A stretch of 64,000 nt of DNA, taken from contig JAHBTX010000003.1 in NCBI GenBank assembly GCA_019638395.1, forward strand, positions 558,001-622,000, read 5' to 3'. The position numbers and the translations under genes were made by a program. Shown in pieces: positions 1 through 64,000 of this stretch. The notes beneath the pieces were generated by a model that did not search any database, was not told the DNA's origin, and saw only the letters and a list, made by a program, of their open reading frames with translations. This DNA comes from Cyclobacteriaceae bacterium. Its GTDB lineage: Bacteria; Bacteroidota; Bacteroidia; Cytophagales; Cyclobacteriaceae. Every line of letters starts with the position of its first letter. The stretch's first letter is position 1.

Positions 1-1052
1 AAATGGTGTTGGATTGGTATAAAACCAACGGGTATGATTTTGTGGCGTTGTCCGATCATAACACGCTGGCACAAGACGAAAAATGGAAACTGATAGCGAA
101 AAGTCCGCTGTATGAGGAAAGCTTTAAACGATATCTGGAAAAGTTTGGTACGGATTGGGTAGTGTATAAAACGGATACAGGCCGCATTCAGGTAAAACTG
201 AAAACTTTTGAAGAATACAGAGCAAAGCTTGAGACCGGAAGTTTTCTGATTATTCCATCGGAAGAGATTACCAATTATGTAAACGGAAAAATTCCGGTAC
301 ATGTAAATGCTACTAACCTGCAACATTTTATTGAGCCACCCAACGCGGCTACAGTAATAGAAACCATGCAGCAATCGGTGGATGCTGTGCTAAAACAACG
401 GGAAGAAACCGGAGTGCCCATGTTTCCCCACATCAATCATCCCAATTTTGGATGGGCCATTACTGTTGATGATATGATTGCTTTAAAAGGTGAACCCTTC
501 TTTGAGGTATATAATGGACATCCGCTGGTACATAATTATGGCGACTCTGCTCACTTAAGTACTGAAGCGATGTGGGATGCAATTAATATCGCTTATGCCA
601 ATCGCAACCAACCTTTGATGTATGGACTTGCTACAGATGACAGCCATAGTTATCATCAATTCGGCTCTTCATTTAGTAATGCGGGCCGCGGTTGGGTAAT
701 GGTTCAGGCTAAAAATCTGAAAACAGAATCGATTATTGAAGCTATGGAAGCTGGAAGATTTTATGCATCCACGGGTGTTGCACTTAAAAGACTTTCGTTT
801 GAGGATAATGTTTTAAAAATTGCTGTGGCGCGAGAAGAAGGCGTGCTCTATCAGATTGATTTTATTGGCATTGCAAAGAAGGATAATAAGCCGCATGTGG
901 TGAAAGTGGTCTTCGGCACAGGTGCTACTTTTAAAGTTACCGATGAATACCTGTTTGTGCGGGCAAAAATTACCTCGTCAAAGAAAAAGCCAAATCCATT
1001 TCAGGAAGGCGATGTAGAAATGGCCTGGACGCAGCCGGTTGTCAAACAGTAA
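1..1052 (+). CDS. PHP-domain metal-dependent phosphoesterase, 5' end cut off by window edge
   Basis: Belongs to the PHP superfamily, whose members hydrolyse phosphoesters with a di- or trinuclear metal site. Visible metal-ligand signatures are SDHN (residues 17-20 counted from the first in-frame Met at base 3), FPHINHP (His143 and His146) and DDSHSYH (around His215). The frame is open to the window edge, and the expected signal peptide and first His-x-His motif are missing, so the real start lies upstream and the Met at base 3 is probably internal. The C-terminal ~80 residues look like a beta-sandwich extension. It precedes a lipoprotein cytochrome by 92 bases on the same strand and may be co-transcribed. 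The substrate cannot be read from sequence; an extracytoplasmic role is inferred from the neighbours. Confidence 0.8.
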   Translation, partial: MVLDWYKTNGYDFVALSDHNTLAQDEKWKLIAKSPLYEESFKRYLEKFGTDWVVYKTDTGRIQVKLKTFEEYRAKLETGSFLIIPSEEITNYVNGKIPVHVNATNLQHFIEPPNAATVIETMQQSVDAVLKQREETGVPMFPHINHPNFGWAITVDDMIALKGEPFFEVYNGHPLVHNYGDSAHLSTEAMWDAINIAYANRNQPLMYGLATDDSHSYHQFGSSFSNAGRGWVMVQAKNLKTESIIEAMEAGRFYASTGVALKRLSFEDNVLKIAVAREEGVLYQIDFIGIAKKDNKPHVVKVVFGTGATFKVTDEYLFVRAKITSSKKKPNPFQEGDVEMAWTQPVVKQ

Positions 1053-1144
1053 ATAGCCTCATCAAAACGAATTCAACCTTCAAAAATTAAATGCATGGTT
1101 TGATGATAATTTTAACTACTTTCAAAAACAGATTTTATATCATT

Positions 1145-3778
1145 ATGAATAAACTCTTCCTCATTGCTTTGCTTTGTTTGGTTGTTATTTCTTGTAACCA
1201 ACCTGTTGAACAAATTGCTAATCTGAAAATCGATAAACTGAAACTGCCGCCTGGTTTTAAAGCCGAACATTTGTATAGCCCGGAGGAACATGAACAAGGC
1301 TCGTGGGTAGCGATGACGTTCGACAACAAAGGCCGGATGCTGACATCCGATCAATACGGGGCTATCTACCGGATTGAATTGCCCGCGGTTGGCGATACGA
1401 CCAAGGTAAAAGTAGAGAAGCTGATTATTGGTTCGGAGGCCGATCGCAGTGCCGATACCACTACTTTAAAAATCGGGATGGGTTTTGCGCAGGGATTATT
1501 GTATGCCTTCAATAGTTTGTATGTGATGGTTAATCACAACAGCGATAAAAATTTTGATAAGAATACGGGTTTGTATAGATTACAAGATACCGATGGCGAT
1601 GATCAGTTCGATAAAATCACATTATTAAAATCATTTAGTGGTGAACCGGGTGAACATGGACCGCACAGCATCATCTTATCGCCCGATAAAAAATCGATTT
1701 ATATTTCAGCCGGTAATCACGTAGATGTTCCAAAATTTGATACGTATCGGTTGCCACCGGTTTGGCAGGAAGATAATTTGTTTCCGCAGATTAAAGATCC
1801 ACGCGGCCATGCCAATAATCGCGAAGCACCGGGTGGCTGGATTGCACACATTGATTCATTGGGTGAGAAGTGGGAGTTGGTAGGAGCCGGCTTTCGCAAT
1901 GAGTTTGATATCGCATTTAACAATGTAGGCGATTTGTTTACGTATGATTCAGACATGGAGTGGGATTTTGGAATGCCATGGTATCGGCCCACGCGAATTT
2001 GCCATGTAACCAGTGGCAGTGAGTTTGGTTGGCGTACCGGAAATGGAAAGTGGTCGCCTGCTTATCCGGATAACCTTCCTGCGGTAATTAACATCGGTCA
2101 AGGTTCACCCACCAATTTTATGAATGGGTCCAATGCGAAGTTTCCTGCAAAGTATCGTAATGCGTTGTTTGCATTCGATTGGAGTTTTGGAATTATTTAT
2201 GCCATACATCTAACACCCAGTGGCGCTACTTATACTGCTGATGCGGAAGAATTTTTATCGGGTTCGCCCTTGCCTTTAACGGATGGCGGTATTGGTCCCG
2301 ATGGGGCCATGTATTTCTTAACTGGTGGCCGCAGATTGGAATCTGATTTATATCGGATTACGGCAATAGAAAATGCAGACCATAGTCTGCTACCAACTGC
2401 AACTGTAAATGAAGTCAATCAATTGCGCAGAACACTCGAACAATATCATGAACCAAAACAAGGTGCAATTGATTTGGCCTGGCCGAATTTAAAACACGAA
2501 GATCGCTTTGTACGCTATGCAGCGCGGATTGCGGTAGAACATCAACCATTGGTTCAGTGGCAAGATAAGGCATTGAATGAAACGGATCCTGTTGTATTAA
2601 CCCAAGCCATGATTGCACTTGCGCGACAAGGTAAAGCAAGTGTGAAGAATAGAATGATTGCGGCATTAACGAAAATAGAGTTCGACAAACTTTCTTTATC
2701 GCAGCAAATTGATCTGGCGCGAGCTTTTGAAGTAATGATTGCCCGATATGGTAAACCCGAAGGCGAAGCCCGGAAACAATTGATTGCCTATCTCGATAGT
2801 CGTTACCCATCGCCATCAAACGAATTGAATCGGTTGTTAAGTAAAGTATTGGTTTATGTGGGAGCTGAAGGATCAACCGAAAAGACATTGGCCTTGTTGC
2901 AAACTGCCAAAGATGATGCACAGGAAAAAACGGTGAGTGCTTCCAGCGATTTGATTATGCGCAATCCGCAATATGGTTTGGATATTGCGCGCATGTTGTC
3001 GAACGTCCCGCCTGCGCAACAGACGTATCTGGCTACCGTGCTATCGGAAGCTACCGAGGGCTGGACACCCGAATTGCAAGAAACCTATTTCAAATGGTTT
3101 GCAAATGCGTTTACCTATAAAGGCGGTGTTAGCTACATCGGGTTTATTGATAAAGCCCGTAAGAAAGCACTGGCTCATGTACCGAATGATAAAGTTGATT
3201 ATTACAACACGCTATCCGGTGCAGATTTGTTAACACAATCCGGAAACGATCTTGCCGATAAACCCCAACCCAAAGGTCCGGGCCGAAGACGCACATTGGA
3301 AGAATCACTCGCATTGGTGGAACAACTTTCGAAGCGTGATTTTGAGAATGGGAAGAACATGTATGCAGCCACGTTGTGTAGTTCATGCCATAGTATGCGA
3401 GGCGAAGGTGGGGCAGTAGGGCCGGATTTAACACAAGTAGGAACACGGTTTTCAGCAAAGGATATTTTGGAACACACGCTTGATCCCAACAAGGAAATCT
3501 CCGACCAATATGCGGCCACTGTGTTTACCATGAAAGATGGAAGTTCGATCGTAGGTAGGTTGATTAACGAAGAAGATGGAAAATATTTTGTTTCACAGAA
3601 TCCATTTATGCCTCAGTCACTCCGTGAAGTTTCCAAAACGGATGTCGTTTCGACTAAACGTTCAACCGTATCATTAATGTTGCCGGGCTTGTTGGGCCGG
3701 TTGAATGATGAAGAGATCAAAGACATTGTGGCGTACCTGGTAGCTGGCGGAAATCCTGAACATGAAGTGTATAAATAA
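1145..3778 (+). CDS. Lipoprotein c-type cytochrome with membrane-bound dehydrogenase-like propeller
   Basis: Large exported haem protein (877 aa). The start at 1145 gives a signal peptide with a lipobox VISC ending at Cys17; a longer in-frame start at 1091 only adds an unlikely 18-residue tail. Residues ~30-430 resemble the sorbosone dehydrogenase/PVC-type 'membrane-bound dehydrogenase' beta-propeller, ~440-700 are helical-repeat-like, and the C-terminus is a cytochrome c domain with C745-S-S-C-H749 followed by the GPDL and GR..DEEIKDIVAYL motifs typical of PVC-type haem-binding domains. In this family the propeller is thought to oxidise sugars or alcohols and pass electrons to the haem; substrate unknown. 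Placement beside DUF1080 genes suggests oxidation of glycosides to 3-keto forms, which is inference. Confidence 0.85.
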   Translation: MNKLFLIALLCLVVISCNQPVEQIANLKIDKLKLPPGFKAEHLYSPEEHEQGSWVAMTFDNKGRMLTSDQYGAIYRIELPAVGDTTKVKVEKLIIGSEADRSADTTTLKIGMGFAQGLLYAFNSLYVMVNHNSDKNFDKNTGLYRLQDTDGDDQFDKITLLKSFSGEPGEHGPHSIILSPDKKSIYISAGNHVDVPKFDTYRLPPVWQEDNLFPQIKDPRGHANNREAPGGWIAHIDSLGEKWELVGAGFRNEFDIAFNNVGDLFTYDSDMEWDFGMPWYRPTRICHVTSGSEFGWRTGNGKWSPAYPDNLPAVINIGQGSPTNFMNGSNAKFPAKYRNALFAFDWSFGIIYAIHLTPSGATYTADAEEFLSGSPLPLTDGGIGPDGAMYFLTGGRRLESDLYRITAIENADHSLLPTATVNEVNQLRRTLEQYHEPKQGAIDLAWPNLKHEDRFVRYAARIAVEHQPLVQWQDKALNETDPVVLTQAMIALARQGKASVKNRMIAALTKIEFDKLSLSQQIDLARAFEVMIARYGKPEGEARKQLIAYLDSRYPSPSNELNRLLSKVLVYVGAEGSTEKTLALLQTAKDDAQEKTVSASSDLIMRNPQYGLDIARMLSNVPPAQQTYLATVLSEATEGWTPELQETYFKWFANAFTYKGGVSYIGFIDKARKKALAHVPNDKVDYYNTLSGADLLTQSGNDLADKPQPKGPGRRRTLEESLALVEQLSKRDFENGKNMYAATLCSSCHSMRGEGGAVGPDLTQVGTRFSAKDILEHTLDPNKEISDQYAATVFTMKDGSSIVGRLINEEDGKYFVSQNPFMPQSLREVSKTDVVSTKRSTVSLMLPGLLGRLNDEEIKDIVAYLVAGGNPEHEVYK

Positions 3779-3788
3779 TTCATTGGCC

Positions 3789-3858
3789 ACTAAGGCACCA
3801 AGACACGAATAAAATAATTTGAAGATAAACCTTAGTGGCTTGGTGTCTTGGTGGCAAA
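3789..3858. repeat. Inverted pair of octad repeats (ACYAAGRC type)
   Basis: The gap between the cytochrome gene and the DUF1080 gene holds 8-base units ACTAAGGC-ACCAAGAC-ACGAAT (3789-3810) and their inverted counterparts GTGGCTTG-GTGTCTTG-GTGGCA (3835-3856). The two blocks can pair into an imperfect hairpin around an AT-rich loop. The right block ends about 11 bases before the DUF1080 start codon at 3869. Similar CACNAAG-type strings are common between genes in many bacteria. Confidence 0.6.
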
Positions 3859-3868
3859 ATTTAAAAGA

Positions 3869-4591
3869 ATGAAATACAAATTTTTAATACTCTGTTTATT
3901 GATTACTGCAACTGTTTCTGCGCAGAAGAAAAAAGATGGTTTTGTTTCAATCTTTGATGGCAAGACTTTGAATGGTTGGGAATGCGATACTATGTATTGG
4001 TGCGTGGAGAATGGAAACCTGGTAGGAGAGATTACACCCGATAAATTACTGAAGTCGAACACGTTTATAATCTGGCGCGGGGGTGAGCCTGCAGATTTTG
4101 AATTAAAACTTCAATTTAAAATCAGTAAAAATGGAAACAGCGGAGTGAACTATCGTAGTATTTCATTTGAAGGGGTACCCTTTGCCTTGAAAGGCTACCA
4201 GGCTGATATTGATGGGATGAATCGATACACCGGCCAGAATTATGAAGAGCGGGGTAGAACTACGCTGGCCTATCGCGGACAAACTACACAAGTTAATTCA
4301 GCCAGTGATGCAGAACCCATAAAGAACAATGCGTGGGTGAGTACGAAAGTGGTGAAAGAGTTAAACCGCGATTCTTTGCAACAGGTTATCAAACCCGAAG
4401 ACTGGAATGAACTTCACCTGGTTATTAAAGGCAACCGGTTGCAACATTATGTAAATGGAGTGTTGATGAGCGATGTAACGGACAACGATTCAACAAATCG
4501 AAAAGCCAAAGGCTTGTTGGGCATGCAAGTACATGTGGGGCCGCCTATGAAAGTGGAGTATAGAAATATCCAGTTGAAACAGATTAAATAA
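3869..4591 (+). CDS. DUF1080 (3-keto-disaccharide hydrolase family) secreted protein
   Basis: Exported concanavalin-like jelly-roll protein of the DUF1080/3-keto-disaccharide hydrolase family (240 aa). The ATG at 3869 begins a clean Sec signal peptide (residues 1-19, cleavage after VSA); the upstream TTG at 3848 lies in a repeat and would mask it. Family hallmarks are F-D-G-K-T-L-N-G-W near residue 34, the repeated W-C-V-E-N-G-N-L-V-G-E strand, NSGVNYRS around residue 90 and a closing V.YRNI.LK strand. Some family members cleave 3-keto-glycosides; others have no known activity. It follows the lipoprotein cytochrome, so oxidation then cleavage is a plausible two-step pathway. A second DUF1080 gene lies convergently just downstream. 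Confidence 0.88.
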   Translation: MKYKFLILCLLITATVSAQKKKDGFVSIFDGKTLNGWECDTMYWCVENGNLVGEITPDKLLKSNTFIIWRGGEPADFELKLQFKISKNGNSGVNYRSISFEGVPFALKGYQADIDGMNRYTGQNYEERGRTTLAYRGQTTQVNSASDAEPIKNNAWVSTKVVKELNRDSLQQVIKPEDWNELHLVIKGNRLQHYVNGVLMSDVTDNDSTNRKAKGLLGMQVHVGPPMKVEYRNIQLKQIK

Positions 4592-4651
4592 TTGAAGTCA
4601 CGTTCCCCTTACCCAGTCGCAAGCGGTCACGCTTGTGACGTGAACCATTTC

Positions 4652-5329
4652 TTACAACTCCTTAATCCCAATATTTCTATACCGATGTTTTGCTCCTGGT
4701 ATCCACGAACTTAATGGCATACCACCACTGGCAGTTGGGGCATATACAGCTGTCCAATGGCATTGCAAGGCAATCATACCCTCAACAGCTCCCGCTATAA
4801 AATCATTTTTGGTTTGTTGTACGCTGTACATTTCAACCTCATTTATCCATAAAGTAACTTTTGGAATCTCACCCGTCATGCGGATTCGAAATGAATTCCA
4901 GTCGCCTGCTTTCCATACTTCATTCAGTTTGGTGGCTTTGCCCGATACACTTACGGGAGTACGTTCGCCCAATAGATCACCTGTGTTGCCCGGAAGTACC
5001 AGTTCAATCTGATAAGCTGCACCACCTTCGTTGGAGCGCAGAAAAATTCCACCATTCGCAAACGAATCAATTTTGATTTCGATGTACAACTCAAAATCGC
5101 GAAAGCGTTTATCGGTTAACAAAATTCCACCTTGTCCAAACGGTTCCTGACTGGCTACAATAGCGCCATCTTCCACATAAAAGTTGGGCGTAGTGCCCTG
5201 GTGCGTGGTGCGACTTACATGCCAGCCTTTCAGATTCTTTCCGTTGAATAAGGGTTTGAATCCTTTAGGGATTTGCGCGTAACAAAGTGTACTGAATAGA
5301 CTGATGATAATTATAGAGATAAGTTTCAT
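4652..5329 (-). CDS. DUF1080 (3-keto-disaccharide hydrolase family) secreted protein, second copy
   Basis: Second DUF1080 jelly-roll protein (225 aa), minus strand, convergent with the one ending at 4591. It has a Sec signal peptide (residues 1-18, cleavage after CYA), then LFNGKNLKGWHV, an N-G-G-I-F-L-R-S strand equivalent to NSGVNYRS in the other copy, and a C-terminal HRYRNIGIKEL strand. Divergence between the copies is large, so they look like old paralogues with different substrates rather than a recent duplication. It is the last gene of a minus-strand run that starts with the beta-lactamase-like gene at 7568; a 114-base gap of heptad repeats separates it from the gene before. Confidence 0.87.
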   Translation of the reverse strand: MKLISIIIISLFSTLCYAQIPKGFKPLFNGKNLKGWHVSRTTHQGTTPNFYVEDGAIVASQEPFGQGGILLTDKRFRDFELYIEIKIDSFANGGIFLRSNEGGAAYQIELVLPGNTGDLLGERTPVSVSGKATKLNEVWKAGDWNSFRIRMTGEIPKVTLWINEVEMYSVQQTKNDFIAGAVEGMIALQCHWTAVYAPTASGGMPLSSWIPGAKHRYRNIGIKEL

Positions 5330-5343
5330 TGTTCTGTTTACTT

Positions 5344-5463
5344 GTTACTGGCTTCTGGTTGCTCGTTACTGGTTTCTGGTTTGTTTCGACTAAACTATTA
5401 TTAGAGAATTCTAATGATCAAATGCTGATTTACTGAATACTGGTCACCGATTACCTCTTACTA
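5344..5463 (+). repeat. Composite heptad repeat, copy 1
   Basis: 7-base units fill the gap between two minus-strand genes. Block A (5344-5378) reads GTTACTG, GCTTCTG, GTTGCTC, GTTACTG, GTTTCTG; a linker GTTTCGACTAAACTA follows; block B (about 5422-5463) is made of TGCTGAT, TTACTGA, ATACTGG, TCACCGA, TTACCTC. Block B runs into the 3' end of the FGE-like gene (stop at 5444-5446), so its last codons are repeat-derived. The same order of blocks returns at 11571 and 12133. Confidence 0.75.
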
Positions 5464-6295
5464 AATCAACCACCAACCTAAACCCTGTATCATATCCGCT
5501 TCCCGGCCCACCGGCATGCGTCATATACGTTGCGTTTTTTACATCGCCATAAAAGCAAGAGCCTTTTAATACATGTTGCTTTGCTTTTTTGGGAGGAACC
5601 GGATCGGCAAACATCTTCTCATTGTAATAATCGTCAACCCATTCCCACACGTTGCCCAACATATCGTACAAACCCCAGGCATTTGGTTTTTTTTGCCCGA
5701 CTGCTTGCGGGGTTATTTTAGCGATGTGCGCTGTTACATTTATTTCGTTCCAGGCAATGTCATCTTTGTTTCCGGCACGCGCTGCATATTCCCATTCAAA
5801 CTCGGTAGGCAACCGATAAACAGCTTTACCTTTTTCAAGTTGATTTAATTTTTTGATGAATAGCTGAACATCTTTCCAACTTACGGTTTCAACCGGAAAG
5901 TTGTCGGTGTTGCCTTGCACATTGTTTCCCTGAAAGTGTGCCGGGTTTGTGCCCATCACTTTTTTCCATTGAGCTTGTGTAACTTCAAACTTACCGATGT
6001 AGAAAGGTTTTGAAATCGTTACCTCAAACCCCGCGCGCGCATCGCGTAAAGCAAGTTGCTTAGCGGCTTCGTAATCGCTGGCTTTGAGTTTTGGTAAACC
6101 CATTTCATCGGCTTCATCCTTCCGGTATTGCTGCAGAAAGCCAAACTGCGATGTGGTAGGTTCAAATTTTCCTACTGTAAAGCTTCCGGCTGGCACTTCA
6201 ATAAATTCAATGCCAATGCTGTTGGTGTAGGTGGTTAAAGGCTGTGAATAACCGGTAATACTAAATGCAATTAGAATGGAAAGAACGCGATACAT
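5444..6295 (-). CDS. FGE/SUMF1-fold protein, probably not a sulfatase-activating enzyme
   Basis: Formylglycine-generating-enzyme-like (FGE-sulfatase domain) exported protein, 283 aa with a signal peptide (cleavage near residue 17). Fold markers are I.VPAGSF.VG near residue 35, the FYIGKFEVTQAQWKKVMG strand-helix, YRLPTEFEWEYAARAG, GLYDMLGNVWEWVDD and TGFRLV at the end. In true FGE a Cys pair sits in the GGSYLCHxSYC segment; the matching segment here, KGSCFYGDVKNATY, lacks both at those positions, so sulfatase activation is unlikely and no sulfatase gene is present. Related proteins include gliding-motility GldJ/GldK types and lectin-like binders. It starts 4 bases after the beta-lactamase-like gene stops, so the two are an operon. 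Confidence 0.85.
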   Translation of the reverse strand: MYRVLSILIAFSITGYSQPLTTYTNSIGIEFIEVPAGSFTVGKFEPTTSQFGFLQQYRKDEADEMGLPKLKASDYEAAKQLALRDARAGFEVTISKPFYIGKFEVTQAQWKKVMGTNPAHFQGNNVQGNTDNFPVETVSWKDVQLFIKKLNQLEKGKAVYRLPTEFEWEYAARAGNKDDIAWNEINVTAHIAKITPQAVGQKKPNAWGLYDMLGNVWEWVDDYYNEKMFADPVPPKKAKQHVLKGSCFYGDVKNATYMTHAGGPGSGYDTGFRLVVDLVRGNR

Positions 6296-6299
6296 CCCT

Positions 6300-7568
6300 T
6301 TAATCGTTTAGCGCCTGGTAAACCAATGTGTTGAACGTGCCGCCAATCTCATCATCGTGTGCGCCCCACATCTGACGATACATCAATACAACCATGTTTT
6401 CTTTTGGATCTACCCAATAGGTTGTGGAAAATGCACCGCCCCATGAGTATGAACCTTCTGAGAGTGGTTGCATGGAAGAACCTTTCTCTGTTTGAATTGC
6501 AAAACCTAACCCAAATTTGTTGTCACCCAATGCAAGGTCGTTGATCTGGTTCATCGTCATCATGCGGATGGTATTGCGCGATAACAGTCGCACGCCATTA
6601 TACTCGCCACCATTCAGCAACATCTGTAAAAAGATAGCGTAATCGTAAATGGTTGAAGATAATCCGGCACCGCCCGAGAAGTAACTTGTTTTACGGGTAG
6701 GAAAGTCGATGTTGGTACCTAACCCTCCGGAGGCTTTTTCTAACTTACCTTCTTTGTTAACCGTAAAAAAGTTTACTACTCGTGCAGCTTTATCTTCAGG
6801 TACGTTAAAATAAGTATCGTTCATACCCAGAGGTTTAAAAATACGATCGCTAAAAAATTGATCTAACGTTTTTCCCGACCACACTTCCACCAACCGACCT
6901 AGTAAATCTGTGTTAAGTCCGTACGTCCACTTTTCGCCAGGCTGGTGCATCAGTGGTAATGCGCCTAACCGATTCATAGCATCTTCCAGTGTATCGTCAT
7001 GAATATCCAGGCCAGCGGTTATTTTATTTTTTGCATAGATGGCATTGGCTTCCGGACTTCCGATTTGTGCATAGCCGATGCCGGATGTATGTGTGAGTAA
7101 ATCGCGAATGGTGGTTGCACGTTTAGCTGGAATGGTAGTGTAGGTAGTATCTTTTGCATTAAACTTGTCCAACACGATTTGGTTAGCAAATGCAGGTATG
7201 TATTTGGAAACGGGTTCATCCAATAAAAATTTTCCTTCTTCCCACAACATCATGGCGGCTACACTGGTAATGGCTTTGGTTTGGGATGCAATTCTGAAAA
7301 TGTCGTTTGACTCCAGCGGTTCTTTCGTTTCTATATTGTTATAGCCGGTTGCCCGGTGATATACAATCTTGCCATCGCGGGCAATGAAGACGACAGCTCC
7401 ATTCATCCAGCCGGCATCCACCCATTTGTTAAAAGTTGAATCGATTCTGGCTAACCGGGTTGTTGACATCCCTGCTGTTTCGGGTTGAGCGGTAGTTAGT
7501 ATTTTTTTTGTTTCAGCTGATTGCTGGCACGCAATGCAAATCAGCAATACTAAGACGATTTGTTTCAT
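6300..7568 (-). CDS. Class C beta-lactamase-related serine hydrolase, lipoprotein
   Basis: Serine hydrolase of the beta-lactamase/EstB/PBP4* family (422 aa). The signal peptide ends in a lipobox-like C-I-A-C (Cys14), predicting a lipid anchor. The catalytic S-x-x-K is SQTK in IFRIASQTKAIT (about residues 93-96); the second-motif Tyr is in KWTYGLNTDLLG; a LLTHTSGIGY segment is typical of the family. These enzymes more often act as esterases or D-amino acid/peptide hydrolases than as antibiotic lactamases. It is first in a minus-strand operon with the FGE-like gene 4 bases downstream. Upstream, TATATTTA (about 7600) resembles the -7 promoter element. No resistance role can be claimed from the sequence. 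Confidence 0.88.
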   Translation of the reverse strand: MKQIVLVLLICIACQQSAETKKILTTAQPETAGMSTTRLARIDSTFNKWVDAGWMNGAVVFIARDGKIVYHRATGYNNIETKEPLESNDIFRIASQTKAITSVAAMMLWEEGKFLLDEPVSKYIPAFANQIVLDKFNAKDTTYTTIPAKRATTIRDLLTHTSGIGYAQIGSPEANAIYAKNKITAGLDIHDDTLEDAMNRLGALPLMHQPGEKWTYGLNTDLLGRLVEVWSGKTLDQFFSDRIFKPLGMNDTYFNVPEDKAARVVNFFTVNKEGKLEKASGGLGTNIDFPTRKTSYFSGGAGLSSTIYDYAIFLQMLLNGGEYNGVRLLSRNTIRMMTMNQINDLALGDNKFGLGFAIQTEKGSSMQPLSEGSYSWGGAFSTTYWVDPKENMVVLMYRQMWGAHDDEIGGTFNTLVYQALND

Positions 7569-7754
7569 TTGTGATGAGTTTGGTGTGGGTTCTATAAATA
7601 TAGAAAAGGTGAAGCGGCAATTTTTTTAAAAGCATCAATTTTTTTCTGATGCGTACATTACCGGATTAAATCGGGTGGTGAAGGGAGATTCTCTCAGCTT
7701 ATGCCTGGCCGGCTTTTACTGCAATCATTCAGCATAGATGAGATGACGATTCAA
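7569..7754. other. Intergenic region, no gene seen
   Basis: 186 bases between two minus-strand genes. It is AT-rich on the beta-lactamase side and probably carries that gene's promoter. No terminator hairpin with a T-run for the phosphate transporter transcript was recognised. Confidence 0.4.
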
Positions 7755-9971
7755 TCAGAGATGATTGGTGTATGCTTTTTGAAGGGAAAGTACTGCATCA
7801 ATCACATCGCGTAGTTCTAACAATATGCGGGTTTGCAACAGTCCCATCCGATTTCCGATGTCATCGTTTTGAATATCGGTTACCAGTTCGTCTAACTTTT
7901 TGTTTATGAAATGCTGCAAGTGAATGGCTTCATCAAAAGTAGGTTGCTGCTGGCGCGATATTGTTGTAATACTTTTTTGAATAAACAAGGCGATTTGTTT
8001 ATCCAGTGCTTCGGTAAGTTCGGCATATTTTTTTTTAGGTGGCGCATGGTGGTTTACCACGTGGGTCATACTCACATCGTTGATCAAACGCGAGCTTTGA
8101 TAAAGGTCTTGCAAAAGATCAAATACCTGGATATAAAGCCGGCCTGTGGCAAGGTTCCCTTTATCCATTTTACGAACGTATTTGATAATACGCGCATCTT
8201 GTTTTTCATTTAACTGTTTTAATTTTTCGAGGTGTGTATGTGCCTTGCGAAGTGGTTCGGTACTTTCGTTTAGCAAAGCGCGCAAACTTTTTTCAAGCAC
8301 TGCCTTTACTGTTTCAAGTGCCGCTATTGTGTTTTTACGACTTTCTTCTACGGCTTGCTGCGTGCTTACCTGTTTTTGTTCCAATAACGGAGTATCTGCC
8401 TTAGCCTCTTTTTCCCTTCGTTTAAAAACGAGGTGGCTGCGGATAAGTAGAAAAGCTGCGGCTGCCGTTAAAGAAATAAATCCGACCGCACCCGTATAAA
8501 ACATCAGCAAGGCTAACAGGCCACTGGCGAGCAGAGCTACAATGGCTGTAATTAACCAACCTGCTATTACATTTATTACCCCAGCAACGCGATAAACCGC
8601 GCTCTCGCGGCCCCAGGCCTGATCGGCAAATGAAGAACCCATAGCAACCATAAAAGTAACAAAGGTGGTACTGAGTGGTAGTTTTTGTGAAGTACCAAAT
8701 GCAATAAGCAAGCTGGCTACCACCATGTTTATGCTCGCCCGAAGTAAATCGAACGAAGCCTGATTAGCTGCTACATCGCCTGATGAATCTTTTTCGAAGC
8801 GAATTGAAATTTTTTGCGACCATGCTGCAGGTACTACACGTTGCACCGTGCGCCCCACCCACATGGCGCTGCCCACCAGCACCCGCGATACCAGGTTGGG
8901 TTTAAATTTTTCATCACCTTCATCCTGACGCCCCAGCGATACTTCCGTTTCGGTTACTTTGCGACTTTTTGAATTTGTCCAAAGTGTAATTACCATAACG
9001 GCTCCGCCCGATAAAAGTATCCACCACGGGGTAGCTACCTTATTATTAAGAATACCCATTGTAAAATCAGTGGCGGCAACCCCCGATGCAGCCCAGGATT
9101 GAAAAGATACTAACCCGGCCACGGCTACACCAATAAAATTAACCAGGTCGTTTCCGGCAAAAGCCATGGCCAACGAAAATGTTCCTAACAGCACAACTCC
9201 TTTCAAAGGGTTTATTTTTTTCCACCACATCAATGCCTGAATAACAATTGACCAAAAAACAACCGATAGCAATACAATGGGTAAAGTATTTATGGTAATC
9301 CAGTTTACCTGGTCATCAGAAATAAACGAACTACCTTTTGCACCTTTAATAAAAAGAAAATAAATAATAGCGGTAACAGCCAATCCGCTAAACAAGGCTC
9401 CGTATTTGCGAAGTGATTTTTTTAATTTGAATGAAAAAATTATCCGCGCCAGGTGTTGCACAACAGAGCCTATAATGAACGATAGAAATACCGAAAGAAA
9501 AATTCCCGCAATAATGGTAAGCGCACTGGAGTAGTTGATAATCTCAGGCCATTTCTCAAATCCATATCCATTATGGAAAGCAATTAAAAGTCCGGTAACC
9601 AATGCTGCCCCTAAGAGTTCGAATACCAGCGATACCGTTGTAGAGGTAGGCAATCCCAATGAGTTGAAAAAATCCAGCAGAATAATGTCTGTAAGCATTA
9701 CAGCCATAAATACAATCATGATTTTATCGAACGTAAAGTAGTTGGGATTAAAAATTCCATTTCGGGCTATCTCCATCATGCCGCTCGAAAACAAAGCTCC
9801 GCAGATAATCCCAACACTGGCAACAGCCAGAATTACTTTGAAAGGGGCCACCCGCGAACCGATAGCCGAGTTAAGAAAATTAACGGCATCGTTGCTTACA
9901 CCAACAATCAAATCTACTATGGCAATAGCCAAAAGAATTACGATCAATACCAGGTAAAAACTCATAAACAC
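7755..9971 (-). CDS. Pit-type inorganic phosphate transporter with C-terminal cytoplasmic helical domain
   Basis: PHO4/Pit family low-affinity phosphate:cation symporter of the inner membrane (738 aa). The two inverted family signatures are present: GVSNDAVNF (about residue 24) and AGNDLVNFIG (about residue 270), each followed later by a P-T-S-T-T or P-L-S-T-T segment. About ten membrane helices are visible up to residue ~500. The last ~210 residues are soluble and strongly helical, as in PhoU/DUF47-like domains often linked with Pit proteins, and may regulate transport. A good promoter lies just upstream (TAACTTTG at 9983-9990, minus strand). MFM at the start leaves ATG at 9971 or 9965 possible. 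Bacteroidota homologues of this length are common. Confidence 0.9.
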   Translation of the reverse strand: MFMSFYLVLIVILLAIAIVDLIVGVSNDAVNFLNSAIGSRVAPFKVILAVASVGIICGALFSSGMMEIARNGIFNPNYFTFDKIMIVFMAVMLTDIILLDFFNSLGLPTSTTVSLVFELLGAALVTGLLIAFHNGYGFEKWPEIINYSSALTIIAGIFLSVFLSFIIGSVVQHLARIIFSFKLKKSLRKYGALFSGLAVTAIIYFLFIKGAKGSSFISDDQVNWITINTLPIVLLSVVFWSIVIQALMWWKKINPLKGVVLLGTFSLAMAFAGNDLVNFIGVAVAGLVSFQSWAASGVAATDFTMGILNNKVATPWWILLSGGAVMVITLWTNSKSRKVTETEVSLGRQDEGDEKFKPNLVSRVLVGSAMWVGRTVQRVVPAAWSQKISIRFEKDSSGDVAANQASFDLLRASINMVVASLLIAFGTSQKLPLSTTFVTFMVAMGSSFADQAWGRESAVYRVAGVINVIAGWLITAIVALLASGLLALLMFYTGAVGFISLTAAAAFLLIRSHLVFKRREKEAKADTPLLEQKQVSTQQAVEESRKNTIAALETVKAVLEKSLRALLNESTEPLRKAHTHLEKLKQLNEKQDARIIKYVRKMDKGNLATGRLYIQVFDLLQDLYQSSRLINDVSMTHVVNHHAPPKKKYAELTEALDKQIALFIQKSITTISRQQQPTFDEAIHLQHFINKKLDELVTDIQNDDIGNRMGLLQTRILLELRDVIDAVLSLQKAYTNHL

Positions 9972-9982
9972 AAAATGCGGGG

Positions 9983-10012
9983 CAAAGTTAAAGGAAATGC
10001 CATTATTCCAAT
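9983..10012 (-). promoter_or_regulatory. Bacteroidota-type promoter for the Pit transporter
   Basis: On the minus strand TAACTTTG (plus bases 9983-9990) matches the -7 form TAnnTTTG exactly, and ATTG (10009-10012) matches three of four bases of the -33 TTTG at an 18-base spacing. The predicted start of transcription is only a few bases before the ATG at 9971, so the leader would be very short. Confidence 0.6.
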
Positions 10013-10054
10013 TTTTAATCCATTACCTTTAAAGGCGAGTTTGTGAGTTGCCAA

Positions 10055-10453
10055 ATGAAAGATTTTAAAAAATATTTTATTATAACCACCACACCCGATC
10101 AGGTTTACCTGGCGCTAACCACCGAGGCTACCATTCAATTATGGTCGGGCGACAAAACTGAAATGAAGGCCGAGCCCGGTACAGAATTTTCAATGTGGGA
10201 TGGCAGTATAGTGGGTAAGAACCTGGAATTTGAAAAGGACAAAAAACTGGTACAGCAGTGGTATTTTGGCGAGCAAACGGAGCCATCGATTGTTACCATT
10301 AAGTTACATCCGCATGCACAAGGCACTTCTGTTGAAGTAAGGCAAACCAACATTCCGGATGCTGATTATGATGATATAGTAGAGGGATGGATCCACACCT
10401 ACATGGCTTCACTACAGGAGTTTTATGAAGGCGAGCCTGATACTGGTAACTAG
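10055..10453 (+). CDS. SRPBCC/AHSA1-like small protein
   Basis: 132-residue START-like (SRPBCC) protein of the Activator of Hsp90 ATPase homologue 1 (AHSA1) family; such proteins bind hydrophobic ligands in a helix-grip fold. Typical elements are the opening FIITTTPDQVYLALT, the W-S-G and F-S-M-W-D-G strands, LVQQWYF and the closing long helix with GW..TYM.SLQEFYEG. The ATG at 10055 is preferred to the GTG at 10043, which adds only four residues. It is single-copy here, divergent from the Pit gene and followed by heptad repeats. Physiological role unknown. Confidence 0.85.
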   Translation: MKDFKKYFIITTTPDQVYLALTTEATIQLWSGDKTEMKAEPGTEFSMWDGSIVGKNLEFEKDKKLVQQWYFGEQTEPSIVTIKLHPHAQGTSVEVRQTNIPDADYDDIVEGWIHTYMASLQEFYEGEPDTGN

Positions 10454-10558
10454 TTACTGGTGTCTGGTTTCTGGTTCCTCGTTGTGACCATCTTAATTAA
10501 AAAACTAACCGCTAAAACGAAGGAGTTGTTACCAGCGACAAGAAACCAGCAACTAGCA
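10453..10558. repeat. Composite heptad repeat, copy 2 (inverted pair of A blocks)
   Basis: Between two convergent genes, GTTACTG-GTGTCTG-GTTTCTG-GTTCCTC-GTTGTGA runs forward at 10453-10487, and the same unit type runs in reverse complement at about 10527-10558 (ACCAGCG-ACAAGAA-ACCAGCA-ACTAGCA). The segments CTGGTTTCT (10464-10472) and AGAAACCAG (10541-10549) can pair, so the unit could form a hairpin at the ends of both transcripts. Confidence 0.7.
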
Positions 10559-10559
10559 G

Positions 10560-11021
10560 CTAATTAAAGTGATACAAAAATACCAGCAACCCATTAAACG
10601 CGGGCTTCGGATTGTCTTTGATTTCCAGTGTAACTTCTACTTCAAACTTGGTAATGCCCCGCAGGTTGGCGATGGAGTGCAGTTTAGCACGCAAACGTAC
10701 TTCGCTATTAACCGTTACAGCCTGATTGAACTTAAACTTTTCAATTCCATAGTTGATCATCATCTTCACATTGCGAAACTCGGCAATCTGATCCCACAAA
10801 TGCGGTACTAACGAAAGTGTGAGGTACCCATGTGCAATAGTTGCTTTAAACTGCGATTCGGCCTCAGCCCGCTTGGGGTTGGTATGTATCCATTGATGAT
10901 CTAAAGTTGCATCGGCAAACAGGTTAATCTGAGCTTGTGTAATTTTCAAATATTCAGATACACCTAATTCTTTTCCGTTATAGGTTTCAAATTCTGCATG
11001 ACTGCTGATGAGGAGCGGCAT
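10560..11021 (-). CDS. MaoC-like (NodN-type) hotdog-fold hydratase
   Basis: MaoC-like dehydratase (153 aa) of the NodN-like subgroup. These act as (R)-specific enoyl-acyl hydratases in fatty acid metabolism, although physiological substrates of the subgroup are poorly known. The hydratase motif is visible as ATLDHQWIHTNPKRA (about residues 38-52), where Asp and His form the active site, followed by the T-I-A-H-G-Y-L-T-L-S-L hotdog helix. Length is normal. It ends 2 bases from a heptad-repeat block and is divergent from the DUF1905 gene with a 58-base shared upstream region. Confidence 0.88.
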   Translation of the reverse strand: MPLLISSHAEFETYNGKELGVSEYLKITQAQINLFADATLDHQWIHTNPKRAEAESQFKATIAHGYLTLSLVPHLWDQIAEFRNVKMMINYGIEKFKFNQAVTVNSEVRLRAKLHSIANLRGITKFEVEVTLEIKDNPKPAFNGLLVFLYHFN

Positions 11022-11029
11022 TGATTTAG

Positions 11030-11037
11030 TAGGTTTG
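11030..11037 (+). promoter_or_regulatory. Candidate -7 promoter element for the DUF1905 gene
   Basis: TAGGTTTG matches TAnnTTTG exactly, 42 bases before the ATG at 11080. No convincing -33 TTTG is present at 19-20 bases, so support is partial. Confidence 0.4.
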
Positions 11038-11079
11038 TAAAGGCAGCGAATTTAAAGATTTGATAAAATAAATCATATA

Positions 11080-11565
11080 ATGGCTAAAAAACATCGCTTT
11101 TCTTTCGAAACCAGGCTGATTGAGTATGACGATATGCTGGTAAGCACCGTGGTGGAACTCCCTGCTGATGTAATAAATAAATTACCCTCCGGTCGTGTGC
11201 GGGTAGAAGGTAACCTGAATGCCGTACCTTTTAATCTGGGTGTGCAGTTTAAGAAAGGCGGAGCACGCTATTTGAGTATTAGCCAGGCTATGCGCAAAGC
11301 TGGTAAATTAAAGCCCGGTGATAAAGTAAAAGTTAGTTTTGAGATTGTTGATTCTGACAAATTAGAACTGCCCGAAGAAATAGAAGCCGCATTAGCCCAA
11401 GATGAAGCAGGGGCAAAACTATGGAATAAACTTACGGTGGGCTTACAGCGCAGCCTGGTACATTATATTAACAGTACTAAAAATGTCGATTTGCGGATTG
11501 AACGTGCATTGTACCTCTTAAATAAAGTAAAATCAGGCGCGTACAAAGACCGGATGAAGAAGTGA
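11080..11565 (+). CDS. DUF1905 / YdeI-OmpD-associated family protein
   Basis: 161 aa, two recognisable parts. Residues 1-95 are a DUF1905 barrel (F-E-T-R-L at the start, PSGRVRVEGNLNAVPF, then GGARYLSISQAMRKAGKLKPGD). Residues ~105-155 form the helical YdeI/OmpD-associated segment (W.KLT.GLQRSLVHYINSTK..D.RIERALYLLNKVKSG). Proteins of this kind are annotated as bacteriocin-protection or YdeI-like; the biochemical function is unknown. Cytoplasmic, no signal peptide. It is followed by a long composite heptad repeat. Confidence 0.85.
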   Translation: MAKKHRFSFETRLIEYDDMLVSTVVELPADVINKLPSGRVRVEGNLNAVPFNLGVQFKKGGARYLSISQAMRKAGKLKPGDKVKVSFEIVDSDKLELPEEIEAALAQDEAGAKLWNKLTVGLQRSLVHYINSTKNVDLRIERALYLLNKVKSGAYKDRMKK

Positions 11566-11570
11566 AATGG

Positions 11571-11738
11571 TTGATTCTGGCGGCTGGTTTCTAGTTACAG
11601 GCTTCTGGCTGTTTCGACCAACTAACTACACCGATTTACTAAATACTGATTTGATTTGAGACTATTGACTGGTGATTTGTGATTATTGATTTACGAGATA
11701 CTGACCACCAAATACCTAACTTCCCAATACCCAATGCC
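11571..11738 (+). repeat. Composite heptad repeat, copy 3 (contains the next gene's start codon)
   Basis: The longest copy. Block A consists of GGCTGGT/TTCTAGT/TACAGGC/TTCTGGC-type units (about 11571-11611), then the linker GTTTCGACCAACTAACTA, then block B of ACTGATT-like units (about 11632-11706), then block C with CCCAATA-CCCAATG-CCC (11724-11740). The ATG at 11734 is part of the second block C unit, so the following gene takes its start codon from the repeat. Confidence 0.75.
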
Positions 11739-12132
11739 CATTATCGACATTCCGATTATTAAACCCAGCGTTGAAACCGATGTTCTTACTGCCATCGATT
11801 CGTGGACACTCGAAGATCAACATGTGTATGTGCATTGTTATTACAAAAACGATTTGCCCGAAATGCTAATCCGTGTATGGCGATCTACTTTTTTGATTGA
11901 TAAAGTTTCGGGTGCGCAAAGCGAATTGATACATGCCGAAAAAATTTCGCTTGCCCCGCAGTGGACAATCATTCAGGGAAAAATTACATTTTCATTTCTC
12001 CTGATATTCTCAGCCTTGCCCAAAGATTGCAAAGTTTTTGACCTGGTAGAAGATATTCCGCAGGCCGGTGGTTTCTTTGTACCCAACATCAAACGCAACG
12101 CGTTGGATGTGTATCATGTGGATATACTTTAG
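11734..12132 (+). CDS. Conserved hypothetical protein with start codon inside a heptad repeat
   Basis: 132-residue soluble protein with no family that I recognise. It begins MPIIDIPIIKPSVETDVLTAID, has several aromatic strands (HVYVHCYY, LIRVWRSTFLID), and ends NALDVYHVDIL; the strand-rich pattern suggests a small beta barrel or sandwich. The ATG at 11734 lies in a CCCAATG repeat unit; an upstream in-frame start at 11686 would translate more repeat (residues like LTTKYLTSQYP) and is less likely. No Shine-Dalgarno sequence is seen. It is flanked on both sides by composite heptad repeats. Coding status is supported by the uninterrupted frame and balanced composition. Confidence 0.65.
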   Translation: MPIIDIPIIKPSVETDVLTAIDSWTLEDQHVYVHCYYKNDLPEMLIRVWRSTFLIDKVSGAQSELIHAEKISLAPQWTIIQGKITFSFLLIFSALPKDCKVFDLVEDIPQAGGFFVPNIKRNALDVYHVDIL

Positions 12133-12265
12133 TTGCCGGTTGCTCGCTTTGGTTTCTGGTCACTAGTTGCTCGTTTCTGGTTGTTCTGACTAACTTATTA
12201 AAACTGACTACTGATTTACTGATTACTTAATACCGAATACTCCTCTAACCAGAATACTGCTTACC
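12133..12265 (+). repeat. Composite heptad repeat, copy 4
   Basis: Starts at the stop codon of the preceding gene. Block A: GTTGCCG-GTTGCTC-GCTTTGG-TTTCTGG-TCACTAG-TTGCTCG-TTTCTGG; linker GTTCTGACTAACTTATTA; block B: AAACTGA-CTACTGA-TTTACTG-ATTACTT and derivatives to about 12265. It ends some 50 bases before the hrpB start codon. Same module order as the copies at 5344 and 11571. Confidence 0.72.
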
Positions 12266-12318
12266 GTTACCAAATCATTGTCAACAGTCAATTGCCCTTT
12301 GTCAACTATCTTGCGCCC

Positions 12319-14892
12319 ATGTACCCTGTACTCGAAATTGTTCCTGAACTCAAAGCACAATTCATTCAGCAGAAGATTTTGATTCTGCAAGCACCACCCG
12401 GTGCGGGAAAAAGCACGGTATTGCCTTTGCAATTGATGAATGAGAATTGGTTGCAGAAGAAAATAATCATGCTCGAACCCAGGCGACTGGCAGCACGATC
12501 GGTAGCCATGCGCATGGCGCAGTTGTTGGATGAAGAAGTAGGAGAGACCGTAGGCTATCGGGTGCGCTTCGAAAATAAAGTGAGTGCAAAAACCCGCATC
12601 GAAGTTGTTACCGAAGGTATTCTTACGCGCATGGTTCAAACGGATAGTACGCTGGAAGATGTTGGTCTTGTAATTTTTGATGAATTTCACGAACGCAGTC
12701 TGCAGGCTGATCTGGCATTGGCTTTATGTTTACAGGTACAATCGCTGTTGCGCGATGATCTAAAGTTGCTCATCATGTCGGCTACATTGGATGGTGAAAA
12801 GATTTCAGGTGTGTTGAACAACGCACCCATTCTTACCAGTCTTGGCCGGCAGTATCCCATCACATATCGGTACATAAATCCCGATAAGGATTTACGGCTT
12901 ACACAAAATGTAGCGCGGGTAATCCGCAAAGCGTTAAAGGATGAAACGGGCGATGTGTTAGTGTTTCTACCTGGTGCTGGCGAGATACAACACGTGCAAA
13001 ATTTATTGGAGTCGGAAAATATTTCGGGAGTTGTTCCCTTGTATGGCGATCTGCCCTTCAAAAAACAACAAGAAGCAATACTGCCGCATCCACAAGGTTT
13101 GAGAAAAATTGTATTGGCTACTTCGTTAGCTGAAACATCACTTACCATTGAAGGTATTACCACAGTAATTGATAGCGGCTATGCACGCGTGCCCAAATTC
13201 GATCCACGCAGTGGCTTAACGCGATTGGAAACGGTGCGCGTTACACGCGATGCTGCCTATCAACGGGCCGGTCGTGCAGCCCGGTTAGGTCCTGGTGTTT
13301 GTTACCGCTTGTGGCCCGAGGCAATACATAACATGTTGCAACCGAATCGCCAACCTGAAATACTCGAAGCTGATTTAGCTTCGCTCGTGTTGGAGTTAGC
13401 CAACTGGGGTGTGAATGATTTAAATGAACTTACGTGGATTACGCCTCCACCACCAGGTGCAATCAGTCAGGCGCGGGAGTTATTACACGATCTTGAAGCA
13501 TTAGAAGAAAACAAAATCACTGCGCGTGGTAAAGAAATGCTGAAACTTCCTACTCATCCACGCATTGCACACATGTTGTTGTTAGGCTTAGACTCAAAAG
13601 CCCAACCCAATTCAGCGCGTCATACCGGACTTGTTCCGGTATCACCGCGTGTACCTTCTGCGTTGGGATCAAGGCACGAGGCTGCGATGACAGATGGGCT
13701 TTTGAGTCTTTCCACTGACCTCGCCTCCCTGCTCGAAGAACGCGATCCACTACCTAAAGAAGCGGGTGCCGATTTAAGTTTGCGTGTAGAAGTATTACGT
13801 AAGTGGCGAGCAGGAGAGCGTGTAAATGCTGATCGCAATGTGTTGGAGCGCATCGAGCGCATTGCTGCCAACTGGCGTAAAATTTTTAAGTTGAATGTAG
13901 ATAATACTATTCCGCCAGATAGCGAAGTAGGGCGATTGATTGCCGAAGCCTACCCGGAACGCATTGCGCAACAACAAACCAAACAAAGCGAACGCTATAA
14001 ATTGGCCAATGGTCGTGTTGTAAAATTACCGGAGCATGATGCGTTGGCACGCGAACCGTGGTTGGCTGTTGCACACCTGGATGCTGGTATGAACGAAGGA
14101 AAAATTTTTCTGGCAGCTTCGTTAGATGAAACTGATCTGCAACACCGGGCTACTGAAACTGAAACGGTTAAGTGGGACGCAACTCGCGGCATGGTAGTGG
14201 CGCAATTGGAAAAGAAAATTGGGAACACCATATTATCATCTAAACCGATGCAACAAATATCAGAACCGAAACGTGTGGCTGTGTTGTTGAATGCGTTGCG
14301 AGAAGAAGGATTTAAATTAATTGGATGGGACGAAGCGCACACCGAGTGGCAAAACCGAATCCTGAGTTTGCGTGTATGGCGTAAAGATGAAGCGTGGCCC
14401 AATGTAACAACCGAAAATCTTTTGGCTACAGCCAATGTGTGGCTTACACCTTACCTTAACAACATTACTAAGCGAAGTGAATTGCAAAAACTGGATTTAC
14501 AAAATATACTTATTGGTTTATTGCCGTGGGACTTACAACCGAAAGCAGAGAAGCTAGCTCCGGTACGATTGCTTGTGCCCAGCGGTTCGCAGATAAAACT
14601 TACTTACTATAACCATGGTGCTGCACCGGTAATGGAAGTGCGCCTGCAGGAAATGTTTGGTCTGCTCGAAACCCCAACCATTAACGAAGGCCGCACAAAA
14701 ATTTTATTGCATTTGCTCTCGCCCGGTTATAAACCCGTGCAGGTTACGCAAGACTTAAAAAGTTTTTGGCAAACTACCTACCACGAAGTGCGCAAAGAGT
14801 TGCGCATGCGTTATCCGCGCCACCATTGGCCTGATGATCCGTGGACGGCCGAGGCAGTGCGGGGGGTGAAGAAGAGGACACCTCATCCCTAA
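12319..14892 (+). CDS. hrpB: ATP-dependent helicase HrpB (DEAH/DExH family) carrying an in-frame inserted element
   Basis: DExH-box RNA-helicase-like ATPase, 857 aa. Motif I is APPGAGKST with K31-S32; motif II is D121-E-F-H124, the usual HrpB form; motif III is SAT; motif VI is YQRAGRAARLGPG. The helicase-associated and HrpB C-terminal domains follow, with YPRHHWPDDPW near the end. The ATG at 12319 is preferred to the TTG at 12292. About 40 residues (425-464, HTGLVPV...SALGSRHEAAMT) are an inserted palindromic element that leaves the frame intact, explaining the length above the usual ~820. The last residues (RTPHP) come from a REP-like palindrome. Cellular role of HrpB is not well defined. 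Confidence 0.93.
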   Translation: MYPVLEIVPELKAQFIQQKILILQAPPGAGKSTVLPLQLMNENWLQKKIIMLEPRRLAARSVAMRMAQLLDEEVGETVGYRVRFENKVSAKTRIEVVTEGILTRMVQTDSTLEDVGLVIFDEFHERSLQADLALALCLQVQSLLRDDLKLLIMSATLDGEKISGVLNNAPILTSLGRQYPITYRYINPDKDLRLTQNVARVIRKALKDETGDVLVFLPGAGEIQHVQNLLESENISGVVPLYGDLPFKKQQEAILPHPQGLRKIVLATSLAETSLTIEGITTVIDSGYARVPKFDPRSGLTRLETVRVTRDAAYQRAGRAARLGPGVCYRLWPEAIHNMLQPNRQPEILEADLASLVLELANWGVNDLNELTWITPPPPGAISQARELLHDLEALEENKITARGKEMLKLPTHPRIAHMLLLGLDSKAQPNSARHTGLVPVSPRVPSALGSRHEAAMTDGLLSLSTDLASLLEERDPLPKEAGADLSLRVEVLRKWRAGERVNADRNVLERIERIAANWRKIFKLNVDNTIPPDSEVGRLIAEAYPERIAQQQTKQSERYKLANGRVVKLPEHDALAREPWLAVAHLDAGMNEGKIFLAASLDETDLQHRATETETVKWDATRGMVVAQLEKKIGNTILSSKPMQQISEPKRVAVLLNALREEGFKLIGWDEAHTEWQNRILSLRVWRKDEAWPNVTTENLLATANVWLTPYLNNITKRSELQKLDLQNILIGLLPWDLQPKAEKLAPVRLLVPSGSQIKLTYYNHGAAPVMEVRLQEMFGLLETPTINEGRTKILLHLLSPGYKPVQVTQDLKSFWQTTYHEVRKELRMRYPRHHWPDDPWTAEAVRGVKKRTPHP
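13590..13709 (+). repeat. 120-base palindromic element inserted in frame in hrpB
   Basis: Bounded by a perfect 15-base inverted repeat: AGACTCAAAAGCCCA (13590-13604) and TGGGCTTTTGAGTCT (13695-13709). Inside is an 8-base-stem hairpin ATACCGGA/TCCGGTAT (13622-13629, 13635-13642) with loop CTTGT, and a GTCAT/ATGAC pair (13619-13623, 13687-13691). The total is exactly 120 bases, so the helicase frame is kept. The core resembles the widespread intergenic string that reads 'GTCATACCGGACTTGTTCCGGTAT'-like, here used as coding sequence. It encodes no transposase and would be mobilised in trans, if at all. Confidence 0.8.
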
Positions 14893-14966
14893 CCCTTCTC
14901 CTCAAGGAGAAGGGAACATTCTAAGATTTAAGTGGAGTTGCTTTCCCCTCTCCCAAAGGAGAGGGG
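14893..14966. repeat. Two REP-like palindromes between convergent hrpB and DUF559 gene
   Basis: First hairpin CCCTTCTCCT-CA-AGGAGAAGGG (14893-14914) begins right after the hrpB stop. Second hairpin CCCCTCTCC-CAAA-GGAGAGGGG (14945-14966) lies inside the 3' end of the DUF559 gene, giving its tail the residues TPGPSPLGEG. Both belong to the familiar CTCACCCCTGGCCCCTCTCC-type dispersed repeat. Without T-runs they are weak intrinsic terminators, though they may block both convergent transcripts. Confidence 0.75.
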
Positions 14967-15334
14967 CCAGGGGTGAGGTGCTTTCTGATTTCTTCTAAAA
15001 CCATCTGCATGTTCTTCAGCACTTCTTCATTTCTAAACCGAATCACTTTTAAACCAAACTCTTCCAGTTGAAGAGTTCTGAGCTGATCATACTCAGGATT
15101 GTCATTTATGAAATGAATGGCACCATCTACCTCGACAACAAGTTTGGCCTCATGACAATAAAAATCAACGATATAGTGTGATATCGGATGCTGCCTTCTG
15201 AATTTAAAGTTATTGACCTTTCTGTTTCTCAGGTTCTGCCAAAGAAGATTTTCAGAAGGGGTCATTACTTTTTTTAAAGACCTTGCGTTTTCGAAAATTT
15301 TCCACGAAGCATTTTGATGAAAAGGTAAGTCCAT
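14921..15334 (-). CDS. DUF559 (Vsr-like fold) nuclease-family protein with repeat-derived C-terminus
   Basis: 137-residue protein of the DUF559/MTES_1575 family, which has a PD-(D/E)XK/very-short-patch-repair-like endonuclease fold. Conserved elements: T-P-S-E-N-L-L-W near residue 26, NFKFRRQHPI, the catalytic-type strand IVDFYCHEAKLVVEVDGAIH (Asp, then Glu-x-Asp-Gly) and L.VIRFRNEEVL near residue 100. The last ~17 residues, starting TPGPSPLGEG, are translated from a REP-like palindrome and are unlikely to be part of the fold. Convergent with hrpB. DUF559 genes are common and often mobile; a housekeeping function is not established. Confidence 0.85.
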   Translation of the reverse strand: MDLPFHQNASWKIFENARSLKKVMTPSENLLWQNLRNRKVNNFKFRRQHPISHYIVDFYCHEAKLVVEVDGAIHFINDNPEYDQLRTLQLEEFGLKVIRFRNEEVLKNMQMVLEEIRKHLTPGPSPLGEGKATPLKS

Positions 15335-15593
15335 GGTCTAAGCTAATAATTCAGTTTAAATTTAACTTATCTTTCAATGAAAAGTTATATAATCATATTG
15401 CACTCAGGTCTTACGACCTGCCTGATCATATATTTTGGGCTATACAGATTAAACCTTATCAACTACGATTTTACCCCTGCATCGTGTCGGAAACAAGCGT
15501 GCATTTCAAAACAAAATTGTAGGCGATTACGAGCAATTATTATAACAAATCATAATCCTCTAATTTTACCTCGATCGGATAACCTGAATCGTT
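15335..15593. other. Intergenic region, no gene seen
   Basis: 259 bases between divergent genes. A short open frame (15283-15522, plus) overlaps the DUF559 gene, has no recognisable domain and a low-complexity composition, and is not called. TAATTTTA near 15560 is a one-mismatch match to the -7 element and may serve the DUF2200 gene. Confidence 0.4.
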
Positions 15594-15953
15594 ATGAATA
15601 CCAAAAACAATCAACGTGTTTTTAAAATGGCTTTTGCCGGAGTATATCCACATTACATTACCAAAGCCGAGAAGAAAGGTCGCACTAAAGAAGAAGTAGA
15701 TGAGATTATATGCTGGCTTACCGGCTACACCCAAAAGGCCTTGCAACAACAAATCGATACCAAAGTTGATTTCGAAACCTTTTTCGCGCAGGCACCACAA
15801 CTAAATCCAAACGTGTCAAAGATTACCGGTGTAATTTGTGGCTATCGCATTGAAGAAATAGACGATCCCTTGATGAAAAAAATCCGGTACATGGATAAAC
15901 TAATTGATGAGTTGGCCAAAGGAAAAGCAATGGACAAGATTTTGAGGAAATAG
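15594..15953 (+). CDS. DUF2200 family protein
   Basis: 119-residue cytoplasmic protein of the DUF2200 family, recognised from [23 protein letters not shown] near the start, the [11 protein letters not shown] segment and [11 protein letters not shown], then the conserved basic and acidic helices [23 protein letters not shown] at the end. Function is unknown; family members are small single-domain proteins sporadically distributed in bacteria. A 23-base gap separates it from the ASCH-like gene on the same strand, so co-transcription is likely. Confidence 0.85.
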
Positions 15954-15976
15954 ATACAATCTTCAATCATGTAACC

Positions 15977-16564
15977 ATGTTGATTAAAGCTATACATCTG
16001 CAAGGCATTAAATCAGGAACCATCAAGTTGGCTTTCAGAAGATGGGAGAAGCCAGCGGTAAAAGCAGGCACATTGCTTAAAACTTTTATTGGGTTAGTGA
16101 AAGTAGTGAGAATCTCTACCGTAAAAGAATCGCAGATTTCAAAGAAGGATATTCAGGATGCAGGTTTTGAGAATAAGGAACAGTTATTGAAATCATTACG
16201 CCAAAATGATAACAGCAATATTTATAAAATAGAACTGCGCTACCACGCTGAAGATCCCCGTATCGAATTAAGAGAAAACACGGCATTAACAGAATCCGCT
16301 TTTGCGGACCTAAAAGAAAAATTGGTTCGCCTGGATAAGTACAGCAAGCAAGGTTTATGGACTAAAAAAGTTTTGCTGGCGATAAAAGGAAATCCTAAAC
16401 TGCGAGCTGTTGATCTGGCGAAATTAACCGGCTTTGAAAAGCAATGGTTGAAACTTAATATCCGTAAACTTAAAAACCTTGGTCTGACGATAAGTCACGA
16501 TGTCGGTTACGAACTTTCTCCATTGGGAGGTACATTTGTCAAAAGGCTAACAAGGGAAAAATAA
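15977..16564 (+). CDS. ASCH-domain-like protein with C-terminal winged-helix-like segment
   Basis: 195 aa. Residues ~1-100 fit the short ASCH/PUA-like group (IHLQGIKSGTIKLAFRRWEKP, KAGTLL.TFIGLVKVVRI, ISKKDIQDAGFENKEQLLKSL, YKIELRYHAEDPRIELRE); ASCH domains are thought to bind RNA or nucleotides. Residues ~105-195 look like a winged-helix unit (LRAVDLAKLTGFEKQWLKLNIRKLKNLGLTISHDVGYELSPLGGTFV), a DNA-binding-type fold. The combination suggests a nucleic-acid-binding regulator, but no target is known. Co-directional with the DUF2200 gene and convergent with the DUF4268 gene 24 bases downstream. Confidence 0.75.
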   Translation: MLIKAIHLQGIKSGTIKLAFRRWEKPAVKAGTLLKTFIGLVKVVRISTVKESQISKKDIQDAGFENKEQLLKSLRQNDNSNIYKIELRYHAEDPRIELRENTALTESAFADLKEKLVRLDKYSKQGLWTKKVLLAIKGNPKLRAVDLAKLTGFEKQWLKLNIRKLKNLGLTISHDVGYELSPLGGTFVKRLTREK

Positions 16565-16588
16565 GTTTACCTCTTAGATTTAGTACTC

Positions 16589-17047
16589 TCATTCACTCTC
16601 CTCAAACCCATACTTCGCATTTTCCCAAAACCGATCCAACGCAACTATGCGCGGTTTAAAGAATGAAATTATTTCTGGCCATGTTTCTTTATTAAGAACT
16701 GAAACATCAGGTAGTGCTTTATATACACGACTGATAATCCGGTTGTTGGTTTCATCATGCAACTTCCAAACCCACTCTTCCTGTAGTTCAGCATGCAACA
16801 TTTTTTTAAATGTTCTCAGCTTTTCAAAGTAGGCCGCTTGTAAATGCAAATCCCGATGTTCGAGCGTAATGGCAATGCTCGCTTCCCATCCTTCGACATT
16901 CATGCGAAAGAACAAGTTGTTTACGCCCGTGTGGTAGTTGATCCAGTTTACGTTGTTGCCTTCAACTGAGGGAACTGCACTCATGTACCGGCCAAAGGTT
17001 GTCCAGAATTCTTGCCGTAAGCGGGATGATTCTTCGCGGGTGTACAT
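16589..17047 (-). CDS. DUF4268 family protein
   Basis: 152 aa, minus strand. The DUF4268 pattern is clear: LRQEFWTTFGRYMS near residue 11, WINYHTGVNNLFFRM, ASIAITLEHRD, then the helix Y.EKL.TFKKMLHAEL with W.W and a C-terminal PRIVALDRFWENAKYGF. Members resemble PD-(D/E)XK-like small proteins and are sometimes fused to nucleases; function of the stand-alone form is unknown. Divergent from the membrane-protein operon starting at 17176, with a 128-base shared upstream region holding a strong promoter and palindrome for the other direction. Confidence 0.85.
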   Translation of the reverse strand: MYTREESSRLRQEFWTTFGRYMSAVPSVEGNNVNWINYHTGVNNLFFRMNVEGWEASIAITLEHRDLHLQAAYFEKLRTFKKMLHAELQEEWVWKLHDETNNRIISRVYKALPDVSVLNKETWPEIISFFKPRIVALDRFWENAKYGFEESE

Positions 17048-17116
17048 GCTGCAAAGTACTTAAATCCTTTATTTACTGATTGGATTCAGCGTTTTGAATA
17101 AAAAACTTAGAATTTC

Positions 17117-17162
17117 TTGTTTTACTTTTAAACACAAAGTACTTTTGAATTATAATTCAAAA
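17117..17162 (+). promoter_or_regulatory. Promoter with a perfect 20-base palindrome over the -7 element
   Basis: TACTTTTG (17140-17147) matches the -7 form TAnnTTTG exactly; CTTG (17116-17119) lies 20 bases upstream as a three-of-four -33 match. A perfect palindrome TTTTGAATTA-TAATTCAAAA spans 17143-17162, covering the 3' part of the -7 element and the expected transcription start. This is the position of a classic repressor operator. The gene controlled is the membrane protein at 17176. Confidence 0.65.
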
Positions 17163-17175
17163 CCATATCTTAGTT

Positions 17176-17748
17176 ATGAAATCCCTGATCAAATTCCTGC
17201 ACACCCTTCCCGGGGTAGGGGCTGCTACGTTACTCATCTTGTCTATACCTTTTATTGCCATGCAGTTTACGCCTGAAGTGAACTGGAGCGCAGGCGATTT
17301 TATAATTATGGGTATTCTCATTTTCGCAACGGGTTCAGCCTATGTATTGCTAACCCGATACACGCCTAACTTTATTCAACGGGCAGCTTATGGTGCAGCT
17401 ATCGGTACCACATTTCTAATGGTGTGGGCTAACCTGGCTGTTGGACTTATTGGTGGCGGACCACATGCAGGCAACTTAATGTACATAGGCGTTGTAGCCG
17501 TGGTGATAATTGGTACTTTCTTTTCAGGTTTTACAGCTAAGGGCTTGGAGTTAACCATGTTTGCCGCAGCCATTGCGTTGGTGTTGGTTGCTAGTGTGGC
17601 GTTACTAGCCAACATGCAATCTTATCCAGGTAGTTCAGTGGCTGAAATTATTGCGGTGAATGCATTCTTCATCTTTCTGTATTGCATAGCGGGTTTGTTG
17701 TTTCGTTATGTGGCCTTGCAACAGGCGCAAGCAAAAACAGAAGGTTAG
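17176..17748 (+). CDS. Polytopic membrane protein of unknown function
   Basis: 190 aa with about six hydrophobic segments (near residues 14-33, 40-60, 72-93, 98-120, 124-145, 158-180) joined by short loops, and a basic N-terminus. I recognise no named family; similar proteins appear as 'hypothetical membrane protein' in Cytophagales. It is first in a tight three-gene run with a DUF2809 protein (15-base gap) and an MpaB-like protein (2-base gap). Expression is probably controlled through the perfect palindrome over its promoter at 17143-17162. Confidence 0.75.
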   Translation: MKSLIKFLHTLPGVGAATLLILSIPFIAMQFTPEVNWSAGDFIIMGILIFATGSAYVLLTRYTPNFIQRAAYGAAIGTTFLMVWANLAVGLIGGGPHAGNLMYIGVVAVVIIGTFFSGFTAKGLELTMFAAAIALVLVASVALLANMQSYPGSSVAEIIAVNAFFIFLYCIAGLLFRYVALQQAQAKTEG

Positions 17749-17763
17749 TTCCATCTGCCAAAC

Positions 17764-18135
17764 ATGTTGAAATTCAATAAGAATTATTTTGGCTTAACTA
17801 TTCTGCTCTTTATTGTTGAGGTACTGATTGCATTATTCCTACACGATAACTTTGTCAGGCCGTATATGGGCGATGTACTGGTGGTTATTCTAATCTATTG
17901 TTTTGTTAAATCATTCTTAGATATGCCAGAATTTGTTCTCGCTATTGGTGTGTTACTTTTTGCTTTCGCGATCGAATTTCTACAGTATATAAGAATATTA
18001 AACGTGTTAGGTCTCGAAAAATCAGAACTGATGCGCACGGTTATAGGAACTTCTTTCGCGTGGTTCGATATGTTGGCCTATGTGGTTGGTACAGGTATTG
18101 TGTTAATGGCTGAGCGAAATCAAATAAGAGTTTAG
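17764..18135 (+). CDS. DUF2809 family membrane protein
   Basis: 123 aa with four transmembrane segments and the DUF2809 pattern: N-terminal NYFGLTILLFIVEVLIALF, D.FVRPYMGDVLVVILIYCF, then AIEFLQYIRILNVLGL and TVIGTSFAWFDMLAYVVGTG. The family is found widely in Bacteroidota and Firmicutes and has no known function; the shape recalls small integral-membrane VanZ-like proteins. Lies 15 bases after the preceding membrane protein gene and 2 bases before the next gene, so it is the middle gene of the operon. Confidence 0.85.
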   Translation: MLKFNKNYFGLTILLFIVEVLIALFLHDNFVRPYMGDVLVVILIYCFVKSFLDMPEFVLAIGVLLFAFAIEFLQYIRILNVLGLEKSELMRTVIGTSFAWFDMLAYVVGTGIVLMAERNQIRV

Positions 18136-18137
18136 CA

Positions 18138-18959
18138 GTGGCTAAAGAATATTTTGTTGATCAGGATTCCATTGTGCGCCAGATCTGGGGCCGCAGCGAT
18201 ACCGTGCTTTTTATTTTTGCAGGTGCGGCTGCCGAGTTTGCGCTGAATAAATCAGTTGATTGGCTATACTTTACCGGACGTTTGCCAGCCGATCCTATAG
18301 GCAGGTTATTCTCTACCGTTTCGTATGCACGTAGCATTATGTTTTCTGAAAAAGAAACCGCATTGCGTACCATCGATGCGATAGTCAGCATACATGCACA
18401 GGTAGAAATTGATCGGGGTGCAAAAATTCCCGATTGGGCTTATCGCGATGTATTGTTTATGTTGATTGATTATTCCATTCGTGCATTTGAAATACTGGAA
18501 CGAAATTTAAATGATGCCGAACGCGAAGAAGTGTTTCAGGTTTTTAACCGACTGGGTATCAGAATGGAGATACCGGGCTTACCGGAAACATACCATGAAT
18601 GGAGGCGTATGCGCCATCAGCACTTGCACGCAAATCTGGCACACAGTTCATTTACTACCGATTTATCTTTTCAATACAAAGAACATCTGGGTGCCGTTCG
18701 CTATTGGATTCTACGGGAAGTACAAACAGCTATTGTTCCGCAGCCCGTGCAACAACTTTTGCGACTTCGTAAAGTTTCGCTGCTATACCCGGTACTTATA
18801 CTTTATAAGTTTTGCAGAATAGTTAAGTTGGATGCCGCAGTAAAATCGCTTTTGCTGCCGGCCAAGTATAAAAAGGCCATTCGGGAGTTGGATTCGCCTG
18901 GTACGTCAAAACAAACTACAGCGGAGGTTAGGATCAGGCACTCTCTGCAAACATCCTGA
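18138..18959 (+). CDS. MpaB/DUF2236 family oxygenase-like protein
   Basis: 273 aa, GTG start 2 bases after the DUF2809 stop. Belongs to the DUF2236 family, which includes the mycotoxin-biosynthesis oxygenase MpaB and the latex-clearing protein Lcp; characterised members are haem b oxygenases. Typical features are W.RSDTVLFIFAGAAAEFALN, DPIGRLFSTVSYARSIMF, the RGAKIPDWAYRDVLFMLIDYS helix and RRMRHQHLHANLAHS, a His-rich region that may supply the haem ligand. Substrate unknown. Its 3' end overlaps the 3' end of the convergent TrkA gene by 26 bases, so the last eight or so codons are shared on opposite strands. Confidence 0.8.
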   Translation: MAKEYFVDQDSIVRQIWGRSDTVLFIFAGAAAEFALNKSVDWLYFTGRLPADPIGRLFSTVSYARSIMFSEKETALRTIDAIVSIHAQVEIDRGAKIPDWAYRDVLFMLIDYSIRAFEILERNLNDAEREEVFQVFNRLGIRMEIPGLPETYHEWRRMRHQHLHANLAHSSFTTDLSFQYKEHLGAVRYWILREVQTAIVPQPVQQLLRLRKVSLLYPVLILYKFCRIVKLDAAVKSLLLPAKYKKAIRELDSPGTSKQTTAEVRIRHSLQTS

Positions 18960-19617
18960 TCTTTTTCGGTTCGCCAAACAAAACCAACGTATCCTCCGGC
19001 TTAAGCTGTAAAGTTTCACTTACGCGCCCCAGTGTTTGCATCTTTACACGCAGCGCACCCAGCAGATTTTTCTCTTCAACTTTTCGTTTTACGGTTACCA
19101 ATACCAGTTGGTATTCTTCAAAATCTATTTCGCTTATTTTACTTCCAACCAGGCGCGCAGGTATGTGTACTTCAATCACCTGGTATTGCTCGCATACCCG
19201 ATACGAATCTACCACACCTGTAAAACTTAATTTGTGAGCCATACGCTCGGCAGAGTTTTGTTCGGGATAAACAAATTCAGTAAGCCCCATAGTTTCCAAA
19301 ACAGTTTTTTGCAGCGGTGAAGTAACCCGGCTGATAATCCGTTTCACGCCAATTTGTTTTAGCAAAGCTGCCAACAGAATAATGGTGCCTTCATTTTCGC
19401 CTATGGCAATTATAATCGCATCAGCTTCTTTTAAAGGCAAGTCCAATATTGCTTCAGGATTGGTTGCATCCATTGCCACGGCATAGGTAATCTTATTCTT
19501 ATTTTTTTCGGTGCGTTCTTGCAAAATATCCACACCAAAAACTTCATGCCCCAGGTCAACCAACTTGGTGGCGAGCGATGAGCCATAACTACCTAATCCG
19601 AATACGATATATTTCAT
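18934..19617 (-). CDS. ktrA: KtrA/TrkA-type potassium channel regulatory subunit
   Basis: 227-residue cytoplasmic regulator of potassium uptake. Residues 1-130 form a Rossmann RCK-N domain with the nucleotide motif G-L-G-S-Y-G-S (7-13) and the strand-end Asp of VFGVD; residues ~140-220 are an RCK-C domain that ends LVLFGEPKKIRMFAES. Such subunits form octameric rings that gate a KtrB/TrkH pore in response to ATP/ADP or NAD(H). The gene follows the pore gene (19675-21540) by 57 bases on the same strand. One RCK unit means Ktr-like rather than the duplicated E. coli TrkA. Confidence 0.9.
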   Translation of the reverse strand: MKYIVFGLGSYGSSLATKLVDLGHEVFGVDILQERTEKNKNKITYAVAMDATNPEAILDLPLKEADAIIIAIGENEGTIILLAALLKQIGVKRIISRVTSPLQKTVLETMGLTEFVYPEQNSAERMAHKLSFTGVVDSYRVCEQYQVIEVHIPARLVGSKISEIDFEEYQLVLVTVKRKVEEKNLLGALRVKMQTLGRVSETLQLKPEDTLVLFGEPKKIRMFAESA

Positions 19618-19674
19618 GTGTTACTTATTTATTTTTAAAATCTCTCATCAAAGCAATAGTAGTAGCGAATGGAG

Positions 19675-21540
19675 TTAATACATTATTTCTTCTACCGGAT
19701 ATTGATGAAGTTGTTTTTTACTTTGAGCAGCCAATGCCATTAACAACGTTAGCGAACCTACGCGGCCAATAAACATGGTTACAATTAAAATTATCTTACT
19801 ACTGGCCGAAAGCTGCGGGGTAAGTCCCAATGTTAACCCCACTGTGCTAAATGCCGAAAAAACCTCGAATGAGATTTCTAGCAAGGCGAATTGCGGATCA
19901 GAAACAGAAATTAATAAAACCGCAATGCCAATAATGATGAGTGAAATAAAAATAACAGCAAAAGCCCTGTTAATGGAAGTCTCACTTATTTGGGTGCGAA
20001 ATACTTCCATGCGGTTATTTCCGGTAAGCAATGCACGCAGATTTAAAAATGCCACGGCAATGGTGGTTGTTTTAATACCACCACCGGTAGAAGAAGGTGA
20101 AGCACCAATCCACATTAACAGCAGATAAATCATTACGGTGGGTAATGTAAGTGCCTGCATGTTTACAGTATTAAAGCCTGCGGTCCGCGGTGTAACAGAT
20201 CCGAAAACAGCGGTAACAATTTTTCCACCTACGCTGGTGTGTTCTTGTAAACTGGCATCATACTCGAATATAAAGTAACAAGCCATTCCTACTACCAATA
20301 AGATCAGGCTGGTCCACAAAGCAATTTTCGAGTTTACTTGTATAATCCGGGTTTGGCTTTCGCGAATGGGGTTATGCAACAAACGGTTAATTAGGCGAAC
20401 AACCTTTCTGCGGAAATAGGAAAAAATATTAAACACGATCGGGAACCCCATGCCACCCAATACAATCAGCATAGCCAAAATCAAATGCAGCGGATAATTA
20501 AATTTTACACTTGAAGTATTAAGACCATCCGGCAAGGTAGAGAACCCGGCATTACAAAATGCAGATATGGCGTGGAATACGGAAAAGAAAACATGTTCAA
20601 CCTGACGATCAAACAACTCGCTATCCATACTAAAGTATATCAATAGCGCACCTATGGCTTCAAAGAAAAATGTAACCATAATAATGCGCCCTACAATGCT
20701 GATTACATTGCTGATGCGGTTGCTGCTTACCATGCTTTTAAGAGCTACCTGATTGTGAAACGAAACAGAACCGGCTGCCAGGTAAGCAAGCAATCCGGTA
20801 AAAGTCATAATACCAAGGCCGCCAACCTGAATCAGCAAGAGTATAATTATCTTGCCTACCGAAGTAAAATCGTAAGCAGTATTAAGCGTTGTAAGACCAG
20901 TAACACAAACAGCACTGGCCGAAGTAAAAAATGCATCTACTACCGAAATACCGTTTACAGTGGCTGTTGGTAATAGCAGCAACAGCCCTCCCAGTACAAT
21001 AATTACTACAAAACTGATGATGAATACAAAAGCAGTATTTTGCCTTCTGCGATACAGGTATTTCAGCAAGCCGGAGGCCTCTGTTATAAAAAGAAAAATT
21101 ATAAAACCGTATAGCATCAATTTTTTAATCAGAAACCCGGTGCCATTGGTGCCAGCCAGTGTTTCTACTTCGTTTGCTATGCGAGGAAGGTAAAATGCCA
21201 GTATTACTAAGGCCAATGCATAAACATGCGCGCGCCATGCTTTCAATTTTATAAAGCCCGAAACAAACCGAATCAGAAAGAGAATTTTGAAGGCTGATAA
21301 AACCGGAAACAGGTAGCGGGCCAGGTGTGCCTCTGAATTATAAAAAGGATGAAACCCAAAGTCATACACGATCAGGCAAAATGCGGCCAAGGTAGCCAGC
21401 GGCAAAAGCATATTACTTCCGCGATATGCAAATTGAAGAATTTGCGTAGTCCAAAACCGCGTTTGGCCTATTACACGATCGGTAATGTTGCGTTTTAACC
21501 ATCGAACTAAAATCTGAATCTTGTAAAATAGGTTTTTCAA
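19675..21540 (-). CDS. ktrB: KtrB/TrkH-type potassium transporter pore subunit
   Basis: 621-residue inner-membrane potassium uptake protein. The four pore loops can be read: ASAVCVTGLTT, HAISAFCNAGFST, FGSVTPRTAGFNTV and SAFSTVGLTLGLTP, each contributing a filter Gly. The family motif LIQVGGLGIMTF is also present. Compared with bacterial KtrB (~450 aa), there is an N-terminal extension of ~170 residues with four or five extra hydrophobic segments, as in other Bacteroidota 'TrkH' proteins. Co-transcribed with the downstream RCK subunit. Filter and partner predict Na+- or H+-dependent K+ uptake; the ion coupling is not known. Confidence 0.92.
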   Translation of the reverse strand: MKNLFYKIQILVRWLKRNITDRVIGQTRFWTTQILQFAYRGSNMLLPLATLAAFCLIVYDFGFHPFYNSEAHLARYLFPVLSAFKILFLIRFVSGFIKLKAWRAHVYALALVILAFYLPRIANEVETLAGTNGTGFLIKKLMLYGFIIFLFITEASGLLKYLYRRRQNTAFVFIISFVVIIVLGGLLLLLPTATVNGISVVDAFFTSASAVCVTGLTTLNTAYDFTSVGKIIILLLIQVGGLGIMTFTGLLAYLAAGSVSFHNQVALKSMVSSNRISNVISIVGRIIMVTFFFEAIGALLIYFSMDSELFDRQVEHVFFSVFHAISAFCNAGFSTLPDGLNTSSVKFNYPLHLILAMLIVLGGMGFPIVFNIFSYFRRKVVRLINRLLHNPIRESQTRIIQVNSKIALWTSLILLVVGMACYFIFEYDASLQEHTSVGGKIVTAVFGSVTPRTAGFNTVNMQALTLPTVMIYLLLMWIGASPSSTGGGIKTTTIAVAFLNLRALLTGNNRMEVFRTQISETSINRAFAVIFISLIIIGIAVLLISVSDPQFALLEISFEVFSAFSTVGLTLGLTPQLSASSKIILIVTMFIGRVGSLTLLMALAAQSKKQLHQYPVEEIMY

Positions 21541-21757
21541 ACTTATCTCAAATTAAGCCTTGGCTGGGGTTAAACTTAAGTCAATGAAACATGAGGAACA
21601 AGAATAAAATATTCGGGTTAGAGGTGGTTGAGCGGTACCAATTGCCATCCATAAATTCCGGCTGTAACTCAAGTACTTTTTAGTAGCAGAAACGGACAAA
21701 ATCCTTAACTTACCTGTTAATTTCGGTGTTATAAAATTTTCACTAATCACAAACTAT

Positions 21758-22219
21758 ATGGCAGCGTATTCCATCAACGTAAATGGCGAAACAAAAAAAG
21801 TAGATGTAGCTTCTGATACACCCTTGCTTTGGGTGTTGCGCGATGCGCTGGGCCTGGTTGGCACCAAGTACGGATGTGGTATTGCACAATGCGGTGCTTG
21901 CACGGTGCACCTGAATGGTACTGCGGTACGTTCGTGTTCATTACCCATCTCTGCTATTGGCACCAGTAAGATAATTACGATTGAGGGCTTGTCGAAAGAA
22001 GGCGATCATCCGGTGCAGCAGGCATGGCAGGAGGTAGATGTACCCCAGTGTGGCTATTGCCAGGCCGGACAGATAATGAGTGCGGCTGCATTGCTGGCTA
22101 AAAATCCCAAACCTTCCGAAGAACAGATTGCCACTGCTATGAATGGTAACATTTGCCGGTGCGGAACTTACCATCGCATAAAAGAAGCAGTAGTGTTAGC
22201 CTCATCTAAAATGAAGTAA
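21758..22219 (+). CDS. iorA: (2Fe-2S)-binding subunit of a molybdenum hydroxylase (IorA-like)
   Basis: 153 aa iron-sulfur subunit of the xanthine oxidase/isoquinoline 1-oxidoreductase family. The plant-type ferredoxin domain shows C-G-I-A-Q-C-G-A-C then a distant Cys (first cluster), and the helical domain shows [12 protein letters not shown] with [11 protein letters not shown] (second cluster). Cytoplasmic size, no signal peptide; it is presumably exported with the partner subunit, which has a Tat-like signal. ATG at 21758, and the molybdopterin subunit starts 3 bases after the stop, so the two form a dimer-encoding operon. Confidence 0.9.
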
Positions 22220-22222
22220 ACT

Positions 22223-24379
22223 ATGGAGACAATAACCAAAACAAGCAGACGCGATTTTTTGAAACTGGGTATTACAGCCGGTGGCGGATTGATGTTGAGT
22301 TTTAATTTGAACGATTCGTTTGCCGCCATTTTAAATGGTGACATAAAAACAAGTACCGCAGCAACGGTTGATTTCAATAGTTACCTCGCTATTTCGCCCG
22401 ATGATGTGATTACCATTTTCTCACCCAACCCCGAGTTGGGGCAGAACATCAAAACATCTTTCCCAATGGTGGTGGCCGAAGAGCTGGATGCCGATTGGAA
22501 AAAAGTAAAAGTAGCACAAGCCGCATTGGATGTAAAAAAATACGATCGTCAGCTAACCGGTGGTAGCGGTGCGGTTCCACATTCGTGGGAACGTTTGCGC
22601 AAAGCCGGAGCCACAGCACGCCAGATGTTAATAGAAGCTGCGGCTAAAAAGTGGAATGTAGCGGCATCTACACTTACAACCAACAATGGATTTGTGATTC
22701 ATCCGAACGGTACCAAACTAAGTTATGGTGCGTTGGCTACCGATGCTGCTACATTAACTGTTCCAGCCGATGTTAAACTAAAAAACCCGAAAGACTTTAA
22801 GCTGATTGGTACGGCCGTAGCCAATGTGGACAATAAAGAAATGATTACTGGCAAGCCATTATATGGGCTTGACTTCTACCGCGAGGGCATGTTGCATGCT
22901 ATGATTCAACGCCCGCCATCATTCGGCACAAAAATTAAATCAGTTGATGCCACGGCTGCAAAAGCACTACCAGGTATTGTAGATGTGGTTACATTCAAAA
23001 ACAATGTAGCCATCGTGGGTAAATCAACCTGGGAGATTATGAAAGCGCGCAAAGTGTTGAAGGTAGAATATGAAAATGCGGGTAACATTGAAAGCACAAC
23101 CGATCACGATAAGTTATTCAAGGAATTACTCGATAAACCCGAAGCTACTGTAAGAAGAAAGGATGGTGATGTAGAAGCGGCATTTAAGAATGCGGCTACT
23201 GTTATTAAGCGCGAGTATCAGTGCCCGTTCCTTTCGCATGCGCCTATGGAGCCGATGAATTTCTTTGCACATGTAAAAGCAGATGGTGTAGAGTTGATTG
23301 GCCCAACACAAACTCCTGATCGTGCGCGCATGGCAACGGCCCAATTGTTAGGCATTGCACCCGAAAAAATTACCGTTGAGCTTACGCGATTAGGTGGTGG
23401 CTTTGGCAGAAGACTGCAAGCCGATTACGTATTAGAAGCAGCTGAACTCTCGAAGTTGATTAATGCGCCCGTAAAAGTTACCTGGAGCCGTGAAGACGAT
23501 ATGATGGGAGGAAGTTATCGCCCGGCCGTTCGGTATCGCTTCGAAGCTGCACTGGATGCAACCGGTAACATGATTGGTTATAAGCTTCGCGGGGTGGGTA
23601 TTAACGCAGGTAATTCTACCCGCGAGGATAACTTTCCATCCGGAGCAGTTGAAAATTTATTGATCGAATCCATCGATCATCAATCGCCTATCACCACCGG
23701 AGCGTGGCGGGCCCCCATTACCAACTTTCTCGCTTTCGCGGAACAGGCCTTTTTAGATGAAGTAGCGTTGGCCGCTAAAAAAGATCCGGTTCAGTTTCGG
23801 TTGGAGTTATTGGATAAAGCCAAGCAATCGCCTACGGGAGCAATCAAGTATGATATTGATCGCACCAAAGCGGTTATCAATTTAGCAGCTGAAAAATCAG
23901 GTTGGGGTAAAAAGAAAAATCTGGCGCAAGGCTTCAGCGTGTATTTCTCTCATCGTTCGTATGTAGCGCAAGTAGCTGAAGTAGAAATGGTAAATGGCAA
24001 CCCTGTGTTGAAGAAAATCATTGCGGCTTCCGATTGCGGCATAGTTATTAACCTAAGTGGTGCCAAGCAACAGGTAGTGGGTGGTATTGTGGATGGCTTG
24101 GGCCATGCACTTTACGGACAAGTTACCTTTAAAGATGGTGCTGCCGAACAACGCAACTTTAACAACTACCGGTTGATTCGCTACAATGAAGTGCCGCAGG
24201 TGGAAGTGCACTTTGTTGATAACGGAATTGATCCTACAGGATTAGGAGAACCCGCGTTACCACCTACTGGTGGTGCGGTGGCCAATGCAATCTTTAAAGC
24301 AACAGGTAAGCGGTTATATAATCAACCCTTTACGCTGCAAGAAGAAATGAAAGGTGTGAAGTTAGGGCAGAAGATGTAA
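22223..24379 (+). CDS. iorB: Molybdopterin-binding subunit of a molybdenum hydroxylase (IorB-like)
   Basis: 718-residue catalytic subunit. The N-terminus has a twin-arginine motif (TSRRDFLKLG) followed by a hydrophobic stretch, predicting Tat export to the periplasm. Xanthine-oxidase-family signatures are LTRLGGGFGRR (about residue 385) and, near the C-terminus, GLGEPALPPTGGAVANA with the catalytic Glu. IorB-type enzymes hydroxylate N-heterocycles or aldehydes and use two subunits with no FAD subunit; electrons normally leave through a cytochrome, and none is encoded next to it. The name reflects the family, not a proven isoquinoline substrate. Confidence 0.9.
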   Translation: METITKTSRRDFLKLGITAGGGLMLSFNLNDSFAAILNGDIKTSTAATVDFNSYLAISPDDVITIFSPNPELGQNIKTSFPMVVAEELDADWKKVKVAQAALDVKKYDRQLTGGSGAVPHSWERLRKAGATARQMLIEAAAKKWNVAASTLTTNNGFVIHPNGTKLSYGALATDAATLTVPADVKLKNPKDFKLIGTAVANVDNKEMITGKPLYGLDFYREGMLHAMIQRPPSFGTKIKSVDATAAKALPGIVDVVTFKNNVAIVGKSTWEIMKARKVLKVEYENAGNIESTTDHDKLFKELLDKPEATVRRKDGDVEAAFKNAATVIKREYQCPFLSHAPMEPMNFFAHVKADGVELIGPTQTPDRARMATAQLLGIAPEKITVELTRLGGGFGRRLQADYVLEAAELSKLINAPVKVTWSREDDMMGGSYRPAVRYRFEAALDATGNMIGYKLRGVGINAGNSTREDNFPSGAVENLLIESIDHQSPITTGAWRAPITNFLAFAEQAFLDEVALAAKKDPVQFRLELLDKAKQSPTGAIKYDIDRTKAVINLAAEKSGWGKKKNLAQGFSVYFSHRSYVAQVAEVEMVNGNPVLKKIIAASDCGIVINLSGAKQQVVGGIVDGLGHALYGQVTFKDGAAEQRNFNNYRLIRYNEVPQVEVHFVDNGIDPTGLGEPALPPTGGAVANAIFKATGKRLYNQPFTLQEEMKGVKLGQKM

Positions 24380-24755
24380 GCTGAGTTCTACCTCATAGTT
24401 GAAAAAGGTTCACTTTATAAGCTATGTTTCAATGTGGTTAATTTTTTTAAGTAGTTCATAAATTGAATGGTTTGTTTGAAAGCGCAGCTTCTTACTTACA
24501 GGAAACTATTAAAAAATTCAAAGCGAATTCTAATTAACTCTCATTGCGCTGATATATTTTGATGAAGAACAGCGAACTTATGTGAACGAGTATTAGCGAA
24601 ATTGCCTTCAGAATAAATCTATGCTTCTATGTGGTTATTAATTAACCACATTGTCGCAAAACACCCCTTAAATGGCGGGTTTGTGTACCCGCAAGAATAC
24701 TTTCTGCTACTACCTTTACATTGTTTAAAGCAAAAAAAATTAAACCTCAATATTT
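24380..24755. other. Intergenic region with two inverted repeats, no gene seen
   Basis: 376 bases after iorB. A perfect 9-base-arm palindrome ATGTGGTTA-TTAAT-TAACCACAT sits at 24629-24651, and a GCGGGT-TTGTGT-ACCCGC hairpin at about 24676-24693. Only very short frames occur, none with recognisable content. Neither repeat has a T-run, so they look more like protein-binding sites or remnants than terminators. The SRPBCC gene promoter must lie in the last ~100 bases; TACCTTTA at 24711-24718 is a one-mismatch match to the -7 element. Confidence 0.5.
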
Positions 24756-25634
24756 ATGAGCGCAGCAATTAAAACTTCAATCACCGTAAAGGCATTGGTA
24801 AATGCTCCGGTGCAAATAGCGTGGCGTGCATACACTAATCCCGTAGCTGTTACTCAATGGAATTTTGCTTCTGATGATTGGTATTGCCCGCATGCAGAAA
24901 ACGATTTACGAAAGGGTGGCAAAATGAAGTCGCGCATGGAAGCCAAAGACGGAAGTTTTGGTTTCGACTTTGAAGCGATTTACGAAGAAGTAATCGACCA
25001 GAAAAAGTTAGCCTATGGTTTGGCCGATGGTCGCAAGGTTGTTATCACCTTTGAGAGCGATGGCGACAAAACAAACGTAGTTACCACGTTTGATGTCGAA
25101 AGTGAAAACCCTATTGAAATGCAGGAAGCCGGCTGGCAAGCTATTTTAAATAATTATAAAGCCTATGCCGAGCGTGCGGTGCGCATGGAAACATTGTATT
25201 TCGAAACAGAGATTAAAGCACCTGTAAATAAAGTTGCTACGATCATGTTGGGCGAAGATACTTATAAGGAATGGACTGCTGAGTTTAATCCTACTTCGCG
25301 GTATAAAGGTTCGTGGCAGAAAGGTTCGAAAATACTTTTTATCGGTACGGATAAAGATGGTAATGAAGAAGGCATGGTATCGCGTATCAAAGAGCATCTC
25401 CCCAATAAGTTTGTATCAATTGAACATTTGGGTATGGTGCACAAAGGCGAGGAGATCACCACTGGTAAAGTAGTAGAAGGTTGGGCTGGGGCATTAGAAA
25501 ATTATTCGTTTGCTGAAACCAAAACCGGAACAAAGCTCTGGGTAACCTTAGATTCAAATGAAGAGTTCAAAGACTACTTCTCAGAAGCTTGGCCACGCGC
25601 CCTTAAAAAATTGAAACAAATCTGCGAAGCCTGA
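24756..25634 (+). CDS. Tandem SRPBCC/AHSA1-domain protein
   Basis: 292 aa made of two START-like domains. Residues ~8-142 are an AHSA1 type I domain (VKALVNAPVQIAWRAYT, W.F.SDDWYCPHAENDLRKGGKM, GWQAILNNYKAYAE). Residues ~145-292 are a second SRPBCC domain (YFETEIKAPVNKVATIMLG, YKEWTAEFNPTSRYKGSW, W.RALKKLKQICEA). Most relatives carry one domain; this looks like a fusion of two neighbouring genes. First in a co-directional run with a VOC protein (7-base gap) and two DUF1801 proteins, a grouping common in Bacteroidota. Ligand unknown. Confidence 0.87.
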   Translation: MSAAIKTSITVKALVNAPVQIAWRAYTNPVAVTQWNFASDDWYCPHAENDLRKGGKMKSRMEAKDGSFGFDFEAIYEEVIDQKKLAYGLADGRKVVITFESDGDKTNVVTTFDVESENPIEMQEAGWQAILNNYKAYAERAVRMETLYFETEIKAPVNKVATIMLGEDTYKEWTAEFNPTSRYKGSWQKGSKILFIGTDKDGNEEGMVSRIKEHLPNKFVSIEHLGMVHKGEEITTGKVVEGWAGALENYSFAETKTGTKLWVTLDSNEEFKDYFSEAWPRALKKLKQICEA

Positions 25635-25641
25635 TTGAGCT

Positions 25642-26064
25642 ATGGAAAATCCAATCTTCCCTTGCCTGTGGTTTAATGGCCAGGCCAAAGCAGCCGCTGA
25701 GTTTTATTGTTCTGTGTTTAAGAACTCAAAAATTATTGCCGACACGCCAATGGTACTAACCTTTGAATTGAACGGTCGCAAGTTTATGGGATTGAATGGT
25801 GGGCCGCAGTTTACGTTTAATGAATCAGTTTCGTTTGTGGTAGAATGCGAAACTCAGGCCGAGATAGATCATTACTGGAATAAGCTTACAGAGGGTGGTA
25901 GCGAAAGCATGTGTGGCTGGTTGAAAGATAAGTTTGGCGTGTCGTGGCAAATTGTGCCTACCGTGCTGGGCGATTTGATGAGCGACCCCCAACGTGCTCC
26001 GCGTGTGGTGGAGGCATTTCTGAAAATGAAAAAGTTTGATATTGAAACTTTATTGAAAGCATAA
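25642..26064 (+). CDS. VOC family protein (PhnB-like)
   Basis: 140-residue vicinal-oxygen-chelate fold protein of the 3-demethylubiquinone-9 3-methyltransferase-like/PhnB-like group. Characteristic parts are PCLWFNGQAKAAAEFYCSVF near the start, FMGLNGGPQFTFNESVSFVVEC, the HYWNKLTEGGSE helix, and CGWLKDKFGVSWQIVPTVL. Despite the family name, methyltransferase activity is not expected; function is unknown. It lies 7 bases after the SRPBCC gene and 3 bases before a DUF1801 gene, so the set is translated from one transcript. Confidence 0.9.
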   Translation: MENPIFPCLWFNGQAKAAAEFYCSVFKNSKIIADTPMVLTFELNGRKFMGLNGGPQFTFNESVSFVVECETQAEIDHYWNKLTEGGSESMCGWLKDKFGVSWQIVPTVLGDLMSDPQRAPRVVEAFLKMKKFDIETLLKA

Positions 26065-26067
26065 ACA

Positions 26068-26421
26068 ATGAAAGCACCGGTTGCAGCTTCGATAGATGAG
26101 TACATTATCGGATTTCCAGTAGAAGTGCAGGTGATGTTGAAACAGATGCGTTATATTATTCATAAAGCTGCCCCTCATGCTGAAGAAAAAATCAGTTATG
26201 GTATGGCTGCATTTACCCTTAATGGAAAAAACCTGATCTACTTTGCAGGTAACAAAAAACATATCGGATTGTATGGCATACCAGATTCAAAGGAGTTTAA
26301 AAAAGATTTTGCTGCATATAAAACATCTGGCAAAGGCACCATTCAATTTCCGTTAGGTAAACCTCTACCTGTTGCGCTGATCACCCGAATTGTAAAACAT
26401 CGCATTCAAAAAATCTCCTAA
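26068..26421 (+). CDS. DUF1801 family protein, first of two paralogues
   Basis: 117-residue DUF1801 (YdhG-like) protein. The family pattern is complete: IDEYIIGFPVEVQVMLKQMR, IHKAAPHAEEKISYGMAAF, G.NLIYFAGNKKHIGLYG, then GKGTIQFPLGKPLPVALITRIVKHRI. Homologues are small cytoplasmic alpha/beta proteins; some are linked to iron chaperone-like or SRPBCC activities but no reaction is proven. Begins 3 bases after the VOC gene. A second copy starts 45 bases downstream, with a run of CCCAATA heptads between. Confidence 0.9.
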   Translation: MKAPVAASIDEYIIGFPVEVQVMLKQMRYIIHKAAPHAEEKISYGMAAFTLNGKNLIYFAGNKKHIGLYGIPDSKEFKKDFAAYKTSGKGTIQFPLGKPLPVALITRIVKHRIQKIS

Positions 26422-26460
26422 CCCAATACCCAATACCCAATACCCGATACCCAATACCCT
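26422..26460 (+). repeat. CCCAATA heptad array
   Basis: Five 7-base units in a row, CCCAATA three times, CCCGATA, CCCAATA, then CCCT. The array sits between the stop of one DUF1801 gene and the start of its paralogue, 7 bases before the ATG at 26467. It is the clearest example of block C, which also supplies the start codon at 11734. Unit number might vary between strains. Confidence 0.85.
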
Positions 26461-26466
26461 TAAAAC

Positions 26467-26850
26467 ATGCAACGCATCCCAGCCAAAGACATAGACGAAT
26501 ACATAGCTGCATTCTCGGGTAAAGTGCAGGAGAACCTGGTGAAGCTTCGTGCTACCATAAAGAAGGCCGCTCCTAAAGCTGAGGAGAAGATGAATTACGC
26601 TATTCCTACTTTTTTTCTGAATGGTAAAAATCTGGTGCACTTTGCCGCTTACGAAAAGCACATCGGGTTTTACCCTACACCATCGGGTGTTGCAGCCTTT
26701 GCCAAAGAGTTAAAACCATATTCTACTTCAAAGGGTGCTGTTCAGTTTCCGTTGGATAAACCCTTGCCCCTTGCTCTAATATCTAAAATTGTAAAGTATC
26801 GGGTTAAGGAAATCTCACTCGCAGCAATCAAAAAGAAAAAACAATCCTAA
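26467..26850 (+). CDS. DUF1801 family protein, second paralogue
   Basis: 127 aa and clearly related to the gene before: IDEYIAAFSGKVQENLVKLR, IKKAAPKAEEKMNYAIPTF, NLVHFAAYEKHIGFYPTPSG, KGAVQFPLDKPLPLALISKIVKYRV, with a lysine-rich tail. Tandem duplication with subsequent divergence is the simple explanation. The 45-base gap that separates the copies is a heptad repeat. Ends 62 bases before the sigma-factor gene, and no terminator is visible there. Confidence 0.9.
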   Translation: MQRIPAKDIDEYIAAFSGKVQENLVKLRATIKKAAPKAEEKMNYAIPTFFLNGKNLVHFAAYEKHIGFYPTPSGVAAFAKELKPYSTSKGAVQFPLDKPLPLALISKIVKYRVKEISLAAIKKKKQS

Positions 26851-26912
26851 ATTTTTTAATTCCGTACAATATAACCTCCGGCTTACGCGACTATCCTTAA
26901 AATCGCTGGCCA

Positions 26913-27479
26913 ATGAACCTGGCAATGCAAGAGTTAAAACAAAACACTTTTCTGCGCGAAAAAGATAAACTGTTAGGGTTTATCCGCAGCCGGGTAAGTA
27001 CGGTAGAAGAAGCCGAAGACATTCTACAGGATGTTTTTTACCAGTTTATCTCCGGGTTTCAAACCATTGAATCGCTGGATCGGGTAACCTCGTGGCTCTA
27101 CAGTGTAGCGCGCAATAAAATTATTGATCGCTATCGCAGAGATGCCGTTCGTCCACAACGCACCGATTTTGAGCTGCAGGCTGGCCGCGATGATGATGCA
27201 CCACTCACGCTACAGGAAATTTTGCCCGATCTGGATAGCAGCCCTGAATCAACTTTGCTGCGCGAAGCCATTTGGGACGAGATAACCGAAGCATTGGCCG
27301 AGTTACCTGCTGAGCAGCGCGAGATTTTTATTCAAAACGAAATAGAAGAGAAAGGTTTTCGGGAAATAGCAGCAGAAACCGGAGTTTCAATCAACACCCT
27401 GCTCTCGCGAAAGCGATACGCAATTATTGCTTTGCGAAAACGCCTGCAAAAATTTTATGATGACCTGATCGCCAATTAA
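26913..27479 (+). CDS. ECF-type RNA polymerase sigma factor
   Basis: 188 aa, sigma-70 family with region 2 (residues ~15-80: EDILQDVFYQF, SWLYSVARNKIIDRYRRD) and region 4 (residues ~125-185: LPAEQREIFIQNEIEEKGFREIAAETGVSINTLLSRKRYAI). No region 1 or 3, so an ECF sigma factor. No anti-sigma factor of the FecR or ZAS type follows; the next gene (20-base gap) is a short membrane protein that might serve in its place, an inference from position. Sigma-dependent targets cannot be read, but the efflux operon downstream is a candidate. Confidence 0.88.
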   Translation: MNLAMQELKQNTFLREKDKLLGFIRSRVSTVEEAEDILQDVFYQFISGFQTIESLDRVTSWLYSVARNKIIDRYRRDAVRPQRTDFELQAGRDDDAPLTLQEILPDLDSSPESTLLREAIWDEITEALAELPAEQREIFIQNEIEEKGFREIAAETGVSINTLLSRKRYAIIALRKRLQKFYDDLIAN

Positions 27480-27498
27480 TTTTTAAAAAATCAGAATT

Positions 27499-27867
27499 AT
27501 GAAGAAGCCTGTTAAAGTTCTTAAAGTAGTCATCCTCAGCATACTGGGGGTGGGCTTTATACTGGGCGTTATCTGGGGTACCATGTACCTGTGGAATTGG
27601 CTTGTGCCCGATTTATTTAATGGTCCTGTTATCAATATCTGGCAAACCTTAGGGTTGCTGGTACTTACGCGGATATTTTTTGGTAGTTGGGGTGGTGGAG
27701 GCTGCAAGCACAAAAACTCCAATGGCCCGTGGAAACATTACTGGAAAGAACGCTGGGCCAACATGAATGCCGAAGACCGCGAAAAGTTTAAACAGAAATT
27801 GAAAGACAAGTGGTGTTATAAGGATGAAAACACCCCGGCCGGCAATTCAGGCACTTCAAACGGTTGA
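27499..27867 (+). CDS. Small membrane protein following the sigma factor
   Basis: 122 aa of unrecognised family. One strong transmembrane segment (about residues 9-32) and a second hydrophobic stretch (about 45-65), then a glycine-cysteine patch (SWGGGGCKHK) and a basic, Trp-rich cytoplasmic or periplasmic tail (YWKERWANMNAEDREKFKQKLKDKW) that looks like an amphipathic helix. Adjacent to and probably co-transcribed with the ECF sigma gene, so an anti-sigma or envelope-sensing role is possible but unproven. Similar tails occur in small proteins next to sigma/TetR genes in Cytophagales. Confidence 0.7.
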   Translation: MKKPVKVLKVVILSILGVGFILGVIWGTMYLWNWLVPDLFNGPVINIWQTLGLLVLTRIFFGSWGGGGCKHKNSNGPWKHYWKERWANMNAEDREKFKQKLKDKWCYKDENTPAGNSGTSNG

Positions 27868-27947
27868 GGAGCCAGTTCAGCAAAAAATCACAAAAGATTT
27901 TTCTAAAACCTCGAACAAAAGCCAAAAAAGGGCGTTGAAGGAAACTG

Positions 27948-27986
27948 TGGAAACTTTTGGTAAAGCTAAAAGTTTCCATACTTTTG
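27948..27986 (+). promoter_or_regulatory. Promoter and overlapping palindromic operator of the first tetR-efflux operon
   Basis: TTTG (27956-27959) and TACTTTTG (27979-27986) are exact -33 and -7 elements spaced by 19 bases. A perfect inverted repeat TGGAAACTTTT (27948-27958) and AAAAGTTTCCA (27968-27978), with a 9-base spacer, overlaps the -33 element and fills the spacer up to the -7 element. This is the expected layout for autorepression by the TetR protein encoded just downstream. Transcription would begin about 5 bases before the ATG at 27995. Confidence 0.78.
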
Positions 27987-27994
27987 CCGGCCTT

Positions 27995-28642
27995 ATGGAA
28001 GAAACAGAGACATACGATAAGATTTTGGAAGGAGCGGAGGCACTTTTTATGAAGTATGGTATCCGCAGCGTTACCATGGACGACATAGCCCGCCACCTGG
28101 CAGTATCAAAAAAAACATTGTATCAATACTTTGCTGATAAGGATGAACTGGTTTACAAAATGTCAGAAACATTTTTAGATCGGGCCTTTAATCAGTACGA
28201 TGCAATCGCCCGAAATTCTAAAAACTCAATTGAAGAATTGAGTAAGATTTCGGTTTGTATGAAGCATGACATGGAGCACATGAATCCTTCCGTTTTGTTC
28301 GATTTGGAAAAATATCATCCCAAAGCGTGGACTTTATGGAGCGAACACAAAGGCAAGGTTATCAGCGAGTCGGTAATGCGCAACATTCGCAAAGGGATTG
28401 CAGATGGTTACTTCCGTGCCGAACTAAACCCGGAGATTATGGCACTTATACGCGTAGCTTTGATTGAAAGTGCATTTAATGGAAATGTGTTTCCACGCGA
28501 TCGGTTTAGCCTGATGGATGTCCAATCGCAACTCTTCGACTTGTTTGTACATGGGCTGTGTACCGAAAAAGGAAAAAAATTATATCAGAAATACAAAGAG
28601 AATACCCAAATAACCAACCAACCCAATGAAGCAGTTTTATAA
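27995..28642 (+). CDS. TetR/AcrR-family regulator of the first RND efflux operon
   Basis: 215 aa. The HTH domain occupies residues ~8-55 (ILEGAEALFMKYGIRSVTMDDIARHLAVSKKTLYQYFADKDELV) and the rest is the all-helical ligand domain. The start at 27995 is chosen because a full promoter-operator sits just before it; the longer open frame from 27824 would cross that site and overlap the preceding gene. The stop lies 17 bases inside tolC (28626), so translational coupling is likely. A repressor with an efflux operon under it is the standard logic; the inducer is unknown. Confidence 0.88.
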   Translation: MEETETYDKILEGAEALFMKYGIRSVTMDDIARHLAVSKKTLYQYFADKDELVYKMSETFLDRAFNQYDAIARNSKNSIEELSKISVCMKHDMEHMNPSVLFDLEKYHPKAWTLWSEHKGKVISESVMRNIRKGIADGYFRAELNPEIMALIRVALIESAFNGNVFPRDRFSLMDVQSQLFDLFVHGLCTEKGKKLYQKYKENTQITNQPNEAVL

Positions 28643-30044
28643 AATTTTTGTTTTGTTAATAGGTTTGGCTGTTGCGCAAAGCGCGTTGGCCCAAACAACA
28701 TTTACGTTAGAACAGTGCATTGACTACGCATTGAAAAATGCCGTTGATGCACAAAATGCAGTGCTGGATGAACGCATTGCCGCGGCCCGTGTTAAAGAAA
28801 CCGTAGGCTTGGGTTTACCACAGATAGCCGGCAGTGTTTCACTACAACACAATCAACAATTACAACGTTTTTTCGGATTATATAACGACAGTCCGGATGG
28901 CTTCAGTTTTTTCCCTTCCGGGATTCCGGGTGCCCAGAATGGCGATGTGCTGGCTGCACAAAACTTTTTTCAACTTAAGAGTAGCGGTAATGCAGGTGTT
29001 ACCATCAATCAGCTTCTGTTTAATGGTTCATACCTGGTGGGCTTGCAAGCAGCCAATGCTTACAAAGACCTATCGGTAAAAACCACCACTCAAACCAAAG
29101 AGCAAATAGTTCAAAATGTATCGAAGGCCTACTATGCTGTGCTAATTAATAAAGAGCGTTTAGGATTGTTCAATAGCAATATTGCCCGGGTAGATTCTTT
29201 GTTACGCAATACAAAAGCTTTATATCAAAATGGCTTTGCCGAGAAAATAGATGCCGACCGAATTCAGGTTACCTACAACAATATTTTAGTAGAGCGCGAC
29301 AAGTTTGTTAACCTGAATGAATTGAGCCTGGTGCTATTGAAATTTCAAATGGGCTATCCCATCGATCAACCCTTAACTGTAGTGGGCAACATACAGGAGT
29401 TGGAAGTTCCTGCTGTGGCCACAATTGGTAATCAAGACGATTATAAACTGCGCCCCGATTACCAGGTGCTGGAAGCTAACCGCAGGTTGCAACAGTTGAA
29501 TATTAAGAATAAATATGCTGAGGGTATGCCTTCACTTTCGGCATTTGCCAATCTGGGTTATGCAACGCAATCCAACAATGTATCGGGCCTGTTCAAAACC
29601 AATTCAAATGTGGAAGACCTGGGAGCAGTGGGCCCGGATAAATGGTACAGTTATTCTTTGTTTGGTGTAACACTTAATGTACCCATATTCTCGGGCATGC
29701 AACGCAGTTATAAAGTGCAGCAGGAAAAACTAACTATGCAAAAAATTGAAAATGGTTTTGTGAAGTTAAAGCATGGAATTGACCTGGAAGTGAAGCAGGC
29801 AGTTGTGAATTACGAAAATGCACTTAAAACACTAGCAGCTCAAAAAGAAAATATGGAATTGGCAAGCAGTATTGCCCGCGTAACCAAAATTAAGTACGAA
29901 CAAGGAGTGGGCGCTAACCTGGAAGTTGTAGATGCAGAAGATGCGCTTAAGCAAGCTCAGAACAATTATTACAATGCCTTATACGATGCCATGGTGGCTC
30001 GTGTGGATTTAGATAAGGCTTACGGAAAATTATCAATTAAATAA
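28626..30044 (+). CDS. TolC-family outer-membrane efflux protein (first operon)
   Basis: 472 aa outer-membrane channel of the OEP/TolC family with a Sec signal peptide (cleavage after ALA near residue 22). The family's two long helical-hairpin repeats are seen, with the conserved starts FTLEQCIDYALKNA (about 27-40) and YSLFGVTLNVPIFSG (about 340-354), and the C-terminal segment DAEDALKQAQNNYYNALYDAMVARVDLDKAYG. Overlaps the tetR stop by 17 bases and is 21 bases from the MFP gene. Forms the exit duct of a tripartite pump with the next two gene products. Confidence 0.93.
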   Translation: MKQFYKIFVLLIGLAVAQSALAQTTFTLEQCIDYALKNAVDAQNAVLDERIAAARVKETVGLGLPQIAGSVSLQHNQQLQRFFGLYNDSPDGFSFFPSGIPGAQNGDVLAAQNFFQLKSSGNAGVTINQLLFNGSYLVGLQAANAYKDLSVKTTTQTKEQIVQNVSKAYYAVLINKERLGLFNSNIARVDSLLRNTKALYQNGFAEKIDADRIQVTYNNILVERDKFVNLNELSLVLLKFQMGYPIDQPLTVVGNIQELEVPAVATIGNQDDYKLRPDYQVLEANRRLQQLNIKNKYAEGMPSLSAFANLGYATQSNNVSGLFKTNSNVEDLGAVGPDKWYSYSLFGVTLNVPIFSGMQRSYKVQQEKLTMQKIENGFVKLKHGIDLEVKQAVVNYENALKTLAAQKENMELASSIARVTKIKYEQGVGANLEVVDAEDALKQAQNNYYNALYDAMVARVDLDKAYGKLSIK

Positions 30045-30065
30045 AAACCAAAGAATATACCTGTT

Positions 30066-31226
30066 ATGAAAAAGCTATATACCCTCGCCACACTTGTATT
30101 GTTGGTTGCATGCTCGGCCGAAACAGATTCGGGCCTGGAAGCAAAAAAGAAAGAATTGGATGCAGCCCGTACCGAACTGGTTGCCTTAAAAGAAAAAATT
30201 GGTGACCTGGAAAAAGAAATTCTGGCGCTCGATCCATCGTTTGCCCGAAATAATAATGCGGTACTAATTTCTACCTGGCCGCTTGAATTAAAACCATTCG
30301 AACACTTTGTTGATATACGGGGTTCAGTTGAATCGCGAAAAAATGTAGGTCTTAGTGCTGTGGGCGGTGGCAAAGTAGAGAAAGTATTGGTTACGGAAGG
30401 TCAGAATGTGGCGGCAGGTCAAACATTGGTTGTGCTGGATGCCGATATTCTGCGAAATACAATTGCCGAATTAAAAACTTCGTTGGAATTGGCTACCACG
30501 CTTTATGATAAACAAGCTAAACTGTGGAGCCAAAAAATTGGTTCGGAAGTACAATACCTGCAGGCAAAAAACAATAAAGAATCGCTTGAGAAACGATTGG
30601 CCGTAACACAAGCGCAATTAGACCAGGCAATTGTGAAGGCACCATTTGCAGGCACCATCGACAAAGTGGATGCACGGGTAGGCGAAATGGCCAGCCCCGG
30701 TATGCCGTTGGTACAAATGGTTAGCTCGGGCGATATGTATATCCGTGCCGATGTGTCGGAAGATTTTATTGGTAAAATAAATCCGGGCGATCAGGTGCAG
30801 ATATTTTTTCCTGCATTCGACAAACAAATTAAAAGCACCATTACTTCGGTGGGCCAGGTTATTAATCCAGAGAACAGAACTTTTAGAATAGAAGCCCGCT
30901 TAGTGGCCGATCTGAAAGCGAAACCCAACCAGGTAGTGGTGGTATCGGTGCGCGATTATGTGAACACAAAAGCTTATCAGGTGCCCACCAAGATTATTCA
31001 ACGCGATAATGCAGGTGAATACATTTTTGCAACCGATAAAAAGGGAAGTGCATTAATAGCCAAAAAGGTTTATGTAAAATCCGGACTTTCACAAAATGGT
31101 ATCACCGAAATTAAGGAAGGCTTAACAGGAAGTGAGCAAATTATTTATGAAGGTTTCCGCGAAGTAACAGAAGGTGCTGAGCTAACCATAGCCGATAGCA
31201 CCAAAGCATCAGTAGCCAGTAATTAA
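30066..31226 (+). CDS. RND efflux membrane-fusion (periplasmic adaptor) lipoprotein
   Basis: 386 aa. A signal peptide with lipobox LVAC (Cys16) predicts a lipid anchor. A coiled-coil follows immediately (residues ~24-56, KKKELDAARTELVALKEKIGDLEKEI), then lipoyl-like halves (VEKVLVTEGQNVAAGQTLVVLD and QAIVKAPFAGTIDKVDARVGEMASPG), a helical hairpin (~130-180) and the beta-barrel domain. The early coiled-coil is unusual compared with AcrA. 21 bases after tolC and 22 bases before the RND gene. Confidence 0.92.
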   Translation: MKKLYTLATLVLLVACSAETDSGLEAKKKELDAARTELVALKEKIGDLEKEILALDPSFARNNNAVLISTWPLELKPFEHFVDIRGSVESRKNVGLSAVGGGKVEKVLVTEGQNVAAGQTLVVLDADILRNTIAELKTSLELATTLYDKQAKLWSQKIGSEVQYLQAKNNKESLEKRLAVTQAQLDQAIVKAPFAGTIDKVDARVGEMASPGMPLVQMVSSGDMYIRADVSEDFIGKINPGDQVQIFFPAFDKQIKSTITSVGQVINPENRTFRIEARLVADLKAKPNQVVVVSVRDYVNTKAYQVPTKIIQRDNAGEYIFATDKKGSALIAKKVYVKSGLSQNGITEIKEGLTGSEQIIYEGFREVTEGAELTIADSTKASVASN

Positions 31227-31248
31227 ATCTTCAAATTTTTTTTGATTT

Positions 31249-34200
31249 ATGAGCGACTCTAAAAATTCCTCCGGCAAGGAGCTAAAAGTAGATAAAGAAT
31301 TTCCGTTAACCAGCTTTGCGCTGAAAAACGGAACCATGGTTATGTTTTTGGCCGTCATGTTCGTGATCATGGGTATAATTACCTATCGGGCATTGCCAAA
31401 AGATAGTTATCCCGAAGTAAAGCAACCTATAATTTACATTGGAATTGCCTATCCGGGAAACTCGCCAGTGGATATGGAAAACCTGATTACCAGGCCCATT
31501 GAAAAAGAAATCAATACCATATCTGAAGTTGATAAGATTACTTCCAACTCGGTGCAAGATTATACAACTATTATTGTTGAGTTTGGGCCCGAAACAAAAG
31601 TGGAAGATGCCCTTACCAAAGTAAAAGATGCCGTAGATAAAGCCAAGCCGGAGTTACCAGATGATCTTCCGCAAGACCCGAATGTTTTTGAATTAAACTT
31701 TTCGGAGTTTCCGATTATGAACATTAATCTTTCAGGAAATTATCCTTTAGAACAACTTAAAAAATATGGCGAATACCTGGAAGATGAAATCGAAAAGATT
31801 TCAGAAATATCGAAAGTAGATATCCGGGGTATTGATGATAAAGAAGTAAAGATTAAAGTTAACCCTTACGAGTTAGAAGCCCGGAAGCTGAACTTCTCAG
31901 ATATTGAACAAGCGGTTTCTGCCGAGAACGTAACCATGTCGGGCGGTAATGTGCTGGATGCGGGGGTGCGCAGAACCATTCGCGTGGTGGGCGAGTTTTC
32001 AGACCCAACGGAACTGGAAGATATTGTTGTGAAGAATGAGAAGGGCAATATTGTTTACCTCAGAGATGTAGCTAAAGTTGAGTTTGATTATATCGAGAAA
32101 CAAAGTTATGCCCGCTTACGCAGAGAGCCTGTTGTAATGGTGGATGTGGTAAAACGCAGTGGCGAGAATCTATTAATAGCTACCGATCAGATCCGTGCTG
32201 TATTAGCCAAGGCACAGGCTGAGGTATTTCCCAAAGACCTGAAAGTATCCGTTACCAACGATCAATCATCTGTTACCAAAGAAATGGTAAGCAGCCTGGA
32301 GAACAACATTATCTCTGGTGTTATTGTGGTGGTAATTGTGTTGTTACTATTTATTGGCACCCGCAATGCCTTGTTTGTGGGTATGGCCATACCGCTTTCT
32401 ATGTTTATCACCTTTATTGTGCTTAGTTCATTAGGAATGAACATCAACATGATGGTACTGTTTGGGTTGATTATGGCTTTGGGCATGCTGGTAGATAATG
32501 GTATTGTGGTGGTTGAAAATATTTATCGCCTGCGTGCAGAAGGTTATTCCATTTATGATGCTACCCGCCTGGGAGTAGGTGAAGTAGCCCTGCCTATCAT
32601 CTCATCTACAGCCACTACACTGGCAGCCTTTATTCCGCTTATGTTATGGCCGGGTATTATGGGGCAGTTTATGAAGTACCTGCCTATTACACTTATTATT
32701 TCGCTAAGTGCATCGTTGTTTGTAGCCCTTGTAATAAACCCGGTATTTATTGTGCGCAACATGAAGCTGGATAGCGAGATTGTTGTGAACCACCGGGCTA
32801 TCTGGCGCAACTCTATTATTGCAGCTGCCTTAGGGGGGGTGTTTATTGCATTTGGTAAATATGGCTTGGGTAATGTACTGATTCTGTTTGGCGTGCTTAC
32901 TATCATAAATGTTTACTTGCTGGTGCCGCTTTCAAAGCGTTTTCAAAACTCGGTGTTGCCGTGGTTGGAACAGAAGTACGAACGCATCATTACGTTTGCA
33001 TTAAAAGGTAAACGCCCGTATGCAATTTTTGGTGGAACATTTGGCTTACTGATTATGTCGTTTATGTTGATGGGTATTTTTCCACCTCGGGTACTTTTCT
33101 TTCCTGAAAATGTTCCCACGTACATCAATGTGTTTATCGAGTTCCCGATAGGTGGCGATATTGAAGACACCAATAAGTTTACCGAAAAGATTGAAGATCG
33201 GGTATTAGAGATTATAAAACCTTACGAGCGCGCGGTGGAATCGGTGGTAGCTAACGTAGGTGCGGGTACAGGCGACCCTGCCGATATGTCGAGTATTGGG
33301 TTGGCCGAATCGCCAAACAAAGCACGCATTACGGTAAACTTTTTGGATTTTAAATATCGCGATGGAGTAGATACACGTGAAGTGTTAGAGAAAATCCGCG
33401 CTGGAATAAGCGGCTATCCGGGTGTAACCGTTACAGTAGATAAAAATGCCGATGGCCCGCCAGTAGGCAAACCCATTAGTATTGAAATTACGGGTGAAGA
33501 ACTTACTACCCTGATTTCAATTTCCGAAAAAATGAAAGCCTACATAAACGAATCGGGCATTGCAGGAATTGAAAAACTAAAACTGGATATTGAAACCGGT
33601 AAGCCTGAATTGCTTGTTAACATCGATCGTGAAAAAGCAAGGCGCTTTGGATTATCTACTTTTGCGGTAGCAAATGAAGTACGCACATCGTTGTTTGGAA
33701 AAGAAATTACTAAATACAAACAAGGTGAAGATGATTATAAGGTTCAGCTTCGGTTGGATGATAAATACCGCTACAATGTAGATGCCCTTATGAATAAAAG
33801 CATCACCTTCCGCGATCAAACAAATGGTCAGATATCGCAGGTTCCTATTTCAGCAGTGGCTAATGTGCAACTTAGTTCAACCTATGGGTCAATCAAACGA
33901 CAGGATTTAAAACGTCAGATCACGTTATCGTCAAACGTAGTAAGTGATTACAACCCTACTTTGGTGAATGATCAGATTAAGAAAGTATTGGCCGATTTTG
34001 AGATGCCTGCCGGTTATAGCTATCGCTTTGGAGGTGAGCAGGAAGACCAGGCAAAAGAAATGGCTTTCCTTTCGCAAGCATTGATTCTGGCCGTGTTTAT
34101 TATCTTCCTGATTATTGTTGCCCAGTTTAATAAACTTACCTCGCCTTTAATTATTATGACCTCCGTATTGTTTAGCACCATTGGCGTGTTTTTCGGGTTA

Positions 34201-34683
34201 ATCATTTTCCAGATGGAGTTTGTAATTATGATGACCATGATCGGTATTATTTCTTTGGCGGGTATCGTGGTAAACAATGCCATTGTATTGCTGGACTTTG
34301 TTGAATTGAAAAAACGCAGAAAACGTGAACTTACCGGAATGGATCTTACCATTGAAGAGGTGAAAGAATCAATAGTTGAAGCTGGTAAAACCCGCTTGCG
34401 TCCGGTACTGCTTACAGCCATTACTACCATTCTGGGTTTAATTCCGTTGGCAGTTGGTATCAATATCGATTTCCTCGGAATGTTTGGAAGCTACAACCCC
34501 GATTTTTACCTGGGCGGTGATAGTGTGATTTTCTGGGGGCCACTTTCGTGGACGATTATATTTGGTTTAACGTTTGCCACTTTCTTAACATTGGTAGTGG
34601 TTCCGGTTATGTACCTGTTGTCGGAGAAGTTTATGTTTTTTGTTAACCGTAAGACAGGTGTGAATTTACGTTCGGCCAATTAA
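31249..34683 (+). CDS. RND efflux pump inner-membrane transporter (first operon)
   Basis: 1144 aa, AcrB/MdtF-like RND transporter with twelve transmembrane helices and two large periplasmic loops. Typical sequence: GTMVMFLAVMFVIMGIITYRALPKDSYPEV at the start, GMLVDNGIVVVENIYRL for TM4 with the two acidic proton-relay residues altered to the family-specific pattern, and GIVVNNAIVLLDFVELKKRR near the C-terminus. Length exceeds AcrB (1049) because of an extra loop near residue ~490-590. Likely pumps small hydrophobic compounds. Followed by an intrinsic terminator. Confidence 0.94.
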   Translation: MSDSKNSSGKELKVDKEFPLTSFALKNGTMVMFLAVMFVIMGIITYRALPKDSYPEVKQPIIYIGIAYPGNSPVDMENLITRPIEKEINTISEVDKITSNSVQDYTTIIVEFGPETKVEDALTKVKDAVDKAKPELPDDLPQDPNVFELNFSEFPIMNINLSGNYPLEQLKKYGEYLEDEIEKISEISKVDIRGIDDKEVKIKVNPYELEARKLNFSDIEQAVSAENVTMSGGNVLDAGVRRTIRVVGEFSDPTELEDIVVKNEKGNIVYLRDVAKVEFDYIEKQSYARLRREPVVMVDVVKRSGENLLIATDQIRAVLAKAQAEVFPKDLKVSVTNDQSSVTKEMVSSLENNIISGVIVVVIVLLLFIGTRNALFVGMAIPLSMFITFIVLSSLGMNINMMVLFGLIMALGMLVDNGIVVVENIYRLRAEGYSIYDATRLGVGEVALPIISSTATTLAAFIPLMLWPGIMGQFMKYLPITLIISLSASLFVALVINPVFIVRNMKLDSEIVVNHRAIWRNSIIAAALGGVFIAFGKYGLGNVLILFGVLTIINVYLLVPLSKRFQNSVLPWLEQKYERIITFALKGKRPYAIFGGTFGLLIMSFMLMGIFPPRVLFFPENVPTYINVFIEFPIGGDIEDTNKFTEKIEDRVLEIIKPYERAVESVVANVGAGTGDPADMSSIGLAESPNKARITVNFLDFKYRDGVDTREVLEKIRAGISGYPGVTVTVDKNADGPPVGKPISIEITGEELTTLISISEKMKAYINESGIAGIEKLKLDIETGKPELLVNIDREKARRFGLSTFAVANEVRTSLFGKEITKYKQGEDDYKVQLRLDDKYRYNVDALMNKSITFRDQTNGQISQVPISAVANVQLSSTYGSIKRQDLKRQITLSSNVVSDYNPTLVNDQIKKVLADFEMPAGYSYRFGGEQEDQAKEMAFLSQALILAVFIIFLIIVAQFNKLTSPLIIMTSVLFSTIGVFFGLIIFQMEFVIMMTMIGIISLAGIVVNNAIVLLDFVELKKRRKRELTGMDLTIEEVKESIVEAGKTRLRPVLLTAITTILGLIPLAVGINIDFLGMFGSYNPDFYLGGDSVIFWGPLSWTIIFGLTFATFLTLVVVPVMYLLSEKFMFFVNRKTGVNLRSAN

Positions 34684-34705
34684 TTTATTAAAATAAATGG
34701 GAGTG

Positions 34706-34735
34706 AAAGTCGTCCTAACAATAGGGCGACTTTTT
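34706..34735 (+). terminator. Intrinsic terminator of the first efflux operon
   Basis: Stem AAAGTCGTCCTA (34706-34717) and TAGGGCGACTTT (34722-34733), loop ACAA, one G-U pair, followed by a T-run. It ends 8 bases before the ATG of the metallophosphoesterase gene at 34743, so that gene has its own promoter or depends on read-through. Confidence 0.85.
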
Positions 34736-34742
34736 CGTTTTT

Positions 34743-35990
34743 ATGCTAAACAGATTTATGGTTTTATTGATTGTATTTGCCTTGTTGCTACTGATAGATG
34801 TTTATTTTTATCAGGCTGTTTTAGCAGTAAGTAAAAACTGGTCGCCTGTGTGGCGTATTACAGCGCGATGGGGTTTTTGGATACCCACTGTATTGAGTTT
34901 TGTTGCTTTGTTATGGTGGCAATTGGCCGATCCGTATGCCATAAACGCCAACGTACGCAACTGGATTATTACAGGAGTGTTTGCAACGTATTTTTCAAAA
35001 CTGATTGGCATTATCTTTTTACTGATGGATGATATACAACGCGTAGTGCGGTGGGTAGCACAGTTGTTTCAGAAGAAAAGTGAAGTCTTACCGGGCGAGC
35101 CGATAACGCGTTCGCAATTTTTAACACAAGCAGCCGTAATTGCGAGTGCCGTTCCGTTTGGAGCGATGGTATATGGCATTGTATCAGGTGCGCACGATTA
35201 CCGCGTACGTAAGGTAACGGTTAAACTTCCGAATCTACCTAAATCCTTTGATGGCTTACGCCTTGCGCAACTATCGGATATACACAGTGGAAGTTTCTTT
35301 AATAAGACTGCCGTAAAGGGTGGGGTAGAGATGGTTTTGAATGAAAAACCCGACCTGATTTTTTTTACGGGCGATCTGGTGAACAATGAATCGGCTGAAG
35401 TCAAAGACTACATCAACGTGTTTGGTAAACTAAAAGCACCACTGGGAGTGTTCTCCGTTACCGGCAACCACGACTATGGAGATTACAAAAGCTGGGATAC
35501 AAAAGAAGCCAAACAGCAAAATTTTAAAGACCTGATTGAAGCACACCATTTATTAGGCTTTGATTTATTGATGAATGAACATCGGTTTATTGAGCAAAGC
35601 GGGGAGAAGCTGGCAATTATCGGAATTGAAAACTGGGGTGCAGGTAGGTTTTCAAAGTATGGAAAATTAGAACAAGCCCATGCTGGCACCAATGAGGCTG
35701 CTATAAAATTATTATTGAGCCACGACCCCAGCCATTGGGATGCGCAAGTGCGACCCAACTACAAAGACATCGACATTGCCTTTGCCGGACATACACACGG
35801 TTTTCAGTTTGGGGTAGAGGTTGGTGATTTTAAATGGAGCCCTTCGCAGTACGCTTACAAGCAATGGGCCGGTTTATATACTGAGGGCAATCAACATTTA
35901 TATGTAAACAGAGGCTTTGGCTACCTGGGGTATCCGGGCAGGGTGGGTATGCCGCCTGAGATTACAATAATGGAATTGAAACGTGCGTAA
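34743..35990 (+). CDS. Membrane-anchored metallophosphoesterase
   Basis: 415 aa calcineurin-like phosphoesterase of the YaeI/UDP-2,3-diacylglucosamine pyrophosphatase-like superfamily. Residues ~1-145 hold four transmembrane segments; from ~165 the catalytic domain shows the five metal motifs: LSDIHSG, FTGDLVNN, TGNHDYG, LLSHDP and AGHTHGFQFG. The metal centre is thus intact. A stretch TRSQFLTQAAVIASAVPFG between them resembles a Tat-type segment, but the twin arginine is absent. Substrate unknown; phosphatidyl or phosphodiester targets are typical of membrane-anchored relatives. Confidence 0.9.
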   Translation: MLNRFMVLLIVFALLLLIDVYFYQAVLAVSKNWSPVWRITARWGFWIPTVLSFVALLWWQLADPYAINANVRNWIITGVFATYFSKLIGIIFLLMDDIQRVVRWVAQLFQKKSEVLPGEPITRSQFLTQAAVIASAVPFGAMVYGIVSGAHDYRVRKVTVKLPNLPKSFDGLRLAQLSDIHSGSFFNKTAVKGGVEMVLNEKPDLIFFTGDLVNNESAEVKDYINVFGKLKAPLGVFSVTGNHDYGDYKSWDTKEAKQQNFKDLIEAHHLLGFDLLMNEHRFIEQSGEKLAIIGIENWGAGRFSKYGKLEQAHAGTNEAAIKLLLSHDPSHWDAQVRPNYKDIDIAFAGHTHGFQFGVEVGDFKWSPSQYAYKQWAGLYTEGNQHLYVNRGFGYLGYPGRVGMPPEITIMELKRA

Positions 35991-36043
35991 GACCTTAAAA
36001 CTGTTAAGTTGACAGATTTTCATTTTGACGAAATTTAATTTTA

Positions 36044-38425
36044 CTATCTTATACGGTTTAGTTCATCTGCCGATCCTGTTTCACGCTTCTCCTTGGTTGT
36101 TTTCGCGCTTCCAATTGGGATATTAAGGCTCCATCTGAAAACTGGACCTTCGGCATCAAAATTAAAATAATAGTTGAGGTCGCTTTGAGTTAAGTTAGAC
36201 CGGTTGGGCCATTGAGTACCCGTGTTAAAAATATCACTCACACTAAACGTTACTACTGTACCCGATTTTAACTTTTTACGAATACCTGCATCCACCTGTC
36301 TGCGAGCAATTATATCCAAAGTTCCGTAAATGTTGGCTGAATAGTAGCCGGCTGTAATTTCTATATCTGCAACTTTTCTAAAAGAAAAAGTTTGTGTGGT
36401 AGTTGCATCATAACCGAAAATGTTTCGCTGGTAAGCCACAGAGCCTACATTAAATTTTTGATTATTTCGATAACCAATAAAATTGATTCTTGCTGTCCAC
36501 CATTTAGAGGGCTCGATGGTGTAGTTAAGATTCATATTGAAATTGTGATTCATAATTCCCTGGAATGGCTTAATTTCAAACAATAGAAGACTTGGGTTGA
36601 TGATGGGCTGAAAATCAAGAATGGGTGCCTGCTCTGTATTATACTGGAGTGATAAGTTGAAGTTTGGAAAACTGTAACCCACTTGCACTTGGTTTACACG
36701 TGCTGGTAATATAGACGGATTACCGGTAGTAAGTGTGTTTTGGTCGAAGAAATAAAAATACGGAGCAAGTATCAAAAAGCCAGGTCGTTGAATTCTATTA
36801 ACAATTGAGAAGTTGATGCTGCTTTCTTTTTCAAGTTGGTAGGTTGCAAAAAAGCTGGGAAACAAATTACCAACATAACGGCCGATGATCTGGCCCTCTG
36901 TTGCAGATGTAAGCTTCAGGTTGTAATGCTCATAGCGAATTCCTGCTTTTAAATTCCATTTGGTATTTGGCTTATAATCTGCCGATACATATCCGGCATA
37001 AATGTCTTCATTTAGTTTAAACTCATTTTTAAACGCTGGGTCATCAATCCAGCTACTGTTTTGTTCATTGGCTACTGTTACATTGTTGGTAAATTTCGAA
37101 AAGGCAGTCTTTAAACCGAAGTCAAGCTTCACCTTTTCTGATATCAGCAAACCCCAATCTGTTTTTATTGTACTCACGTTAACCGGGGTTGTGGCACTTG
37201 ATAAAAACCGGCTTGTTTGTGACGTGTTCTGATCAGTTACAGTATATATGGTTGGGTTCTTTCTCGTGAAATCAATATGATCTACATCAATATTCATACT
37301 TTGATTTGCATTGAATTTATGCCTGAAATTAAGGTTGTATAATTTTCTATTTAATTGATTTTCTTCGTAACTGTGTGTGCTTAAATTGCTCTGTCCATTT
37401 TCATTGATAATAACAGACTTAGCATTTGCGTTCATGAACCAATCGGATTGAAGCAACGATACCATTGCACCAATAGTACTCTTTTCAGTAAGTTGATACT
37501 CCATTCCGAGCTCACCTGTGTATAGCGCGGTTTTTGGTTTTCGAGCAATTGTCAGGTCGCTTGATTTTGCCAATGTTTCACTCACCGTTGTAATAGTAAC
37601 ATTCTCTAAATCGTAATTAAGTGTTGTATTAATCAGTGCGTAGGAATAAAATTTATTTTTTTGATAACTCAGATTTAAACCATTGCCATATTTTGGACGC
37701 TTGCTAAAGCCGAAGCTAGGACTAACCTGTCCCAGTAATCCATCCTTCTTTTTAATGGTAGTGATGTTTATAACACCGGCACCCTGTGCATCGTAGTTGG
37801 CAGGAGGTGAGGTGATAAGTTCAATAGTGGCAATATTATCAGCCTGCAAATTGGAAAGATAGTTAAGCAGGTCTTGCCGCTCAAGCCTGATGGGCTTACC
37901 ATCAATCAAAATCAGAATCCCTTGCTTGCCTGATAGACTAATCTCTCCCGAGGACATGTTAACTCTTACCGATGGCGATTTACTTAAAGCAGATAGCAAA
38001 GAGTTACCCTTACTCATAATACTGCCTTCTACATTCACAATGGTTCGGTCTATTTTTTGTTCGTACAATGGTTTTAGCGCCCTAACCTCAATCGCACCTA
38101 ATGTACTGATCTCTTCATGCAGCATAATATTACCTGCATTGAGTTCTGTATTCGGTGCAATACTGAAGGTGTGGGATTTGTAACCCAAATAACTGATTTG
38201 CACAAGGCATGTATCTTGGATTTCCAGGGTTAACACAAAGGTACCGTCCTTATCGCTCATTACTCCTTTAATCAATGCCTGACCTTTGGGTTCGATTCCT
38301 ATAACGTTGGCAAAAGGCAAGGTCTGGCCATTAACACCTTGCACGGTACCTTTCACAGTTGTCTGGGTCTGAGCATAGCACGGAAGGCCGATAACCATAA
38401 TGACATAAAATATCTGCTTAATCAT
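36044..38425 (-). CDS. TonB-dependent-receptor-like outer-membrane beta-barrel protein
   Basis: 793 aa. A signal peptide (cleavage near residue 19) is followed by a CarboxypepD_reg-like domain (residues ~22-105, TVKGTVQGVNGQTLPFANV), a plug-like segment (~110-215, with LSALSKSPSVRVN, QGILILIDGKP, ATIELITSPPANYDAQGAGVINI), and an OMP_b-brl_3 type barrel for the rest. It belongs to the large group of Bacteroidota barrel proteins that act as receptors or have no assigned ligand. It lies divergent to a LytS/LytTR system with a 227-base shared upstream region, so that system may control it. Confidence 0.88.
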   Translation of the reverse strand: MIKQIFYVIMVIGLPCYAQTQTTVKGTVQGVNGQTLPFANVIGIEPKGQALIKGVMSDKDGTFVLTLEIQDTCLVQISYLGYKSHTFSIAPNTELNAGNIMLHEEISTLGAIEVRALKPLYEQKIDRTIVNVEGSIMSKGNSLLSALSKSPSVRVNMSSGEISLSGKQGILILIDGKPIRLERQDLLNYLSNLQADNIATIELITSPPANYDAQGAGVINITTIKKKDGLLGQVSPSFGFSKRPKYGNGLNLSYQKNKFYSYALINTTLNYDLENVTITTVSETLAKSSDLTIARKPKTALYTGELGMEYQLTEKSTIGAMVSLLQSDWFMNANAKSVIINENGQSNLSTHSYEENQLNRKLYNLNFRHKFNANQSMNIDVDHIDFTRKNPTIYTVTDQNTSQTSRFLSSATTPVNVSTIKTDWGLLISEKVKLDFGLKTAFSKFTNNVTVANEQNSSWIDDPAFKNEFKLNEDIYAGYVSADYKPNTKWNLKAGIRYEHYNLKLTSATEGQIIGRYVGNLFPSFFATYQLEKESSINFSIVNRIQRPGFLILAPYFYFFDQNTLTTGNPSILPARVNQVQVGYSFPNFNLSLQYNTEQAPILDFQPIINPSLLLFEIKPFQGIMNHNFNMNLNYTIEPSKWWTARINFIGYRNNQKFNVGSVAYQRNIFGYDATTTQTFSFRKVADIEITAGYYSANIYGTLDIIARRQVDAGIRKKLKSGTVVTFSVSDIFNTGTQWPNRSNLTQSDLNYYFNFDAEGPVFRWSLNIPIGSAKTTKEKRETGSADELNRIR

Positions 38426-38652
38426 TCTGATAGTTTTCTGGTAAACGTAAATCCCTGGGAATTAACTTTCTTCTAAAAATGCCACGTTTGTAAATACAAC
38501 GTTCATATACTGGCACTATAAAGAGCTAAGCGATTGATTTAAGTAAATGGCTGATTCGTACAAGAAAACTAATGTTTCGTCCTTATTTTAAGTCTAATTG
38601 GAGGCCAACTCCTAACTTTGATCGGATTTGCCCAAATGATATTATTCATTGA

Positions 38653-39693
38653 ATGAATTTACATGACCTGGCCTACAGCTATCAACCACCTTATCGTTTA
38701 ATTAGGCATATTGGTTATTGGCTTTTTTGGTTAGGCTTCTACGGATTGGTAAATGCCTCTTACCATCAATCAACCATACTCAAGTGGTCGTTGTTTGAAC
38801 TTTTAACTATGGTGGTTAAGCTGCCTTATGCTTATTTTTTAGCCTACTATTTATTTCCAAAACTCATTCCTCAAAAAAGGTATATCGCCCTGGTGTTTTG
38901 GGTTATTACTCTGGCCTTCCTGGGCATGGTGGCTTTAATGTTTCTCTATCAGCTATTTCCTTACGAGATGCCCGGCACAGCAACTGATTTTTTATCATTT
39001 AAAACAGTTTATATGATGACCGACTTGATTTATATAGCCTCGCCCGTTGTGCTGATAAAAATGACGCAGAACTATATTAAGCAAGAAAAAAATGCGGCAA
39101 GGCTATATCAGGAGAAAATTGAAGCAGAATTAAAAATCCTCAAAAATCAATTACAGCCTCACTTTCTGTTTAACAATCTCAACAATATTTATAGTATGGT
39201 GCTCTCTAAAGATGACAGAGCAGACGGTGCACTCCTTAAACTTTCAGACATTTTAAGTTATATGCTTTACGATTGCAACGTGGAACGAATTGCACTTCAA
39301 AAAGAGATTGATCTTATTAAAAACTACATATCCCTCGAAAAATTAAAGTACGAAGATCGCCTGGAGGTTTCATTTGAAGTAATGGGTGAGGTATCGAATA
39401 AACTTATTGCGCCCTTGCTGTTATTACCTTTTGTTGAAAATGCTTTCAAACATGGCGTGGCGAAAAGCGAGAAAAAATCTTGGGTAAGAATATTTATTTC
39501 TTTAGACAACAATTACCTGCAATACCTGGTGGAGAATAGCCTGACAAATAATACAGAACAAGAACTGACAACGGTGGGTGGCATAGGGTTGAGTAATGTT
39601 CGTAAAAGACTTAATATATTGTATCCGCAAAGTCACACACTTGTTTTTCAACAGATAGATTCATTTCTTATTAAAATGACCATTGAATTGTGA
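38653..39693 (+). CDS. LytS/YehU-type sensor histidine kinase
   Basis: 346 aa. Four transmembrane helices (about residues 18-38, 50-72, 77-100, 112-133) form the sensor; a short coiled-coil (~138-160) leads to the His_kinase domain with phosphorylation site QLQPHFLFNNLNNIY, His170. The ATP-binding domain has the N-box PFVENAFKHG and GGIGLSNVRKRL. The stop overlaps the response-regulator start (GTG at 39690) by 4 bases, so the two are coupled in translation. Signal not known; it may respond to cell-envelope or extracellular conditions. Confidence 0.92.
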   Translation: MNLHDLAYSYQPPYRLIRHIGYWLFWLGFYGLVNASYHQSTILKWSLFELLTMVVKLPYAYFLAYYLFPKLIPQKRYIALVFWVITLAFLGMVALMFLYQLFPYEMPGTATDFLSFKTVYMMTDLIYIASPVVLIKMTQNYIKQEKNAARLYQEKIEAELKILKNQLQPHFLFNNLNNIYSMVLSKDDRADGALLKLSDILSYMLYDCNVERIALQKEIDLIKNYISLEKLKYEDRLEVSFEVMGEVSNKLIAPLLLLPFVENAFKHGVAKSEKKSWVRIFISLDNNYLQYLVENSLTNNTEQELTTVGGIGLSNVRKRLNILYPQSHTLVFQQIDSFLIKMTIEL

Positions 39694-40388
39694 AATGCCT
39701 GATAGTAGAAGATGAACAACCTGCAGTAAAAGTTTTGTTGCAGCATATAAGTAGCTTTCCGGAGTTAAAGGTGGAAAGCATTTGTAATAATGCCATGGAC
39801 GCAATGACCGTGTTGCAAAAGAGTAAAATCGATTTGATGTTTCTGGACATTCAATTACCTAAAATGAATGGATTTCAGCTCTTAAATGTTTTACCGCAAA
39901 AACCGTTGATTATAGTAACCACTGCCTTCAGAGAATTTGCATTGGAAGGCTACGAACTGGAGGTGACTGATTACTTGTTAAAACCTATTTCCTTTCAACG
40001 CTTTGCCAAGGCAATAGGTAAAGCATATAAAGTTAATCAGCCGGAAGCACCTATAATCAATAGCCAGTCTTTGTTTTCAGAACCATTTATTTATGTTAAA
40101 GTAGATCGGGAATTTCAGCGTATAGCCCTGAATGCGCTGATGATTGTTGAAAGTGTGAAAAATCATGTGAAACTAATAACGCATGATAAAACTTATCTTA
40201 CTCTAATGAGCATATCGGAGTTGGAACTAAAGCTGCCACCCAATTTTCTTAGAATTCACAGGTCTTACATTGTCTCAAAGCTGCATATTGAAAAATTTAC
40301 CGCCAGCTATGTAATGATTGCTAAACAGACCATTGCAATTGGAAGTCATTATAAATTGGCATTCCAAAAATGGATTCAAACAAACTAA
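39690..40388 (+). CDS. LytTR-family response regulator
   Basis: 232 aa, GTG start overlapping the kinase stop. Receiver domain: acidic pair E7/D8/E9, phosphoacceptor D53 (FLDIQLPKMNG), conserved Thr and Lys in LLKPISF. C-terminal LytTR DNA-binding domain (residues ~130-232: FIYVKVDREFQRIALNALMIVESVKNHVKL, RIHRSYIVS). LytTR regulators bind tandem 9-base sites separated by 12-13 bases. The divergent outer-membrane gene at 38425 is the obvious candidate target. Confidence 0.93.
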   Translation: MKCLIVEDEQPAVKVLLQHISSFPELKVESICNNAMDAMTVLQKSKIDLMFLDIQLPKMNGFQLLNVLPQKPLIIVTTAFREFALEGYELEVTDYLLKPISFQRFAKAIGKAYKVNQPEAPIINSQSLFSEPFIYVKVDREFQRIALNALMIVESVKNHVKLITHDKTYLTLMSISELELKLPPNFLRIHRSYIVSKLHIEKFTASYVMIAKQTIAIGSHYKLAFQKWIQTN

Positions 40389-40811
40389 TCATGTTAAAAA
40401 GGTATAGCGAATGTTGCGTGAAGTACACGCTAACCTTGCGGATCTGATTGGCTGTGAAACTCGTCCTAGTGATCATGAAGCCCTGATGGATAGTAAATAA
40501 CCCCGCGTTTGTATGATCAAAAGTAATTACTAAGTGACTTAACTTCTTCTGTCTTAGATGTTGACACGCGATGAATAACCTTTCGAGTTTCGTGTAATAA
40601 ACTGGACACTGCATGTTGCTTGCATAACACCTGATGGGTAATAGGCTGAAGATGTGCGATTGGCAACTTCATATCAAGATGTTCATTCGTTGAACATACT
40701 TGATAGCCAGGTGGTTGAATCACTTCTGGTGAGTCTTTTTTTCTTCAATCAAAGTTTCCCTAATCACTCACCTGAAGGATAGGTTTTAATGCAGGTTTTG
40801 GCGGGGCTGTA
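40389..40811. other. Gene-poor stretch, no supported gene
   Basis: About 420 bases follow the LytTR gene and hold only short overlapping frames on both strands with no recognised content. The bases near 40409-40500 encode a 29-residue frame (MLREVHANLADLIGC...) that ends at a TAA and may be a decayed gene remnant; nothing further supports it. No repeats matching the dispersed families in this window were seen. Confidence 0.4.
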
Positions 40812-40850
40812 AAAACAAAAACCGCCATTTTTTTCGATTTGAGCGGTTTT
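40812..40850 (-). terminator. Intrinsic terminator of tRNA-Glu
   Basis: On the minus strand the stem AAAACCGC/GCGGTTTT (plus 40843-40850 and 40818-40825) is followed by a T-rich run TTTTTGTTTTT. It begins about 24 bases past the 3' end of the tRNA gene. The loop is long (about 17 bases) and A-rich. Confidence 0.75.
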
Positions 40851-40873
40851 GATTGATGGTGATTGGGTTGATG

Positions 40874-40945
40874 TAGTCCGTACGGGAATCGAACCCGTGT
40901 TACCAGAATGAAAATCTGGTGTCCTAACCCCTAGACGAACGGACC
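40874..40945 (-). tRNA. tRNA-Glu (anticodon TTC)
   Basis: A 72-base cloverleaf. Acceptor arm GGTCCGT pairs with ACGGACT, with discriminator A and no encoded CCA. D arm GTC...GAC contains TAGGGGTTAG. The anticodon arm is CCAGA-TTTTCAT-TCTGG with anticodon TTC at 34-36, which reads Glu codons. T arm ACGGG-TTCGAAT-CCCGT. Single gene, oriented away from gap; the terminator at 40812-40850 follows. Confidence 0.97.
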
Positions 40946-41033
40946 ATTTTTGAAATTGGAGGTGCAAAGATAAATCCCCATTCTGCAATTGCAAACGTAA
41001 CCGTTAAAAAAGTTGTTTGTGCTACTTTAATTC

Positions 41034-42089
<1,056 letters not shown>

Positions 42090-42108
42090 TATTGTTTCAT
42101 CATATAAG

Positions 42109-42139
42109 AAAAAGGTTGATCTCAAGATCAACCTTTTTT
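42109..42139 (+). terminator. Intrinsic terminator of gap
   Basis: Stem AAAAAGGTTGATCT (42109-42122) pairs with AGATCAACCTTTTT (42125-42138), two-base loop CA in the perfect form, followed by T-rich sequence. It starts 20 bases after the gap stop codon and is symmetric enough to act on both strands. Confidence 0.92.
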
Positions 42140-42222
42140 AGTTACAATAAATTAGAGCTTGTTTTTTTAGTCTGTCAAAATAGACTCTTTTGTAATCTCA
42201 CATCACATTATAGAATTAGGTA

Positions 42223-42277
42223 GTTCAATTCAGATTGAACCCACTTTCAAAAGCCATCGTTTCCAGATGGCTTTTTT
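42223..42277 (+). terminator. Second hairpin and terminator in the gap-susC interval
   Basis: GTTCAAT-TCAG-ATTGAAC (42223-42240) is a 7-base-stem hairpin. It is followed by AAAAGCCATC (42249-42258) and GATGGCTTTT (42266-42275) with a 7-base loop and a T-run, a clear intrinsic terminator. No gene lies between this terminator and the one at 42109-42139, so it either backs up gap termination or ends a small RNA of roughly 100 bases or less. Confidence 0.7.
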
Positions 42278-42322
42278 ATTTCAGTTAAACAAGAATACCG
42301 CAATATGCAGTATTCGCCAATG

Positions 42323-42338
42323 TGTTGAAGTTTCAACA
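42323..42338 (+). promoter_or_regulatory. Inverted repeat upstream of susC
   Basis: TGTTGAA-GT-TTCAACA is a perfect 7-base-arm palindrome 31 bases before the susC ATG. AACATTTG (42335-42342), which overlaps its right arm, is a one-mismatch match to the -7 element. A repressor or activator site overlapping the promoter is plausible. Confidence 0.45.
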
Positions 42339-42369
42339 TTTGAAGAATTATTAACCTAACATTTAATCT

Positions 42370-45300
42370 ATGAGTAAACTACTACGATTTTTGTGTACAG
42401 CAGTCTGTATCATAGGGTCGGTATCTGTTTTTGCGCAAAGTAAGGTATCGGGTCGGGTTACATCTGCTGAAGATGGATCGCCATTGCCAGGCGTAAACGT
42501 ATTGGTAAAGGGAACAACCAGTGGTGCAGTTACCAATACTGATGGCCGGTATGAGCTACAGGTAGATAGACCTGATGCTGTTCTTTTGTTTTCATTTATT
42601 GGTTTGGTTTCTGAGGAGGTAGCCGTGGCTGGCCGTACAACACTGGATGTTTCGTTGAAACAAGATATCACCCAACTATCAGAGATTGTGATTACAGGTG
42701 TTGCGGAAGGTACATCCACCAGGAAATTAGGCTTTGCAATTGGGAAAATTGGAGAGAATCTTTTAGCTGAAGTACCTGCAGTAGATGCCGGTAATGCCTT
42801 GCGAGGAAAAATTTCAGGTGTGCAGATTATTCAACAATCAGGTACACAAGGTACGGCAGCTTCTATTCGTTTGCGTGGTGCTACCACGATATCAAATGAA
42901 GTTAATCAAGAGCCACTCATAATTATTGATGGAGTAATCACTCCTCCAGGCAGCAGTTCATTGGCAGATATTAACATGAACGATGTAGAGTCTATTGAAG
43001 TGGTAAAGGGTGCTGCCGGAGCAGCATTATATGGGTCATTAGCGGGTAATGGAGTTGTGCAAATTATTACCAAACGTGGCAGCAAGCTAAATAATGCCAC
43101 CACATTTACATTCAGATCAGAAGCGGGTATTTCACAAATGCAGCGTTTCATGAAAATTAATCAAAGCCATAATTATCAATTAGATGCTAACGGGCAAATT
43201 GCATTAGATGGCTCAGGAAATCCCTTAAACGATCCTAATACAATTATTGATAACGCCTGGCCGATTCGGTACAACCACCAAAAGGAGTTATTTGAAAACA
43301 GAGGTTTTTATTCTAATTACTTTTCAATGGCTTCCAACTCTGGTAAGACAAGTTACTTTACATCGGTAGATCAACTTTCGCAGGGTGGTGTAATTGAGGG
43401 ACTTCGTGCGTTTGAAAGAAGTAATGTTCGATTAAATGTTGATCACCGAGTAAATGATAAATTTAGTGTATCAATTAGTTCATTATATACATCATCAAAA
43501 GGCCCGGCAGTGGCTTCGGAAGGTGAACAATCTGGTATTGTGTATGAAGTACTTCGGTTAAGTCCATCAGCTAATATTCGTGATGTAAACTTTGACGGAC
43601 AACCTTATATAACCACTAATATTGGAAAAGTATTTAACATTGGTCGCAATTCCAACAACCCGTTATACCGGGTTTACAACGATAAAAATTCTGTTGAACG
43701 TGATCGTATCTTAGGAAATTTTGCAGCCCGCTATGACATTGCCTCGTGGTGGAAAGTTGATGGGCAGCTATCGTACGACCGTTCCAACCGAAAACGTAAT
43801 CGGTTTCTCGACAAAAAATATCTGAACATTAATTCAAGCGAAGCCACCCCCTATAGTAATAGTTCTATCTTTAAAGAGAATGTTCTGAATACAGCAAAGG
43901 TTTATTCGTTTACAAATACTTTTTCAAAATCAATTGGAAAGTTAGGTACAGCACTTTCTCTTCGTTACCAGGCAGAAGATTACTTCTATGAAGAACTTGA
44001 AGTTTCATCCGTTTCAAATATAGTAGTTGATGGAATTGATCAGACCGAGAATATTCCAACGGATGCTATTCGATCTACATCGCTTACAGAAATATTCAGA
44101 GCACAGAACTATTTCGCAAACCTGCGCCTGGATTATGACTCTAGGTATATTCTGGAAGGATTGATCAGAAGAGATGAATCTTCTTTATTTGGTGCTAATA
44201 ATCGTGCACGCACATTTTATCGGGTGTCAGGCGCATATCGGTTGTCGCAAGACATAGCCATTCCTGGTGTGCAAGAGTTTAAACTCAGAGCTTCCTATGG
44301 CACCTCCGGGCAACGCCCGCCCTTCAATGCTCAATATGAGCGTGTGCCGCTTATTAACGGTAGCTACTTATTAGGAACGGGTACAAAAGGAAATCCAGAC
44401 TTAAAACCATCAACTATAAGTGAGTTTGAAACCGGTATTAATGTTGATTTCCTGAAGCGTTTCACATTTGAATTTACGTATGCTAAGTCCACTGCGAATG
44501 ATCAGATATTGCTAGTGCCTCTATCAGCCACAACGGGTTATGCTAACCAATGGCAAAACGCAGGTTCTGTTGAATCGAAAACATTTGAGTGGTCGCTCAA
44601 CACCAAAATAGCTGATAAGCAAAAGCTAAGATGGGATGTGGGCATTGTAGGAAGCAGTACCAGAAGTAGGGTAACAAAACTTAACCGGTCTGAGTTTGGG
44701 TATGAAGGGGGTGGTGTGGGCAGTGCATCATTTTTCAGAATAAAAGAAGGTGAACAGATAGGGGCAATTTATGGAGGAGTTTTGGCCAGCAAGCTTTCGG
44801 AACTTACTGTGGGTGAGAATGGATTTGTAAACAACCTGGAAGGTGTTACGAACAGGCCACTGGCCGACTTTACAGTAAACCGCGATGGCCTGGTAATTCT
44901 TAACGGTACAGAGTTTACTCCTGCCGAACGGCCTTACAATATTGTTGATCCTGTAAGCCGGGCTCGCGTTGAGCGGAAGATAGGCGATAGTACACCTGAT
45001 TTTATATTCGGTATAAACAACACTATCAGTTATAATAAATTTTCTCTCTATGTATTAGTGGATGCACAAATTGGTGGTGATATAGCCAATGTGAATAAAC
45101 AAAATATGATGTTTAACGAAATTGCTTCGGAAGTTGATCAGGCCGATTACCCGGAAGGACAACGCAAACATGGTGAATACTTCAGTATTTTATCTAATTC
45201 GGGCTCTGCTCCAAATCAATTCTTTATTGAAGATGGCACGTTTACCACGTTGCGCGAAGTATCGTTGAGTTACACTTTCTCTAAAGAGATACTCTCTAAA

Positions 45301-45513
45301 CTTGGAAAAGTAGGAAATGTATTTACAGATGCCCGCTTGTCAGTAACAGGTCGTAACCTCTTTACATTCACCAATTATTCTGGCTGGACACCCGAAGTAG
45401 CAGCAACGGGCGGAACCGATGGTGTAAACTTTAACCCGTTTAATTTCAGGGCCGATTACGGTGCTGTTCCGATTTTCAGAACCTATGCTGTATCACTTCA
45501 ATTAAGATTTTAA
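42370..45513 (+). CDS. SusC/RagA-type TonB-dependent outer-membrane transporter
   Basis: 1047 aa. Signal peptide (residues ~1-23, cleavage after VFA), CarboxypepD_reg-like domain (~25-105, SGRVTSAEDGSPLPGVNVLVKGTTSG), TonB-dependent plug (~115-235, with GKISGVQIIQQSG, RLRGATTIS, PLIIIDGVI, IEVVKGAAGAALYGSLAGNGVVQI) and a 22-strand barrel ending in RTYAVSLQLRF. This is the energised import channel that works with a SusD lipoprotein on its surface. The SusD gene follows after 11 bases. No glycosidase gene is adjacent, so the substrate may be a peptide or other nutrient. Confidence 0.96.
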   Translation: MSKLLRFLCTAVCIIGSVSVFAQSKVSGRVTSAEDGSPLPGVNVLVKGTTSGAVTNTDGRYELQVDRPDAVLLFSFIGLVSEEVAVAGRTTLDVSLKQDITQLSEIVITGVAEGTSTRKLGFAIGKIGENLLAEVPAVDAGNALRGKISGVQIIQQSGTQGTAASIRLRGATTISNEVNQEPLIIIDGVITPPGSSSLADINMNDVESIEVVKGAAGAALYGSLAGNGVVQIITKRGSKLNNATTFTFRSEAGISQMQRFMKINQSHNYQLDANGQIALDGSGNPLNDPNTIIDNAWPIRYNHQKELFENRGFYSNYFSMASNSGKTSYFTSVDQLSQGGVIEGLRAFERSNVRLNVDHRVNDKFSVSISSLYTSSKGPAVASEGEQSGIVYEVLRLSPSANIRDVNFDGQPYITTNIGKVFNIGRNSNNPLYRVYNDKNSVERDRILGNFAARYDIASWWKVDGQLSYDRSNRKRNRFLDKKYLNINSSEATPYSNSSIFKENVLNTAKVYSFTNTFSKSIGKLGTALSLRYQAEDYFYEELEVSSVSNIVVDGIDQTENIPTDAIRSTSLTEIFRAQNYFANLRLDYDSRYILEGLIRRDESSLFGANNRARTFYRVSGAYRLSQDIAIPGVQEFKLRASYGTSGQRPPFNAQYERVPLINGSYLLGTGTKGNPDLKPSTISEFETGINVDFLKRFTFEFTYAKSTANDQILLVPLSATTGYANQWQNAGSVESKTFEWSLNTKIADKQKLRWDVGIVGSSTRSRVTKLNRSEFGYEGGGVGSASFFRIKEGEQIGAIYGGVLASKLSELTVGENGFVNNLEGVTNRPLADFTVNRDGLVILNGTEFTPAERPYNIVDPVSRARVERKIGDSTPDFIFGINNTISYNKFSLYVLVDAQIGGDIANVNKQNMMFNEIASEVDQADYPEGQRKHGEYFSILSNSGSAPNQFFIEDGTFTTLREVSLSYTFSKEILSKLGKVGNVFTDARLSVTGRNLFTFTNYSGWTPEVAATGGTDGVNFNPFNFRADYGAVPIFRTYAVSLQLRF

Positions 45514-45524
45514 AAGAAAGTATT

Positions 45525-47045
45525 ATGAGATTTAAATCAATAACTCTGATTGTTACAATCACGCTTCTTTTTACAAGTTGTCTTGATCTGGATATTCCTA
45601 ACCCGAATGATCCAACTACAGAAACGGTATTGTCTGATCCCGGTAACCTAACTTCCATTACAAGTGGAATTTTAAATGGCGTATTCGGTCCGTATTCGCC
45701 ATCATCCTTCTATGCGGTTAACTCAAGCCTGGAGTGGACAGCCGATCATACCACTATGACAAACAATGTGCTATCGTGGTGGGCTATATTTAAAACCGAA
45801 CCCCGGCAACAATTAACAAATACCATATCGTGGCCAAACAAAGCTTCCATGCTTGAACCCTGGAATCAATGGAATGGAACAGTGGTAAATGCTAATACTG
45901 TAATCAGAACACTGGAAGAAAACGAATCGTTAACAGAGCAGCTTACCGGCCTGCTGGCTGTAAACTATTTTGCAAGAGGTATGGCTTTAGGTTACATCGG
46001 TAATGTATTTGATAAAGGTTATATCGTGCCGCTAAGTGGCGATCCGAATTATGAACCGGCTTTAGTGCCGTATGCCAATGTGGTGCAAGAGGCATTGTCA
46101 AATCTTGAACGGGCCATTGAGTTATTTGAAGAAGTTCCGGATTTTGTATTACCAAACGAATTATTGAATGGACTAGGTTATACCAGTGGAGAAATGGCCG
46201 CGTTATGTCATACCTACTATGCGCATATTCTGGTATCTTCAGCGCGTAACGCAACGCAAAACGCTGCAACAGATTGGGCTAAAGTAAAGCAACACGCGCA
46301 GGCTGGTATAGCGCGCGATTTTACTATAAATGCCGATGGCTCTAATATTCTACACGCTTTTCAATATGGCTCTGGTATTTTCTGGTACTTCCGGGTTGAT
46401 CATCGGGTAATGCGTCACTTTAATTCAAATTTGCCCAAACGTTTTCCAGATAATGCAACCGCACCCACAAGTCCTTACACAGAGGCTTTTTTAAAGGGTA
46501 CAGGATATAATGGCGATAAGCGCCTGGATGCATACTTTTTGTTTGAGCCGGATCTTTCATTTTACAATCCGGCACGCGATGCGGGCAGATTGCGAAGCCA
46601 CTACCGGATAAGACGTTACGATGCTTTGTATAACGCACAAGGAATAGGGGCATCTGTGTTCATGTACCGATATGCAAACCAACTGTTGTTAGCTGAGGCA
46701 GAGGCAATGACTAATAACCTTACAGCTGCAGTAACAATTTTGAATGATCCGGCCAATCCGCGAAAAGCTGTAGGTGAAATGCCTACCCTTGCCAATACGC
46801 TTACCAGGCAAGAAGTATTAGATTTAATTTTTGCTGAACGCGATATTGAGTTGGGCCGTACTGATTTTGGATTACCATTTTTTGATATGCGAAGAAAAAA
46901 TGCATTACAACGAGGCACGGTACTTCATCTCCCGGTTCCGGCCGATGAATTGGTAACGCAAGGATTTACGGTTTATACGTTTGGAGGTGTTGATGCAGCC
47001 GATGGCGAAAACACTGCCGATGGAAGTAACTCCTGGTTGAACTAA
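45525..47045 (+). CDS. SusD/RagB-type surface lipoprotein
   Basis: 506 aa, partner of the SusC channel. The signal peptide ends with a lipobox FTSC (Cys19) followed by LDLDIPNPND, a typical surface-export context. The tetratricopeptide-like helices and the C-terminal segment RQEVLDLIFAERDIELGRTDFGLPFFDMRRKNA are diagnostic of the SusD/RagB fold. It captures ligand and closes over the channel in a pedal-bin fashion. 11 bases after susC, with a terminator 26 bases downstream, so the pair forms the operon core. Confidence 0.93.
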   Translation: MRFKSITLIVTITLLFTSCLDLDIPNPNDPTTETVLSDPGNLTSITSGILNGVFGPYSPSSFYAVNSSLEWTADHTTMTNNVLSWWAIFKTEPRQQLTNTISWPNKASMLEPWNQWNGTVVNANTVIRTLEENESLTEQLTGLLAVNYFARGMALGYIGNVFDKGYIVPLSGDPNYEPALVPYANVVQEALSNLERAIELFEEVPDFVLPNELLNGLGYTSGEMAALCHTYYAHILVSSARNATQNAATDWAKVKQHAQAGIARDFTINADGSNILHAFQYGSGIFWYFRVDHRVMRHFNSNLPKRFPDNATAPTSPYTEAFLKGTGYNGDKRLDAYFLFEPDLSFYNPARDAGRLRSHYRIRRYDALYNAQGIGASVFMYRYANQLLLAEAEAMTNNLTAAVTILNDPANPRKAVGEMPTLANTLTRQEVLDLIFAERDIELGRTDFGLPFFDMRRKNALQRGTVLHLPVPADELVTQGFTVYTFGGVDAADGENTADGSNSWLN

Positions 47046-47070
47046 ACTTTAATTCCAAAACAAACATCCA

Positions 47071-47110
47071 AGAGAAGGGGAGAAAAATCTCCTCTTCTCT
47101 GTTTTATTTT
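47071..47110 (+). terminator. Intrinsic terminator after susD
   Basis: Stem AGAGAAGGGGAG (47071-47082) and CTCCTCTTCTCT (47089-47100), one G-T pair, loop AAAAAT, followed by TTTTATTTT. It ends only 7 bases before the next ATG (47117), so the YncE-like gene probably depends on partial read-through or a promoter within susD. Confidence 0.85.
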
Positions 47111-47116
47111 AATACC

Positions 47117-48085
47117 ATGATGAAACTTGTAATAACTATATTTTTACTGGGGGCCTCATTTATTGCACAAACTCAACCTCAACTACTGGTTTTAAATAAA
47201 GGAGAGAATACGTTGCAGGTGATTGATCCGGAAACCATGAAAGAAATTAAACGCATTGCAACGGGAGAGGGGCCACACGAAATATGTGCTGATACAGATC
47301 AGCAGATGGTTTATGTTGCCAATTACGGACATCAGCAACCGGGCAATTCGCTTTCGGCTTATTCGCTTATCACATTTAACGAATTGCGCATTGATCTTGG
47401 TGCTTTAAAGCGACCGCATGGGCTAGTGTATAGGTCGGGCAAAGTTTTTGGTACGGCAGAATTTAGTCGGGCAGTATTTCGGTACGATGTGGTTTCAGGT
47501 AAAGTAGATTGGATACAGGGAACGGGTAAAAGCATCTCACACATGCTCGCAATTTCCACCAACGGCAAAAGAGTTTTCACAACGGATATACTTTCCAACA
47601 CCATTACCGTACTAGATATTGATATGCCACCACTTCCCCAGTACATACACTCAATTACAGTTGATACCAAACCGGAGGCTATAGCTTTGTCTGCTGATGA
47701 TAATGAGTTATGGGTAGGTCACAACGATTCAGGTTCGATTGTGGTGATTGATACAAAAACACTCACTATTCAACGCAGGTTAGAAGGGTTTAAAGTTCCC
47801 ATCCGCATTCATTTTACACCTAATGGTGATAAAGTGTTAGTTTCTGATCCGGGAGCATCGGCACTTATTTTATTAAATGCAAAGTCAAAATCTATAATTA
47901 ATAAATTAACAATAGCGGGTGTGCCGGTTGGAATAACAATCGATAAAACAGGAAAGTATGCCTACATCGCGCTAACCCAGGCTAATAAAGTTGTAAAGGT
48001 TAACATCGAAACCATGCAGGAAGAAGGCCAATGCGCGACAGGCCTTAACCCCGATGGAATTGTTTGGGTTTTAGGCAAAGTATAG
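47117..48085 (+). CDS. YncE-like secreted beta-propeller protein
   Basis: 322 aa. A signal peptide (residues ~1-19, cleavage near AQT) leads to a seven-bladed YVTN/cytochrome cd1-like propeller: LLVLNKGENTLQVID, ATGEGPHEICADTDQQMVYVANYG, LSADDNELWVGHNDSGSIVVID, LTIAGVPVGITIDKTGKYAYIALTQANKVVKVN. ATG codons at 47117 and 47120 are both possible. In Bacteroidota such proteins occur with SusCD loci and may bind ligand or metal. It is followed 15 bases later by the propeller sensor kinase gene. Confidence 0.87.
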   Translation: MMKLVITIFLLGASFIAQTQPQLLVLNKGENTLQVIDPETMKEIKRIATGEGPHEICADTDQQMVYVANYGHQQPGNSLSAYSLITFNELRIDLGALKRPHGLVYRSGKVFGTAEFSRAVFRYDVVSGKVDWIQGTGKSISHMLAISTNGKRVFTTDILSNTITVLDIDMPPLPQYIHSITVDTKPEAIALSADDNELWVGHNDSGSIVVIDTKTLTIQRRLEGFKVPIRIHFTPNGDKVLVSDPGASALILLNAKSKSIINKLTIAGVPVGITIDKTGKYAYIALTQANKVVKVNIETMQEEGQCATGLNPDGIVWVLGKV

Positions 48086-48100
48086 CAAGTTGGTCTGGTT

Positions 48101-50974
48101 ATGAAAAGTGCTTTGTGTACTATGCTTTTACTGGTTGGATGGCAGCACACTTCAGGTCAGATTTACTCATCAATTAATTATGGTATGGAACATGGCCTAC
48201 CGCAATCACAAGTTTTAGCTATTACACAAGATGACTATGGCTATCTATGGGTGGGCACTTCTGCTGGTGGACTCTCTCGCTTTGATGGTAAGGAGTTTGT
48301 AAATTTTACAACCGGGCATGGGCTGGTTTCGCCTTCTGTTTTAAGCCTTGCCTGGACACCCGAAACATTATGGATTGGCACCGCACAAGGACTTAATATA
48401 ATGTCGAAAGGTAAAATCGTGCACCACGCCATGCTTCAGCATTTGGAAGTTACCAAACTGCTTCCGTTTGATACAGCCATATGGGCTACAACCAGCAAAG
48501 GTGGCATTCACCTGATCAATCGCGACTCAGTAAAATTCTATTCGTCAAACAATGGCTTTACCAACAAGCGTGTGTTGGATATTGAATATGATAGTGTGGG
48601 AACATTGTGGGCATTGGGGGCAGGTGGGCATATTTACATTTTTGAAAACGATAATTTCAGATTGTACCACACAGTTGAGGACTCTACTGCTAAATCATTG
48701 TTGCCGGTTGGCAAACAGCTACTAGTGGGCGCAGAAAAGGGTTTGATTACTTATCAGATTGTAGATGGCACGCTACTGAGGGTAAAGGAAGAACTGCCTG
48801 ATGCTACAGTAAACGATATTCAGATTATTGACAATGAAATTTGGCTGGTAATTCAAAATGGTTTGTTGTGGAAAGATCAGGATAAATTCAAGTGGATGTC
48901 ATCCAGAAATGGATTAACCAACGTTCCGATATTTGCAATCTTTCGAGATAAGGAAGGAATTGTTTGGGCGGGTGCTAACATCTATGGATTATATAAATTT
49001 TTAAGAGGCCCATTTCAGCGACTTGCGTTTCCGCCTCAAACTTTTGTTGATGTAATTACAGACATAAAACAATTTAAATCCGATACAACTTTAATTACAA
49101 CCTTAGGTAAAGGTGTTTTTGAAGTTTATCCCGATTTTTCAATTCATAAAGTAAACCTGCCCGAAGGAGCCAATAACATAAGTAATGCAATGGCATGGAA
49201 CGAAAAAATAGTACTGGCTTCATTTGAAAAAGGTATATTAATTTCTTCTGGTGATAAATTTGTACCACTACCTAACCAGCCAACCTATGCAACACCTCCG
49301 TTTTTTGCAGCTAATATTAACCACCAGGTCTTTGTTTCTGATCGTAAATCGCTTTTTGTTATAGGAAACAACGGTTTAGAAAAGGTGCTTGACGGAATAA
49401 ATGTTTTTACAGTTTATAAAACCGACAGCGCATATATACTAGGTACAGACGAAGGTTTATATGAATGGAGACACAATGAAACAAAAAAAATTGATACTAT
49501 GCTTCCGCTGGATCGTCATTTAATAACGTCATTAATGCACGACCAAAGTGATAATCTTTTAATTGGCACACTGGGGCAAGGGCTTTGGATTTTTCCAGGT
49601 GGAAATATAAAGGCAACCAACCCGATACATCTGCTACCTTTCGATCATATTACCTTTCTTATTTTTGATAGTAGCAAATTATACTGTGGCACCCAGCGTG
49701 GTATTTGTGTTTATGAATTCCATGATAATCTAACCATAAAGTCGCAAAAGTGGCTGAATAGGAATAATGGACTTTTGGGAATTGAGACTATAAATGAAAC
49801 GGTCTTAAAGCATTCGGATGGGCACCTTTGGTTTGGTACAGTTGATGGGTTATACCTGTTCGATACCAAACAGCACTATCCTATCTTACCAAAACCAATA
49901 TTGTCAATCACAAACATTGAAGTTAGCGGGCTACCGGATTCGTTGTTGATTCAAGGTTGGTTTACAAAAATTCCTGCAGTGTTACCAACTAAGTCATCTA
50001 CCATAAATTTTGATTTTAAAGCAGTTAGTTTACTAATGCCCGAAATGGTTCAATATCAGTATCGGCTCATCGGGCTTTCTGAAAGGTGGTCGGCACCTTC
50101 TGTACGCAGCAGCATCCGGTTTACAAATCTTACACCTGGCGATTATACATTTGAAGTTCGTGCTGTAAACGAATTGGGTGCTGAGTTAGATAAAAAGACA
50201 ATAATGTTCCACATCGTAATACCATTTTGGCAAATGTGGTGGTTTCGCATTCTGCTGGTAATTTTACTAATCATAGCGGCCTGGAGTATTATTCGTTTAA
50301 GAATATCACAAGCTATGAAACTTCAACTTCAGATTGAAAAACACGATCGTCAAATGCGCAGAGAGTTAGCCAAAGATTTTCACGATGAGTTGGGTAACCA
50401 CCTGGCCTCAATCATTTCATTGCTACAAGTGCTAAAGGTTCAGGCTGTAACCATGCCTGAAAATTTACGCAAGCAATTCAGTAGGTTGGATCGTCATGCA
50501 CAAGAACTTTTTTTTGGAACTAAAGACTTTATTGCTTCGATCGATCCACAACATGAAAGCCTGGAATGGACCTTGCTTTACTTACGAGATTTTGGAGAAC
50601 AACTTTTTTCAGATACCTCTATTTCTTTTGGATTTGCTTCCACTGAGCCATGGCAGCAACAGTTGCGTGTGCGTGCATACTTCTCGCGTCACATAATACT
50701 AATTGTTAAAGAGGCCATGACCAACGCACTCAAACATTCTGAGGCCACTGAGGTTACACTACACGTTTCAAAAACAGGTTCTGATCTTATTATAAGCATA
50801 AGTGATAATGGAATGGGAATTAGCGATGCAAGCTTTGAAGCAAGTTCAGCAATTGGATTTGAAAGCATGCGTGATCGGGCAAAGAAACTGGACGCCACGC
50901 TGATAATTCAATCTTCTAAAGCGGGCACAATTATTACAATTAAAAAAGAAAACTATGCACATTGGGCAGGCTAA
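48101..50974 (+). CDS. Propeller-type sensor histidine kinase (ligand-sensing, NarX-like transmitter)
   Basis: 957 aa. The signal peptide (1-19) precedes two periplasmic seven-bladed propellers of two-component-regulator propeller repeats (~25-610; GYLWVGTSAGGLSRFDGKEF, HLWFGTVDGLYLFD), a Y_Y_Y domain (~620-705, YQYRLIGLSERWS), a single membrane helix (~710-730) and a HisKA_3 transmitter with ELAKDFHDELGNHLASI, His761, and ATPase motifs TNALKHSEATEVTL and ISDNGMGI. This differs from classical hybrid HTCS regulators in lacking a fused receiver and AraC domain; the response regulator is a separate gene that overlaps by 20 bases. Likely senses the ligand taken up by the nearby SusCD. Confidence 0.92.
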   Translation: MKSALCTMLLLVGWQHTSGQIYSSINYGMEHGLPQSQVLAITQDDYGYLWVGTSAGGLSRFDGKEFVNFTTGHGLVSPSVLSLAWTPETLWIGTAQGLNIMSKGKIVHHAMLQHLEVTKLLPFDTAIWATTSKGGIHLINRDSVKFYSSNNGFTNKRVLDIEYDSVGTLWALGAGGHIYIFENDNFRLYHTVEDSTAKSLLPVGKQLLVGAEKGLITYQIVDGTLLRVKEELPDATVNDIQIIDNEIWLVIQNGLLWKDQDKFKWMSSRNGLTNVPIFAIFRDKEGIVWAGANIYGLYKFLRGPFQRLAFPPQTFVDVITDIKQFKSDTTLITTLGKGVFEVYPDFSIHKVNLPEGANNISNAMAWNEKIVLASFEKGILISSGDKFVPLPNQPTYATPPFFAANINHQVFVSDRKSLFVIGNNGLEKVLDGINVFTVYKTDSAYILGTDEGLYEWRHNETKKIDTMLPLDRHLITSLMHDQSDNLLIGTLGQGLWIFPGGNIKATNPIHLLPFDHITFLIFDSSKLYCGTQRGICVYEFHDNLTIKSQKWLNRNNGLLGIETINETVLKHSDGHLWFGTVDGLYLFDTKQHYPILPKPILSITNIEVSGLPDSLLIQGWFTKIPAVLPTKSSTINFDFKAVSLLMPEMVQYQYRLIGLSERWSAPSVRSSIRFTNLTPGDYTFEVRAVNELGAELDKKTIMFHIVIPFWQMWWFRILLVILLIIAAWSIIRLRISQAMKLQLQIEKHDRQMRRELAKDFHDELGNHLASIISLLQVLKVQAVTMPENLRKQFSRLDRHAQELFFGTKDFIASIDPQHESLEWTLLYLRDFGEQLFSDTSISFGFASTEPWQQQLRVRAYFSRHIILIVKEAMTNALKHSEATEVTLHVSKTGSDLIISISDNGMGISDASFEASSAIGFESMRDRAKKLDATLIIQSSKAGTIITIKKENYAHWAG

Positions 50975-51590
50975 AGCGAGGGTGGTGATTGTAGAAGATA
51001 ATACAATTGTTAGGGAAGGCTTTACGTTTCTGGTTTCTTCCAACCCAAAATTTGTAGTAGTTAATACTTACGATAATGCAGAAGATGCAATCCGAAAATT
51101 GACCGATGATCAACCGGTGGTTATACTGATGGATATAGCCTTGCCGGGCATGAACGGGATTAAAGCTATATCCGAGATTAAGAAGGTGCGCCCTTCGGTA
51201 CATATTTTAATTATATCAGTACACGAAGAGAGTGAAGTTGTTTTTGAAGCATTATGTGCTGGTGCCACAGGCTATCTTACCAAAACTTCAAACTATGATC
51301 GCGTTACGGCCGCATTAGAAGAGATTATTAATGGCGGATCGCCCATGAGTTCTCAGATTGCCCGAATGGTAGTATCATCTTTTGCCCGAAATCAACGCTC
51401 ACCGTTATCACCACGCGAAACTGAGATTCTTACTGAATTGGCAACCGGAAAAAGCTATACCCGCATAGCTGACCAGTTGTTTCTAAGTAAAGATACCATA
51501 CGTACTCATATCAGAAATATTTATGCAAAGCTTCAGGTTAGTTCGAAGGCCGATGCAATTGCATTAGCAAAATCGGAACGATTGATCTAA
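50955..51590 (+). CDS. NarL/FixJ-type response regulator
   Basis: 211 aa. Receiver domain with VVIVEDN, phosphoacceptor D60 in ILMDIALPGMNG, and conserved Lys in TGYLTKTSN. C-terminal LuxR HTH (residues ~145-205, PLSPRETEILTELATGKSYTRIADQLFLSKDTIRTHIRNIYAKL). Begins 20 bases inside the kinase gene, a strong sign of coupled synthesis. Targets likely include the susC promoter 8.6 kb upstream, which has a palindrome near the -7 element; this is inference. Confidence 0.93.
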   Translation: MHIGQAKARVVIVEDNTIVREGFTFLVSSNPKFVVVNTYDNAEDAIRKLTDDQPVVILMDIALPGMNGIKAISEIKKVRPSVHILIISVHEESEVVFEALCAGATGYLTKTSNYDRVTAALEEIINGGSPMSSQIARMVVSSFARNQRSPLSPRETEILTELATGKSYTRIADQLFLSKDTIRTHIRNIYAKLQVSSKADAIALAKSERLI

Positions 51591-51750
51591 CCATAAACTT
51601 GAATTAAAAATACGTCAGAATGGGTGATTGATGAAACTATTTAATTCATCAATCTTGTAATGTAGCTTGATGAGCAGAAACATTTCTTCATACTAAATGG
51701 TTTAGGTATGAATATTTCTTAATAGAAGTTTCTAGGAGAGCCAACAAAAG

Positions 51751-51777
51751 GACCCTCGGACGGAGGGTCTTTTTTTA
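51751..51777 (+). terminator. Intrinsic terminator after the kinase-regulator operon
   Basis: Stem GACCCTC (51751-51757) and GAGGGTC (51763-51769), loop GGACG, followed by eight Ts. The stem is GC-rich and lies 160 bases after the regulator stop; the bases between (51591-51750) hold no gene. Confidence 0.9.
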
Positions 51778-51830
51778 TATTGAAACATATTTTTTCTTTC
51801 TTTTAACGATTGATAAATAATACTTCATTT

Positions 51831-52757
51831 TTATGAATATTCATTTGTCCAACCAAAATGGTTTGCAAGTACTTGTTTCTTTTCAGAAACTACATACGCT
51901 GCAAAGGCATTAGCAACTGGCGAGAACTTTTTACCCCTTACCCAAATTAATTGCCACGTTGATTGAATGGGTAAACCTTTTACCGGAATAAGTTGCAACT
52001 CGCCATGTATTAATTCAGAACGAATGCCAATTAGCGGCATAATCGAATAGCCCAACCCTGCCAACACGGCTTGTTTCACTGCTTCATTAGAAGTAAGCTC
52101 CATTTTCCTCCTAACCGTAATGTTATATTTATTAAAAAAACGCTCCATAGTTTGGCGGGTGCCAGAACCTTGTTCCCTGAAAATTAAAGGTAGTTGCTCA
52201 ACTATTTTTTTATCGGCTGTTGTTTTCTTCAATTGAGATTTCCCATTGCCCACTAAGTACAATTGATTGGGCATGAGCTCAATTTTTTCTACCTGCATGG
52301 TATCAGGCAAAATGGAAACGAGTGAAAAATCTACTTCGTTCTTTTCCAAACTTTCAATTACCCTGGCTTTATTGGTTACGTCTAACACAATTTCGATATC
52401 CGGATTTTTTTGCAGAAATCCTGAAAGTATGTAGGGGATTACATATTTGCCTGTTGATACAACTGAAACTTTAAGACGCCCCGAAAGTTTACCTTTGTAT
52501 GAAGTTGTTTTATATTCAATCGCTTGAACTTCCTGTAAAATTCGTTCGGCAGCGGCAGCAATCTCTTGCCCAAACTCAGTAACAAAGAGTTTTCTACCTA
52601 CCACTTCCGTTAGCGGAATGGAGAATTGATCCTGAAAATTTTTTAATTGAATAGACACAGCCGGTTGTGTTAGGTGCAACTCTTCTGAAGCTTTGGTAAT
52701 GCTTTGGTGTTGAGCAACCTGCTGAAAAACCTGCAATTGGTGAAGTGTGTATTTCAT
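51831..52757 (-). CDS. LysR-type transcriptional regulator
   Basis: 308 aa. N-terminal winged-helix (residues ~3-62, LHQLQVFQQVAQHQSITKASEELHLTQPAVSIQLKNFQ) and a periplasmic-binding-like effector domain (~88-295) with GSGTRQTMERFF and EAVKQAVLAGLGYSIMPL, near the CysL/CbbR group. It is divergent from the isocitrate dehydrogenase gene with an 84-base AT-rich shared region, the usual layout for a LysR regulator and its target. The effector cannot be read. Confidence 0.92.
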   Translation of the reverse strand: MKYTLHQLQVFQQVAQHQSITKASEELHLTQPAVSIQLKNFQDQFSIPLTEVVGRKLFVTEFGQEIAAAAERILQEVQAIEYKTTSYKGKLSGRLKVSVVSTGKYVIPYILSGFLQKNPDIEIVLDVTNKARVIESLEKNEVDFSLVSILPDTMQVEKIELMPNQLYLVGNGKSQLKKTTADKKIVEQLPLIFREQGSGTRQTMERFFNKYNITVRRKMELTSNEAVKQAVLAGLGYSIMPLIGIRSELIHGELQLIPVKGLPIQSTWQLIWVRGKKFSPVANAFAAYVVSEKKQVLANHFGWTNEYS

Positions 52758-52774
52758 AAATTAAATTTATGGTT

Positions 52775-52823
52775 GTTATAATAAAAATAAATAAAAATTT
52801 ATAATAACGAAAGCTCACATTTG
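52775..52823 (+). promoter_or_regulatory. LysR-icd intergenic inverted repeat and promoter element
   Basis: GTTATAATAAA (52775-52785) and TTTATAATAAC (52798-52808) form an inverted repeat with one mismatch and a 12-base spacer, a size and composition typical of a LysR binding site. CACATTTG (52816-52823) is a one-mismatch match to the -7 element TAnnTTTG and lies 18 bases before the icd ATG at 52842. Confidence 0.55.
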
Positions 52824-52841
52824 CAGGCAAAAAAAACAGCT

Positions 52842-54275
52842 ATGCAACGAATAACTGTAGCAAAAGGAGATGGAATTGGTCCTGAAATTATGGATGCAAC
52901 ACTTCGTATTATTTTGGCAGCCGGTGCTAAAATAAAAGTAGATGAAATTGAAGTAGGCGAAAAAGTGTACCTGGCCGGGAACACGGCCGGTATTGCTAAA
53001 GAAGCCTGGGATGTTATCAGAAAAAATAAAGTTTTTCTGAAAGCACCCATTACTACGCCTCAAGGAGGAGGCTACAAAAGTTTGAATGTAACCACGCGAA
53101 AGTTTTTGGGCTTGTATGCTAACGTCCGGCCTTGTCGCAGCTTTCATCCTTTTGTAAAAACCAAACATCCCGTTATGGATGTGGTGATCATTCGGGAAAA
53201 TGAAGAAGACCTCTATGCTGGAATAGAGCATCAGCAAACCGATGAAGTTGTGCAATGTTTAAAGCTGATTAGCAGGCCGGGCTGTGAAAAAATTGTACGT
53301 TATGCTTTTGAGTATGCGCGGCAATACGGCCGAAAGAAGGCTACCTGCTTCACAAAAGATAATATTATGAAGCAAACCGATGGTTTGTTTCATGCCGTGT
53401 TTGATGAAATAGGTGCTGAATATCCGGAGCTAGAAAAGGAGCATTGGATAATTGATATTGGGGCTGCCAAGCTGGCCGACACACCAGAAGCTTTCGATGT
53501 AGTGGTTATGCCTAACTTGTATGGCGATGTACTCTCTGATGTAGCAGCGCAGATTGCCGGGTCGGTTGGACTGGCTGGCTCAGCCAATATTGGTGAAGAG
53601 TGTTCGATGTTTGAAGCAATACATGGATCGGCACCACGCAGGGCCGGGCAGAATTTGGCAAATCCTTCGGGTTTGTTACAAGGTGCCATACTGATGCTTA
53701 ATCACATTGGTCAAACCGATGTGGCCGAGGTTGTGCAAAATGCCTGGCTTAAAACCATGGAAGATGGTATTCATACTTACGACATTTTTAAAGAAGGTGT
53801 TAGTAAGCAAAAGGCTGGTACACGTGAGTTTGCTGATGCCGTAATTGCAAACCTGAACAAGAAACCAACTAGGCTCGCACCGGTTAATTACGCCAGCGGC
53901 CAAGCACTTCAACTACCTCCTTACAAGCGTAAACCTGCTGCAAAAAAAGAACTGGTAGGTGTAGATGTATTCGTACACTGGCCTGGTACTGATGCAAACG
54001 AACTTGCCAGGCATGTAGCGGCTTTGGGTACACAAACACTATCGCTTTCAATGATTACAAACCGTGGCATTAAAGTTTGGCCCGATGGTTTTAAAGAAAC
54101 CTTTTGTACCGACCATTGGCGCTGCCGGTTTAAGCCAACATCGGGTACGATGCAACAAGCCGAAATTGTACAATTGTTAACTAAAGCAATCGAGAAAAAA
54201 ATCGACACTATTAAAACTGAAAACCTGTATGCGTTTGATGGGAAACCAGCATACTCACTGGGGCAAGGTCAATAA
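52842..54275 (+). CDS. icd: NADP-dependent isocitrate dehydrogenase, homodimeric Thermus-like type
   Basis: 477 aa TCA-cycle enzyme that oxidatively decarboxylates isocitrate to 2-oxoglutarate, CO2 and NADPH. The ATG at 52842 starts at the family opening RITVAKGDGIGPEIMDATL. Substrate loop: APITTPQGGGYKSLNVTTRKFLGLYANVRP; metal and hinge: MPNLYGDVLSDVAAQIAGSVGLAGSANIG; EAIHGSAPRRAGQNLANPSGL. The last ~140 residues (from KKELVGVDVFVHWPG) are the extra C-terminal domain of Thermus- and Rickettsia-type enzymes that is absent from E. coli Icd. A small gene follows 27 bases later. Confidence 0.94.
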   Translation: MQRITVAKGDGIGPEIMDATLRIILAAGAKIKVDEIEVGEKVYLAGNTAGIAKEAWDVIRKNKVFLKAPITTPQGGGYKSLNVTTRKFLGLYANVRPCRSFHPFVKTKHPVMDVVIIRENEEDLYAGIEHQQTDEVVQCLKLISRPGCEKIVRYAFEYARQYGRKKATCFTKDNIMKQTDGLFHAVFDEIGAEYPELEKEHWIIDIGAAKLADTPEAFDVVVMPNLYGDVLSDVAAQIAGSVGLAGSANIGEECSMFEAIHGSAPRRAGQNLANPSGLLQGAILMLNHIGQTDVAEVVQNAWLKTMEDGIHTYDIFKEGVSKQKAGTREFADAVIANLNKKPTRLAPVNYASGQALQLPPYKRKPAAKKELVGVDVFVHWPGTDANELARHVAALGTQTLSLSMITNRGIKVWPDGFKETFCTDHWRCRFKPTSGTMQQAEIVQLLTKAIEKKIDTIKTENLYAFDGKPAYSLGQGQ

Positions 54276-54302
54276 ATTTTCAACTAACCAACTATCATTA
54301 AA

Positions 54303-54584
54303 ATGAAGAAGCCACATACATTTAAACTAATCAACGGCAAGTTTGCAGCAAACGATGTTCGTAAAATTTTAATGGAGATGATTCAAAGTAAAATCAATTT
54401 CCACACACGCGAAATACATGGCATGGAAGAGCGTGGAGATGGAAGAACCAGTCATTCTGAGAAGCGAATAGCTCAATTACGAAAAGCAGCCGAAGCATTA
54501 AAGAAGGTCTTAACCAAAGCAGAGGCAAAGGGAACAAACCTTAAAATCTCTGCCAAGGTAGAGATTGAATTTCTGGATAAGTAA
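54303..54584 (+). CDS. Small lysine-rich protein of unknown function
   Basis: 93 aa, no recognised family. A short strand (FKLINGKFAANDVRKILMEM) is followed by a helix with HTREIHGMEERGDGRTSHSEKRIAQLRKAAEALKKVL and a final strand-like LKISAKVEIEFLD. Highly charged, no signal peptide or membrane segment. Starts 27 bases after icd, so probably in the same transcript. The predicted helices could mediate coiled-coil or nucleic-acid contacts, but function is unknown. Confidence 0.7.
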   Translation: MKKPHTFKLINGKFAANDVRKILMEMIQSKINFHTREIHGMEERGDGRTSHSEKRIAQLRKAAEALKKVLTKAEAKGTNLKISAKVEIEFLDK

Positions 54585-54594
54585 AATTTTTTTA

Positions 54595-54634
54595 AAGGTT
54601 TTTCTATTCAGTGCAATCTGAATAGAGAAACCTT
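54595..54634. repeat. 17-base-arm hairpin upstream of sbtA
   Basis: AAGGTTTTTCTATTCAG (54595-54611) and CTGAATAGAGAAACCTT (54618-54634), loop TGCAAT, with one G-T pair. No T-run follows on the plus strand. It begins 11 bases after the stop of the small gene and ends 37 bases before the sbtA ATG. It could be a terminator needing factor help, an attenuator, or an operator. Confidence 0.7.
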
Positions 54635-54670
54635 GTATATGCTGCTGCCCGTAATCTTTATAATCTTTTT

Positions 54671-55624
54671 ATGAATTTTGAATTAGTCTTAGATAATTTG
54701 ACCAACCCGGCTTTGCTTTTTTTTGCATTGGGTGTTTTGGCGGTGCGATTAAAGAGCGATTTGGAAATACCACCTAATTCATCAAAGTTTATTTCGCTTT
54801 ATCTTTTATTTTCAATAGGTTTTAAAGGCGGCCAGGAATTGGCGCATAGCGAGTTTTCGTGGGTGATAATCTGGTCCATCTTGTTCGGTATTGCGGTTGC
54901 ATGCATCATACCGCTCTACACATTTTATATTCTGAAACGCAGGCTTTCCATTGCCGATGCGGGAGCAATTGCTGCTGCCTATGGATCGGTTAGTGCTGTT
55001 ACGTTTGTTACAGCTGTATCGTTTCTTGAAATACAACAACTTAGTTTTGGCGGGCACATGGTAGCGGTTATGGCTTTAATGGAAGCACCCGCTATTATTA
55101 TAGGCGTAATTCTGATCCGGTTTTATTCCGGTAATCAAACAAAAGTTAGACTGCGCACAGTTATTAAACACTCATTCACCAACGGTAGTGTATTGATGAT
55201 TGTAGGGAGCCTGGTTATTGGTTGGTTAGCCAGCGATCAACAAGCCCAGGGTATAAAACCTTTTACAACAGATATATTCAAAGGATTTCTTGCCATTTTT
55301 TTACTTGACATGGGCGTGGTGAGTGGCCGAAAGCTGGAAGATTTTTTTAAGTCGGGCAAGTTTATTACTGTATTTGCCTTATTGATTCCATTATTCAATG
55401 GTGTTTTGGTAGCCTGGTTAAGTGGAATAATCACGCACGATGCTGGCGATCGGTTTATCTTTGCTGTACTGGCTGCAAGTGCCTCTTATATTGCCGTGCC
55501 TGCGGCTATGAAGATTGCAGCACCACAGGCCAATCCCGGAATTTTTTTACCCATGACGTTGGTAGTCACATTTCCATTCAATATTACCTTGGGTATGCCT
55601 ATTTACCTTTCAATAATCAATTGA
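54671..55624 (+). CDS. sbtA: SbtA-type sodium-dependent bicarbonate transporter family permease
   Basis: 317 aa with about ten membrane helices, matching the DUF897/SbtA family of Na+-dependent bicarbonate transporters. Signatures include ALFFALGVLAVRLKSDLEIP near the start, LLFSIGFKGGQELAHS, ADAGAIAAAYGSVSAVTFVTA, and SASYIAVPAAMKIAAPQANPGIFLPMTLVVTFPFN at the C-terminus. In cyanobacteria SbtA imports HCO3- and is controlled by a PII-like partner, SbtB; no SbtB gene is visible here. Part of a run with a LysR regulator, icd and a small gene. Confidence 0.88.
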   Translation: MNFELVLDNLTNPALLFFALGVLAVRLKSDLEIPPNSSKFISLYLLFSIGFKGGQELAHSEFSWVIIWSILFGIAVACIIPLYTFYILKRRLSIADAGAIAAAYGSVSAVTFVTAVSFLEIQQLSFGGHMVAVMALMEAPAIIIGVILIRFYSGNQTKVRLRTVIKHSFTNGSVLMIVGSLVIGWLASDQQAQGIKPFTTDIFKGFLAIFLLDMGVVSGRKLEDFFKSGKFITVFALLIPLFNGVLVAWLSGIITHDAGDRFIFAVLAASASYIAVPAAMKIAAPQANPGIFLPMTLVVTFPFNITLGMPIYLSIIN

Positions 55625-55630
55625 GTAAGC

Positions 55631-56272
55631 TTACCGGATATTGAACAACTTTTTGATTGACGAAACAATACTGGTAGCCAATACCGCACCGAGTGTAGCT
55701 AAGAAGATATCTTTCTGGGCATCCCAAATGTCGCCTTGTGTTCCAAGATAAGCATCGCCTTGTGCCGGAAAAAACACATCGGCAACAGCCCATTCTATTA
55801 ACTCATAAAATCCACTGATGGACAATGTAATTTCTATTGGTAACACCCAGGCCACCCACACCGGAAAGCGCAACCAACTGAGGAACATTTCGCGCATAGG
55901 GTATGCTAATAAAAAGCCAAAGCTAAAGTGCACGATTCTGTCATAATGATTGCGCTGCAGATCAAAGGTTTCCATCAACCAATAGCCAAACGGATTTTCG
56001 GCATACGTGTATTTCGATCCATACACATGCAGGCATAGGTACACACAAACAAGCAGATAACTTAAATCGCTGAACTGATATTTTTTAAAGGTAAAAATCA
56101 GAAAGCCTAAAAAAATAAACACCAGCGTATTTTCTAAAATCCAGTTGCTGATGTCGGTAGTACCAACCAGGGTTGAGCCCCAAACAACTGCAAAGACTAA
56201 AATATACAACTGCAACCAATGGTTACTTTTAAGCGGGGTTTTGGTTGGCGAGATGGCGAGTGTGAAAGACAT
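55631..56272 (-). CDS. YjdF/DUF2238 family membrane protein
   Basis: 213 aa, five or six transmembrane helices. The DUF2238 pattern is clear in YLLVCVYLCLHVYGSKYTYAENPFG, RNHYDRIVHFSFGFLLAYPMREMFL, SISGFYELIEWAVADVFFPAQGDAYLGTQGDIWDAQKDIFLATLGA. The function of YjdF is unknown. It is convergent with sbtA (6-base gap between stops) and has a 21-base-arm hairpin starting 2 bases upstream of its start codon, which would impede ribosome access. Confidence 0.88.
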   Translation of the reverse strand: MSFTLAISPTKTPLKSNHWLQLYILVFAVVWGSTLVGTTDISNWILENTLVFIFLGFLIFTFKKYQFSDLSYLLVCVYLCLHVYGSKYTYAENPFGYWLMETFDLQRNHYDRIVHFSFGFLLAYPMREMFLSWLRFPVWVAWVLPIEITLSISGFYELIEWAVADVFFPAQGDAYLGTQGDIWDAQKDIFLATLGAVLATSIVSSIKKLFNIR

Positions 56273-56273
56273 A

Positions 56274-56326
56274 ATTTCAGTTTAGGAATTTGGAACTGTT
56301 AAAAATCCAAAATCCTAAACTGAAAT
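56274..56326. repeat. 21-base-arm inverted repeat at the YjdF-like gene start
   Basis: Arms ATTTCAGTTTAGGAATTTGG (plus one A; 56274-56294) and TCCAAAATCCTAAACTGAAA (plus one T; 56306-56326), 20 of 21 positions paired, loop of 11 bases. No T-run on either strand. It sits 2 bases upstream of the YjdF-like start codon (minus strand) and 18 bases past the RND stop at 56345, so on the minus strand an RNA hairpin would abut the translation start. The arms are made of heptad-like units (ATCCAAA, ATCCTAA, ACTGAAA). Confidence 0.78.
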
Positions 56327-56344
56327 CAAAACCCGCCACCCTTA

Positions 56345-59300
56345 CTAATTTTCAATACGCGGTGGAATAAGTTTATAAACTACGGGAGTAACCACACGCG
56401 AGAGAAGAGTAGAGCTGATTAACCCGCCAATTAAAACAATGGCAAGCGGTGAGATTAACGGGTTGGAAGAAAGCGCAATTGGCAATAACCCACCAATGGC
56501 TGTCATAGAAGTTAGAATGATAGGCAGAAATCGTACTTCACCGGCTTCGCGAATGGCTTCTTCCAACGACTTGCCTTGCTGCCGCAATTGATTGGTAAAG
56601 TCCACCAATAAAATAGTATTCTTCACTTCAATCCCCGCAAGGGCAATTAACCCGATAATGGCTACAAACGAAAGTGAATTGCCGGTAAGCAGTAACGCTA
56701 CAACCGCACCCACAATACCAAGCGGTATAACCGATAGCACAATGAGTGTGCTTTTGAATGTTCTGAACTCCAAAATCAACACAGCAACAAACAAAAAGAT
56801 AGTTACAATAATCACACTTTCAAACCCGCCAAACGATTCCTGCCTACTCTCCACTTCGCCACCCATGCCATAACTATAACCAGTTGGAAGTTCGAATGCA
56901 TCCATTTGTTGAATAACATCATTTACCACATCGCCTACTAAATAATTTTTATCAACAAATGCAGTAAGCGCTACCATGCGTAACTTATCGTAATGATTGA
57001 TACTTAAAGGTGAAGATTCAAACTGCAGATCGGCTAATTGTGTTAATGGAATAGCGCGGCCTTGGTTATTATTGATATAAATGTTTTGAAGCGCATCCAA
57101 TGTGGGGGTTCCGGTTTTTCCTTTCGTAACCAATATCTCAACATCGTCTCCGGTTTCATCTGAATATTTGCCCAGGTTAAGCCCGGCCACCGCCAGGCGC
57201 ACTGTACGATCTATCGCTACGGTAGAAACACCCAACATCTGTGCCTTTTCTTTGTTGATGTTAACTTTGATATCCGACTTTAAATGCATTACCGGATTGG
57301 AGATGTAGATTGTTCCCTTCGTTTTTTCCAACAATGATTCAACTCGTGTTGCTATTAAACGCAACGTGTCCAGATTATCACCAAACAATCGAATCTCTAC
57401 AGGTGCATTAATGGGCGGGCCTTGCTCAAAATCTTTCACTTCAACTTTAGCACCCGGGTAGGGTGTCCAGCTTCTTCGCAAGGTTTCGATCAGGTTTAAT
57501 TTAGCTTCGGCCGAAGTATTATCCTGCAGTTGAACAAAAATCTGTGTGTAATCCGTGCGCTCGTTCTCAGGGATAACATTATAGTATATACGTGGATTTC
57601 CTTTGCCTACGTTGGTTGCGTAGTATTTAACAAGTTCATGTTTGGATAATTCCTGCTCAACTTTTTTGGTGATACTGTCGGTAAAGGCAAGGTTGGATTG
57701 CAGCGGAGTTGTAATCTCAACCAGGAACTGCGGTTTTTCACTGGCCGGAAATAAACTGAAGCCGATTACGGGAAACAACTGCAACGATCCTATAAAAATA
57801 AGCAAGGCTACGACTACTGTCCACCAGGGTTTGGCTAATGCTTTATCCAATAGTTTGGAGTAGCTGCCATGAATAATTTTTTTAAGTGCCCGCATAAACA
57901 GGTTGCCATCCGGATGTTCATGATTTTCTTTTAACAACCTGCTTGATAAAAACGGGATAATGGTAAGGGAAACAAGCATGGAAGCCAATACCGATGTAAT
58001 TACACCCATTGGAAGACTGCGAATAAATTCTCCGGCTCCTTCTGGTAAAAAAACCAACGGCAGAAATGCAATGATGAGTGTTGCTGTGCAACCTACTACA
58101 GCCAATCCAATTTGTTGTGTAGCTTTTAAGGTTGCTTCCAGGCGGCTGTGTCCTTCGCGCATCCAGCGTTCGATGTTTTCAACCACAACAATACTGTCAT
58201 CTACTAATAACCCGAGGGCAACCACCAACCCAACAATGCTTAACTGATTCAGGTTGTAACCAAGTGCATTCATTAATACAATGCCAATAGCAAGCGATAG
58301 TGGTATGGAGATCATAACAATAATAGCCGCCCGCTGGCCTAAGGGCAACAGGGTGATGGCTACCAGCATTATGGCCAACATAAAGTCAAATCCTAAACCG
58401 CTCAATCGCTTATTTACATTATCAGCCTGGTCAAAATGATGTACCAGATCGATATTGGCCGGAAGCCGCGATTGAAAGTCGGCAATAGTTTGCTTGTAAA
58501 TTTTTTGAACCTTGGTAATATTCTCGCCTTGTTTTTGCGCGGCTGTTACAAATACGCTTCGGTATCCGTTTAACCGGGTAATGTGTGTTTCATCCTCAAA
58601 CGATAAGTAAACATCGGCAACATCGCTTAATATAATGTTCTTGTTGTTGGCCGAGTAAACAATTGTTTTAGCTATTTCTTCGTGGTTAGTGTAGTTGCCG
58701 CTTGTTTTTATGTTGAATGATTTAGTGCCTGCATTTACGTTGCCACCGGGTATATTGGCAATTTCACTTTGCAAAGCACCCAGTACTGCTTCTGTCGGAA
58801 TTCGCATTTGGGCAAGTTTCTCCAGCTTCAGATCAACCCGTACGATTTTATCCGGCAACCCATGAACTTTTACTTTCTTGAGCGCTTTAATTTTTTCCAA
58901 TTCATCCTGCAATGCTTCTGCATACTTTTTCAAACTTTCGCGCGTAGCGTTTTCAGATACCAAAGCAACCTGAATTACATTCACATCCGATGGAGTAACT
59001 TTTCGCACTTCAATGCTGGTAATATTTTGGGGTAGCTCACCACGTAAGGCATTTACCTCGCGCACCAGTTCCGAATATTTTTCGTCCACATCGCTTTCAT
59101 ATTTATATTCTACAAATAAAACCGCTACGCCATCGCTTATGGTAGTTTTGATGCGCTTCAGATCTTCCAATTCAGAAATAACACGCTCCATTGGTTCAAC
59201 AACCAATTCTTCCATGTCCTTCGGGCTGGTGCCCGGATAAACCACTACAATGGGAAACTGCGGTGCATTAAGTTCAGGATCTTCCGAACGGGGCATATTT

Positions 59301-59389
59301 AAAATGGTGGTAACCCCCAGGGCAATAATCATCAGGAAGATTACCAATGTAAACTGATAATTCTTTACTGCGTAATCAGAGATTTTCAT
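56345..59389 (-). CDS. RND efflux pump inner-membrane transporter (second operon)
   Basis: 1014 aa, HAE1/CusA-like RND family with twelve predicted helices and two periplasmic loops. Markers: YPGTSPKDMEELVVEPMERVI near residue 50, the helix GLLVDDSIVVVENIERWMREGHSR with the Asp-Asp proton-relay pair, and GIEVKNTILLVDFTNQLRQQG near the end. The intact Asp pair predicts proton-coupled transport. Last in the order tetR-tolC-MFP-RND on the minus strand, with 18 bases from the MFP gene. Substrate unknown. Confidence 0.94.
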   Translation of the reverse strand: MKISDYAVKNYQFTLVIFLMIIALGVTTILNMPRSEDPELNAPQFPIVVVYPGTSPKDMEELVVEPMERVISELEDLKRIKTTISDGVAVLFVEYKYESDVDEKYSELVREVNALRGELPQNITSIEVRKVTPSDVNVIQVALVSENATRESLKKYAEALQDELEKIKALKKVKVHGLPDKIVRVDLKLEKLAQMRIPTEAVLGALQSEIANIPGGNVNAGTKSFNIKTSGNYTNHEEIAKTIVYSANNKNIILSDVADVYLSFEDETHITRLNGYRSVFVTAAQKQGENITKVQKIYKQTIADFQSRLPANIDLVHHFDQADNVNKRLSGLGFDFMLAIMLVAITLLPLGQRAAIIVMISIPLSLAIGIVLMNALGYNLNQLSIVGLVVALGLLVDDSIVVVENIERWMREGHSRLEATLKATQQIGLAVVGCTATLIIAFLPLVFLPEGAGEFIRSLPMGVITSVLASMLVSLTIIPFLSSRLLKENHEHPDGNLFMRALKKIIHGSYSKLLDKALAKPWWTVVVALLIFIGSLQLFPVIGFSLFPASEKPQFLVEITTPLQSNLAFTDSITKKVEQELSKHELVKYYATNVGKGNPRIYYNVIPENERTDYTQIFVQLQDNTSAEAKLNLIETLRRSWTPYPGAKVEVKDFEQGPPINAPVEIRLFGDNLDTLRLIATRVESLLEKTKGTIYISNPVMHLKSDIKVNINKEKAQMLGVSTVAIDRTVRLAVAGLNLGKYSDETGDDVEILVTKGKTGTPTLDALQNIYINNNQGRAIPLTQLADLQFESSPLSINHYDKLRMVALTAFVDKNYLVGDVVNDVIQQMDAFELPTGYSYGMGGEVESRQESFGGFESVIIVTIFLFVAVLILEFRTFKSTLIVLSVIPLGIVGAVVALLLTGNSLSFVAIIGLIALAGIEVKNTILLVDFTNQLRQQGKSLEEAIREAGEVRFLPIILTSMTAIGGLLPIALSSNPLISPLAIVLIGGLISSTLLSRVVTPVVYKLIPPRIEN

Positions 59390-59407
59390 GCGAGTTGATT
59401 TGTATTT

Positions 59408-60439
59408 TTAATTAACTGCTATTGTTAATGGTGTTCCTTCTTTCAAGTAAGCACTGCCACTCACAATCAGTTGATCGCCATCTTGCAACCCTGCGGTTAT
59501 TAGTACATAATCTTTTTTTATTTCGCTTACAGTTACAGGTACTTTGTGCGCCTTATTATATTGGTTGATAAACACGTAACCTTGTTGCGCGTTGCCATCC
59601 AGTAATGCCTGATAAGGAATTTTCCAGGCTTTTTGCTTTTGTGTAGCGCGGATGGTTGCTTTCCCAAAAATGCCAGAGGCCAGTTCGGCATGCTCGTTTA
59701 ACGTGATTTCAATATTCAGAGCACCTAATGACACATCTACCGTGGCTGATTTTTTAGTTACGGTTCCTGTCCAGGTTTTACCGGGTAAAACATCCGAAGT
59801 TACTGTGGCAGCATCGCCAATTTGGAGTGTAGCCCACTCCCGATCGCTGATGGCAGCTTTTAAAATCCATTTGCGTGTACCGGAGCCGTTTGTTTGAAAT
59901 ACCGTTGTGCCAGGCGATATTATCTGTCCTTCATTCGCAAGTTTGCGCATTACCATGCCGTTGCTTAAAGCCCGTATTTCGGAATATACTTTATTGAAGC
60001 GTGCACTTTCTACTTGTCGGGTAGCCACTTCAAGTGCTGTACGTGTATTTTGATATTGTTCCAGTGTGGCCACACTATCTTTATAAAGATTTTGTGTCCG
60101 ATTAAAATCGCGGGTAGTCTTTTCAAATGCAAGTTGTGCTTGTGCAACCTGGGCTTCAATTTCAGTTAAGTTGAGTGTTGCTAAAAGCTGGCCGCTTTTA
60201 ATACGGTCGCCTTCCTTCACATAAATTTTTTCAATTACACCCCCCGTTTTAAAAGCCAATAGGGTTTCGTCATCGGTTGTAAACACACCCGCTGTTTCAA
60301 TTTCAGGTTGTAATAGTTCAGCTTGTACAGAAAGGAAGCTTACCGGCACCTCGTTTTTAATTGTAGAAGTAGCTTTATCATCGGTAGCACATGCAACCAG
60401 CAGCATGCCGGGTAGGAGTAAGGTTAAGATTGATTTCAT
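59408..60439 (-). CDS. RND efflux membrane-fusion lipoprotein (second operon)
   Basis: 343 aa. A signal peptide with lipobox LVAC (Cys17) predicts a lipid-anchored periplasmic adaptor. Barrel-sandwich hybrid halves KTGGVIEKIYVKEGDRIKSGQLLATLN and VMRKLANEGQIISPGTTVFQ flank a helical hairpin (~90-150); the C-terminal membrane-proximal domain ends LIVSGSAYLKEGTPLTIAVN. Compared with the first operon there is no early coiled-coil. Spaced 24 bases from tolC and 18 bases from the RND gene. Confidence 0.92.
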   Translation of the reverse strand: MKSILTLLLPGMLLVACATDDKATSTIKNEVPVSFLSVQAELLQPEIETAGVFTTDDETLLAFKTGGVIEKIYVKEGDRIKSGQLLATLNLTEIEAQVAQAQLAFEKTTRDFNRTQNLYKDSVATLEQYQNTRTALEVATRQVESARFNKVYSEIRALSNGMVMRKLANEGQIISPGTTVFQTNGSGTRKWILKAAISDREWATLQIGDAATVTSDVLPGKTWTGTVTKKSATVDVSLGALNIEITLNEHAELASGIFGKATIRATQKQKAWKIPYQALLDGNAQQGYVFINQYNKAHKVPVTVSEIKKDYVLITAGLQDGDQLIVSGSAYLKEGTPLTIAVN

Positions 60440-60463
60440 ATAATTAGTGAATGTGTTCTATTA

Positions 60464-61807
60464 TTAATTTAGATTAAAGGATGCCGTTTCGCGCTCCAGG
60501 TTAGCCAGTGCAATGAAGGTGCGGAACCGGTTAAGAGTAAGTTGTAGTTGGGCACTTGTAAGTTGTGTGCGCGCATCAACGGCTTCAATAAAGGTATTTA
60601 CACCTTCTTTGTAACCTTTCTCGATTAAGCGTTGGTAGCTTTGTGTGGCTTCGAGTTGTTTTTGCGCTGAGCGATAATTCTGTTGAGCCGTTAAAAAAGC
60701 ATTGTGTGCAGTTTCTACACTTAGATTTAATTGCCGGTTGGTTTGCTGTAGTGCCAGTTCTGTGTGTTTAACATCTAATCGCGATTGAGCAATTTTATTT
60801 CTGTTAGTGAGGCCGGCAAACAAAGGCATCTCCAATTGTAGTCCAACTAAATAATATTGAGCGTTTTTATTATACCGCATTTGTTCTGCCTGGGCACCAA
60901 CATCAATAAAGCCGCTTATGCGGGGCACCCAGAACATGCGCGTCATGGCAAGTACATCCTGCTGAATCAGATTGGTGGTTTGTACCTGAGCTAATTCTTC
61001 GCGTGTTTGTGCAGTAATAGTTGGTTCATCCGTAAGTATAGCTTCCCCAATACCTTCAATGGGTAAATGTGCCTCGCGGTTAAGCAGAAAGTTGAAATAG
61101 AGTTGCGCGTTGATAACCTGGCGCCCTGCATCGGCCAGTTGTGCATGTACATTTTCCAATTCACTTTGCGACCGCAAAATGTATGCTGGAAGGCCTTTAC
61201 CGTTTTCCAAAAGCGATTCATTAACTCGTTTGCCTTCTGCTGCACGGGCAAGAGCACTTTCATAAATCTGTACAACTTGTTGGGCAGCCAGATAATTGTA
61301 ATAGGCAACTTTTATGTTTCGGATTAATTCGCGTTTATAAACATTAATTTCCGATTCCTGTAAAATGGTTTGTTGTGCTTTTATCTTCCGGTTATAAATA
61401 AGGTCTGTATTTACAAGCGGCATAGATGCTCGTGCCCTCACATCATAAAAATCGCGCGGAAAGAAATTCTGATTAACATTTTCGATGGTAGGAAAATTTT
61501 CGGTGCCGGTTATCTGGTTCAGCGTTGAATAGACCGGATTTAATAAATCACCCACCGGAAGGCTGATACTTCGGCCACCATCTCCGGTTGTGTAGTTACC
61601 CAATAAGGTAATGGAAGGTGAGAACATTCCATTCGCAATTTTGAGAGCAAGCAAGGCTTTATCTAAGGCTATGTTCTTCTGCTGCAGAACCAGGTTGTTT
61701 TTTAGGCCTTCTTGCAGGTAGCCATCTAACGGTGCTTGACCGTTGGCGATTATTACTACGAGACTCATGGTAATAATCAGGTTTACTTTAGTTAATAGTG
61801 TTCTCAT
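60464..61807 (-). CDS. TolC-family outer-membrane efflux protein (second operon)
   Basis: 447 aa outer-membrane channel. Signal peptide (residues ~1-24), the two OEP repeats (ALDKALLALKIANGMFSPSITLLGNY and YLVGLQLEMPLFAGLTNRNKIAQS), and the conserved C-terminal helix NTFIEAVDARTQLTSAQLQLTLNRFRTFIALANLERE. The start codon is separated by only 2 bases from a copy of the 13-mer TGAACAGTGTTTA (61810-61822), the same sequence found in front of tetR, so it is probably repressed directly by that TetR protein. 33 bases after tetR. Confidence 0.92.
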   Translation of the reverse strand: MRTLLTKVNLIITMSLVVIIANGQAPLDGYLQEGLKNNLVLQQKNIALDKALLALKIANGMFSPSITLLGNYTTGDGGRSISLPVGDLLNPVYSTLNQITGTENFPTIENVNQNFFPRDFYDVRARASMPLVNTDLIYNRKIKAQQTILQESEINVYKRELIRNIKVAYYNYLAAQQVVQIYESALARAAEGKRVNESLLENGKGLPAYILRSQSELENVHAQLADAGRQVINAQLYFNFLLNREAHLPIEGIGEAILTDEPTITAQTREELAQVQTTNLIQQDVLAMTRMFWVPRISGFIDVGAQAEQMRYNKNAQYYLVGLQLEMPLFAGLTNRNKIAQSRLDVKHTELALQQTNRQLNLSVETAHNAFLTAQQNYRSAQKQLEATQSYQRLIEKGYKEGVNTFIEAVDARTQLTSAQLQLTLNRFRTFIALANLERETASFNLN

Positions 61808-61809
61808 AC

Positions 61810-61822
61810 TGAACAGTGTTTA
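61810..61822 (-). promoter_or_regulatory. Candidate TetR operator in front of tolC (second operon)
   Basis: TGAACAGTGTTTA, a near-palindrome (TGAAC/GTTTA), lies in the 33-base gap between tetR and tolC, beginning 3 bases upstream of the tolC start codon. An identical 13-mer lies in front of tetR at 62504-62516. Confidence 0.6.
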
Positions 61823-61840
61823 CACAATAGTTAAATTTTT

Positions 61841-62482
61841 TTAGCTCTTAAGTCTTTCCAAAACGATAATAAAGGTTTCGAATATGGAGGTCATTAACTG
61901 ATCTATGTCTTGTTCGTTGGCTTTTGCAGCGGCTACATGACTTAAGTGGCCTGTGGTGCGCAGGGTGCATAAGCCATGCATTGTACTCCAGATTACAAAA
62001 GAGATTTGTTGAGCATCAAAGCCATTAAAGTAATTTAAACGCTGGCATTCGCCTACTGTCTTTAGCAGGATATCAAAAGCACGGTCGCCCTCGTCCCATT
62101 CTTCAAAGCAATTTGCCACATGCTTCAGCGGCTCTTCCATATTGAAGATAAGTTTATATATATCAGGGTTTTGTAAGGCAAATTGAATATAAGCTCTTCC
62201 CATGCCTTTTAATCTCTCAAAAGGATGCGAAATGTGATTTAGTACTTCAAAATGGCTAACTAAAAGTTTAAACCCTTCGCTGTGCAAGGCATGCACAATT
62301 TCATTTTTGTCTTTATAATAGAGATAGATAGTGGCAGGAGAGTACTCGATCTTTTCGGCAATAGCCCGTATAGAAGTAGCTTCAAGGCCCTTTTCGGCAA
62401 ATAGAGACTTGGCAGCATCCAGGATTTCCCGTTTCAGGTCTTCCTTGTGGCGTTCTTTTCTTTCGGCTACTCCCATAAGCAT
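61841..62482 (-). CDS. TetR/AcrR-family regulator of the second RND efflux operon
   Basis: 213 aa. HTH domain at residues ~12-58 (LKREILDAAKSLFAEKGLEATSIRAIAEKIEYSPATIYLYYKDKNEIV), then the ligand domain with conserved helices. ATG codons at 62482 and 62476 are both possible; the second gives MGVAERKERHK. It heads a tetR-tolC-MFP-RND operon, matching the order of the first operon on the other strand. An identical 13-base motif lies before this gene and before tolC, so it probably represses itself and the pump genes. Confidence 0.9.
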   Translation of the reverse strand: MLMGVAERKERHKEDLKREILDAAKSLFAEKGLEATSIRAIAEKIEYSPATIYLYYKDKNEIVHALHSEGFKLLVSHFEVLNHISHPFERLKGMGRAYIQFALQNPDIYKLIFNMEEPLKHVANCFEEWDEGDRAFDILLKTVGECQRLNYFNGFDAQQISFVIWSTMHGLCTLRTTGHLSHVAAAKANEQDIDQLMTSIFETFIIVLERLKS

Positions 62483-62503
62483 GGCAAAGTAAACGGAAAA
62501 TTA

Positions 62504-62516
62504 TGAACAGTGTTTA
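62504..62516 (-). promoter_or_regulatory. Candidate TetR operator in front of tetR (second operon)
   Basis: The same 13-mer TGAACAGTGTTTA as at 61810-61822, located 22 bases upstream of the tetR start. It flanks the presumed promoter region (minus-strand TAATTTTC at about 62497-62504 is a one-mismatch match to the -7 element), so binding there would block transcription. Confidence 0.6.
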
Positions 62517-62654
62517 GTATATCGTGTTTTTTTCCTTCATAAAATCCAAAACGTCAATTTTAGCCTGTTTGAGGCATTTGACCATTGATAATAGTTAAGG
62601 TTACATGAGTTACTATTTTTCCGATCTTTAACCTGAACCAACGTTGATTTAGAG

Positions 62655-64000
62655 GTGCGCGCTTTTTTTTTATTTGTTTTGTTTACTATCGGCTGGGATG
62701 CCCTGTCTCAAACAGCTACCACTCAGGATAATACCGATGAGCGGATTTTTTTTCTGAACGAACTGGAATTCTTAGTCGACTCTACCAACTCTCTTTCATT
62801 CGAACAAATTTCGCAACCGCAGGCTGCTCAAAAGTTTAAACGCAGGCCGGCCTATCAAAACAAAGATTATCGATCTGGCGAATCATACTGGATTCGCTTT
62901 TCTGTAGCGCATATTGCAACAGAAAAAGTTTGGCTGATTGAGTTTTATGATCAAACGATCGACCACATTGAAGCCTACATTCCTAAACCAGACGGCACGT
63001 ACGAAAAGCGAGTGATGGGCGATGCCTATCCGTTTCAGAATCGAAAATTCGGCCATAAAAATTTTGAAGTGCAGCTTTACCTGCACGATCCTTCCATACA
63101 ATATTATTACTTCCGCGTTCAATCGCACGAGTTTGCCGACATCCGCATTGCCTTTCGGTCTGTGGATCGCTTCATCTATTACTCACTCAACGAGTACTTC
63201 CTTTTCGGAACATTCTACGGCATGATTGTGATTATTGCGCTGTACAACTTTTTGGTATTTCTGGCCATTCGCGAAATCAAGAATGTTTATTATATCTTCT
63301 ATATTGTAAGCGTAGCGCTTTATGCCATGAGTTTAGATGGCGTAGGATTTCAATATATATGGCCCAACCATCCGCAATGGAATGATTATGCTTCGGGTAT
63401 CTGCCTGTATTCGGTAATACTATGGGCTCTTGTTTTTACCCGAAGATTTTTAAGTACCCGTGCAAAAGCGCCCCGCATCGATCTGGCGCTTAAGGTTATG
63501 ATTGTGGTACGTACACTTGTGTTCTTGTTCGAGTTATTCTTTTACCCGGAGTTTTTTGCTTTCCGGTTTATTGAAATCTTACCGCTATCACTCATTTATT
63601 ATGCTGGCGTGTATGTATTAATGCGCGGCTATCGCCCGGCCCGGTATTTCGTAATTGCGTACGGGTTGTTGCTGATTGGCTTCTTTGTTCGCACACTGGT
63701 GTTCTTCAATATTATAGCGCTTACTACGGTTTCGCACTACAGTTTGCACTTCAGTTTTGTGGTTGAAATGTTATTCCTCACGTTTGCGTTGGGCGATAGA
63801 ATTACGATTTTAAAAGATAATCGCGATCGGGCATTGCGCAGAATCATCCATCAGCATGAAGTGAACATGGCTCTAAAAGATAAGGTTACCCGCGAGTTGG
63901 AACAAAAAGTGAGCGAACGAACCATCGAACTGAATTTGAAAAATGCCGAACTAGAAGAAAGTAATGACCGCCTGACTCGGCAAACTTCCGAAATTAACAA
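62655..64000 (+). CDS. 7TM-DISM sensor protein, GTG start, 3' end cut off by window edge
   Basis: At least 448 residues in window. The frame opens after a stop at 62634-62636, and GTG at 62655 gives a clean signal peptide (MRAFFLFVLFTIGWDALSQ). Residues ~25-170 are the 7TMR-DISMED2 periplasmic sensor (SGESYWIRFSVAH, WLIEFYDQTIDHIEAYIP, YYYFRVQSHEFADIRIAF), ~180-395 hold seven transmembrane helices (7TMR-DISM_7TM, TFYGMIVIIALYNFLVF), and ~400-448 is a coiled coil (ALKDKVTRELEQKVSERTIE). A histidine kinase or cyclase output domain is expected beyond the window. Divergent from the tetR of the second efflux operon. Confidence 0.88.
   Translation, partial: MRAFFLFVLFTIGWDALSQTATTQDNTDERIFFLNELEFLVDSTNSLSFEQISQPQAAQKFKRRPAYQNKDYRSGESYWIRFSVAHIATEKVWLIEFYDQTIDHIEAYIPKPDGTYEKRVMGDAYPFQNRKFGHKNFEVQLYLHDPSIQYYYFRVQSHEFADIRIAFRSVDRFIYYSLNEYFLFGTFYGMIVIIALYNFLVFLAIREIKNVYYIFYIVSVALYAMSLDGVGFQYIWPNHPQWNDYASGICLYSVILWALVFTRRFLSTRAKAPRIDLALKVMIVVRTLVFLFELFFYPEFFAFRFIEILPLSLIYYAGVYVLMRGYRPARYFVIAYGLLLIGFFVRTLVFFNIIALTTVSHYSLHFSFVVEMLFLTFALGDRITILKDNRDRALRRIIHQHEVNMALKDKVTRELEQKVSERTIELNLKNAELEESNDRLTRQTSEIN

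Follow-up and report, generated by a model that had tools for sequence, protein, structure and literature searches.

In Rickettsia and Wolbachia, palindromic elements (RPE and WPE, respectively) of about 100-150 bp with a long stem-loop are found both between genes and in frame within conserved genes, where they encode solvent-exposed inserts, according to two reports (PMC3767692, PMC2229807). In these, the groups RPE-4, RPE-6 and RPE-7 carry an ATGAC motif and different RPE groups are found at one site in orthologues (PMC3767692, PMC2229807), and the host genes include those of DNA polymerase III, UvrC, a helicase and tRNA synthetases (PMC3767692). A second described system is that of the CGTC-tagged REPs (Di Nocera et al. 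2013), each with a tag (CGTC, or else TGTC or CCTC), a stem of 8-9 bp (an 8-bp stem starting from AT), a loop of 4-5 nt (5 nt in the basic form) and a short tail that is mostly CCA; they occur as paired units of opposite orientation, some of them intragenic (PMC3733652). There, RPE-4 and RPE-6 are themselves CGTC REPs, REP dimers lie within longer palindromes in Halothiobacillus, two Xanthomonas species have REPs at about the same position of recB, and Bacteroidetes are listed among the CGTC phyla, with no intragenic Bacteroidetes case in the available text (PMC3733652).

The locus described here lies in a stretch of 64,000 nucleotides (the window) of a Cyclobacteriaceae genome, in a gene identified as hrpB by TIGR01970 (E 1.3e-297) and by the Pfam domains HrpB_C, DEAD and Helicase_C. 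Its features, and those of the adjacent region, are given in Table 1.

Table 1. Features at and beside hrpB, with positions in the window
Feature	Position	Strand	Details
hrpB, ATP-dependent helicase	12292..14892	+	ORF; 866 codons counted from TTG; coordinates include stop
Family-A element, full extent, in frame within hrpB	13585..13714	+	covariance model, E 4.4e-18
Left terminal arm of hrpB insert	13590..13604	+	15 bp
Right terminal arm of hrpB insert	13695..13709	+	perfect reverse complement of left arm
First CGTC-type REP in hrpB insert	13618..13645	+	tag CGTC, stem ATACCGGA/TCCGGTAT, loop CTTGT, tail CAC; definition from PMC3733652
Second REP in hrpB insert, opposite orientation	13665..13692	-	tag TGTC, loop CTCGT, tail CCC
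Family-B repeat region directly 3' of hrpB	14880..14990	.	perfect core 14946-14965; overlaps hrpB stop and 3' end of DUF559 gene
DUF559 gene beside hrpB	14921..15334	-	PF04480, E 2.3e-37; final codons are family-B sequence

The insert in hrpB and its dispersed family

The hrpB insert (571585-571714 on the contig, 130 bp) is a copy of a dispersed element, here called family A, of about 130 bp, in which two CGTC-tagged REP hairpins of opposite orientation (tag CGTC or TGTC, stem of 8 beginning AT, loop of 5) are enclosed by a longer inverted repeat with the consensus GAGGCTGTCTCAAAAGTCG. The perfect 15-base inverted repeats that the original prediction had placed at both ends are present, as are the hairpin with an 8-base stem (13622-13642, with a loop of 5 nt) and the GTCAT/ATGAC pair (13619-13623 and 13687-13691), and the insert is in frame within hrpB, with the frame open throughout. 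The tags of the two REPs occupy 13618-13621 and, on the minus strand, 13692-13689; the hairpin of the second REP (13668-13688) is mismatched at three of its eight pairs here and perfect in the other three species that carry the insert. A length of exactly 120 bases holds for the span of the arms (13590-13709) but not for the family model, which gives 130 bp, and the residues affected, numbered 425-464 in the original prediction, are 433-473 when counted from the TTG at 12292. A known RNA family was rejected as the identity of the insert after a search of Rfam with 13500-13800, which gave no match at E up to 5.

The core string to which the original prediction pointed, CCGGACTTGTTCCGG, is the hairpin of a CGTC-type REP. 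With one intergenic copy as the query, nine full or near-full copies (the query included) were found in this genome, along with the copy in hrpB and a single partial match. A lack of other copies in the genome would have refuted the original prediction, which this check, too, left standing. A covariance model, built from 21 copies of which the hrpB copy was itself one, detected at least 21 family-A copies in this genome (150 of 1007 candidates scored) and at least 61, 60, 76, 118 and 44 in five relatives, all of these being lower bounds with 150 of 848-1583 candidates scored per genome. A family-A match at E <= 0.001 is present in 18 of the 62 genomes of the genus. Family A is strongly under-represented within genes: of 106 distinct copies (a set that includes the hrpB copy of this genome and excludes those of G031, G012 and G023), four lie inside an open frame that continues for 30 codons in both directions, as do 1406 of 2000 randomly chosen positions of the window. 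Stretches fetched near unpaired terminal repeats, as places for a parent insertion sequence with the same terminal repeats, held incomplete copies, ends of contigs and gaps in the assembly (of the 20 stretches, 16 were centred on terminal repeats with no exact partner at element spacing, and three of the other four on short-spaced repeat pairs), and solo palindromes or mini-elements were dropped as a class, several of them containing NN assembly gaps. CGTC REPs are also characterised by the lack of a dedicated transposase gene. Of 14 genomes, 13 have genes with Y1_Tnp domains; only one of 20 fetched Y1_Tnp loci had a copy of family A nearby, which leaves Y1_Tnp unsupported as the mobiliser of family A. 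The sole such case is a Y1_Tnp gene of G031 (L358), with the family-A copy approximately 0.4 kb downstream.

A translated search for family A returned 36 rows in six of 12 genomes, and 30 loci were read. In seven genes (L293, L310, L295, L296, L303, L309 and L314; two in G067 and one each in G023, G012, G026, G031 and G068), the element lies in frame, downstream of a possible start codon and upstream of a hydrophobic core; judged by eye, these regions may be signal-peptide-like, and the true starts could be inside the element. Pfam matches of the seven hosts are PorP_SprF, OEP, FG-GAP and SnoaL, with two hosts lacking a match and one having a sub-threshold match to MG2. PorP_SprF is matched in 57 of 62 genomes, and among 30 loci read the insert is found in G068 alone, the 29 orthologues being without it; no clear target-site duplication was seen between filled and empty PorP sites. 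A family-A copy of the genome studied (L016, 2031-2158) also lies in what may be an N-terminal extension of a lipoprotein-like gene.

History, structure and constraint of the HrpB loop

The HrpB loop between the HPR and EERD motifs consists of 28-38 residues, commonly 31, in the relatives read that lack a repeat, and of 64 residues with a family-A element in four species (the one studied, G000, and G031, G012 and G023), in all of which the frame is free of stop codons, two codons of the G023 insert being ambiguous. The loop is therefore longer than in orthologues, as had been predicted, but by about 33-34 residues (64 versus 30-31), equivalent to about 99-102 nt, and not by about 40 residues or exactly 120 nt; the net gain being below the element length, the element appears to have taken the place of some of the host loop. 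The G031 loop is identical to that of the MAG UBA2786 (L114, L018). The same loop holds a second palindromic repeat, family B, of unrelated sequence, in six species, with a perfect core in G068, G017 and G029 and in degenerate form, judged by eye, in G072, G019 and G026. In G008, whose loop is shared with UWPOB_CYTO1, a loop of 30 residues has TTTGAGTCTTGC at the expected end of the right arm, and this short match may be the scar of a lost element. The extra residues are missing from HrpB of the other relatives read and from E. coli-type PDB chains, so that the comparison with distant HrpB proteins left the original prediction standing. These loop lengths derive from 136 loci, with rows numbered L137 or higher and showing <=48% identity listed only if the motif was absent, and 18 listed rows are without it; L090, L093, L161 and L191 were read as 66 since the end motif failed, and L090 was re-read as 29.

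A tree of HrpB was constructed from 54 rows with the loop excluded (rows below 58% identity were unused, 17 individually named duplicate or partial rows were excluded, and L120, L098 and L138 were removed). In it, G000, G031, G012, G023, G008, G068, G072 and G017 form one clade of eight species (100/99) that holds all four carriers, and G072, which has no family-A element in the loop, is the sister of the species studied (99/79). One gain, one scarred loss and several replacements are the likely history; a single gain with losses is unproven because support for branching within the clade is weak (83/19, 92/85 and 92/71), and two gains or a transfer are possible instead.

An AlphaFold model of HrpB (37 sequences, mean pLDDT 86.9, pTM 0.69) has only one internal segment with pLDDT <50, residues 436-467, flanked by predicted helices at 423-434 and 462-482. 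The model supports the insert being a disordered loop in the protein. The best PDB matches of HrpB are 6eud and 6heg, for which the first aligned stretch stops at residue 455 and the second restarts at 532; because the first ends inside the insert region, the PDB alignment alone does not place the insert, and it is the close relatives that do.

Comparison of the six pairs of carriers gave dN/dS values for the insert of 0.27, 0.16, 0.44, 0.36, 0.49 and 1.39, and of 0.05-0.16 for the rest of hrpB. Three of these pairs were tested for synonymous excess in the insert, which was found in two (p 0.003 for dN/dS 0.27 and p 0.0003 for 0.16), the youngest pair being without purifying selection there (dN/dS 1.39, p 0.73). 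The original prediction had the element either domesticated or tolerated: domestication is weakly suggested by what appears to be mild purifying selection on the peptide in two of three pairs tested, and tolerance as a loop fits the open frame in four species. In all six pairs, fourfold sites of the insert (13590-13709 and its orthologues in L018, L020 and L021) diverge less than those elsewhere in hrpB, which is predicted neither by neutral tolerance nor by protein constraint; possible reasons are a younger age, gene conversion and constraint at the nucleotide level.

The low fourfold divergence would suit an insert that is kept for a role of its hairpins in DNA or RNA, such as transcript stability or pausing in hrpB, with the peptide as a by-product. 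The strong RNA fold of 13580-13720 (-61.1 kcal/mol, where shuffled sequences average -38.8; z -5.8, with none of 200 shuffles as good) points the same way, as does the tendency of family-A arms to vary between copies yet remain complementary, with at least one double change in nine of 30 predicted pairs. However, most of the covariation falls in the outer arms, where it could stem from arm-to-arm copying, and its term is only -0.63 kcal/mol; moreover, the second hairpin in the species studied has been broken by three changes, all of them synonymous, that left the peptide unchanged. Such a role is, on balance, quite unlikely. That the 64-residue loop might be a native feature of this HrpB lineage, one that only resembles a repeat, agrees with its identical position and equal length in four species but is hardly credible for DNA that matches a dispersed family over its full length and is absent from sister species of the same clade. 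As for an artefact of assembly or binning, the named relatives are metagenome assemblies, the G023 insert contains ambiguous bases, and repeat copies of G031 are located at assembly gaps; the chance of it is nevertheless practically nil for a diverged sequence found in one place and in frame in four species, and here within a contig of 958 kb.

It is probable, rather, that a family-A element was inserted into hrpB in the ancestor of the clade, in frame, and has been translated and tolerated as a loop. A non-autonomous, mostly intergenic palindromic element of approximately 130 bp, a CGTC-REP pair within a longer inverted repeat, would have entered hrpB in the ancestor of a small clade of Cyclobacteriaceae, landing just 3' of the HPRIAHML segment in a variable loop between two helices. 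With the frame kept, it would have been translated, and the protein would accommodate the roughly 40 residues as a disordered loop at its surface. Four sampled species retain the element, a further one may bear a scar of its loss, and others in the clade have the unrelated palindromic repeat in its place. The family of copies, the open frame in four species, the absence from the other relatives read and the low-confidence loop of the model are observed; from these patterns we infer one origin, the order in which gain and loss took place, translation itself and tolerance without function, together with mobility conferred by some enzyme, perhaps via a hairpin intermediate.

Family B and the DUF559 domain

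The family-B core, CCCTCTCC-N-GGAGAGGG, is present 15 times in this genome and 90 times in seven relatives. Family B is also under-represented within genes, far less than family A: an open frame extending 60 codons in both directions surrounds 29 of 87 distinct cores examined, and 1182 of 2000 randomly chosen positions of the window. These 29 are not independent, since leuS of five species accounts for ten, uvrA for three, and gcvP and a carbamoyltransferase gene for two each; three others are in IcmF-like genes, and further hosts are a CusA-like RND gene, HsdM, the alpha-beta linker of E1, alaS, hrpB of G068, Ada, TraG and a histidine kinase. Compared with PDB chains, UvrA and HsdM have extra residues at the repeat, and those of E1 fall in a linker. 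As insertions, IcmF is doubtful, with only about 3 extra residues relative to PDB 4xc6, and the CusA-like RND protein is weak, with just about 4-5 relative to CusA; L419 was rejected as an in-frame case, its frame (64 and 99 codons) being probably spurious. The repeats in uvrA of three species (L224, L403 and L425) lie in roughly one shared loop. The stop codon of hrpB falls within family-B-like sequence (14880-14913).

The leuS genes of five species (L407, L424, L443, L447 and L448) contain an in-frame DUF559 domain with a family-B repeat on either side, the order of the extra segment being repeat, domain, repeat; residues 233 and 234 of PDB 2v0c are adjacent, and the query spans 340 to 487 between them. 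DUF559 is matched by Pfam in all five leuS proteins and in the gene beside hrpB (14921-15334 on the minus strand), the repeat-nuclease-repeat unit being in frame in leuS and present in part beside hrpB. Against a link between the two, no perfect family-B core was found in the fetched stretch beside hrpB in G072, or at the G006 locus. Among the loci examined, DUF559 was encountered only at leuS and near hrpB, which amounts to two loci and not a survey, and a search of one open library (titles and the start of abstracts) yielded no relevant paper that connects DUF559 to repeats, palindromes or tRNA synthetases. The DUF559 link is the boldest lead, drawn from two loci only; if true, it would provide a candidate mobilising enzyme for family B. 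An overall scheme in which two unrelated palindromic families continually supply this genus with in-frame peptide inserts, gained and lost in permissive loops and signal peptides, family B being mobilised by DUF559 nucleases as a repeat-nuclease-repeat unit of which single repeats are non-autonomous derivatives, is unlikely to hold in full.

Comparison with known repeat systems

In-frame palindromic repeats are best known in the obligate intracellular Rickettsia and Wolbachia, for which relaxed selection is an easy explanation. The presence of such repeats in hrpB, leuS, alaS, uvrA and gcvP of a Bacteroidota genus with genomes of 3-6 Mb suggests that genome decay is not needed, and the filled and empty orthologues allow tests of tolerance, loop choice and function in laboratory bacteria. 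The behaviour is already known from Rickettsia, with varied RPE groups at one site and the host genes named above; the hrpB case is not a wholly new behaviour because Rickettsia shows the same.

Both units of the hrpB insert have the tag of CGTC REPs, and the first also has the stem and loop; the second has the layout, with broken pairs in this species alone among the carriers, and the tails are CAC and CCC where those of CGTC REPs are mostly CCA. The enterobacterial MITE-like elements ERIC/RU-1 and RU-2 (127 and 168 bp) are likewise mostly intergenic and in some cases in frame, but family A precedes a hydrophobic core in seven genes, one of which has 29 orthologues without the element. The Rickettsia elements offer a further likeness: with 130 bp and perfect arms of 15 bp, the hrpB insert fits their range of 100-150 bp with a long terminal inverted repeat, and family A combines intergenic copies with in-frame copies in conserved genes. 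It differs from them in that the host belongs to the Bacteroidota, outside the Rickettsiales, that the REP pair sits inside a longer inverted repeat, and that an unrelated second family competes for the same HrpB loop. The analogy with RPE that was drawn at the outset holds in size, structure, the mix of intergenic and in-frame copies, placement in a loop and the occurrence of different repeats at one site, and this resemblance supports the view that the insert works like an RPE.
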